In this document: positions 1 through 33,238 of the stretch, piece after piece
How positions within the stretch are numbered: the stretch's first letter is position 1
Layout: every line of letters begins with the position of its first letter
Assembly (NCBI GenBank): GCA_012032135.1
Contig: JAAURS010000007.1
Location: 1 to 33,238, forward strand
Length of the DNA stretch: 33,238 bases
Origin: Acaryochloridaceae cyanobacterium RU_4_10
GTDB taxonomy: Bacteria > Cyanobacteriota > Cyanobacteriia > Thermosynechococcales > Thermosynechococcaceae
Direction of reading: 5' to 3'
Notes under the pieces: generated by a model
Told to the model about the DNA's origin: nothing
What the model saw: the letters and a program-made list of their open reading frames with translations, nothing else
Databases searched by the model: none
Program-made: the position numbers and the translations under genes

Positions 1-287
1 TTTGCTAAACCCATCGACTACCGATCTGATTGCACCCCTTGCTCAAAGCATTGGTCGGGTGGTGACGCTTGAAGAGGGTTGGCATTACTGGGGGCTTTGG
101 TTCTGGGTTGATAGAGGCGTTGATGGACTTGGGTGTGATGGTTCCGGTGACTCGGATTGGGGTACCGGATGTATTGGTAGAACATGCCACACCGGATGAG
201 TCTTTTGCAGATTTGGGTTTGACCAGTCCTCAAATTGCAGAACGGTTACTGAAACTGTTTAGTAAGACGCCAGTAGCGATCGGTTAA
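1..287 (+). CDS. dxs: 1-deoxy-D-xylulose-5-phosphate synthase, C-terminal end (partial, frameshifted as assembled)
   Basis: This is the 3' end of dxs, whose enzyme condenses pyruvate and glyceraldehyde 3-phosphate in the first step of the MEP isoprenoid pathway. The gene enters from outside the window. Three reading frames join to give the family's C-terminal sequence: FAKPID, then [20 protein letters not shown], then [16 protein letters not shown] followed by [20 protein letters not shown] and the stop at 285-287. Dropping one T near base 19 and one T near base 79-80 makes a single open frame. The TLEEG...GGFGS block is the part of the transketolase C-terminal domain that is well conserved in DXS. 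Two indels in 65 bases could be sequencing error or real decay. The family assignment is firm; whether the gene works is not known. Confidence 0.85.
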
Positions 288-305
288 GGTCGATAGAGAG
301 GTCTT

Positions 306-503
306 ATGGCTGCAATCACGATTAATCTTTCAGATGCTCGGTTAGAAAGGCTGCAACAGCTAGCCAATCAGAGTGGCGTATCTCCTGAAGAATTACTAAC
401 ATCTAGTGTTGAAAATTGTTTGGGTGACGATGAAGGCAGTTTTACTCAATCAGCAAGCTATGTCTTAAAGAAAAATGCCGAACTCTATCGACGGTTGGCA
501 TGA
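306..503 (+). CDS. Ribbon-helix-helix-like antitoxin
   Basis: The product has 65 residues. It opens with a short beta-like stretch (AAITINLSDARLERLQQLAN) followed by a helix, a turn (SGVSPEELL) and a second helix, which is the arrangement of CopG/MetJ-type DNA-binding antitoxins. The acidic and polar C-terminal tail ending in YRRLA fits a toxin-binding segment. A purine-rich stretch (AGAGAGG) lies just upstream of the ATG. The stop overlaps the ATG of a short doc-like frame at 500, the usual translational coupling of an antitoxin-toxin pair. The toxin is only a stub here, so this is probably an orphan antitoxin left after the toxin was lost. The RHH call comes from sequence pattern alone. Confidence 0.6.
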   Translation: MAAITINLSDARLERLQQLANQSGVSPEELLTSSVENCLGDDEGSFTQSASYVLKKNAELYRRLA

Positions 504-577
504 TTCGTTACTTGATGCTCAATGAAGTGATTGATTTGTGTTGTCAGGTTGTCAAGCTATTGAGCAAATCATTTTAG
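500..577 (+). pseudogene. Remnant of a Doc-type toxin (N-terminal stub)
   Basis: The frame opens at an ATG that overlaps the stop of the preceding antitoxin and reads MIRYLMLNEVIDLCCQVVK before stopping at 575-577, after 25 codons. MIRYL.LNEV is the typical beginning of death-on-curing (Doc/Fic) toxins. The rest of the fold, including the HxFxDGNKR active-site loop, is missing, and I do not find it in any frame up to 740. The stub cannot be an active AMPylase or kinase. It marks a decayed TA locus, separate from the intact doc at 2032. Confidence 0.55.
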
Positions 578-626
578 ATAGTTGTGGCTTAGGCTGTTTT
601 AGGAGGCTGCCCTTTGGGTTAAGTGA

Positions 627-731
627 ATCACAGACATTCCCCACTATCAGCGGATTGTTGTAGCGCTCCAGAACACCATGCGCCTAATGCAGCAGATTGA
701 CGAAGCCACTCCGGGCTGGCCGATTGAGTGA
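627..731 (+). pseudogene. Possible C-terminal remnant of a DNA methyltransferase / restriction-modification protein
   Basis: This is a 34-codon open stretch with no start codon, lying just after a stop at 624-626. It reads HYQRIVVALQNTMRLMQQID and then ATPGWPIE before its stop. A helical ending of the form YxRIVxALxxTIRLMxxID..GGWP is, as I recall, common at the C terminus of large adenine-specific methylases and type IIG/ISP restriction enzymes. Nothing else of such a gene is present, so this would be a scar. The assignment rests on remembered family endings and is weak. The frame could also be chance. Confidence 0.33.
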
Positions 732-742
732 GGCAAAGACCC

Positions 743-1219
743 ATGACAAAACCGTACAGAATTTATCTAGATGTTTGCTGTCTCAATCGCCCCTTTGATG
801 ATTTGGCACAACCTCGGATTCGATTAGAAGCTGAAGCAGTAATTGGTATTCTAGAACGCTGTCAGATTGGTGATTGGCTAATGGTTTCTAGTACAGCGCT
901 CATATCCGAAATTGCACAAACGCCTGAAGCAATCAGAAGGGAGCAAGTCATGGACTTATTAGCCGCCGCTAAAATCGATATGAAGGTCACATCAGAAAAT
1001 ATTAAACGAGCAGGCGATCTACAAAGATTGGGGTTCAAATCTATTGATGCCTTGCATATTGCCTGTGCCGAGGCTGCTAAAGCTGATGCATTTATCACAA
1101 CGGACGATCGCCTGCTGCGTAAGGCTATCACCCATACCGATCGACTAGACGTGCAAGTGCAAAATCCTCTCACCTGGATTATGGAAATCAATGCTCAACT
1201 AGAAGGAGAAAACGAATGA
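743..1219 (+). CDS. PIN-domain toxin-like ribonuclease
   Basis: This 158-residue protein has the PIN fold pattern of metal-dependent ribonucleases. The first acidic residue is D10 in IYLDVCCLNRPFDD. Further acidic positions are D102 and E110 in SIDALHIACAEAA, and D121/D122 in FITTDDRLL. The N-terminal YLD.CCLNRPFDD motif is typical of a VapC-like PIN subgroup common in cyanobacteria. I chose ATG 743 over GTG 728 because residue 1 then sits just before the first PIN strand. The gene overlaps the next one by four bases (ATGA at 1216). That puts the presumed toxin first and its small partner second, the reverse of the usual order. The likely job is mRNA or tRNA cleavage held in check by the partner. 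Confidence 0.8.
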   Translation: MTKPYRIYLDVCCLNRPFDDLAQPRIRLEAEAVIGILERCQIGDWLMVSSTALISEIAQTPEAIRREQVMDLLAAAKIDMKVTSENIKRAGDLQRLGFKSIDALHIACAEAAKADAFITTDDRLLRKAITHTDRLDVQVQNPLTWIMEINAQLEGENE

Positions 1220-1422
1220 TGACCCCAGTTGAATTAAACCGCAAAGGTTTTAAAGCTCTCGTTGACACGCTCGGCTATGCGGATGCAATCCGGTTTATCC
1301 GACAGTTTGACAATGGTAGCGGAGACTACACCAAAGAACGTCATCAATGGCTTGATAAACTTACTCTTGAAGATTTTTGGGCAGACATCCAGCAACGGCA
1401 GCACAAAACTGACCTTGAATAA
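1216..1422 (+). CDS. Small partner of the PIN protein (putative antitoxin), copy 1
   Basis: The product has 68 residues. It reads MMTPVELNRKGFKALVDTLG, then a helix AIRFIRQF, a GSGDYTKERHQWLDKL core, and LEDFWADIQQ near the end. I recognise the pattern M-T-P-x-E-L-x-x-x-G...GDYT..R as a small cyanobacterial family found next to PIN proteins, but know no experimental function for it. The start overlaps the PIN stop and follows a good ribosome-binding site (AGAAGGAG at 1201-1208). That coupling suggests it is the PIN protein's antitoxin. A second, diverged copy follows at 1436. Confidence 0.65.
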   Translation: MMTPVELNRKGFKALVDTLGYADAIRFIRQFDNGSGDYTKERHQWLDKLTLEDFWADIQQRQHKTDLE

Positions 1423-1435
1423 GGAGGTCAGCTTT

Positions 1436-1667
1436 GTGACACCGATTGAACTCAGGCAAAAAGGCTATCAGGCATTGGTCAATTCTCTAGGTGCGATCGA
1501 TGCCATTCTTTTCTTACAACAGGCTGGTTGGGGGACGGGTGACTACTACACCGCACAACGAACGACATCAATTGCTTGCTCCAGCCACACGAGAGGAATT
1601 CTGGCAAGATATCCAACAAATTCGGGCACAAAAAACAAACTTTCAGAATCCTGATGCGGCAAGTTGA
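1436..1667 (+). CDS. Small PIN-partner paralogue, copy 2 (frameshifted as assembled)
   Basis: This is a tandem paralogue of the gene just upstream. It starts at GTG 1436, seven bases after an AAGGAGG ribosome-binding site (1421-1427). It reads VTPIELRQKGYQALVNSLG and then GTGDYYTAQ. The frame shifts near base 1559 and continues as ERHQLLAPATREEFWQDIQQ to the stop at 1665-1667. Removing one C at 1559 gives an uninterrupted protein of 76 residues that lines up along its length with copy 1 (GDYT..ERHQ, FW.DIQQ). The repaired sequence is well conserved, so the indel is either recent or a sequence error. Either this is a second antitoxin or its own PIN partner has been lost. Confidence 0.6.
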
Positions 1668-1747
1668 TGGATTATTTAGGGCTTGAAACACATGCTGCCT
1701 AATCAAGTTCAGCCAGGTGACTTTTGCTATCCTCAGCCCAACTTATA

Positions 1748-1777
1748 TTGACGCAATTGTTTGCACATTTGTAGTAA
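1748..1777 (+). promoter_or_regulatory. Candidate promoter of the AbrB/Doc pair
   Basis: TTGACG (1748-1753) is followed after 18 bases by TAGTAA (1772-1777), about 38 bases before the ATG at 1815. The -35 box is good and the -10 box is fair. It is the only sigma70-like pair I see in the gap between the PIN-partner genes and the AbrB antitoxin. Self-repression by the antitoxin would be expected for such a pair, but I see no clear operator repeat. Confidence 0.3.
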
Positions 1778-1814
1778 CATTTGAGATAGAGGTCAGTAGC
1801 TTAAAAGGTAAATC

Positions 1815-2035
1815 ATGATTTTGAATGTCAAGAAAAGAGGGAACTCTCTCAGCGTCATCATCCCCAAAGAAATGGCTACCGAGATGAACGTTGAAGATGG
1901 CGATCCGCTCTTTGCTACAAAAACACCTGCTGGATACGAACTTTCTCCTTACGACCCCGATTTTGCAAAAAAATAGAAATAGCTCGGCAGGGAATTAAAA
2001 AGTATCGCAATGCGTTGGTGGAATTAGCGAAGTGA
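1815..2035 (+). CDS. AbrB/MazE-type antitoxin (frameshifted at an A run as assembled)
   Basis: This is a small swapped-hairpin DNA-binding antitoxin. The first frame reads MILNVKKRGNSLSVIIPKEM, the classic AbrB/SpoVT/MazE N terminus (G-N-S-L...IPK), and goes on to ELSPYDPDFAKK before TAG at 1974-1976. The tail typical of Doc-associated AbrB proteins (IEIARQGIKKYRNALVELAK) is in the next frame and ends at 2033-2035. The junction is a run of seven A at 1967-1973; eight A would give one 73-residue protein. The tail should be the toxin-binding part, so truncation would free the toxin. The stop overlaps the GTG start of doc at 2032. Confidence 0.75.
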
Positions 2036-2436
2036 ATGAACCCTGCTGGCTGAATGAGCGGGATGTTTGCACAATTCACGGTGAAATTCTGGCGGAGACT
2101 GGAGGAAGTGCTGGAATCTTGAATGAAGGCGCTCTGGAGTCAACGCTCAACAAACCCAAAAATCTTCATTACTACAGCGATGGGAGTGCAACCCTTTATG
2201 AGATGGCTGCGGCCTATGGCTATGGGTTGGTCAAAAATCACTGTTTTGTGGATGGCAATAAGAGAATTGCCCTCATTGCGACCTATACATTTTTGGCTCT
2301 AAACGGGATTGAGTTGGATGCTGCTGAAGTTGAAGCTGCCAGCTTTTTCCTAGATTTAGCTGCCAGTGCTGAATCGCAAGATATAGCAATGAAAAAGCTT
2401 TCCAATTGGTTGGAATCTAACAGTCTGTCCACTTAA
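2032..2436 (+). CDS. doc: Doc-type toxin (death-on-curing, Fic/Doc family)
   Basis: This 134-residue protein has the Fic/Doc active-site loop H-C-F-V-D-G-N-K-R at residues 70-78, preceded by the helix AYGYGLVKN. Doc proteins phosphorylate elongation factor Tu and stop translation; related Fic enzymes AMPylate their targets. The H...D.GNKR form seen here is the Doc type. The start is GTG 2032, in a GTGA overlap with the antitoxin stop, which supports translational coupling. Length and motif look intact. The stop (2434-2436) lies one base from the end of the convergent crtD gene, so no terminator separates them. Confidence 0.85.
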   Translation: MNEPCWLNERDVCTIHGEILAETGGSAGILNEGALESTLNKPKNLHYYSDGSATLYEMAAAYGYGLVKNHCFVDGNKRIALIATYTFLALNGIELDAAEVEAASFFLDLAASAESQDIAMKKLSNWLESNSLST

Positions 2437-2437
2437 C

Positions 2438-3946
2438 TCAGCCCACAATTTGCTGCACAACATTCAGTGCTGAATAGCTGACCCCAGCCGTCCCTTCACC
2501 AGGATGAGTCGAATCCCCTACTAACCATAGACGTTGGATTGGGGTGCGATTGGCAAAACCGAAAGGACCAAAGGTATTCACCCGTTGCCCAATCCCTCCC
2601 ACAATACCCATCGCCCGACCCGTAAATTGTTCAAAGGTGCGAGGGGTGGCAGCTTCTATATGTTCGATCGCATCCTTCAAGTCAAAATATTGGCCCAACC
2701 GTGCGATCGCCTCCTCCAAATATTGCTTCTTGAGTGTTTCGTAGTTTTTCGTTTGGTCCCATAATTTTGGACTTGTGAAAGAAGAAGCTGTAATGGTTGC
2801 CTTACCTGTAGGGGCGCGACCATCTCCTGGTTGGCTAACTGACACAAATAGCGAATTATTTTCCCCAATAGGTCCGTCATAGTCATACAGAAACTGAAGG
2901 TGAGGCGGACAATCTTTAGGAATAGCTGCGGCATCAACCCCCAGGTAAACCACAAACGCACCGGAAGATTGCGGGAGTTTATCCACTCGTTTCCGGTAAC
3001 CCATCGGCGCATCTTCGCCCAGCAACTGCACCAGATTCTGAACCGTAACGTTTGCAATCACACGATCGGCAGCTTCAAACGTGCGATCGCCCGTCTTGAT
3101 ATTCTGGACCGTCACCCCTGTCGCAACACCTTGTTCCACATGAATGCGCTCGCCCCGATGACGCATCCGCAATTCACCCCCATCGCGCTTGAGGGCCGTG
3201 ACGAGGCGATCGCTCAAGACTTGCATACTCCCGTGTAAGTGGAATAAGCCTTGGGGCGATTGGGACACGCCAAGGGCTGTTGCCGCGTAGAGGAGAGCCG
3301 TTTCTTCAGCATCTACTTGAGAGTAAAGCTTGAGTTGGAGGTCTAGAAATGTTTTTAGACGGCGATCGTTCTCCAGCCGAAAGCTTCGCAGCGCATCTCC
3401 TACGGTTGAAAGGACATGGGGGATGGTGATGAAGGTGTTGGGTCGCAATGCTTTGGCGGTTTGCCAAAAGTCCCAAAGATTGCGGGGTGGGATAATGGGG
3501 TCGCGGGATTGAAAGGCCCAGCTTGCTTCAAAGAGTTGGTTTAAAAATTGCCAGAAAGGTTCGCTGCCTGGAAATTGGGTTTGGCGTTCTTGCTTCCAGC
3601 GATCGGGATCTCGCCAGACTCTGATGGGCTGGGTTTCCCCAGGCAGGACTACCGCACAGGCTGGATCGCAGGGAGTTGAGGGGGGGAGGCCAAGTCCTAA
3701 GGTTTCAAAAATCCGAGTGTGGATGCCGCCTGGTTCTAGTCCTGCGACCTGGGTGGCTCCTACGTCAAAGGTAAATCCGCGACGTTTGAAGGTAGAGGCG
3801 CAACCGCCAGGGATTTCGGCTTGGTCCACAACCAATACGGAATATCCGCGATCGGCTAGAAGAGCTGCTGCTGTAAGTCCTCCGATACCTGCACCAATGA
3901 CGACAACGCGGGAAGATGATTTGGAATGCTGGGATGCAGGAGACAC
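2438..3946 (-). CDS. crtD: Carotenoid C-3',4' desaturase CrtD
   Basis: This 502-residue FAD-dependent desaturase/isomerase belongs to the phytoene-desaturase superfamily. Near the N terminus it has the dinucleotide-binding motif VVVIGAGIGGLTAAALL (G18, G20, G23), followed by PGGCASTFKRRGFTFDVGA and LEPGGIH. The C-terminal FAD motif LWLVGDSTHPGEGTAG begins near residue 473. The stretch GATQVAGLEPGGIHTRIF and the overall length fit cyanobacterial CrtD, which introduces the 3',4' double bond of myxol-type carotenoids at the membrane, rather than CrtH or CrtO. It runs against doc on the other strand. Together with dxs at the left edge it makes an isoprenoid/carotenoid neighbourhood interrupted by TA genes. 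CrtH-like cis-trans isomerase is the main alternative. Confidence 0.82.
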   Translation of the reverse strand: MSPASQHSKSSSRVVVIGAGIGGLTAAALLADRGYSVLVVDQAEIPGGCASTFKRRGFTFDVGATQVAGLEPGGIHTRIFETLGLGLPPSTPCDPACAVVLPGETQPIRVWRDPDRWKQERQTQFPGSEPFWQFLNQLFEASWAFQSRDPIIPPRNLWDFWQTAKALRPNTFITIPHVLSTVGDALRSFRLENDRRLKTFLDLQLKLYSQVDAEETALLYAATALGVSQSPQGLFHLHGSMQVLSDRLVTALKRDGGELRMRHRGERIHVEQGVATGVTVQNIKTGDRTFEAADRVIANVTVQNLVQLLGEDAPMGYRKRVDKLPQSSGAFVVYLGVDAAAIPKDCPPHLQFLYDYDGPIGENNSLFVSVSQPGDGRAPTGKATITASSFTSPKLWDQTKNYETLKKQYLEEAIARLGQYFDLKDAIEHIEAATPRTFEQFTGRAMGIVGGIGQRVNTFGPFGFANRTPIQRLWLVGDSTHPGEGTAGVSYSALNVVQQIVG

Positions 3947-4124
3947 TGAGGGTTGCTTTACATAACTTAACGTTTTTATTCTATTGCATTTGGGGAATTT
4001 AGGGGTCTACGAAAGTTTGCAATCCTTGGCTACTGCACTTGGCGTCAAACATCAACAACCGAATTCATCCTTTAAGATATGCTGGAATCACACTAACCTC
4101 GCGTTTGCAAGAACTCATGAAGCC

Positions 4125-4334
4125 ATGACCGATCGCGAACAATTGATTCACGAACTAGAACAAGCACCAGAAGATTTAGTGCAAACAGTCTTCGATTTTT
4201 TACATCGGGCCAAAGCAACCCGACAAACACATCCCCTTGCCAAATTTGCCGGAATTTTAAGCGATGCTGAAGCGGTAGAGATAAAACAAGCGATCTCAAC
4301 AGAATGTCGGCAGGTTGACCCAAATGAGTGGTGA
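4125..4334 (+). CDS. VapB-like antitoxin
   Basis: The product has 69 residues, starting at ATG 4125 (MTDREQLIHELEQAPEDLVQ). An amphipathic helix (VQTVFDFLHRAK) follows, then a tail with HPLAKFAGILSDAEAVEIKQ. The DUF2281-like beginning (xLIxELEQAPEDLVxxVxDFL) and the acidic AGILSDxEA tail are typical of cyanobacterial antitoxins paired with PIN toxins. An upstream in-frame start at 3984 is possible, but the extra 47 residues do not resemble the family. The end overlaps the vapC start by 11 bases. Confidence 0.7.
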   Translation: MTDREQLIHELEQAPEDLVQTVFDFLHRAKATRQTHPLAKFAGILSDAEAVEIKQAISTECRQVDPNEW

Positions 4335-4713
4335 GATTGCGCTAGATACCTCCGTTGCAGTTCGTTTTTTAAATGGAGACACAGCAATCATTTCACGGGT
4401 ACTAGCATTACCAGAGGTTGTTCTGCCTATGGTCGCGGTAGGGGAATTATTATTTGGTGCAGAGAACTCAACTCGTCCGTTGCAAAATTTGCATCGTTAC
4501 CTAGAGTTCATTGAGGCTTGCATCGTTGTCCCATTAGGTCGAGAAACAGCAGCAGTTTACGCTCAAACTCGATTGGCGTTGAAACGGAAAGGACGACCTA
4601 TCCCAATGAATGATGTCTGGATCGCGGCACAATGCCTGGAACAAGGTTGGGTGCTGGTGACAGATGACACTGATTTTGATTGGGTGGATGGCTTGATGCT
4701 GGAGCATTTTTAA
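4324..4713 (+). CDS. vapC: VapC-like PIN-domain toxin
   Basis: This 129-residue PIN ribonuclease has the acidic set of VapC toxins in order: D8 in IALDTSVAVRFLNG, E41 in VAVGELLFGA, D97 in MNDVWIAAQ, and D114-D117 in LVTDDTDFDWVDGL. The final D.DF..V.GL element is characteristic of VapC proteins that cleave tRNA or rRNA. ATG 4324 is preferred over TTG 4315. The overlap with the VapB-like gene indicates a standard antitoxin-first operon. No frame damage is seen, so the pair is probably active. Confidence 0.85.
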   Translation: MSGEIALDTSVAVRFLNGDTAIISRVLALPEVVLPMVAVGELLFGAENSTRPLQNLHRYLEFIEACIVVPLGRETAAVYAQTRLALKRKGRPIPMNDVWIAAQCLEQGWVLVTDDTDFDWVDGLMLEHF

Positions 4714-4735
4714 ATCGCGATCGCAGGAGCAAACA

Positions 4736-6040
4736 TTGTCTGACATTGCAGAGCAAAGCATTAAAATCCAGCATCTTTACCGCCAAGCATTATCCTTGCT
4801 GGTATATCGCCACATTTTAGATGAAGCCGCAAGTCGGGCCCTTCTGGATCTGTTGAGGAGCCTCATGCGGCCCCCTTCTCCAGAAAATGAAGCCGATATT
4901 CTCCAAGCGTACGGTCAGTGGTTTTATGCCGCGAACGATATGTCCCCGAGCTGGCAAAACCGGGTTGAAACCCAAATTTTAGCCGCAGACAATCCCTTCA
5001 CCCGTCAAGCCCAACACCATGACCTGTCAGCCTTGCCCCAAAACTTAGTAGAAGCAGCTCGCCACGATCTCAACATTCTCCAACAATGGGCCATTCAAGG
5101 TCCGCAATGGGTTCAGGCTGCGATCGCCTACAAAACAACAGTAACTCTCCCTATTTTAGAAAGCTCTTCAACCCATGAGTCAGATTGCGCGTTCGACTTT
5201 GCAGCCTTCTCAAACTGGGCCGATGCATTGCCAGCTTTAGTCCAACATTATGGGCAGGAGGGAATTGGATTATTTGCACAATACAAAGCCCTGCGCTGGC
5301 GCAATAGCCTTTTAGAAGGCATCGACCATCCAGATACCATCCAACTGTCCGATTTAGTGGGCTATGACTGGCAGCAAATGGCATTAAAACAAAACACCGA
5401 GGCACTTTTAGCCGGATACACAGCCCTTAACGTATTGCTCTACGGCAGTCGCGGGTCAGGGAAGTCCGCCCTCATCAAAGCACTGATGAACGAATACGGC
5501 GATCGCGGTCTCAGGCTGATCGAACTCAACAAAGCCGACATGATTCACCTTCCGCAGGTGACGGAACGACTCCGAACCTCTCCCCTGAAGTTTGTCATTT
5601 TTATCGACGATCTGTCCTTTGAAGAAGAAGAGGACGCTTATAAAGCACTCAAAGTTGTACTAGAAGGAAACCTCACTGCCCGACCTCAAAACGTCGCTAT
5701 GTATGCCACCTCCAATCGCAGACACCTAATTCGCGAGTTCTTTGGCGATCGCCCCCGTCCCAGCAATGCAGAAGAAATCCATGCTTGGGATACGTTCCAG
5801 GAAAAACTTTCCCTCAGCGATCGCTTTGGCCTCACTCTCACCTTTGAACCCGCCACTCAAGAGACTTATCTGCAAATTGTGCATCACTTAGCCGAGCGAT
5901 CGCAGATAAATGTGCGCAAAGACGAACTCACCCATCAAGCATTGCAGTGGGCGGTCCGTCAGAATGTCCGTTCAGGTCGCACGGCGCGTCAGTTTATTGA
6001 CCATCTCAGAGGACAACAAGCCTTGACCAGAAAGAATTAG
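4736..6040 (+). CDS. DUF815-family P-loop ATPase
   Basis: This 434-residue protein has an N-terminal helical part of about 200 residues and a C-terminal AAA-like ATPase. The ATPase has Walker A G237-SRGSGK-S244, Walker B VIFIDDLSF at 287-295, and a sensor-like YATSNRRHL at 323-331. It also has a DRFGLTLTF stretch and an ending rich in arginine. NVLLYGSRGSGKSALIKALM followed by NEYGDRGLRLIEL is the hallmark of the DUF815 family, whose cellular role is unknown to me. It starts at TTG 4736, seven bases after an AGGAG box (4725-4729), which decides the start. It is close behind vapC (22 bases) but need not be related to it. The end overlaps the convergent small gene at 6037 by four bases. Confidence 0.85.
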   Translation: MSDIAEQSIKIQHLYRQALSLLVYRHILDEAASRALLDLLRSLMRPPSPENEADILQAYGQWFYAANDMSPSWQNRVETQILAADNPFTRQAQHHDLSALPQNLVEAARHDLNILQQWAIQGPQWVQAAIAYKTTVTLPILESSSTHESDCAFDFAAFSNWADALPALVQHYGQEGIGLFAQYKALRWRNSLLEGIDHPDTIQLSDLVGYDWQQMALKQNTEALLAGYTALNVLLYGSRGSGKSALIKALMNEYGDRGLRLIELNKADMIHLPQVTERLRTSPLKFVIFIDDLSFEEEEDAYKALKVVLEGNLTARPQNVAMYATSNRRHLIREFFGDRPRPSNAEEIHAWDTFQEKLSLSDRFGLTLTFEPATQETYLQIVHHLAERSQINVRKDELTHQALQWAVRQNVRSGRTARQFIDHLRGQQALTRKN

Positions 6041-6222
6041 AGACTAAAAGGTTCTGGTGGAAAGGTTTGTTTGAACTCATCAATTAAGTCATCCATTTCC
6101 TCTAAGGCTTGATTCACATCAATCCTCAATGTCCCCAGATTCGGTTCCTCCAGCAAACGGACCAAAAGATCTCGCTTCTGCGAGATGGTCGTGAACCAAG
6201 TTTGTGCGCTTTGTCGATCCAT
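6037..6222 (-). CDS. Small conserved hypothetical protein
   Basis: This protein has 61 residues when read from ATG 6222 (MDRQSAQTWFTTISQKRDLL). It is almost entirely helical and acidic toward the end (ALEEMDDLIDEFKQTF), with no signal peptide or membrane segment. A longer start at 6255 adds 11 residues that do not look conserved. I do not recognise a function. The gene lies head to tail against the DUF815 gene and overlaps its stop. Its codon use and clean frame suggest it is real. Confidence 0.55.
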   Translation of the reverse strand: MDRQSAQTWFTTISQKRDLLVRLLEEPNLGTLRIDVNQALEEMDDLIDEFKQTFPPEPFSL

Positions 6223-6278
6223 TGTGTGGCCTGTCTTTACAAATCTAGAGGGCAAACATATCCAACCGTTACAGCTTC

Positions 6279-6284
6279 TATAAT
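6279..6284 (+). promoter_or_regulatory. Candidate -10 box for the TPR gene
   Basis: A perfect TATAAT lies 65 bases upstream of the GTG at 6349. No good -35 box is found 16-18 bases upstream of it. Cyanobacterial promoters recognised with only a -10 element are known, so this is plausible but unproven. Confidence 0.35.
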
Positions 6285-6348
6285 AATAAGGATTAACAAT
6301 CTAAGTTAAGCTAACTAACAATAAGTTCCGTCGCGGAAGGCAATTACT

Positions 6349-7255
6349 GTGCTTCATCGTTCAACTCTGGTTTCTCTATGTGTGTTGTGTGGCCTTTTAG
6401 GTGTTGCTCCGTCAGCCCTTAGCCAAGTTTATGTGCCCCATACCGTAGCACCTAGCACCAAAGAACTCCAGCAGACGGGGATAGCCTTATTAAGAGAAGC
6501 GTTGCAACTCGCTCAATTTCAACAGTACGATCCAGCCCTAGCCCGCACCAAATTAGCAACCCAATTATTGCCAAACTCTGAGGAAGCCTGGGCATTATTG
6601 GGTGGGCTTTACTTGAGTACTGAGCAATTAGATCCTGGTATTCAGTCCTTAGAAAAATCCCTGGCCCTCAATCCTAAAAATGCAGGGGTAAACTTTAGTT
6701 TGGGTTCCGCTTATTTCCGTAAGGGAAATTATCCAGCCGCAGTCCGCGCTCTAGAAACAGGTCTTAAAGTCAAGCCCGATGTGCCAGAAGCTCTCTTCGA
6801 TCTGGGCAATACCTGATTTCCGGATGGGGCGCTTTGAGGATGCCATCGGTACCTATAAAAAAGCGGTTACCAAGGATCAGAAGTTTTGGCCTGCAATCAA
6901 CAATATTGGCCTGATTCAATACGAACAAGGAAATGTCGATTCGGCGATTCAAAACTGGAAGACTGCGATCGCGGTGGATGAAAAGAACACCACAGAACCC
7001 AAGCTAGCCTTAGCCGTTGCACTCTACAAACAAGGCAAAACAGACCAGGGCATTACCTTGGCAACATCGGCATTATCTTTGGATCGTCGTTACGGGGATG
7101 TGGCATTCCTCAAAGATAATTTGTGGGGCGATCGTCTGATTGCGGATACAAAAACGATTCTGGCAACACCCAAAATTCGGGATACTTTGGCAGCTCTACC
7201 ATCAGTTCCAGACAAAGATCTTAAAAGTAGCCCTAAATCTAAACCTAAGCCATAA
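6349..7255 (+). CDS. Secreted or periplasmic TPR-repeat protein (frameshifted as assembled)
   Basis: The protein starts at GTG 6349, eight bases after GGAAGG (6335-6340). It begins with a signal peptide (LVSLCVLCGLLGVAPSALS, cleavage near residue 25). Tetratricopeptide repeats follow, for example AWALLGGLYLSTEQLDPGIQ, VNFSLGSAYFRKGNYPAAVR and, after the shift, MGRFEDAIGTYKKAV, then INNIGLIQYEQGNVDSAIQN. The first frame stops at 6814-6816. Removing G6815 restores LGNTYFRMGRFEDAI and a protein of about 301 residues with a lysine/proline-rich end. TPR proteins of this type act as protein-binding scaffolds; the partner is unknown. The exact repair of a TPR consensus points to a sequencing error or a very recent mutation. 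Confidence 0.8.
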
Positions 7256-7329
7256 TGCCCGTTGCCTGCATTGGCATTTAAGACAGAACGCGCGAGGATA
7301 TTGGGTTAATAATAGCGCTGTAACACCTT

Positions 7330-7911
7330 ATGGACAGGCGGATCGTTGTACGTCCCATCCAAGTTGAAGATATTCCGTCCGTAGCCGCCCTTTTAAGCGA
7401 GGCGTTTTATCCCAAAAATAGTTGGTTAGGATGGATTTCACCCGTCCTGAAGCTAGGAATTTATCAGGATTTGAAAATGCGCTGCATGGCACGATCGCCT
7501 CAATACAGTTGTCTCGTCGGGATATCATCCTCCCATAGAGCAGAGATTGTAGGGACGATTGAAGTTGCAGCGCGCCCCCTTTCCGCGTGGTCCTTAATGG
7601 GCGTTTCTGTTCCCTATATTTCCAACTTAGCCGTTTCAAAGTCATTGCGTCGCCAAGGTCTAGGAAAACAGCTCTTGGCAGCCTGCGAACCCATTGTGCG
7701 TCGATGGGGATTCAGCGAACTCTATCTTCACGTCCAAGGTGAAAATAGAGCCGCACGGGGACTCTATTCCAGTATGGGATATCGGCTGTGCCGCAATGAG
7801 ATGCCACCCTGGGTTAAATTGCTGGCCCCCTCCCAACAACTTTTGCTGCGTAAAGAACTGAGCGTGAAGTCCGTCCAGTTTGCTGAATCAGAGAATTTGC
7901 GTTCAGGTTGA
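7330..7911 (+). CDS. GNAT-family N-acetyltransferase
   Basis: This 193-residue protein has the GNAT fold. IRP-type beta1 (VVRPIQVEDI) is followed by helix 1 and by the beta4 strand with YISNLAVSKSLRRQGLGKQL. There, R107-R-Q-G-L-G112 forms the acetyl-CoA pyrophosphate loop (motif A). LYLHVQGENRAARGLYSSMG is motif B, with a typical tyrosine at the end. The two-helix insert and overall pattern resemble the cyanobacterial/plastid GNATs related to RimI, which acetylate protein N termini or lysines. The substrate cannot be read from sequence. The 3' end overlaps the convergent lipoprotein gene by nine bases. Confidence 0.82.
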   Translation: MDRRIVVRPIQVEDIPSVAALLSEAFYPKNSWLGWISPVLKLGIYQDLKMRCMARSPQYSCLVGISSSHRAEIVGTIEVAARPLSAWSLMGVSVPYISNLAVSKSLRRQGLGKQLLAACEPIVRRWGFSELYLHVQGENRAARGLYSSMGYRLCRNEMPPWVKLLAPSQQLLLRKELSVKSVQFAESENLRSG

Positions 7912-9213
7912 GGCATATTCTTGATTCCAGGCTTGTTCTGCTTCCTTAAGCGCTTGGTCAACGGATTTTTGTTTGAGCATGACCGCTTGAAGGTTCTCGT
8001 AGAGGATCTTTTGTAATGCCTTAATATCCTTCAGCGTGGGAATTAAGACCTCAGCATCTTTCATCTGGGCTGCACTCACAATCCGAGCTTTATCCGCTGC
8101 ACTGGCATTTGAACTTGCCTTCGTGAAATATGGATCTTGGAGAGAGGCCGTTGTAGAAGGTAACACGTTAGCGGCTTTGGCAAAGCTCAATTGGTTTTGA
8201 GGATTGGTCACAAACAATGCAAACTTGACCGCCGCTTCAGGTTGGTTGGTATCTTTGGGGATGACCAAATTCATGACAGCTACGTTCTTCTTACCCGTTG
8301 ACCCCGTAATTTGGGGGGCTGCTACGGAAAACTTAGCAATATCGGGTGCATCGTTGGCAATGGTCCCTAAGAACTCTGGGCTTGAAGACAACAGGGCAGT
8401 TTGTCCAGATTGATAAAGTTCGACTGCGTGACGGTGTCCTTCTGTAGTCACTTCAGGCGGTAAGGATTTTTGCTGGTATAAATCTGCCCAATATTGAAAA
8501 GCAGTTTTCCCTTCTGGCGTATTGAAGGCCGCACGTCCTTGGGCGTCAATGAGCTTAACGCCCATCTGCACCAAGGATTCCAAAATTTCGCCGGAGTCTG
8601 AGGGAACAGCCGTCATAAAGAAGGCATACTTGCCTGTTTTTGCTTTGATCGTCTTTGCGGCATCGGCAAGTTCGGCATAGGTTTTAGGAGGCGTGGTAAT
8701 GCCAGCCTTCTTGAACATGTCTTCGTTATAAATGGCGATGCGGGAGGTCAAGTACCAGGGCAATCCAAAGCTTTTGCCATTGAGAGTGCTGGCTTTCCAA
8801 ATGTTGGGCAGGTACTCACTACGAGTTTTGTCAGACACTTTATCGTCTAACGTGAGCCATGCATTGCGTCCTGCTAGCTGTGCGGCAAAGTCTGGGTTCA
8901 GGTTGACGACGTCCGGTGCGGTCTTAGAAGAAACTGCCGCCAGAATTTTGCTTTGCATGGCAGTCCAAGGCACATCTACCCACTTTACGGCGATCGCGGG
9001 ATTTTCTTTTTCAAAGCTGGCAATAAGGTCATTGAAATAACTGGTGAATTTGGGTTGCAACTGCATCGTCCAAAATTCGACTTCTGTTTTGCCGCTGGGG
9101 GCTGGCCCTTTGCCTGTTTCTGGCGGATTATTGCCGCAACTGACCATCCAACTCAAACAAAGCCCTATCAGACCGAAAATAGCCCAGCGTTTCCAAGTTT
9201 TAAGACCTATCAT
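7903..9213 (-). CDS. Sugar ABC transporter substrate-binding lipoprotein
   Basis: Read from ATG 9213 the protein has 436 residues. The lipoprotein signal MIGLKTWKRWAIFGLIGLCL is followed by SWMVSC, with the lipidated cysteine at 26. After a Gly/Pro linker the mature part begins VEFWTMQLQPKFTSYFNDLI, then the SBP pattern FEKENPAIAVKWVDVPW. Further typical pieces are APDVVNLNPDFAAQLAG, GLPWYLTSRIAIYNEDMFKK and YAELADAAKTIK. This is a UgpB/MalE-type extracellular solute-binding protein, anchored on the periplasmic side of the membrane, probably for a sugar. No permease or ATPase gene is nearby, so its transporter must be elsewhere. A longer start at 9381 would bury the signal and is rejected. 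Confidence 0.85.
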   Translation of the reverse strand: MIGLKTWKRWAIFGLIGLCLSWMVSCGNNPPETGKGPAPSGKTEVEFWTMQLQPKFTSYFNDLIASFEKENPAIAVKWVDVPWTAMQSKILAAVSSKTAPDVVNLNPDFAAQLAGRNAWLTLDDKVSDKTRSEYLPNIWKASTLNGKSFGLPWYLTSRIAIYNEDMFKKAGITTPPKTYAELADAAKTIKAKTGKYAFFMTAVPSDSGEILESLVQMGVKLIDAQGRAAFNTPEGKTAFQYWADLYQQKSLPPEVTTEGHRHAVELYQSGQTALLSSSPEFLGTIANDAPDIAKFSVAAPQITGSTGKKNVAVMNLVIPKDTNQPEAAVKFALFVTNPQNQLSFAKAANVLPSTTASLQDPYFTKASSNASAADKARIVSAAQMKDAEVLIPTLKDIKALQKILYENLQAVMLKQKSVDQALKEAEQAWNQEYAST

Positions 9214-9525
9214 GGCAAAATCTGCGATCGCGATTAGTAAAGGAGTGTGTGTCAAATCGTTCCGCCCAAGGGCGACCTGCGAGGAAATGTAGCAGGGTTT
9301 GGGACAAAAGCGCAATTCTTTTAGATGATTTGAGTTTTTAGAGGTGTTGATAGGAACTAGAAATGAAGTTCTGTTGCGCATGACAGGATTGATAAGCTAT
9401 ATGTTTCAGAACAATGGGGAATGTTTAAAGTAAGCAGTAATGTATAGAATCTCAAAAGTGAGATGAATTGACTTTTGTCTGCATTCCTAATTACTGTCTG
9501 GAAAAGTCTTGTCCGATCGTAGTAA
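9214..9525. other. Divergent intergenic region between the lipoprotein and HPr-kinase-like genes
   Basis: These 312 bases hold no credible gene. Visible elements are a small perfect palindrome ATCTCA-AAAG-TGAGAT (9449-9464), which could be an operator, and a TTGACT (9468-9473) without a convincing -10 partner. A HIP1-like site lies near the lipoprotein start. The region should contain the two divergent promoters, but I cannot place them with confidence. Confidence 0.5.
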
Positions 9526-10403
9526 ATGCACATATCATTCGCATACGGATTAAAAATCGCCTCTGAGCGGCCTTTGCTAGACCCCATTCACTTCAGCGGT
9601 AAACCTGATGTGTGGGTTCGGTTGGGTTCTTTAGATTCGTTATCTTCTGAATTTAGTCAAGGTCAAAATATTGTCTTTGAATTGCCGTGCAACCTGAAGT
9701 TCTCAGTTCGGAACGGCTGCGAGATCGTCGTGGATACTCCTTCTGAAATCGATTTCTCATTAATCCGCCCTCATATTTTGGGATCTGGAATGGCATTTGT
9801 ACTCAGACAACGGGGTTTTTTAGTGCTCCATGCCAGTTGTGTGGCCAAAGGAGATGAGCGATCGCATTTTTGGGTGGATCTGGGTGGGGTAAATCCACTT
9901 TGGCCTCTGCGTTTCACCAACAAGGGTATCGGCTAATTACGGATGATGTGATGGCCATTCAAATGGATGCTCCCATCCCCCAAGTAATTCCCAGTTTTCC
10001 TGAAGTGAAGTTGTTGCCCGATGCAGCAGATGTTTTGCAGGTATCCGATCGAACCGCATTAGGGCAACCTTTGGGTTACAAACAAACCCAGCGTCTAGAC
10101 GCGCAATTTACCCCCCATCCCGTCTCCCTCAGACAGTTTTACGTTCTGAGGCTGGGCGAGCAGCACCAAATTGACCCTATGCTCCGCACCCAGTCTTTTG
10201 TGGAGCTGATTCAACATTCAAGAGCTCTCAAAGCCCTCAAGGATCCCTCTGTAAAGGTGCAACATTTCCATCAGTGCAGTGAGTTAGCTAAGGTGGTGCC
10301 GATGGGATATCTTCAGCGCCCCCGATCGCTGGAGCAGTTGCCTCAAGCGATCCGAGGGATTGAAGAACATCTGGGCTATCTCAGTCCCAGCGATCGCCGT
10401 TAA
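9526..10403 (+). CDS. HPr kinase/phosphorylase-like protein (frameshifted as assembled)
   Basis: The gene spans two frames. The first, from ATG 9526, gives an N-terminal domain that ends with FLVLHASCVAKGDE. The second carries FLGGSGWGKSTLASAFHQQG, a P-loop (G118-SGWGK-S124 in the joined protein), and YRLITDDVMAIQ, which resembles the DDV metal site of HprK-type kinases. Restoring one G at the GCGATCGC site (9858-9865) joins them as DEAIAFLGGSGWGKST, about 292 residues. The LHAS...GxSGWGKST...LI.DDV order is typical of the HprK-like serine kinases found in many bacteria outside the PTS. The substrate is unknown, and no hpr gene is visible here. Confidence 0.75.
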
Positions 10404-10435
10404 TAACCCGAGCGCATCAGGGGGATGTGACCCGT

Positions 10436-10441
10436 TACAAT
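10436..10441 (+). promoter_or_regulatory. Candidate -10 box for gatB
   Basis: TACAAT lies 37 bases upstream of the gatB ATG (10479), in the short gap after the HPr-kinase-like gene. No matching -35 hexamer is seen. It suggests gatB has its own promoter rather than depending on read-through. Confidence 0.3.
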
Positions 10442-10478
10442 AGAGGTCAATCTATTCTCAACGGCAAGCATTGGAAGC

Positions 10479-11966
10479 ATGGTTACTGGGGCACCTGTTA
10501 AAACAAAATACGAAGCCATCATTGGGCTTGAAACCCATTGTCAACTCAGCACGGCAACGAAAATTTTCTGCAATTGCTCGACAGAATTTGGTACCGAACC
10601 GAACCATAATGTCTGTCCGGTTTGTATGGGTATGCCCGGTGTATTGCCCGTTTTGAATGAGACAGTGCTAGAGTATGCGGTCAAAGCGGGCACTGCCCTG
10701 AATTGCAAAATTTCTGACTACAGCAAATTCGATCGCAAACAATATTTTTATCCCGACCTGCCCAAAAACTATCAAGTCTCTCAGTACGACCTGCCCATTG
10801 CCGAGCATGGTTGGCTGGAAATTGAGCTGATTGATGAGCGAGGCAATCCCGTCCGCAAACGGATTGGCATCACCCGTCTGCATATGGAAGAAGACGCTGG
10901 AAAGTTGGTCCACGGTGGCAGCGAGCGCCTCTCTGGCTCCACGTTTTCTCTGGTGGATTACAATCGCACGGGCGTTCCCCTGGCTGAAATTGTCTCAGAA
11001 CCCGATATCCGCTCGGGGCAAGAAGCGGCAGAATACGCCCAAGAACTGCGGCGGATTATGCGGTATCTGGGGGTCTGTGACGGCAACATGCAAGAAGGCT
11101 CCCTGCGTTGCGATGTCAATATTTCCGTCCGGCCCGTGGGACAGGAGAAATTTGGCACCAAAATTGAAATCAAAAACATGAACTCTTTCAATGCCATTGG
11201 CAGGGCGATCGACTACGAAATTGAACGCCAAATTGGAGTATTGAAGTCCGGTGGCACCTTGCATCAAGAAACCCGCCTCTGGGAAGAAGGTGCGCAGCGC
11301 ACTGTCAGTATGCGTCTCAAGGAAGGAGCCAGTGACTATCGCTATTTCCCCGAGCCCGACCTGACCCCCATTGAGATTCCAGACGAGCAATTGGCACAAT
11401 GGAAAGCAGAATTGCCCGAACTTCCCGCTCAAAAACGGCATCGGTATGAATCTGAGCTGGGGCTATCGGCCTACGACACTCGAATTTTGACGGACGATCG
11501 CGCGGTGGCGGAATATTTTGAAGCAACCCTTGCCGCCGGAGGCTCTGCCAAGCAAGCTGCCAATTGGATCATGGGGGATATTACGGGGTACCTCAACAGT
11601 GAAAAATTGGAGATTGGGGCGATCGCGCTGACCCCGCAGGCATTGGCGGAACTCATTGGTTTGATTGAAGCCAACACCATTAGTTCCAAAATGGCCAAGG
11701 ATTTACTGCCAGAGTTATTGACTCAAGGCGGATCGCCCAAGGCTTTGGTTGAGGCCAAGGGGCTCACTCAAATTTCGGATACGGGTGCTTTAGAGGCCAT
11801 CATCGATGAATTGTTGGTGGCCCATCCCACCGAACTGGAACAATATCGGGGTGGCAAAACCAAGCTGCAAGGATTTTTTGTCGGCCAACTGATGAAAAAA
11901 ACGGGCGGACGTGCCGATCCTAAGCTTGCCAATCAACTCTTGGTCAAGAAGCTGCAAGGGGAGTGA
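10479..11966 (+). CDS. gatB: Aspartyl/glutamyl-tRNA(Asn/Gln) amidotransferase subunit B
   Basis: GatB is the 495-residue kinase/amidase partner subunit of GatCAB, which converts Glu-tRNA(Gln) to Gln-tRNA(Gln) in the cytoplasm. Seen in order are YEAIIGLETHCQL, the zinc-site cysteines C31/C33 and C46/C49 (CNC...CPVC), GMPGVLPVLN, the family signature FDRKQYFYPDLPKNYQVSQY (residues 84-103), LHMEEDAGKL, and SLRCDVNISVRP. The C-terminal YqeY-like helical domain covers roughly the last 80 residues and ends in KTGGRADPKLANQLLVKKL. Length and motifs are complete. The gene stands alone; gatA and gatC are not in the window, which is common in cyanobacteria. This is the most secure assignment in the window. 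Confidence 0.98.
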   Translation: MVTGAPVKTKYEAIIGLETHCQLSTATKIFCNCSTEFGTEPNHNVCPVCMGMPGVLPVLNETVLEYAVKAGTALNCKISDYSKFDRKQYFYPDLPKNYQVSQYDLPIAEHGWLEIELIDERGNPVRKRIGITRLHMEEDAGKLVHGGSERLSGSTFSLVDYNRTGVPLAEIVSEPDIRSGQEAAEYAQELRRIMRYLGVCDGNMQEGSLRCDVNISVRPVGQEKFGTKIEIKNMNSFNAIGRAIDYEIERQIGVLKSGGTLHQETRLWEEGAQRTVSMRLKEGASDYRYFPEPDLTPIEIPDEQLAQWKAELPELPAQKRHRYESELGLSAYDTRILTDDRAVAEYFEATLAAGGSAKQAANWIMGDITGYLNSEKLEIGAIALTPQALAELIGLIEANTISSKMAKDLLPELLTQGGSPKALVEAKGLTQISDTGALEAIIDELLVAHPTELEQYRGGKTKLQGFFVGQLMKKTGGRADPKLANQLLVKKLQGE

Positions 11967-12098
11967 TGCGGAACAGCACACTATGTGACGAAGATCACCT
12001 GCATCCTCAAACTCCCATGCCAATATAAATGTGGTCGCAGAAGACCTCTATATCCTTAAACATTTATCGCCGACTATTCTATACAGAACCCACTAGTT

Positions 12099-12140
12099 GA
12101 GTCCTCAAGCATTAAAATTGCTTGGGGACTCTTTATGTTT
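12099..12140 (+). terminator. Strong hairpin upstream of the LOG-family gene (terminator or attenuator)
   Basis: GAGTCCTCAAGCA (12099-12111) pairs with TGCTTGGGGACTC (12119-12131), 13 base pairs with one T-G wobble, around a 7-base loop. It is followed by TTTATGTTT. It lies 130 bases after gatB and about 100 bases before the chosen LOG start. It could end gatB transcription, or act as a leader structure of the next gene. The U-tract is interrupted, so intrinsic termination is likely but not certain. Confidence 0.6.
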
Positions 12141-12231
12141 AAAGTTTGATGTCCCAGAAAATATCGTAAGGACGCATGGCCATGGGTCTTTACGGGGTGT
12201 CTCGGACTCATACGAACCTCCTGGTGCCTTC

Positions 12232-12972
12232 ATGAATGCCGATTTTCCAGAACTGCCCGTTGATTCAGAACAATCCAATGGATTGAACTGCCCCCTACCC
12301 AATCCCCGTCTTTCCTATGAGATAGTTCAATCCTCCATCTTGGGGCTGTGGGATGTGGTGAACCAACTGAGTTCCATTCCACCCCCCAAACGCGATCGAT
12401 ATTCGGTAACCCTGTTTGGGTCAGCTCGGTTACCCAAAGACTCACTGATTTATGCAGGCGTGCGTCAACTGGCCGCTGAGCTGACGCAAATGGGCTGTGA
12501 CATCATTACGGGCGGTGGGCCTGGATTGATGGAAGCGGCCAATGAAGGCAGTGTCTTAGCCGATCCGCAGAACCTCACCCAATCCATTGGCATCCGGGTT
12601 GCATTGGAGTTTGAGCAAGCTGTGAACCCTTTTGTAGAGCAGGCATATCAACATCGCACCTTTTTTTCCCGCTTGCATCATTTTGTCTTGATTTCCGATG
12701 CCTTTGTGGTCGTTCCTGGCGGCATTGGCACTACGCTAGAAGCCTTGACAATCTGGCAATTGTTGCAGGTCCGCAATCTCAAGCACCCCCCTTTGATTAT
12801 GGTGGGACCCATGTGGGCCGAACTGGTGACCTGGGCTAAAGCCTTTATGATTGATGGTGCTCTATCCCTAGCCAGCCCTGCGGATATGGATATTCCCATC
12901 TGTGTAGAAGGGTTTGATGTAGCGATCGCCCTGCTCAAAGCAGACCACCAAAAATGGCAAAACCGATGCTAG
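12232..12972 (+). CDS. LOG-family protein (TIGR00730, 'lysine decarboxylase-like')
   Basis: This protein has 246 residues when read from ATG 12232. It has the Rossmann-like LOG fold: RYSVTLFGSARLP, then GGGPGLMEAAN at 94-104, then VVVPGGIGTTLE containing the PGGxGTxxE nucleotide-binding motif (162-170). Characterised relatives are cytokinin-activating phosphoribohydrolases that release a free base from nucleoside monophosphates, or nucleotide 5'-monophosphate nucleosidases. Many were formerly misnamed lysine decarboxylases. A start at TTG 12097 would run through the hairpin at 12099-12131 and add 45 residues with no family resemblance, so I prefer 12232. The N-terminal extension of about 55 residues before the fold is normal for the long cyanobacterial form. 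The true substrate is unknown. Confidence 0.85.
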   Translation: MNADFPELPVDSEQSNGLNCPLPNPRLSYEIVQSSILGLWDVVNQLSSIPPPKRDRYSVTLFGSARLPKDSLIYAGVRQLAAELTQMGCDIITGGGPGLMEAANEGSVLADPQNLTQSIGIRVALEFEQAVNPFVEQAYQHRTFFSRLHHFVLISDAFVVVPGGIGTTLEALTIWQLLQVRNLKHPPLIMVGPMWAELVTWAKAFMIDGALSLASPADMDIPICVEGFDVAIALLKADHQKWQNRC

Positions 12973-13010
12973 TTTTGTGTCTTTTACACCCTGCCAAGGT
13001 TTCTTTATTG

Positions 13011-13059
13011 TTACTTAAGGCCAATAGTTCTTGTAGTTTCCTATACTATATTTAAGTAA
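13011..13059 (+). promoter_or_regulatory. Candidate promoter/operator upstream of the ABC1 kinase gene
   Basis: A TATACT box (13042-13047) lies between inverted copies of an 8-base sequence, TTACTTAA (13011-13018) and TTAAGTAA (13052-13059). The arrangement would suit a dimeric regulator straddling a -10 element. There is no clear -35 box, and the repeats are short enough to be chance. Confidence 0.25.
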
Positions 13060-13133
13060 GTATAAGTTCTGACCCGTTTGAAGTGGGTTCAAAAAGGCTC
13101 GCTGACAATAAAACGGCTTCAGAATGACTAGCC

Positions 13134-14930
13134 GTGCGTCAAAACAAGGAATCGCATTCTGTGATCGAACCTTTGCCTGGTCCTACCTCATTTCCCTCCT
13201 CAGGAATCCCAAAACGCTACAACCCTGAAGCTATTGCGCGTTACTACAGAGTGCGGCCTTGGAAAACAATCTGGCGATCTCTCCAAGTGGCAACTCTATT
13301 TGGTTGGTTTGTAGGGGGGCTCAAGTTAGACCAATGGACAGGCCAGACTGAATCTAACGTGCCCTTTCGGGCCATGCAATTGCGCAAGTTGCTGACTCAT
13401 TTAGGTCCAACGTTTATCAAAATCGGACAGGCACTTTCCACACGGCCCGATCTGATCCGTAAAGATTTTCTGGAGCAGCTTACGCTCCTCCAAGATCAAT
13501 TGCCAGCTTTCCCAACAGAACAAGCATTTGCCATCATCGAGCGGGAATTGCAATGTCCCATTGAAGATATTTTTCAAGAGATTTCCTCAAAACCTGTAGC
13601 AGCAGCAAGTTTGGGTCAGGTCTACAAGGGGCGACTCTATAACGGGCAAGAGGTTGCAGTTAAAGTTCAGCGTCCCAGTCTAGAACGCAAACTAACGTTA
13701 GATCTTCACATTATTCGAGGGGCGACAAAGGCGATCGGGAAATGGTTGCCCGTGAATGTGAGTCATGACTTGTCCATGATTGTGGATGAGTTTGGCACCA
13801 AGCTCTTTGAAGAAATTGACTATCAAAACGAAGGGCACAATGCCGAACAATTTGCCAAAAATTTCCAGGATTCACCGGAGGTGAAAGTTCCTGCAATTTA
13901 CTGGAAATACAGTGGCGGTTGTGTCCTGACCTTGGAATGGATTCATGGGTTCAAGCTCACATCTACCCAATGCATGATCGACGCAAAAGTGGCCCCAGAT
14001 AATTTCATTCGGATTGGAGTGGAATCAGGATTGCGGCAACTCTTAGAGTTTGGCTTTTTCCATGCTGACCCTCACCCTGGCAATTTATTTGCCATGGCCG
14101 ATGGCCGGATGGCCTACATAGACTTTGGCATGATGGATCAACTCACCCAGCAGACTAAGGAAGCCCTTGTAGACGCGCTGGTCCATCTCATCAATAAAGA
14201 CTATGAGAACTTGGCCCAAGATTTTATCAATCTGGGATTTCTGACACCGGACACAGACGTGACGCCCATCATTCCAGACCTAGAGATGGTGTTTACAGAT
14301 ATAGTGGGGGCCAGTGTCCGCGAGTTTAATTTTAAAACGGTGACGGATCGGTTCTCAGATTTAATGTTCCGCCATCCGTTTCGGATTCCAGCTAAGTTCG
14401 CGCTGATCATTCGCTCGTTGGTGACCCAAGAAGGCGTAGCGCTTTGTCTGAATCCTGATTTCAAGATTGTGGAAGTGAGCTACCCCTACATTGCCAAACG
14501 CTTGCTGAGCGAAGAATCCCCCGCATTTCGCCGCCGTTTGATGGAGGTGTTATTTAAAGATGGGAAGTTCCAGTGGGAACGTTTGGAAAACTTGATTGCG
14601 ATCGCCCGTTCTGATGAATCCTTTGACCTGATGCCCACGGCACGGATGGGGTTGCAATACCTGCTCTCTGAAGAGGGTCAATACCTGCGCAGACAACTGA
14701 TTTTGGCCCTGACAGAAGACGATCGCCTGCACACGGAAGAAGTGCAACGTCTCTGGCGGCTCGTCCAAGCCGATTTCCAACCCAATCGGTTGGTCAGTGC
14801 GGCGCTGGGGGCGATCGCGGATTTCTCGGGTGAAGTGGTATCGAGTTGGGCACCTTGGGCGGCGTTAACCCCTGATTCAAGGCAAGCCAAGGACCGCGAG
14901 CCCCAAATGGCCGTAAGTGGACGGCGCTAA
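13134..14930 (+). CDS. ABC1/UbiB-family atypical protein kinase
   Basis: This 598-residue ABC1 (AarF/UbiB/ADCK) family kinase has the family motifs in order: FIKIGQALSTRPDL with KxGQ at 96-99, the alanine-rich loop AAASLGQVYKG near 156-166, the lysine in VAVKVQRP (174-181), FFHADPHPGNLF (HADPHPGN 310-317), and DFG at 330-332. The long C-terminal half is also typical of cyanobacterial and plastid ABC1K proteins. Members are linked to prenyl-lipid (plastoquinone, tocopherol) metabolism and photosynthetic stress, probably at thylakoids or plastoglobule-like bodies. The start is GTG 13134; the region after it (RYNPEAIARYYRVRPWKTIW) matches family beginnings. Which of the several cyanobacterial paralogues this is cannot be decided here. 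Confidence 0.92.
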   Translation: MRQNKESHSVIEPLPGPTSFPSSGIPKRYNPEAIARYYRVRPWKTIWRSLQVATLFGWFVGGLKLDQWTGQTESNVPFRAMQLRKLLTHLGPTFIKIGQALSTRPDLIRKDFLEQLTLLQDQLPAFPTEQAFAIIERELQCPIEDIFQEISSKPVAAASLGQVYKGRLYNGQEVAVKVQRPSLERKLTLDLHIIRGATKAIGKWLPVNVSHDLSMIVDEFGTKLFEEIDYQNEGHNAEQFAKNFQDSPEVKVPAIYWKYSGGCVLTLEWIHGFKLTSTQCMIDAKVAPDNFIRIGVESGLRQLLEFGFFHADPHPGNLFAMADGRMAYIDFGMMDQLTQQTKEALVDALVHLINKDYENLAQDFINLGFLTPDTDVTPIIPDLEMVFTDIVGASVREFNFKTVTDRFSDLMFRHPFRIPAKFALIIRSLVTQEGVALCLNPDFKIVEVSYPYIAKRLLSEESPAFRRRLMEVLFKDGKFQWERLENLIAIARSDESFDLMPTARMGLQYLLSEEGQYLRRQLILALTEDDRLHTEEVQRLWRLVQADFQPNRLVSAALGAIADFSGEVVSSWAPWAALTPDSRQAKDREPQMAVSGRR

Positions 14931-14993
14931 GGGGTTCTGTAACGTTTCTTGAAGTGGTAGGATGCAAAGGTTTCCTTATAAAAGCTCGCCGTT

Positions 14994-15359
14994 ATGTTTT
15001 ACGATCCCCCTTACGTTTTGCTGATTGCAGGTTTATTAGCCGGTATCACCTGCGGTCGAGCTTTTGAAATGACCTTAAGACAGGCCGTTCAAGAATGGTC
15101 AAAGACGCGCTCCACGAGAACTTTGGAGCAGCTTAAAGGAACCGCTTTGACGGTTCCTTTTATGGGAATTTGTGCGGGGATCTGTGTTTTTCTGGCCTCT
15201 GGTCTCAGTATTTATGGAATTCCCTCTGGGTTTAGCTATGCATTTTCAGTTCCGATGACAATTGGAATTGCCGCGCTAGTCTGGTTTCAACTCCAAAAGG
15301 TGTTGATTCTTTTGCAGGAAGGCGGCTCAAGGGCACTTGACTTGGACGCTTTGGAATAA
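14994..15359 (+). CDS. Conserved membrane protein of unknown function
   Basis: This 121-residue protein has three predicted membrane spans (about residues 6-24, 53-74 and 80-107) and a basic stretch between the first two (TLRQAVQEWSKTRSTRTLEQ). The C terminus is short and acidic (LDLDALE). It begins MFYDPPYVLL, close downstream of the ABC1 kinase gene (63 bases), so the two may be co-transcribed. I recall similar small proteins in many cyanobacteria but no function for them. Confidence 0.7.
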   Translation: MFYDPPYVLLIAGLLAGITCGRAFEMTLRQAVQEWSKTRSTRTLEQLKGTALTVPFMGICAGICVFLASGLSIYGIPSGFSYAFSVPMTIGIAALVWFQLQKVLILLQEGGSRALDLDALE

Positions 15360-15407
15360 TCCCTCATTTTTGGGAGAGGGTACAATGAGAGCAACGCGGT
15401 CAGGTGA

Positions 15408-16187
15408 ATGGGTATGACGCAATCGATTGCTGTAGACTCTATTCCGCCGGAAGTTATTGCAACCATTCAATTCCCTCCTGGCGATTTATTAAGTGACGAG
15501 CCCCCCTTGGAAACTGACTGGCACCGAGAACAAATCGATCTGCTTATTCGCTTGCTCAAATGGGTATGGCGCGATCGCGAGGATTTCTACGTCTCAGGAA
15601 ACCTCACAATTTACTACAGCCCCAATCAACTTAAATCAGAACATTTTCGGGGGCCGGATTTTTTTGTCATTCTGGGGACACAGCGAAAAGATCGCAACAG
15701 TTGGGTGGTTTGGCAAGAAGCTGGTAAATACCCCAACGTCATTGTGGAACTGCTTTCAGAGTCAACAGCTAGTGTTGATAAGGGTTTAAAGAAGCAGATT
15801 TATCAAGATACTTTTCGTACCCCAGATTATTTTTGGTTTGACCCTCAGTCCCTAGAGTTTGAGGGATTTCATTTGGTAGATGGGCAATATCAACCTCTAG
15901 CACCCAATGAAACCGGGTGGTTGTGGAGCGAACAACTGGGATTATTCTTAGGTGTCCACGGAGAAGATCTGCGTTTCTTTACTCCTGAAGGACAACTCTT
16001 AAAGCTCCCAGAAGAAGAAATCCAAAAACAACTGGATGAAGAACGAGAGCGAGCCGAGCAAGAACGACAACGAGCCGAGCAAGAACGGCAGCGAGCTGAA
16101 CAAGAACGGCAGCGAGCTGAGCAGGCAGAGCGAGACCTAGAAGACCTCAGGGCACGTCTAAAAGCTCAGGGAATTGATATTTCGTAG
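15408..16187 (+). CDS. Uma2-family (DUF820) putative endonuclease with C-terminal coiled coil
   Basis: This 259-residue protein has a PD-(D/E)xK-like fold of the Uma2/DUF820 type, a family greatly expanded in cyanobacteria. Visible parts are HREQIDLLIRLLKWVWRDRE, then GPDFFVILGTQRKDRNSWVV with the first acidic residue, VIVELLSEST with the second, and the family's YFWFDP. The last 55 residues are a coiled coil with a repeated RAEQERQ heptad, which varies in length between paralogues. Function is unproven; a transposition-related nuclease has been suggested for the family. ATG 15414 is an alternative start two codons on. It lies just upstream of the retron-like module in the same direction but is probably independent of it. 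Confidence 0.8.
   Translation: MGMTQSIAVDSIPPEVIATIQFPPGDLLSDEPPLETDWHREQIDLLIRLLKWVWRDREDFYVSGNLTIYYSPNQLKSEHFRGPDFFVILGTQRKDRNSWVVWQEAGKYPNVIVELLSESTASVDKGLKKQIYQDTFRTPDYFWFDPQSLEFEGFHLVDGQYQPLAPNETGWLWSEQLGLFLGVHGEDLRFFTPEGQLLKLPEEEIQKQLDEERERAEQERQRAEQERQRAEQERQRAEQAERDLEDLRARLKAQGIDIS
16050..16133 (+). repeat. Tandem 21-bp repeat coding for RAEQERQ
   Basis: Three near-identical 21-base units (16050-16070, 16071-16091, 16092-16112) and a diverged fourth (to 16133) encode the heptad RAEQERQ in the coiled coil of the Uma2-family protein. Differences between units are mostly silent third-base changes (gcc/gct, cga/cgg, caa/cag). The array could change length by slippage or unequal recombination. 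Confidence 0.85.
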
Positions 16188-16368
16188 ATTTCTATAGTCC
16201 CAATGAAGGGACACTTCTGGAGCAGCGACGTAGTCCTGTAACTTTATGCATCAAATGACAGCTTGACCATAATTTTTGGGAAAAATTTGGGCATCCTAGA
16301 CTTTAAGGCTCAAGTTTGGAACGCCTGAATTCCTAAATTTCTTTTCCATTTTCCGGCTCCCTGCTTTT

Positions 16369-19300
16369 ATGCAACTCATCCAACGTAAAGTCTTGTTGTA
16401 TCAGGAAGGCACTTCCGGTAAGGTTTACGAGATTGACCTCTATCAAATCGGCGATCGCTATTTGGTCAATTTCCGTCATGGAAGACGGGGAGCATCTCTG
16501 AATGAAGGCACTAAAACCGTCGCTTCGGTGTCTACGTTAGGGCAAGCGCAACGAGTTTTCGATCGGATCCTGAATGAAAAACTGAGTGAAGGCTATCGCG
16601 ATATTACAGATTCAGGGGTGAGTGAGGCTTCACCCGTTGCTGCTCCTGTACCCGTACCCACCACTCCACTGCCTATCATTCCTCCCCTACCTCCCTCGGA
16701 TGATGCGCGAGAGCAGAGGATTTTAGGATATTTACAAGCCGCAGTGAGTGGTGCTGAGCGACCACCCCACAAAAAACAATGGAAACTCGATCGTATCATT
16801 TGGCGGGCTGGAGTGTTGCAGCTATGCTCAGCAGCACCTCTGTTGATGCAGTTAATGCAACAACCCTCGGTCAGTCCACTGCGGCGTTATGGTTTGGCCT
16901 GGGCGTTGGGATGGTGCGGAGATGAGCGTGCAATCCCCCTTTTAGAGCAGATCTACCGCAATGAGACGATGCCAGAACACGTCCGGCGGATTGCCTTAGA
17001 AGCAATCTTTAAGCTGAGTGCGCTGAAGCGAGACGAGCTGCGCTTGGAACTCGTGCAACAATTGCCTGAAGATATCCGCACGGCAATGCAACAAGGGACG
17101 TCAGTGGAAGAAGTGCTGACCGTCGTGGAACGCCATCTGGATGAGGGTGATGGGCCGCAAGCGGTGTCGGTCAGTTACAGCGCTCAGCGCAATAGCCTCA
17201 CGCTCAATTTGGGCGGGGGGAGTCCCGTACAACCCTTTGCATTATTGGATCGGCTCTATCACATTGATAACGACTTGACTCGTCCTGTTGTTTTGGCAAT
17301 TCTCCAAAAAGCGCCCTTTGTTCCCCCTTATTTCCAACGGATTCGGCACATTTTTAAAGTGGCTGAGTATCGTCGGGACGCAGAAGTGTTGGCATTGTTA
17401 ACTTATCGTTTTGACCAAGAATTTGCTGTTCAGATTGGTCGAGACCCCAGAACAGGAAAACTTATCCGTAAAAATGACGGGGTTACGGTTCAGTACAGGC
17501 AATGCAATCCAAAGCTCACAGATACTCAGGTTGCCTACCAGAGTAAAACCCGTAGTTATTTGAGACGCAGAATTTGGCGATCGCTCCGTCATCTTGGAGA
17601 CCTTGCCAGTCCTGATTATGTGAGATTGGCAACCCAGATTCTGCTGCAATACACAGATTCCGATGCAGAACCTGCCAGAGAATCGGTTTCTTATCGTTGG
17701 AACTGGCAAACCTATCAACGTGAAGAAACACGGCGGACGAGTTGGGATCGGTTTGCAAAGTTTCTGACCCTCAATCACATCCTGTACGAAAATAGTCCGC
17801 GTTATGAATTAAAAGCGAGATCCAAGGCTTGGAGATGTAAAAGCGCTTACAAGTCCGGCGATCCAGCGCCCCAAGTGAGAGAAGAAGCCTTTCCCCAGCT
17901 CTGGGAGCAGCAACCTGCTGCCTTATTGAATTTGCTTCTAGAAAGTCAATGCACTCCTGTTCATGAGTTTGCAACTAAAGCCCTGCGAACCTGCACTGGA
18001 TTTTGTCAGAGGATAAGCCTAGAGTCGTTGTTGAAATTGCTTTCTCGTCCCTATGAAGTCACGGCACAATTAGGTTTTGAATTGGCTCAGCAACGGTATC
18101 AGCCTGCAAATCCCAATTTTGAATTGGTACTGGCGATCGCAAACTGTGCCTACAGTCCAGCTCGCGTTCAAGCCCAGCAATGGGTTGCAGACCAACGCGA
18201 CACTTTTTTGCAGCAGGGCACATTGATTGCAGGCTTAGTTGTCAGTCCTTACGCCGATACCCGAACCTTTGCCAGGCAACTCCTCAATACTGCGATCTTG
18301 GATGATGCCACCGCGCGATCGTTGATCGGACGCATTCTTGCTGCCCTGTTAAGCCTAGACGAATACCAAGGGACTTTAGCCAACGATGCTGCGGAGACCT
18401 TGCGGATTGGCTTTGCGCCACAATTGCGATCGCTCCGGTTAGAAATCATTCTGGATCTGTTGCGGCATCCCTTACCAGAACTCCAAACCCTGGGCGCGCA
18501 GATTCTGTTGAACCATGAAACGCCTGTCGTCGAGTTGCCTGCGGGATTAATCGATGCCCTCTTGTCATCGCCCTACGAGTCCGTGCGCGCGATCGGGGTG
18601 CGACTGTTTGGACAATTACCCGACGAGCAGTTACTCCAAAAATCACAACTCTTGATTACGCTGGTTACCCATGAGATTTCCGATCTGCGGGAAGCCATTC
18701 GACCTGGGATTCGTCGGTTGGCAACCCATCATCCTGAGTTTGCCCAGCAGCTTGTAACCCATCTGCTGTCTATCTTGCGATCGCGGAGCCTCATGAAGGT
18801 GTTCATAGTTTTATTGCCCAAGTCCTGAATCAGGATATTCCTGGATGGATGCACCAAGCTACCCAGGAAGCTACCTGGGATCTATTGCGAGTTCCGTCAA
18901 GCGCAGCGCAGGAAGTAGCAGGTCGCGTCATTGAGACCCGTGCGGCGGAATGGGCGCAGAGTCTGGAAACGAGTGCGATCGCCCTCCTGACTCATCATGA
19001 AGTCATGGCCGTGCGCCAGTCTGGGTATCAGATGCTGCGCCAGAGTTTGCCACGTCTGAGGCAGTCGGCGATGGAGTTGGTCAATAGCGTGATGGTTTTT
19101 GATTCGCGCTGGGCCGATGCCAAGCAGTTTGGGTTTGAACTCTTTGGCCAACTCCTTCAGCCAGAGGATTTTACCCCTGCGGTGGTGGTTAGCATTTGTG
19201 ACTGTGTCGATCCTGCGGTGCGTAAATTTGGGCGAGACTTATTGACTCAATGTTTCCAAAGCTGCGACGGTCAAGAGTATTTGGTGAAGTTCAGCGAGCA

Positions 19301-19640
19301 TCCCGCCAGCGATATGCAGATTTTTGCGAGTCACTATCTAGAACGTTACGCAGGCGGTCATCCCGATCGCTTACAGGAGCTTCAGCCTTATTTTGCAAGA
19401 GTTTTGGCGCAGGTCAATCGGGGACGGGTGGCAAAACAGCGCATTTTTGCGTTTCTGGACGCGGAAGCCACTCAGAGTGAAGCTGCCGCAAACATTGTGA
19501 CCGATATTCTCACTCGCCAATCAGTAGCAGTGGCGATCGGGGACAAATCCAGGGCGATCGCAACACTCCTCAAGATTCACCAAATGTTCCCCCATTTAGA
19601 CGTGCCGATTCAAGTTACACCCATCGCAGTTCGCACCTAG
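16369..19640 (+). CDS. WGR-domain + HEAT/ARM-repeat protein of the retron-like module (frameshifted as assembled)
   Basis: The joined product has about 1090 residues. Residues 1-76 form a WGR-like domain (YLVNFRHGRRGA near 31-42, then a helix ending NEKLSEGY), a fold that binds nucleic acid or mediates assembly. A Pro-rich linker (about 88-110) follows, then a very long all-helical part made of HEAT/ARM-type repeats (e.g. LRRYGLAWALGWCGDERAIP, VRRIALEAIFKLSAL). The first frame stops at 18826-18828. The other frame continues EPHEGVHSFIAQVLNQDIPG to the stop at 19640. Restoring one G before the GCGATCGC at 18777-18784 joins them. The gene opens a co-directional run leading to the reverse transcriptase, and the next gene begins 21 bases on. 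It fits the 'ARM' component I recall for type XIII retrons. The effector mechanism is unknown. Confidence 0.75.
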
Positions 19641-19661
19641 TCATTCACTGCCAATACCCTC

Positions 19662-21311
19662 ATGGAATTCAATTACGCTTATAACGGCAACTCCAATATT
19701 TCAGGAACGGGCGATCGCACCCAGATGTCCTTTGCGCCAGACTTGACGCGAGAACCCACATTCTTTCGGGGCGAACTGCGCCAAAATATCGCCTTTCGCG
19801 AAGCCATGAGTGCCTTGCATGATGTGGTGGTGTCCGACATGAGATTTAAGCCTAAAGATAAGACCGCCTATAAAGAATGGGCCGCCCAACGCAATCAGAT
19901 TGATTGGGATCTGGTCAACGCCCAACGGCGAGACGTGGCCGATCGCATGCGCGAGTTGCAAGCCGAGCTAACGGGTCTCCATCAGCGCCGGAACGACCGC
20001 ATGTCAACCTACTACAAGGCCGTGCGCCAGTATTTCGACTATCTCTACCAGCGCGATAAAGATGCCTGGTTTGTCCTAGATCCGGTGATTACCATTCACC
20101 CCGATGAAGTGTTTTTTGAATGTTTCAGCCAGGATGAATCCAGCTATGGTCGCTTGGGTGTCAGCTACGAGGTGTTTCAAAACATCAACGAATTTGCCTG
20201 TGGCACTACCAACATTGATTATTCCTCCGCCCTCTACGACGAATTCCAAAAAATCCGCACCTACAAAACCACACAGTTTGAAGTAGATCCCTCTGGCTTT
20301 GAAGTCCAAACAAGTCAGTCGGCCAGCTACAAGGAAGTCAAGATTGACCTACCCGATAGCTGGGTGCGGGGTTTTCTCCAAGTGAGTTCGGCCATGTCAC
20401 TCCCTGCCATTCACTTCGACCTCCACCCGATGGATGTCTACAACCTGTGTTTTGTCCTGCGCCGTCGCAAGGAAAAGAAAGGCCCCCGCAGCCTTCGCTA
20501 TTGCCTTACTCCCGGCGAACCCATCCGCGTCATTTTTGACCCGTGGGGGCTGGAGATTGTCTGCGATCGCTCGTTCTACACGGGCAACAAACCCGAAGAA
20601 GTGCGCGTCTGGGGTCGGCGGCGGCTCCTGATTCTGGAGCGCCTGATTCCAGTTGCCCGTAAGTTTACAGTGCATTTGCTGGGGACTGGATTGCCTTCTT
20701 TTTATGTCGCTGACCTCAACGATTTGACATTTACTTTGGGGCTTTCGGGGTGGACGGCTAACGATTGGGCAAAAGCTGGCAATTTCGATCTCCTCGCACC
20801 GCGCATGACGGTGGACGATTGGACGAAACAGCAGGTCTTCAATGCATTGAAAGAAACCTGGGTAGAATCTCCCGATGCGTTGGCACAGCGGCTGAAGCTA
20901 GATCGAGGTGTTGTTTTAGGCGCGTTGAGCGCTTATACCCAAGCGGGACGGGCGATTTATGACTTGAACAAGCAGGTTTATCGAGTCCGAGAGCTATCCC
21001 GAGATCCTTTGCCGATGGCACAATTACGCTTTGCCAACGATCGGGAGGAGAAAGCGACTCGGTTTTTAGACCAAAACAAAGTACAAATTTCGTCTTCCGT
21101 GATGGATTTAGACAATACGCTCAGGCTAAAGGGCACGCTGCAAGGCAGTACTAAAACTTACGAACCTACTGTCGCAATCGATCGCGATGAGCGCATTGTC
21201 CACGCAGAATGTACTTGCAACTGGCACCAACAGAACAAACTATTTAAGGGACCTTGCGAACATATCCTGGCACTGCGGATGTGTCATGCGCGATCGCTGG
21301 TGCAGGTGTAA
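19662..21311 (+). CDS. Winged-helix + SWIM zinc-finger protein (WHSWIM-like retron component)
   Basis: The protein has 549 residues. A central part is followed by a winged-helix-like segment around residues 380-450 (ALAQRLKLDRGVVLGALSAY, then AGRAIYDLNKQVYRVREL). The C-terminal SWIM zinc finger has C517-x-C519 and C532-x-H534 in HAECTCNWHQQNKLFKGPCE. SWIM fingers bind DNA or protein. A helical stretch at 85-110 (RRDVADRMRELQAELTGLHQ) may be a coiled coil. The order winged helix then SWIM matches the name WHSWIM given to a protein of type XIII retrons, as I recall it. It begins 21 bases after the WGR-HEAT gene, so the two form one operon. It should act together with the HEAT protein and the RT; its biochemical activity is not evident. 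Confidence 0.78.
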   Translation: MEFNYAYNGNSNISGTGDRTQMSFAPDLTREPTFFRGELRQNIAFREAMSALHDVVVSDMRFKPKDKTAYKEWAAQRNQIDWDLVNAQRRDVADRMRELQAELTGLHQRRNDRMSTYYKAVRQYFDYLYQRDKDAWFVLDPVITIHPDEVFFECFSQDESSYGRLGVSYEVFQNINEFACGTTNIDYSSALYDEFQKIRTYKTTQFEVDPSGFEVQTSQSASYKEVKIDLPDSWVRGFLQVSSAMSLPAIHFDLHPMDVYNLCFVLRRRKEKKGPRSLRYCLTPGEPIRVIFDPWGLEIVCDRSFYTGNKPEEVRVWGRRRLLILERLIPVARKFTVHLLGTGLPSFYVADLNDLTFTLGLSGWTANDWAKAGNFDLLAPRMTVDDWTKQQVFNALKETWVESPDALAQRLKLDRGVVLGALSAYTQAGRAIYDLNKQVYRVRELSRDPLPMAQLRFANDREEKATRFLDQNKVQISSSVMDLDNTLRLKGTLQGSTKTYEPTVAIDRDERIVHAECTCNWHQQNKLFKGPCEHILALRMCHARSLVQV

Positions 21312-21400
21312 TACCAATCCGTTGACAAGCGAATCGACCCATTCCAATCTGACAATCCCACCACCGCGAATGCAACGATCGAGCCTCATCGGGTTGGTAT
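21311..21400. repeat. Short element bounded by inverted repeats
   Basis: ATACCAATCC (21311-21320) and GGGTTGGTAT (21391-21400) are inverted copies with one mismatch. They bound 90 bases right after the SWIM gene's last codon, inside an otherwise tight operon. It could be a non-autonomous repeat insertion or a large hairpin that dampens read-through. No flanking target duplication is evident. Confidence 0.4.
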
Positions 21401-21464
21401 CCAGTAAGCTATAGGTGTGAATCCTTTTTGATATTCAGATTGAAATCTGCAAGGCACAACCACG

Positions 21465-22082
21465 ATGGTTGCAATTGGCATTACCAGAGCCATTACCAAT
21501 CTCAATGAAGCGCACACTAAACTTGGTGTTTCGCCCAGCCAAGATACTCACTTTTTTACAGAATGGCAAGGCACCCTCCCTTCGCTGACCGATGCTGAAA
21601 AAGCAAGGCTCGATCGCCTTAAACAGCGCTATTTTTACTATGCCGACAGTGGAGCTATCACCGAAGGCACCGTTAACTTGATTTTGCTATCTCCACTCCT
21701 CGAAACCCTTGGCTTCATCGATCCACCCTGCCAAGTTCGAGGTGAAAAATACATCCGCTTTGAAATTGAGGATGGAGATACTCTCCTAGAGGGACTCATT
21801 GATGCCCTCGTCATTAAAGAACGTCTATGGCTGATTGTAATTGAAAGCAAACGTTACGGCTTTAGCGTCCGACAGGCGATCGCCCAAACTCTAGCCTACA
21901 TGGTGGGTGCTTCCAGTTCTCAGGTTTTTGCGCTCATTACAACAGGTGAAGACTATCTGTTCGTTAAACTAGACCGATTCTCTTCACAGTATGCATTGTC
22001 CGACAAATTCACACTCAGCACCGCCAATGGCAACGAACTTTATCAAGTGGCTCAAATTCTGAAGTATTTGGTGATGGTGTAG
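21465..22082 (+). CDS. PD-(D/E)xK nuclease-like protein (type I R-subunit N-terminal-like)
   Basis: The protein has 205 residues. The core is LLEGLIDALVIKERLWLIVI followed by ESKRYGFSVRQAIAQTLAYM. D113 and E127-S-K129 form a D...ExK site, and Q137/Q141 are in the following helix, as in HsdR N-terminal-type nucleases. The region before it (GTVNLILLSPLLETLGFIDP, then GEKYIRFEIEDG) has the usual helix and strand preceding the catalytic D. It stands alone, without helicase or methylase genes. It lies in the same direction between the SWIM and vWA genes of the retron-like module and is a candidate DNA-cutting part of it. It could also be one of the many solitary nucleases of this type in cyanobacteria. 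Confidence 0.7.
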   Translation: MVAIGITRAITNLNEAHTKLGVSPSQDTHFFTEWQGTLPSLTDAEKARLDRLKQRYFYYADSGAITEGTVNLILLSPLLETLGFIDPPCQVRGEKYIRFEIEDGDTLLEGLIDALVIKERLWLIVIESKRYGFSVRQAIAQTLAYMVGASSSQVFALITTGEDYLFVKLDRFSSQYALSDKFTLSTANGNELYQVAQILKYLVMV

Positions 22083-22168
22083 AGCAACCCTGCGACCCAC
22101 CGTAAAACCGAAAACTAGTCCAGAAAAGTGGGAATCCTAAACCACAATCATTTTCTTCCAGAAAACTC

Positions 22169-24010
22169 ATGCAAGTTAGTTATTCCCTCAGTTCTCCAGT
22201 CATTCCGGTCTCAAGCCCATCCACCGTAGACTTATTGATCGGGTTCACATCCGAAGCCGCAGGTGCAACCCCCTCCCGCCGTCCACTCAACCTTAGCCTC
22301 GTCATCGATCGCTCCGGTTCGATGGCAGGCGCACCCCTCCAATATGCTATTGAAGCCGCCCAACGCCTAGTCGAACAACTCACCCCGGAAGACTATCTCT
22401 CCGTCGTCATCTACGACGATCGTGCTGAAACCATCCTGCCCCACGGCCCCGTCCAAGATAAACCCCAAATTCAAGCCCTCCTCCGCACCATTAGAGCAGG
22501 TGGCTGTACCAACCTCAGTGGCGGCTGGCTCATGGGCTGCGACCACGTTCAGTCTCAGCTCAGTGGCGATCGCCTCAATCGCGTTCTATTGTTGACCGAC
22601 GGCCAAGCCAACGTCGGCGTCACCGACTCTCCCATCCTGACCAATACGGCCAGAGATAAAGCCACCCAAGGCATCATCACCACAACCCTTGGATTTGGGA
22701 GCTACTTCAACGAAGATTTGCTGATCGGCATGGCCAGTGCCGCAGGTGGAAACTTTTACTTTATCCAATCTCCCGATGATGCCTCCGACGTGTTTCGGAT
22801 TGAATTGGAAAGTTTGATGTCCGTCGCGGCCCAAAACCTCAGCATTACTTTGCAACCTGCGGCTGGCGTGACCATCGCTCAAGTGCTCAACAGCTATCGC
22901 ACTCAAACCCATGGCAGCGCGCTGCAAGTGAACCTTGGCGATGTTTATACCTCTGAAGCCAAACAAATGGCAGTGGAATTAGCAATCGCCCCCCAAACCA
23001 CCCTCGGCGATCTTCCCCTTCTGAGCGCAACCTACAGCTACCAAGCCATCGTCAACGAAAGCATTCAATCCTTTAGCAATGACCTTGCGATGCAAATCAC
23101 CGTAGGTTCAGCGGAGGCAGCAGTCCAAGCCAAACCCCAGCAGACCGTCATCGAACAAATCAGCAAATTTCGGATTGCCAAAGTCAAAGACGAAGCGATC
23201 GCTCTAGCTGACCAAGGCGATTTCAAGACGGCCTCTGCAAAACTCCGCAGTACCCTTGAAACCTTGCAAAATCAGTCCCTTCAAGAATCCTTTGAAGTGG
23301 CAGAGGAAATGGCCCAACTGGACCACTACGCCCAAAAATTGGAAAGCCGCCAGTTCAATGCCTCCATCCGCAAAGAGATGCGCGACCAAGCCCACCAGGC
23401 CCAAACCCGCGATCGCCAAGAACTCAAGCTCAGAGGTATCACCGCAGGCTCGGCGGACAGTCTAGAACAGGTTTCCAACGCCGATGGTGGGGTTTTGGTT
23501 CAATGTATTAGAGAAGGCGGCAAACTCAGAATCCGCGTGGTGTCTGAGGGATTTGAGGGCGATCGTAATGTCCAGTTCCCGCGCAGCATCCGCCAAGAAG
23601 GCGTCACCTACGTCGTAGAAAATCTCCAACTCTCCGCCGATGAGAGTTTTTATCGTGCCTCTGGGAAGATTTGTCGTTTGGTTCGCCCAGGGGAAGAACA
23701 TCTTTTCTCATCGAGCGGATCGACGCGTCAACCCGCTGCAAAACGCCAGAAGGCGGACGCCATTTCTTTGGCAGATTTGGAGACCACGGATACTGTAGGG
23801 GAGGGCGTACTGCTGCAATGCCTGAAAGATGGCAAAAAGCTCCGAATTCGGGTCGTTTCAGATGGTTATAGTCCCGTTTATAACATCCGTTTTCCCCGTA
23901 GTATCCGAGAAGAAGGGGCATTGTATGTTGTGGATGAAGTGGAAGAAGTCGCGAGCGGTGGTTCCTATATTGCCTATGGTAAGATTCGTCGCTTTGTCCA
24001 AACAATCTGA
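22169..24010 (+). CDS. von Willebrand factor A domain protein with duplicated C-terminal domain
   Basis: The protein has 613 residues. The vWA domain (about 38-215) has a complete MIDAS metal site: D47-R-S49-G-S51, T114 in GGCTNLSGG, and D144 in LLLTDGQANVG. A beta-rich part and a helical stretch rich in Glu/Gln (about 325-420) follow. The C terminus carries two copies of a domain of about 68 residues, at 439-506 and 544-610. Each reads GVL(V/L)QC...G.KLRIRVVS.G and then PRSIR.EG..YVV, separated by a disordered linker. There is no signal peptide, so it is cytoplasmic. vWA proteins usually work with AAA+ or repeat partners to assemble complexes. Here the neighbours are WGR-HEAT, SWIM and a retron RT, suggesting a part of that system. 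Confidence 0.8.
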   Translation: MQVSYSLSSPVIPVSSPSTVDLLIGFTSEAAGATPSRRPLNLSLVIDRSGSMAGAPLQYAIEAAQRLVEQLTPEDYLSVVIYDDRAETILPHGPVQDKPQIQALLRTIRAGGCTNLSGGWLMGCDHVQSQLSGDRLNRVLLLTDGQANVGVTDSPILTNTARDKATQGIITTTLGFGSYFNEDLLIGMASAAGGNFYFIQSPDDASDVFRIELESLMSVAAQNLSITLQPAAGVTIAQVLNSYRTQTHGSALQVNLGDVYTSEAKQMAVELAIAPQTTLGDLPLLSATYSYQAIVNESIQSFSNDLAMQITVGSAEAAVQAKPQQTVIEQISKFRIAKVKDEAIALADQGDFKTASAKLRSTLETLQNQSLQESFEVAEEMAQLDHYAQKLESRQFNASIRKEMRDQAHQAQTRDRQELKLRGITAGSADSLEQVSNADGGVLVQCIREGGKLRIRVVSEGFEGDRNVQFPRSIRQEGVTYVVENLQLSADESFYRASGKICRLVRPGEEHLFSSSGSTRQPAAKRQKADAISLADLETTDTVGEGVLLQCLKDGKKLRIRVVSDGYSPVYNIRFPRSIREEGALYVVDEVEEVASGGSYIAYGKIRRFVQTI

Positions 24011-24063
24011 ACGTTTACTCAAAAGACTGTTTTTTTGGGTGCGATTTTGGGCAAAATATAGAG

Positions 24064-24290
24064 AAAGCCATTGTGAGGTCTAACCCCTTGCAATCCGAGT
24101 GATGGATCGTCACTCTTGTCCTTAGCCGAACCACGCATCACTGGCTTGTTCTTAACTGTGCGGGACTGTGGTACCTATGGGAATCACGGTGTAGCTTCCA
24201 AGAAGCTGATGTACCCATAGGTACCACGTCCCGCTTGCGTTGAACAATCCAGTCCTTAGAGGTCTACGAAGAGGCACCTGCAATGGTTTT
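24064..24290 (+). ncRNA. Retron-type msr-msd non-coding RNA (predicted)
   Basis: This gap directly upstream of the RT has the organisation of a retron RNA. The ends pair as a1/a2: AAAGCCATTG (24064-24073) with CAATGGTTTT (24281-24290), 10 pairs with one G-T wobble, then AGGT (24076-24079) with ACCT (24276-24279). The first half has msr-like stem-loops, such as GAGTGA/TCACTC (24097-24115) and AGCC/GGCT (24124-24145). The second half is a long msd-like hairpin. GCGGGAC (24160-24166) plus TGGTACCTATGGG (24169-24181) pair with CCCATAGGTACCA (24214-24226) plus GTCCCGC (24228-24234), 20 pairs with one small internal loop. The 32-base loop contains AGCTTC-CAA-GAAGCT (24193-24207). The priming guanosine and exact template ends cannot be fixed by eye. 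Confidence 0.78.
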
Positions 24291-24297
24291 AATTAAC

Positions 24298-24322
24298 TAG
24301 AGACGCTCTATGGGCGTCTCTA
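24298..24322 (+). promoter_or_regulatory. Perfect hairpin enclosing the RT start codon
   Basis: TAGAGACGC (24298-24306) and GCGTCTCTA (24314-24322) form a perfect 9-bp stem with loop TCTATGG. The first ATG of the RT frame (24310-24312) is in the loop, and a T-rich stretch (TTTCTATT) follows. It could sequester the start, act as a weak terminator separating ncRNA from RT mRNA, or mean that translation really begins at ATG 24349. GAGACG/CGTCTC hairpins are, as I recall, frequent terminator-like repeats in cyanobacteria. Confidence 0.6.
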
Positions 24323-25763
24323 TTTCTATTCACCGCTTGGCACAGCTCATGACCGATCGACCCCGCACCCGCCAGGAACTCTACGATCGCATTCGCGAAA
24401 GCTCCCGTGATGAAGTCATTCTAGAAGAGATGATTCGGCTTGGCTTCTGGCCCAATACCGATGGAGTTCCCAACGACCCCGCCACTGAAATTCGGCGAAT
24501 TGGCGAGATCCAGCGAGAATTACAAGAACTCCGCACCCAAAATACCCAACTCCATAACGAGGCTGCGCTTAAAAAACAAATGCTGAAAGAGCGCATGGCC
24601 GAAACTCGGCGTAAGCGAGCTGAGAATCAAGCAAAGCGCGAACAAGAACGGCTAGATCGTTCCGCTGCATGGGCCGCTCAAAAACAAACTGAAATTGTCT
24701 TCCTGGGCGAAGGGGTATCTGGCGGACTCAACCACCAAGAATCTAACTTAGAACGCCTTCAACAGAACAATTTGCCTATTTTGCACAACGCCGCAGATCT
24801 GGCGGCAGCGTTAGACATTACGGTCAATCAATTACGATTTTTAGCCTTCAACCGTCGCGCCTCTTACTATCTCTCACTACGTCCGCTTTAATATTGCTAA
24901 AAAAAACGGGTGGAGTGCGTTCGCATTTCAGCCCCCATGCCGCATCTCAAGAAAGTGCAGCAGTGGGTTCTGGATTCCATTCTTGAAAAAGTAGCCCTTC
25001 ACCAATCTGCCCACGGCTTTCGTCGCGGACGATCGATTGTCACCAATGCCAAGCCCCATGTGGGCGCAGAGATCGTAATCAATCTCGACTTTAAAGACTT
25101 TTTCCCTTCTATTTCCTACCCGCGAGTGAAAGGACTCTTCAGAGCTTTGGGCTATTCTGAAGCAGTCGCGACCCTTTTAGGACTTCTTTGTACAGAACCG
25201 GAAGTTGAAGAAGTCACTCTGGATGGCAAAACCTATTTTGTCGCGACCACCGAACGTCACTTACCCCAAGGCGCGCCCAGCAGTCCCGCTATCACCAATG
25301 TTCTGTGCCGCCGTCTCGACCGCCGGTTGAGTCAAATGGCCGCAGAACTAGGGTTTGCCTACACCCGATACGCGGATGACTTAACATTCTCAGGCTCTGT
25401 GGATGCCCATCGCAAGGTTTGCAATATCCTAAAACGAACCGAGCGCATTGTGGCCCATGAAGGGTTAACCATCCACCCCCAAAAACCAGAGTTTTGCGAA
25501 AATCTCAACAGCAGGAAGTGACGGGTGTGGTGGTCAATCAAAAACTAAATATCGATCGCAATACGCTCAAATGCTTCCGCGCCACGCTCCATCATATTGA
25601 GAAAGACGGTCTAGCAGGAAAACAATGGGGCCAAAGCCCAGATCTGCTGAAAGCGATCGAAGGGTTTGCAAATTTTGTGGTCATGGTCAATCCCGATAAA
25701 GGAAACCAGTATCTAGAGCAGGTTCAGCGGATCAAGAAGAAATATGGTCCTAGAAAACGGTAG
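24310..25763 (+). CDS. Retron-type reverse transcriptase (four frameshifts as assembled)
   Basis: Joined across frames this is an RT of about 483 residues. It has a helical N-terminal part (SSRDEVILEEMIRLGFWPNT, then a long Glu/Arg/Lys-rich coiled coil). Next come ASTISHYVRFNIAKKTGGVR and RISAPMPHLKKVQQWVL, then HGFRRGRSIVTNAKPHVGA, INLDFKDFFPSISY (first catalytic Asp), LPQGAPSSPAITN, and the catalytic RYADDLTFSG. The retron-type VTGVVVNQKLNIDR and a thumb ending KKKYGPRKR follow. The repairs are: drop one T at 24864-24865, one A in the A run 24899-24906, one T at 24920-24921, and add one A in the run near 25484-25489. Each gives the family consensus exactly. YADD, the VTG block and the upstream msr-msd structure favour a retron over a group II intron or DGR RT. 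No maturase or endonuclease domain is present. Confidence 0.85.
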
Positions 25764-25861
25764 GCGATCGGTTAATATCTTCCCGATCCATTCAGTTACT
25801 CAGCTTTTGGCTCAGACGATTTAATTGCTGAAATAATGACAAAAGCCCAGGTTCTCTTAAC

Positions 25862-25891
25862 AAAAGGCTCAGTTTATGGACTGAGCCTTTT
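25862..25891. terminator. Bidirectional intrinsic terminator
   Basis: AAAAGGCTCAG (25862-25872) and CTGAGCCTTTT (25881-25891) form a perfect 11-bp stem around the loop TTTATGGA, with A and T runs at the two ends so that it can act on both strands. It lies between the convergent RT gene and the minus-strand gene at 25928. It marks the right-hand end of the retron-like module. Confidence 0.9.
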
Positions 25892-25927
25892 ATCTGTTGA
25901 GGTTGGTAGATTTAGGACAACGATCGC

Positions 25928-26254
25928 TCAGTTCACCACTTTGAGTTGATTTTGAACGATCGTGACTTGGTCATCAGTCAACCCTGCAAAGTCCACCCAA
26001 TCAACGGTTTTTCTGAGACCCAAGATGAGTAAATCCCCATGCAAGGGTTCGCCGATGGGGCTGACGGCGACGACGGGCAAGCGCTTTTGGGGTGCTTTAG
26101 CATCACCCACGATCGCAATGCGGTGATCGCTGAAGCGACGATAGACGCATCTAACCTCAGTATCAGTGGAGGTTTGCAAGGGTTTGATCTTTGGCATTTC
26201 GTCGGTTTCAAGGACTTCAATGCCGTTTTGTTGGCTGACGCGGATATATTTCAT
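25928..26254 (-). CDS. Conserved hypothetical protein
   Basis: This 108-residue soluble protein begins MKYIRVSQQNGIEVLETDEM. It contains short strands (AIVGDAKAPQKRLPVVAVSP, GDLLILGL) and ends VDWVDFAGLTDDQVTIVQNQ before LKVVN. It is read toward the terminator at 25862-25891. I do not recognise a domain. Clean codon structure and a normal start make it a likely real gene, unrelated to the retron-like module on the other strand. Confidence 0.6.
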   Translation of the reverse strand: MKYIRVSQQNGIEVLETDEMPKIKPLQTSTDTEVRCVYRRFSDHRIAIVGDAKAPQKRLPVVAVSPIGEPLHGDLLILGLRKTVDWVDFAGLTDDQVTIVQNQLKVVN

Positions 26255-26370
26255 AGTTGCGCGTGCTCATCTTTAGATCTGCTTCTCTTATTAAGACCAC
26301 TTTAAGGATGAAATTGTTCATTTCACCTCAATCTTTAGATGGATGCTAGACGTCGACTAGCCTACACGGA

Positions 26371-28100
26371 CTAATTTCCCAAGGCAACGCCTTCCCCTCG
26401 CGGATCGGCAGCTCCTTCTAGGGTATTGTCTGGTTTGACTAAGATCGAATTTGCGTTGCCCCAATGCGATCGCAGATCGACCTCATGCCCTCGTTTTCTC
26501 AACGCATCCAAGGTTGATGCATCTAAGCCATTTTCCTCAACCCGAAGCTTGTCTGGAAGCCATTGATGGTGAATCCGCGATGCTGCAACCGCCTGCCCCG
26601 CATCCATTTTGTACGCCAAAGTATTCAATAAAATCTGAAACACCGTCGTAATAATGGTGCTGCCGCCGGGACTCCCCACTGCCAGCTTCAGCTTGTTGCC
26701 TTCCGTCACAATTGTCGGTGTCATACTGGAAAGTGGGATTTTGCCCGGTGCGATCGCATTGGCCTTTTGGCCCACAAGTCCAAAGGCATTGGGAACGTTA
26801 GGGGCAACAGAAAAATCATCCATTTCATTGTTGAGAATAATACCCGTCCCTTTTGCCACCACCCCAGCTCCAAAGTTTAGATTCACCGTAAAGGTTAAAC
26901 TCACAGCATTCCGGTTTTTATCTACGACTGTTAAATGACTGGTTTCCATGGATTCGGATTTGCGTGAAAATCGCTGGATCTGTTCGGGAGAAGCCGCCTT
27001 GACTTCTGTGGCAGGTCGCGCGCGGGTCATAGAAATTTCAGCCCGACGCAGAGCTAAATAGACTGGGTCGATCAGCGCAGCCACAGGCACTGATGTAAAT
27101 CCCGGATCGCCCAAGTAGATTGCTCGATCGGCGTAGGCAATTTTCATCGCCTCTGCCATAAAGTGAATCGAGTCTGGGCTATGCCAGGGCTTTGCGTCTA
27201 AATTTGCGCCATTCCATAAATTCAAAAGCTGAATCAAATGCACGCCACCAGAGGATGGAGGTGGCATAGAACAAACTTTCATGGTTTTGAATGCGCCACA
27301 GACAGGCGATCGCCAAGTCGGTTTATAAGCTTTCAAGTCAGCTAAGGTCACTAAGCCGCCGTTGCGCTGCATATCCTGAGCGATCGCAGTAGCAATTTCT
27401 CCGGTGTAGAATCGCTTGGGGTCTTGGGCGATCGCTTTTAAGGTCGTCCCAAATCCTTTTGAATCAGTCGTTGTCCAATTTTTAAGGGTTGTCCGTTGGG
27501 CGCAAAAATGGTTTGGGCCGATGGATTAGTTTTAAGCATCTCAATGCGCATTTGCGTCGCTTGGGCGAGGCGAGAACTCACGACAAACCCTTGTTCCGCC
27601 AAACCAATGGCAGGTCGTACCACCGTTGCCCACGGGAGACGGCCATAGCGTTGCTGGACCTCTGCTAATCCTGCGATCGTTCCGGGAACTCCCACGGCTA
27701 AGTATCCATCGGTGCTGGCTTTAGGGCGAACTTTCCCTCGATTGTCCAAGTACATCGTGGAAGTTGCCTTGAGGGGTGCTTTTTCTCGGAAATCCAGAGC
27801 TTTGATTGTACCTGTTTCGGCTTGTCGGAATAGCAAAAAGCCGCCGCCGCCAATCCCTGTAGAAAAGGGTTCTACCACGGAAATGGCTAAGGCTGTTGCT
27901 GCGGCTGCATCTACTGCGTTACCACCCTGCTTCAGAATTGCCAAACCCGACTGAGTTGCTAAGGGATGAGCCGAAGTAACCATGCTATGAAGGCTTCGGG
28001 TGGGCTGTATTGTCTTGCTCCAAGCAGCTTGCGGATTCCAACCGCTTAGACAGTAGATGCCAATGAATACGAAGGGTCTGCGGGACAGTTTAATGGTCAT
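26371..28100 (-). CDS. ggt: Gamma-glutamyltransferase (frameshifted as assembled)
   Basis: This periplasmic N-terminal-nucleophile hydrolase cleaves or transfers the gamma-glutamyl group of glutathione. The first frame, from 28100, has a signal-like N terminus (RRPFVFIGIYCLSGW), then HPLATQSGLAILKQGGNAVD, AAAATALAISVVEPFSTGIG and GGGFLL. The second has the small-subunit start ETSHLTVVDKNRNAVSLTFT, whose Thr after the Glu is the autocleavage and catalytic residue, then LNNEMDDF, PLSSMTPTIV and AVGSPGGSTIITTVFQ. One extra base in the three-base run at 27448-27450 (CCC on the + strand) joins them as DLGTTLKAIAQDPKRFYTGE. The joined length is about 576 residues, normal for the family. All catalytic parts are present once joined. 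Confidence 0.9.
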
Positions 28101-28122
28101 ACCCGAATCTCTACTTTTAGGG

Positions 28123-28316
28123 CTAATCCTCTAATAACGATGTAGAGCCACTTTTGGATGCGATGTGCTTTTCTGTAAGCACTCTCGGGTTTTCAATGGG
28201 AATCTCTGGGGGAGGCTCTATTGGATTTTCCTGGTTTGGCTGATTTGGCGCAGTGATGGCGATCGCAGGTGTAAAAGGGGCGATCGCATCTGGAACATCC
28301 CATCCCCAGCAAGATC
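28123..28316 (-). other. Orphan proline-rich open frame, possible gene remnant
   Basis: Between ggt and the GrpB-family gene the minus strand has an open frame without a start codon. It reads DVPDAIAPFTPAIAITAPNQ, then PIEPPPEIPIENPRV, and stops at 28123-28125. The Pro/Glu-rich composition resembles a linker or tail of a lost gene. Two HIP1 sites contribute the 'AIA' parts, so it may be chance. No start or partner domain is found. Confidence 0.2.
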
Positions 28317-28353
28317 GCCCTAGTCAAATTGTTTTGGCTTTGGGTTCCTAACG

Positions 28354-28894
28354 TCAACCCAAGCTACGATTACTACGATTACTGCAAACTTTTGCCTTCA
28401 AAATAACAGACTGCACATATTCGGTTTTTCCTGTGGTGTAGGCTTCGCGGTCTGCTTGAAACTGTTGAGCTAGATTGCGCTTTAGTTGGGCGTAGCGTTC
28501 TGCTTCTTCGGGATACTGACGCAGATAATCTCGAAACAACAGGCGCTCCCACTGTTCATTATGAGGTTCAACAATATGAACGTGGTGCGTGCGTGGACCA
28601 TTGGGCGGTAAACCCTTTACAAAGAACATCCGTGCTGGATCGGGGTTATCGCCAGCAATACTGATAGCTCAGCGCCTCAAGACACGGAATCACAATGGAG
28701 GAGGATTTAGAAAGCGATGGTACGCCCACTAGTATGTCGATAATGGGTTTTGCTGCCAGTCCTGGTACTGCCGTACTGCCAAAATGCTCAATAGCAAGGA
28801 TGAGATTTCCCAGAACTTCATGAATCCGTGCGGCTTCAATTTCAAACAAATGGGGCCAATTTGGGTCATAGTCAGCAATAAAAATATCATCCAT
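28354..28894 (-). CDS. GrpB-family protein (frameshifted as assembled)
   Basis: The GrpB/UPF0157 family has a nucleotidyltransferase-like fold. The first frame, from 28894, reads FIADYDPNWPHLFEIEAARI, then AIEHFGSTAVPGLAAKPIID, with the GST...KPIIDI motif of the fold. The second reads MFFVKGLPPNGPRTHHVHIV, then LLFRDYLRQYPEEAERYAQL, the usual C-terminal half. Removing one A at 28657-28658 (a T on the coding strand) joins them as YQYAGDNPDPARMFF, giving about 179 residues, normal for the family. Members occur alone or fused to dephospho-CoA kinase. Their reaction is not well established. Confidence 0.85.
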
Positions 28895-28936
28895 GATGAC
28901 AGGAATAATGCATACAATCGCCGTATAAAGTGCAAC

Positions 28937-29776
28937 CTACGAATGCGATCGCAACCAATCGCTAAGATCCGAGGGTTGCGAAAAATCCAGTAAAGCCTCA
29001 CCCAATTCCTCAATCTGAGTCAGAGAGAGACTTCGGATTTGAGCCTCAGTTTGAGGGGCGATCGTGCCAATGCGGCGGGTGAGGAGTCGTAACGCAAAAT
29101 TCAATTCCCCCTTAGCCTCGCCTCTAGCTTCACCTCTAGCCTCAGCCTCAGCCTCAATTTCTTGATAAATTACAGATTCCCGCATAATATCGCTCCGCAG
29201 TACCCGATGAATCAAATCCTTCTTTAATAATAACCCAGCCAGAATTGCACTCGCCGCTGCGACATTACTCTGAGAGCGCTTGTCTTCAATTTCCTCAACC
29301 TTACGAGCAACTTCTCGTAAAACTTGTTCGCGCTCTGTGGTCTGACTCAACACAGCAAAAGGCAACAATCCAGGAGATGACAAAAACAGCTCTGTCGGTT
29401 GCTCCCAAAGACGTACCACTTCAAATTCATGGCGCAGACCGGGCAACTCAAAATGAGTTTGATAAACCCTTTCCGACTGAGTGGGTCTTAAATACACTAC
29501 AATTTGCCGCATCTGCTTGTTGGGATAACGACGAAACCCGCGCAGTCTATAATCTGTCACCCTGAAACCAATCTCTGGGTCTGGGTCTGTCTGAAACTCG
29601 ACATGAAGTAGTAAGTCTTCTGACTCCATAAAAATAACAGCATCAGCGCGAATCGGTTCTACAAAAAGTTCTGAAGGTTCCAATTTCGTTAACTGAATTG
29701 GGGTTCCCAACAACCAAGTTGCAATATCGGCACTGAAGTTTTCGGCAAGGAATTTACAGGTGTTATCAAAAGACAT
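28937..29776 (-). CDS. Rpn-family (PDDEXK_2) nuclease with DUF4351
   Basis: Read from ATG 29776 the protein has 279 residues. The N-terminal part is the PD-(D/E)xK-type fold of Rpn/YhgA-like proteins: DNTCKFLAENFSADIATWLL, then IRADAVIF (D45) and LLLHVEFQTD with the E60-x-Q62 pair. Next come YRLRGFRRYPNKQMRQIVVY and a helical middle. The C terminus is a DUF4351 domain (LRLLTRRIGTIAPQTEAQIR, then SLTQIEELGEALLDF). A low-complexity EAEARGEARGEAKGE segment links the two. Characterised E. coli Rpn proteins are recombination-promoting DNA endonucleases. The family is present in many copies in cyanobacteria. A start at 29848 would add 24 non-family residues. Confidence 0.85.
   Translation of the reverse strand: MSFDNTCKFLAENFSADIATWLLGTPIQLTKLEPSELFVEPIRADAVIFMESEDLLLHVEFQTDPDPEIGFRVTDYRLRGFRRYPNKQMRQIVVYLRPTQSERVYQTHFELPGLRHEFEVVRLWEQPTELFLSSPGLLPFAVLSQTTEREQVLREVARKVEEIEDKRSQSNVAAASAILAGLLLKKDLIHRVLRSDIMRESVIYQEIEAEAEARGEARGEAKGELNFALRLLTRRIGTIAPQTEAQIRSLSLTQIEELGEALLDFSQPSDLSDWLRSHS
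29121..29156 (-). repeat. Short tandem repeat in the Rpn-family gene
   Basis: Two 12-base units (29121-29132 and 29133-29144, CCTCTAGC(T/C)TCA) run into three tandem GCCTCA units (29139-29156). On the coding strand they specify the Glu/Ala/Arg/Gly linker before DUF4351. Unit lengths are multiples of three, so copy change would keep the frame and alter only linker length. Confidence 0.75.
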
Positions 29777-29844
29777 GAGTAAACCAGAAGGCAGTCTAGG
29801 AGGATAGTGTACCGCGAAATTTATTTTCCCGACGAACAAGATTT

Positions 29845-30576
29845 TCACTCGGAATACTGCGATCGCCCCTTAGGCAAAAGCCCATACAACTCCTCCTGCA
29901 CCCGCTTCCCAATCAGCAAAGACTGCTGCAAAATCATCGCGTACTCATCTGCTTGCGCCTGCATTTCTGAAGCCTTCAGCAAAGCTAGACTTTGGTCCAA
30001 GTGCGCGAACCCATCTTGTAACTGAGCAAAAAAACTGCCCTGCTCCCGCATAATACGCTCAGTTTTCAGTCCAGTTACCAAACAATCCCGCGTGATTTGC
30101 AAGGTTTCAAATCGCTCTGGACTTTCCAAGATGGGGCCGCGTACCGTTGCCAGTCGATCCAACACCACTACCGCTTGCAATACCTTGTGGTATCGATCGA
30201 TCTCATCCAGCAAATGCATGAAAGTTTGGAGCGATCGCCCCTTTCTAATCCGATAGCTATGCCAAACCACCATCCCTACCAAAGTTGAGACCCCCATACT
30301 GACCAGCATCACCCGAGTTTCTCCCAAAGTTGGTAAGACGCGTGCTACCCCCAACCCCACGGGCAAGGTAAATACAAACAACATTGCTGCCGTTAGACCT
30401 TCAAACAACAGCCACCCAAACCATTCCATCGGATACTGAAGTTGGGAGAATCGATACACGCCGCCTAACATTCCACCCACCCAGCGATCGCTCACCTCCA
30501 GCCCGCTAATCTGCTCGATCTCGCGGACTGAAAGGTGATAAGACCTTGCAGGTCTAGTGCCATCTTTAACCCGCAC
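29845..30576 (-). CDS. Conserved membrane protein of unknown function
   Basis: This 243-residue protein starts at GTG 30576. Two predicted membrane spans lie at about 53-80 and 88-108. A long soluble helical C-terminal part follows (FMHLLDEIDRYHKVLQAVVV, then LDQSLALLKASEMQAQADEY). The start overlaps the end of the upstream minus-strand gene by 11 bases, so the two are translationally coupled and probably work together. I do not recognise the family by function. The pattern suggests a membrane-anchored scaffold. Confidence 0.65.
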   Translation of the reverse strand: MRVKDGTRPARSYHLSVREIEQISGLEVSDRWVGGMLGGVYRFSQLQYPMEWFGWLLFEGLTAAMLFVFTLPVGLGVARVLPTLGETRVMLVSMGVSTLVGMVVWHSYRIRKGRSLQTFMHLLDEIDRYHKVLQAVVVLDRLATVRGPILESPERFETLQITRDCLVTGLKTERIMREQGSFFAQLQDGFAHLDQSLALLKASEMQAQADEYAMILQQSLLIGKRVQEELYGLLPKGRSQYSE

Positions 30577-31255
30577 CCATCATGATGTTAGCGATCGCAT
30601 TCCAAACCCCAGTCAGAAAGTTACCAGAGTGGGGGCGGAACACCTGAAATTTTTCTGCGTATGCCCCAAAGAAAGGTCGCAGTGTCCATCCCAGTTGGCT
30701 TCCCACAAATCCGTACAGTATCAACCAAAGCCGCAAAATCTTAGTGCGTATTTTTACATTGCTATCCGTTTCTTCCGTATCTGGACGCATTGCCTGGTGC
30801 AGAAAAGAGACTCCAAATACCCCTGTCAACGCAAATATTGCCACATTCAGCAGCAAAAAGAAGGAGTAATCTCGGCCTGTAATCGTAATCAGGAAGAAGA
30901 GCGTTACTGGAGCAAACCCACACAGTAGCAATGCAATCACCGCAGCCGTGCTCAAAATATAAGTAAAGTGCTGGGCAATACTTTTCGTGGAGCCAAACAG
31001 TACATTGAAGATATAGAGTGCAGGCAAACAAACTATCAACGTCAACAGGTAAAGAGCTGGTAGCTTCACCGCAGAAGCGATCGCTTGCAAGGGACTGCTA
31101 AATGCGCCAATAATGGCTCCATAAAAGGCAAAACAAGCAAAACTACAGATTAGAAGTGCTGAAATTTTGGTTTTTAGTTGAACCTGGTTATGAATTTCGT
31201 CTAAAAAAGTCTTACGGTCTTTGAGTAACTCTAAAAAAACACCCAGATAACTCAT
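30566..31255 (-). CDS. Polytopic membrane protein, Yip1-like arrangement
   Basis: This 229-residue protein has about four to five membrane spans (roughly 32-52, 64-86, 97-124, 129-152, 173-190). It begins with a cytoplasmic helix (GVFLELLKDRKTFLDEIHNQ) and has the conserved-looking SSPLQAIASAVKLPALYLLT. That last stretch and its position before span two resemble Yip1-type or related cyanobacterial membrane families, but I cannot name a function. It is coupled to the gene downstream (overlap 30566-30576). The 207-base gap upstream to the divergent symporter gene should hold its promoter. Confidence 0.65.
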   Translation of the reverse strand: MSYLGVFLELLKDRKTFLDEIHNQVQLKTKISALLICSFACFAFYGAIIGAFSSPLQAIASAVKLPALYLLTLIVCLPALYIFNVLFGSTKSIAQHFTYILSTAAVIALLLCGFAPVTLFFLITITGRDYSFFLLLNVAIFALTGVFGVSFLHQAMRPDTEETDSNVKIRTKILRLWLILYGFVGSQLGWTLRPFFGAYAEKFQVFRPHSGNFLTGVWNAIANIMMGAG

Positions 31256-31462
31256 ATATGTAGGCGCAATCGCGCAATGGAAACCATCCCAACCAATCTA
31301 GCCGATTGCCATCCCAATGTCAGTCGGTCAACATCGGCAAACACAATATTAAGACAGTCGGAAAACGTCGGAACTGGTTATTGGGTGAAAACAAGCTCAA
31401 GTGTAGATAAGCGATGTCACAATTGAAGAGGCTCAATTCCTGTTGCGATCGCACCCTTACCC

Positions 31463-32689
31463 ATGCAACTCTTATCCGTCATTATCTTATTGGCCCTTGG
31501 ACTTGGAGTCGCCTTTGGTGCAATCTTGCACGAAGCCTTTCCAGTCTGGGTTGCCCCCTGTAACGCTTATGTCTTAGCCCCCCTCGGGCAAGCCTTCCTG
31601 CGATTGCTCCAATTTGTGGTTGTGCCAATCGTTTTTTCATCCTTAGTGATGGGCCTGACTCGAATTCAAGGTGCCGCACAAGTCGGACGCTACACCGTCA
31701 AATTATTGTTGAGTTACTTGTTAACCAGTATCATCGCCGTTAGTATTGGTTTAACTGTAGCTATCTTTATGCATCTGGGTGTAGGCGTTGCCGGATTCGG
31801 CCTAGAGCCGATCGCAGAAATAGCTGAGGCTCCAAACTTAATCAACTGGCTGATTAATCTCATTCCCACTAACCCTTTGGCCGCACTCAGTAACGGAAAC
31901 TTACTGCAAACGATCTTCTCAGGCGCACTAATTGGAATCGGCATTCAACAAGCAGGCGATCGCGCTAAGCCGTTTGTGGAATTTGTAGAAAGTATCTACG
32001 CTATCAGTGAAAAGATTTTGTTTGTGATTCTCTATTTGGCACCTGTGGGTGTTTTTGCCTTGATGGCTTCTGTCATTGCAGAACAAGGCGTCTCTATCCT
32101 ATCCCGATTGCTGACTTACATGATTGGTGTGGTAGTTGCTATTCTTTTAATGATGGTAGTTTATGGCGTCATTCTGACGCTAGCCAACGCCCAACCTAAA
32201 TTATTTTTCCAAAGTTTTTTCCCAAGCTTATCCCTGGCCTTTGGTACGGCTAGCTCCAATGCTGCGCTTCCAGTCGCACTCCAAAATGCTGAGAGCTATG
32301 GGATTTCCCCTATTATCTCAAGTTTCGCAATTCCCTTGGGTACTGCCCTCAAGCGCGATGGCATGGCACTGGGTCAAGCCGTCAACGCGATCTTTATTGC
32401 TCAGTTGTACGATATTCCCCTGACATCTAACCTTTTAAGCGCGATCGCACTCAGTACGCTCTTGGTCTCGTTTAGTACGGCGGGGGTGCCAGGGGCAGGA
32501 ATTGTGATGATGGCAACGGTATTTACCGCAGCAGGATTGCCCGTTGAGGGCGTTGCTATACTAGCGGGGGTAGATCGGTTGATGGATGGTTTTCATACTA
32601 TCTTGAATGTGACGGGGAACGTTGCTAACGCAGCACTTTTAAACTGCTGGGAACAGGAACCTGAGAGCGAGCAGCGATCTCAGGAATGA
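31463..32689 (+). CDS. Dicarboxylate/amino acid:cation symporter (DAACS family)
   Basis: This 408-residue inner-membrane transporter belongs to the glutamate/aspartate/dicarboxylate:Na+ or H+ symporter family. It has many hydrophobic spans and two re-entrant hairpins. The signature AFGTASSNAALP (259-270) is the serine-rich HP1 tip, SFSTAGVPGAGIV (336-348) is HP2, and DRLMDGFHTILNVTGN (371-386) is TM8 with the substrate-binding Asp and the cation-binding Asn. The early LRLLQFVVVPIVFSSLVMGL is also typical. Substrate choice between glutamate/aspartate and C4-dicarboxylates is not certain: the usual DMxRTxxNVxGD motif here reads DGFHTILNVTGN, which favours neither. The gene is a single unit reading away from the membrane-protein pair. 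Confidence 0.92.
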   Translation: MQLLSVIILLALGLGVAFGAILHEAFPVWVAPCNAYVLAPLGQAFLRLLQFVVVPIVFSSLVMGLTRIQGAAQVGRYTVKLLLSYLLTSIIAVSIGLTVAIFMHLGVGVAGFGLEPIAEIAEAPNLINWLINLIPTNPLAALSNGNLLQTIFSGALIGIGIQQAGDRAKPFVEFVESIYAISEKILFVILYLAPVGVFALMASVIAEQGVSILSRLLTYMIGVVVAILLMMVVYGVILTLANAQPKLFFQSFFPSLSLAFGTASSNAALPVALQNAESYGISPIISSFAIPLGTALKRDGMALGQAVNAIFIAQLYDIPLTSNLLSAIALSTLLVSFSTAGVPGAGIVMMATVFTAAGLPVEGVAILAGVDRLMDGFHTILNVTGNVANAALLNCWEQEPESEQRSQE

Positions 32690-32690
32690 T

Positions 32691-32819
32691 GTGATATGGA
32701 GTTTTTGTTCCAATCCTTGGCAACGCATGGAAGATGGACTGATGCAGGGTGGCTCCATTACAGCCTGTTTTCGCGACCCCGACGGCAATCTCATCGAACT
32801 CGAGCAAATGTTGAGCTGA
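32691..32819 (+). pseudogene. C-terminal remnant of a glyoxalase/VOC-family protein
   Basis: Directly after the symporter stop, a short frame reads MEDGLMQGGSITACFRDPDG, then NLIELEQMLS and a stop at 32817-32819. F.DPDGN.IEL is the C-terminal strand of glyoxalase/bleomycin-resistance (VOC) proteins and contains the metal-ligand Glu. The N-terminal parts are missing, and upstream sequence is the symporter. It is therefore a scar of a lost gene, 42 codons at most (from GTG 32691; the ATG 32727 gives 30). Confidence 0.6.
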
Positions 32820-32888
32820 GTGATTTGCTTTTGCTAAAAATTAACTTAGCTTAAGAAAATATTAACCCACTCGTGAGAATGTCATGGA

Positions 32889-33143
32889 CTACTTCTCTTC
32901 TTTGTCAATTTTTCGGTCAAGGCTTTCAATGGCTGCAACTGCTAGAGCGGCCACCTTTATCAATCGTTCTCTTGCGCCCAGTAAATTAGTGCTTTCGCAT
33001 TCCTCCACGCGATTGATCTGTGCGTCAATGAAGTCGATCCAATCTTCAAGACTATGCTCGTCATCATGTAGCGCACCATCCCATTCTGTATCTTGTTTCT
33101 CACACTCTTGCTCAATTTTTGTAAATATTTCCACTCGGTTCAT
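32889..33143 (-). CDS. Small conserved hypothetical protein
   Basis: This 84-residue acidic, helical protein reads MNRVEIFTKIEQECEKQDTE, then SLEDWIDFIDAQINRVEECE, and finally RERLIKVAALAVAAIESLDR. The pattern of an N-terminal E..RQ-like helix, a central W..FI...I, and a C-terminal R..LIKVAALA.AA.ES.DRK resembles small proteins often seen in phages and mobile regions, but I cannot give a function. A ribosome-binding purine stretch lies just upstream on the minus strand. The following 95 bases to the window edge hold nothing I can support. Confidence 0.55.
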   Translation of the reverse strand: MNRVEIFTKIEQECEKQDTEWDGALHDDEHSLEDWIDFIDAQINRVEECESTNLLGARERLIKVAALAVAAIESLDRKIDKEEK

Positions 33144-33238
33144 CTTTTTGCTCCAAAAATATTACAGGGTTCGATAGATGGTTCGCGGAGTTGAAGCGTC
33201 GGAGAACGGCTTGGTAAGAGGTGATTGACAACGTAACC

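What the first reader, a model, noticed from the sequence alone, without database searches (positions are those of the whole stretch)
24064..24290. Visible msr-msd RNA with pairing ends and a 20-bp msd hairpin
The 300-base gap before the RT has a1/a2-like end pairing (10 + 4 pairs), msr-like stem-loops and a 20-bp hairpin with an inner stem-loop (AGCTTC/GAAGCT). This is the full layout of a retron RNA, found by pairing alone, in the right place and on the right strand. It would be a template for multicopy single-stranded DNA.
Basis: partly seen in the sequence, partly recalled or inferred. Interest (0 to 1): 0.85.

Follow-up and report, generated by a model that had tools for sequence, protein, structure and literature searches.

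The report
Type XIII retron template RNA, cyanobacterium
The stretch encodes the structured template RNA of a known but little-studied class of bacterial retron (an anti-phage reverse-transcriptase element), here in a cyanobacterium, and the same RNA is conserved across at least eight bacterial phyla, sometimes far from the enzyme that should copy it.

Summary
Window 24064-24290 (+) carries a1/a2 end pairing (11+4 pairs), an msr stem-loop, and a 21-bp msd hairpin with one bulge (reader: 20) and an AGCTTC/GAAGCT inner stem. It folds far below shuffles (z = -6.4). A profile built without the window finds it alone in 33 kb (E = 1.9e-47). In 41 relatives 92.7% of paired cells are standard (shuffled 72.7%), and 39 of 53 pairs show double changes. 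a1 pairs with its own a2 far better than with other loci's (47 against 24 +/- 9). The interpretation also holds: PADLOC models for all three type XIII proteins match (WGR-HEAT, SWIM, RT), and most relatives keep the order WGR-SWIM-ncRNA-RT. So it is a new member of a known kind. Not shown: transcription or msDNA. In this assembly the RT frame is broken in two places, as are other genes, so sequencing error and decay both remain possible. Unexpected: in 11 of 11 cyanobacterial genomes whose RT has no RNA beside it, the RNA is elsewhere, in 8 directly behind the SWIM gene, with one type XIII RT each. This suggests the RT acts in trans.

The parts
24064..24290 (+). msr-msd non-coding RNA, a1 to a2 (model R1 matches 24049-24311)
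24064..24079 (+). a1 arm (11 + 4 pairs with a2)
   Evidence: own-versus-foreign arm test
24090..24090 (+). predicted branching (2'-OH priming) guanosine in TTGC, which aligns with TAGC in Nannocystis
   Evidence: alignment; the motif rule is from PMC6868368; inferred
24097..24115 (+). conserved msr stem-loop (GRTGG..CCAYC in relatives)
   Evidence: helix 2, 99% of cells paired, 4 pairs with changes on both sides
24140..24253 (+). msd base stems ACTGG/CCAGT, TTGTTC/GAACAA, AAC/GTT
   Evidence: helix 3, 7 pairs with changes on both sides
24160..24234 (+). msd hairpin, 21 pairs with one bulge; sequence hypervariable among relatives, pairing kept
   Evidence: (helices 4-5)
24193..24207 (+). inner stem-loop AGCTTC/GAAGCT
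   Evidence: helix 6, all 4 pairs with changes on both sides
24266..24271 (+). conserved ACGAAG beside a2; predicted start of the template (cDNA 5' end about 24268)
   Evidence: 175-179 nt from priming G to CGAAG in nearly all relatives whose anchors were found correctly; inferred
24276..24290 (+). a2 arm
24298..24322 (+). terminator-like hairpin followed by TTTCTATT between ncRNA and RT
   Evidence: 2 such sites found, 0.5 expected
24349..25763 (+). type XIII retron reverse transcriptase with N-terminal extension; YADD present; reading frame interrupted near 24.87-24.93 kb and near 25.48-25.52 kb
19662..21311 (+). SWIM zinc-finger protein, SWIM_XIII
   Evidence: 811.6 bits
16369..19640 (+). 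WGR-HEAT protein, WGR_XIII, split over two reading frames
   Evidence: profile 1-696 then 692-971
22169..24010 (+). VWA protein with two C-terminal copies (from 23477 and 23786) of a domain also found on type XIII propeller proteins and on two RTs; likely accessory

Best explanation
24064-24290 is the msr-msd RNA of a type XIII retron. Shown by sequence: the ends pair (a1/a2); a conserved msr hairpin and a long msd hairpin follow; the RNA is conserved and covarying next to type XIII RTs; and the WGR-HEAT and SWIM proteins of the type are in the same locus. Inferred from characterised retrons: the RT binds the msr, primes from the 2'-OH of G24090, copies the RNA backwards from about 24268, and stops near the foot of the msd stem at roughly 24130-24140. 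That leaves a branched RNA-DNA molecule with about 115-145 nt of DNA folded into a long hairpin. The RT-msDNA complex would hold the WGR-HEAT/SWIM module (perhaps with the VWA protein) inactive until a phage disturbs it, after which the module harms the cell or the phage.
For: Profile without the window hits only this place, E = 1.9e-47. Covariation: 92.7% of cells paired against 72.7% shuffled and 31.6-41.6% when slid; 462 double-change cells against 142. a1 pairs with its own a2 better than with foreign a2: mean 46.95 against 23.58, sd 8.61. Constant spacing of 175-179 nt from priming G to template start. PADLOC hits RT_XIII 125.5 + 350.4 + 104.8, WGR_XIII 760 + 317.5, SWIM_XIII 811.6 bits. 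Order WGR-SWIM-ncRNA-RT in most of 80 relatives from many phyla. RNA and RT co-occur in 242 genomes of the class: 16 both, 1 RNA only, 4 RT only (Fisher 2e-20). As DNA the predicted msd also folds strongly, z = -7.8.
Against: No transcript or msDNA data. The RT frame is interrupted in two places in this assembly, so this copy may be dead, though other genes of the window are also frameshifted, which points at least partly to sequencing error. Rfam has no matching family. In 14 cyanobacterial relatives the RNA is not directly beside the RT. The consensus structure was derived from the same alignment it was tested on, though that alignment was made by sequence alone. Exact priming and stop points, and the defence role, are inferred.
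Confidence: 0.92

Rival explanations
1. A decaying, non-functional retron: the RNA is a relic, since the RT and the WGR gene have lost their reading frames.
For: The RT is interrupted in two regions and the WGR gene in one. The genome is a fragmented assembly from a genus whose most complete genome lacks type XIII RT and RNA. The window's a1/a2 is among the weaker in the set (score 28 against a mean of 47).
Against: The RNA itself still fits the family fully (206.9 bits, all helices) and the YADD motif and SWIM gene are intact. Other genes of the window also show adjacent ORFs in shifted frames, consistent with assembly error across the contig.
Confidence: 0.25
2. The hairpin is only a transcription terminator or regulatory leader for the RT gene.
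For: It lies directly upstream of the RT. A separate terminator-like hairpin sits at 24298-24322.
Against: The conserved fold is over 200 nt with a1/a2 end pairing and no T-run after the long hairpin. In 11 genomes the RNA persists away from the RT gene, which a leader could not explain.
Confidence: 0.03
3. The RT belongs to another retroelement (group II intron, diversity-generating retroelement or defence-associated RT) and the RNA is that element's RNA.
For: Such RTs are common in cyanobacteria (PMC8867640).
Against: Best RT model is RT_XIII by over 100 bits. No Rfam group II intron or other family in the window. Retron-type a1/a2 and msd layout.
Confidence: 0.02

Closest known systems
Type XIII retrons (classification of Mestre et al. 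2020, as coded in PADLOC-DB: RT_XIII, WGR_XIII, SWIM_XIII)
   Same: All three protein models match. Gene order WGR-SWIM-ncRNA-RT as in most relatives. The RNA belongs to one covarying family.
   Different: Here two extra genes (PD-DExK-like 21465-22082 and VWA 22169-24010) lie between SWIM and the RNA, and the RT frame is broken in this assembly.
Myxobacterial retrons Mx162, Sa163, Ne144 (RTs with extended N-terminus; PMC6868368 puts cyanobacterial retron RTs in the same group)
   Same: RT with N-terminal extension; long msd hairpin; RNA of similar length (Mx162 transcript 241 nt; here about 227 nt).
   Different: The eleven other myxobacterial retron-type RTs tested (38-43% identical, presumably Mx162-like but not identified as such) have no RNA matching model R1. 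The msr-msd of type XIII is a family of its own; whether Ne144 itself is type XIII could not be settled.
Type I-III retrons such as Ec86 or Ec73
   Same: msr-msd upstream of RT, a1/a2 pairing, priming G in a TAGC-like motif.
   Different: Different RT clade (scores 140-195 bits against 350), different RNA and different effectors.

Membership tests
Retron (any) | Retron-clade RT with YADD motif | tested here: met
   RT_XIII and other retron RT models; YADD in ORF 24910-25521; frame interrupted in the assembly
Retron (any) | a1/a2 inverted repeats at the ends of the RNA | tested here: met
Retron (any) | Conserved priming guanosine after a1 | tested here: met
   G24090 in TTGC is nearly invariant, TAGC in Nannocystis; priming itself untested
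Retron (any) | msd hairpin conserved as structure | tested here: met
   17 of 17 pairs of helix 5 and 6 of 7 of helix 4 with changes on both sides
Retron (any) | Branched 2',5'-linked msDNA produced | not testable with these tools
   needs nucleic acid extraction
Retron type XIII | RT of the type XIII clade | tested here: met
   RT_XIII 125.5 + 350.4 + 104.8 bits over three frames; tree places it with Calothrix RTs inside cyanobacterial type XIII
Retron type XIII | WGR-HEAT and SWIM proteins encoded beside it | tested here: met
   WGR_XIII and SWIM_XIII, same strand, 16.4-21.3 kb
Retron type XIII | ncRNA of the type | tested here: met
   leave-window-out profile E = 1.9e-47; the published PADLOC covariance models could not be run
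Retron type XIII | Anti-phage function | not testable with these tools
   needs phage challenge
Mx162-like myxobacterial retron RNA | ncRNA homologous to that beside Mx162-like RTs | tested here: inconclusive
   R1 finds nothing significant beside 11 other myxobacterial RTs (best 11.7 bits); Mx162 itself was not available by name
Group II intron | Intron RNA detectable by Rfam models | tested here: not met
   no Rfam match in the window

The most novel reading that the evidence does not exclude
In a group of cyanobacteria the type XIII retron has come apart: the template RNA stays directly behind the SWIM gene while the single type XIII RT sits at an unrelated locus and must find its RNA in trans. 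This would imply that the RNA's closest functional partner is the SWIM/WGR module rather than the RT, and that retron RT-RNA recognition needs no cis coupling.
Probability: 0.65. Interest if true: 0.6.

Novelty: new member of a known kind. Interest (0 to 1): 0.45.

Why it matters
Type XIII retrons are, in the papers that could be searched, without experimental work. A well-supported RNA model with a predicted priming G and template start makes msDNA production and defence directly testable in culturable hosts. The split loci offer a natural test of whether a retron RT can act in trans, and the hypervariable but paired msd stem suggests that its shape rather than its sequence is under selection.

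Tried and rejected
Rfam at gathering threshold: no match anywhere in the window. Viral contigs: 42 RT relatives at 23-42% identity, none with an R1 match, so type XIII was not found on phage contigs. A second RNA copy in the window or the rest of this genome: none. RNA as leader or terminator: rejected because it persists away from the RT. Literature: the Mestre 2020 paper is not held; nothing found on type XIII experiments or split retrons. Three rows of the a1/a2 test (L035, L075, L097) were mis-anchored and only weaken the result.

Full report
Where it lies. The window is contig C295 of a fragmented cyanobacterial genome (4.48 Mb, 442 contigs, 77% complete). Genes on the + strand: WGR-HEAT protein 16369-19640 (two frames), SWIM protein 19662-21311, a PD-DExK-like protein 21465-22082, a VWA protein 22169-24010, the RNA 24064-24290, and the RT 24349-25763.

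The observation. The same sequence window is the lowest in a scan of the contig's + strand.

Homologues. An alignment of four RT relatives found 404 related stretches in 84,980 species; the best 80 were kept. A single-sequence search with the window RNA already hit most regions upstream of these RTs (for example 6.9e-28 for Pseudanabaena L032). A profile from these found the RNA within 450 nt upstream of 69 of the 83 RTs examined, the window included (one of these, L108, only at E = 0.08). It occurs in Cyanobacteria, Myxococcota, Planctomycetota, Acidobacteriota, Bacteroidota, Chloroflexota, Pseudomonadota and Thermodesulfobacteriota (origins).

Is it a conserved structure? In 41 sequences aligned by sequence only, the consensus has 53 pairs. 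Of the cells 92.7% form standard pairs against 72.7% after shuffling partners; 462 cells changed on both sides against 142; sliding the partners by 1-3 columns drops pairing to 31.6-41.6%. The a1/a2 arms lie outside this consensus because their register varies, so they were tested separately. Each a1 was scored against its own a2 and against the a2 of every other locus: own mean 46.95, foreign 23.58 with sd 8.61. The own arm is the best of all in 24 of 50 loci, and most of the rest are beaten only by a few loci, often close relatives. The distance from the presumed priming G to the conserved CGAAG is 175-179 nt in nearly all loci whose anchors were placed correctly.

Which retron? PADLOC models RT_XIII, WGR_XIII and SWIM_XIII match with large margins. 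In most of the 80 relatives the order is WGR, SWIM, RNA, RT. In 242 genomes sampled from the class, model R1 hits 17 and RT_XIII (E <= 1e-100) hits 20, with 16 in common (Fisher p = 2e-20, not corrected for kinship: several of the 16 are from one genus). The window RT groups with those of a Calothrix MAG and an uncultured cyanobacterium (support 99/82).

How it probably works. Priming at G24090 rests on alignment with TAGC in Nannocystis and on the TAGC/CAGC rule reviewed in PMC6868368. Template start near 24268 and a DNA of about 115-145 nt are inferred from the layout. The role of the protein module as an effector held in check by RT-msDNA is inferred from other retrons.

State of this copy. 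The RT frame is interrupted around 24.87-24.93 kb and 25.48-25.52 kb, and the WGR gene once. Other genes of the window are also split into adjacent frames. Intact RTs exist in relatives (L001, L003). Sequencing error is the likelier reason but decay is not excluded.

Beyond the finding. First, 14 cyanobacterial loci lacked the RNA within 450 nt of the RT; in three of them (L038, L047, L052) it lies directly behind SWIM and 1-2.7 kb from the RT with unrelated genes between. For the other 11 I predicted that the RNA would sit beside SWIM elsewhere (note). A whole-genome search found R1 in 11 of 11: in 8, immediately 3' of SWIM_XIII on another contig than the RT; in 3, apart from both. Each of these genomes has one strong RT_XIII. 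These are draft genomes, so the separation is a lower bound set by contig ends. On the RT tree the split loci fall in one cyanobacterial group, but not as a single clean clade. Second, ten or so other loci carry two copies of the RNA, mostly in tandem. Third, the msd stem diverges much faster than the rest (mean identity 0.37 against 0.71) while pairing is kept; two Pseudanabaena copies are identical in the core and 76% identical in the stem. Fourth, a 65-residue domain of unknown family occurs twice at the C-terminus of the window's VWA protein, at the C-terminus of propeller proteins encoded near many type XIII loci, and fused to the RT in L053 and L060. This links the VWA gene to the system.

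Noticed in passing
L034, L037, L040, L041, L042, L043, L044, L046, L048, L053, L060 (genomes G058-G068): Type XIII RT genes with no msr-msd nearby; the RNA is elsewhere in all 11 genomes, in 8 directly behind SWIM_XIII, with one strong RT_XIII per genome.
   Followed up: yes
L038, L047, L052: Intermediate layout: RNA directly behind SWIM, with one or more unrelated genes between it and the RT.
   Followed up: partly
L035, L049, L057, L058, L071, L081, L082, L087, L088, L106, L108: Two or more copies of the msr-msd upstream of one RT, mostly in tandem.
   Followed up: partly
window 24160-24234 and the same region in relatives: The msd stem sequence is hypervariable (0.37 mean identity against 0.71 for the rest) while pairing is kept.
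   Followed up: partly
window 23477-24007; L053:1689-1916; L060:11477-11704; propeller protein in L003: A 65-aa domain without a significant Pfam match is shared by the VWA protein (two copies), WGR-propeller proteins near type XIII loci, and the C-terminus of two type XIII RTs.
   Followed up: partly
L034:9158-9871 and L047:9122-9895: An RNase III gene (with dsRNA-binding domain) lies directly upstream of the displaced type XIII RT.
   Followed up: partly
window 6349-7255, 9526-10403, 16369-19640, 24349-25763, 26371-28100, 28354-28894: Several genes appear split over neighbouring frames, which suggests an error-prone assembly.
   Followed up: partly
G038 (C121:3360-3622): A genome with the RNA but no RT_XIII at E <= 1e-100.
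   Followed up: no
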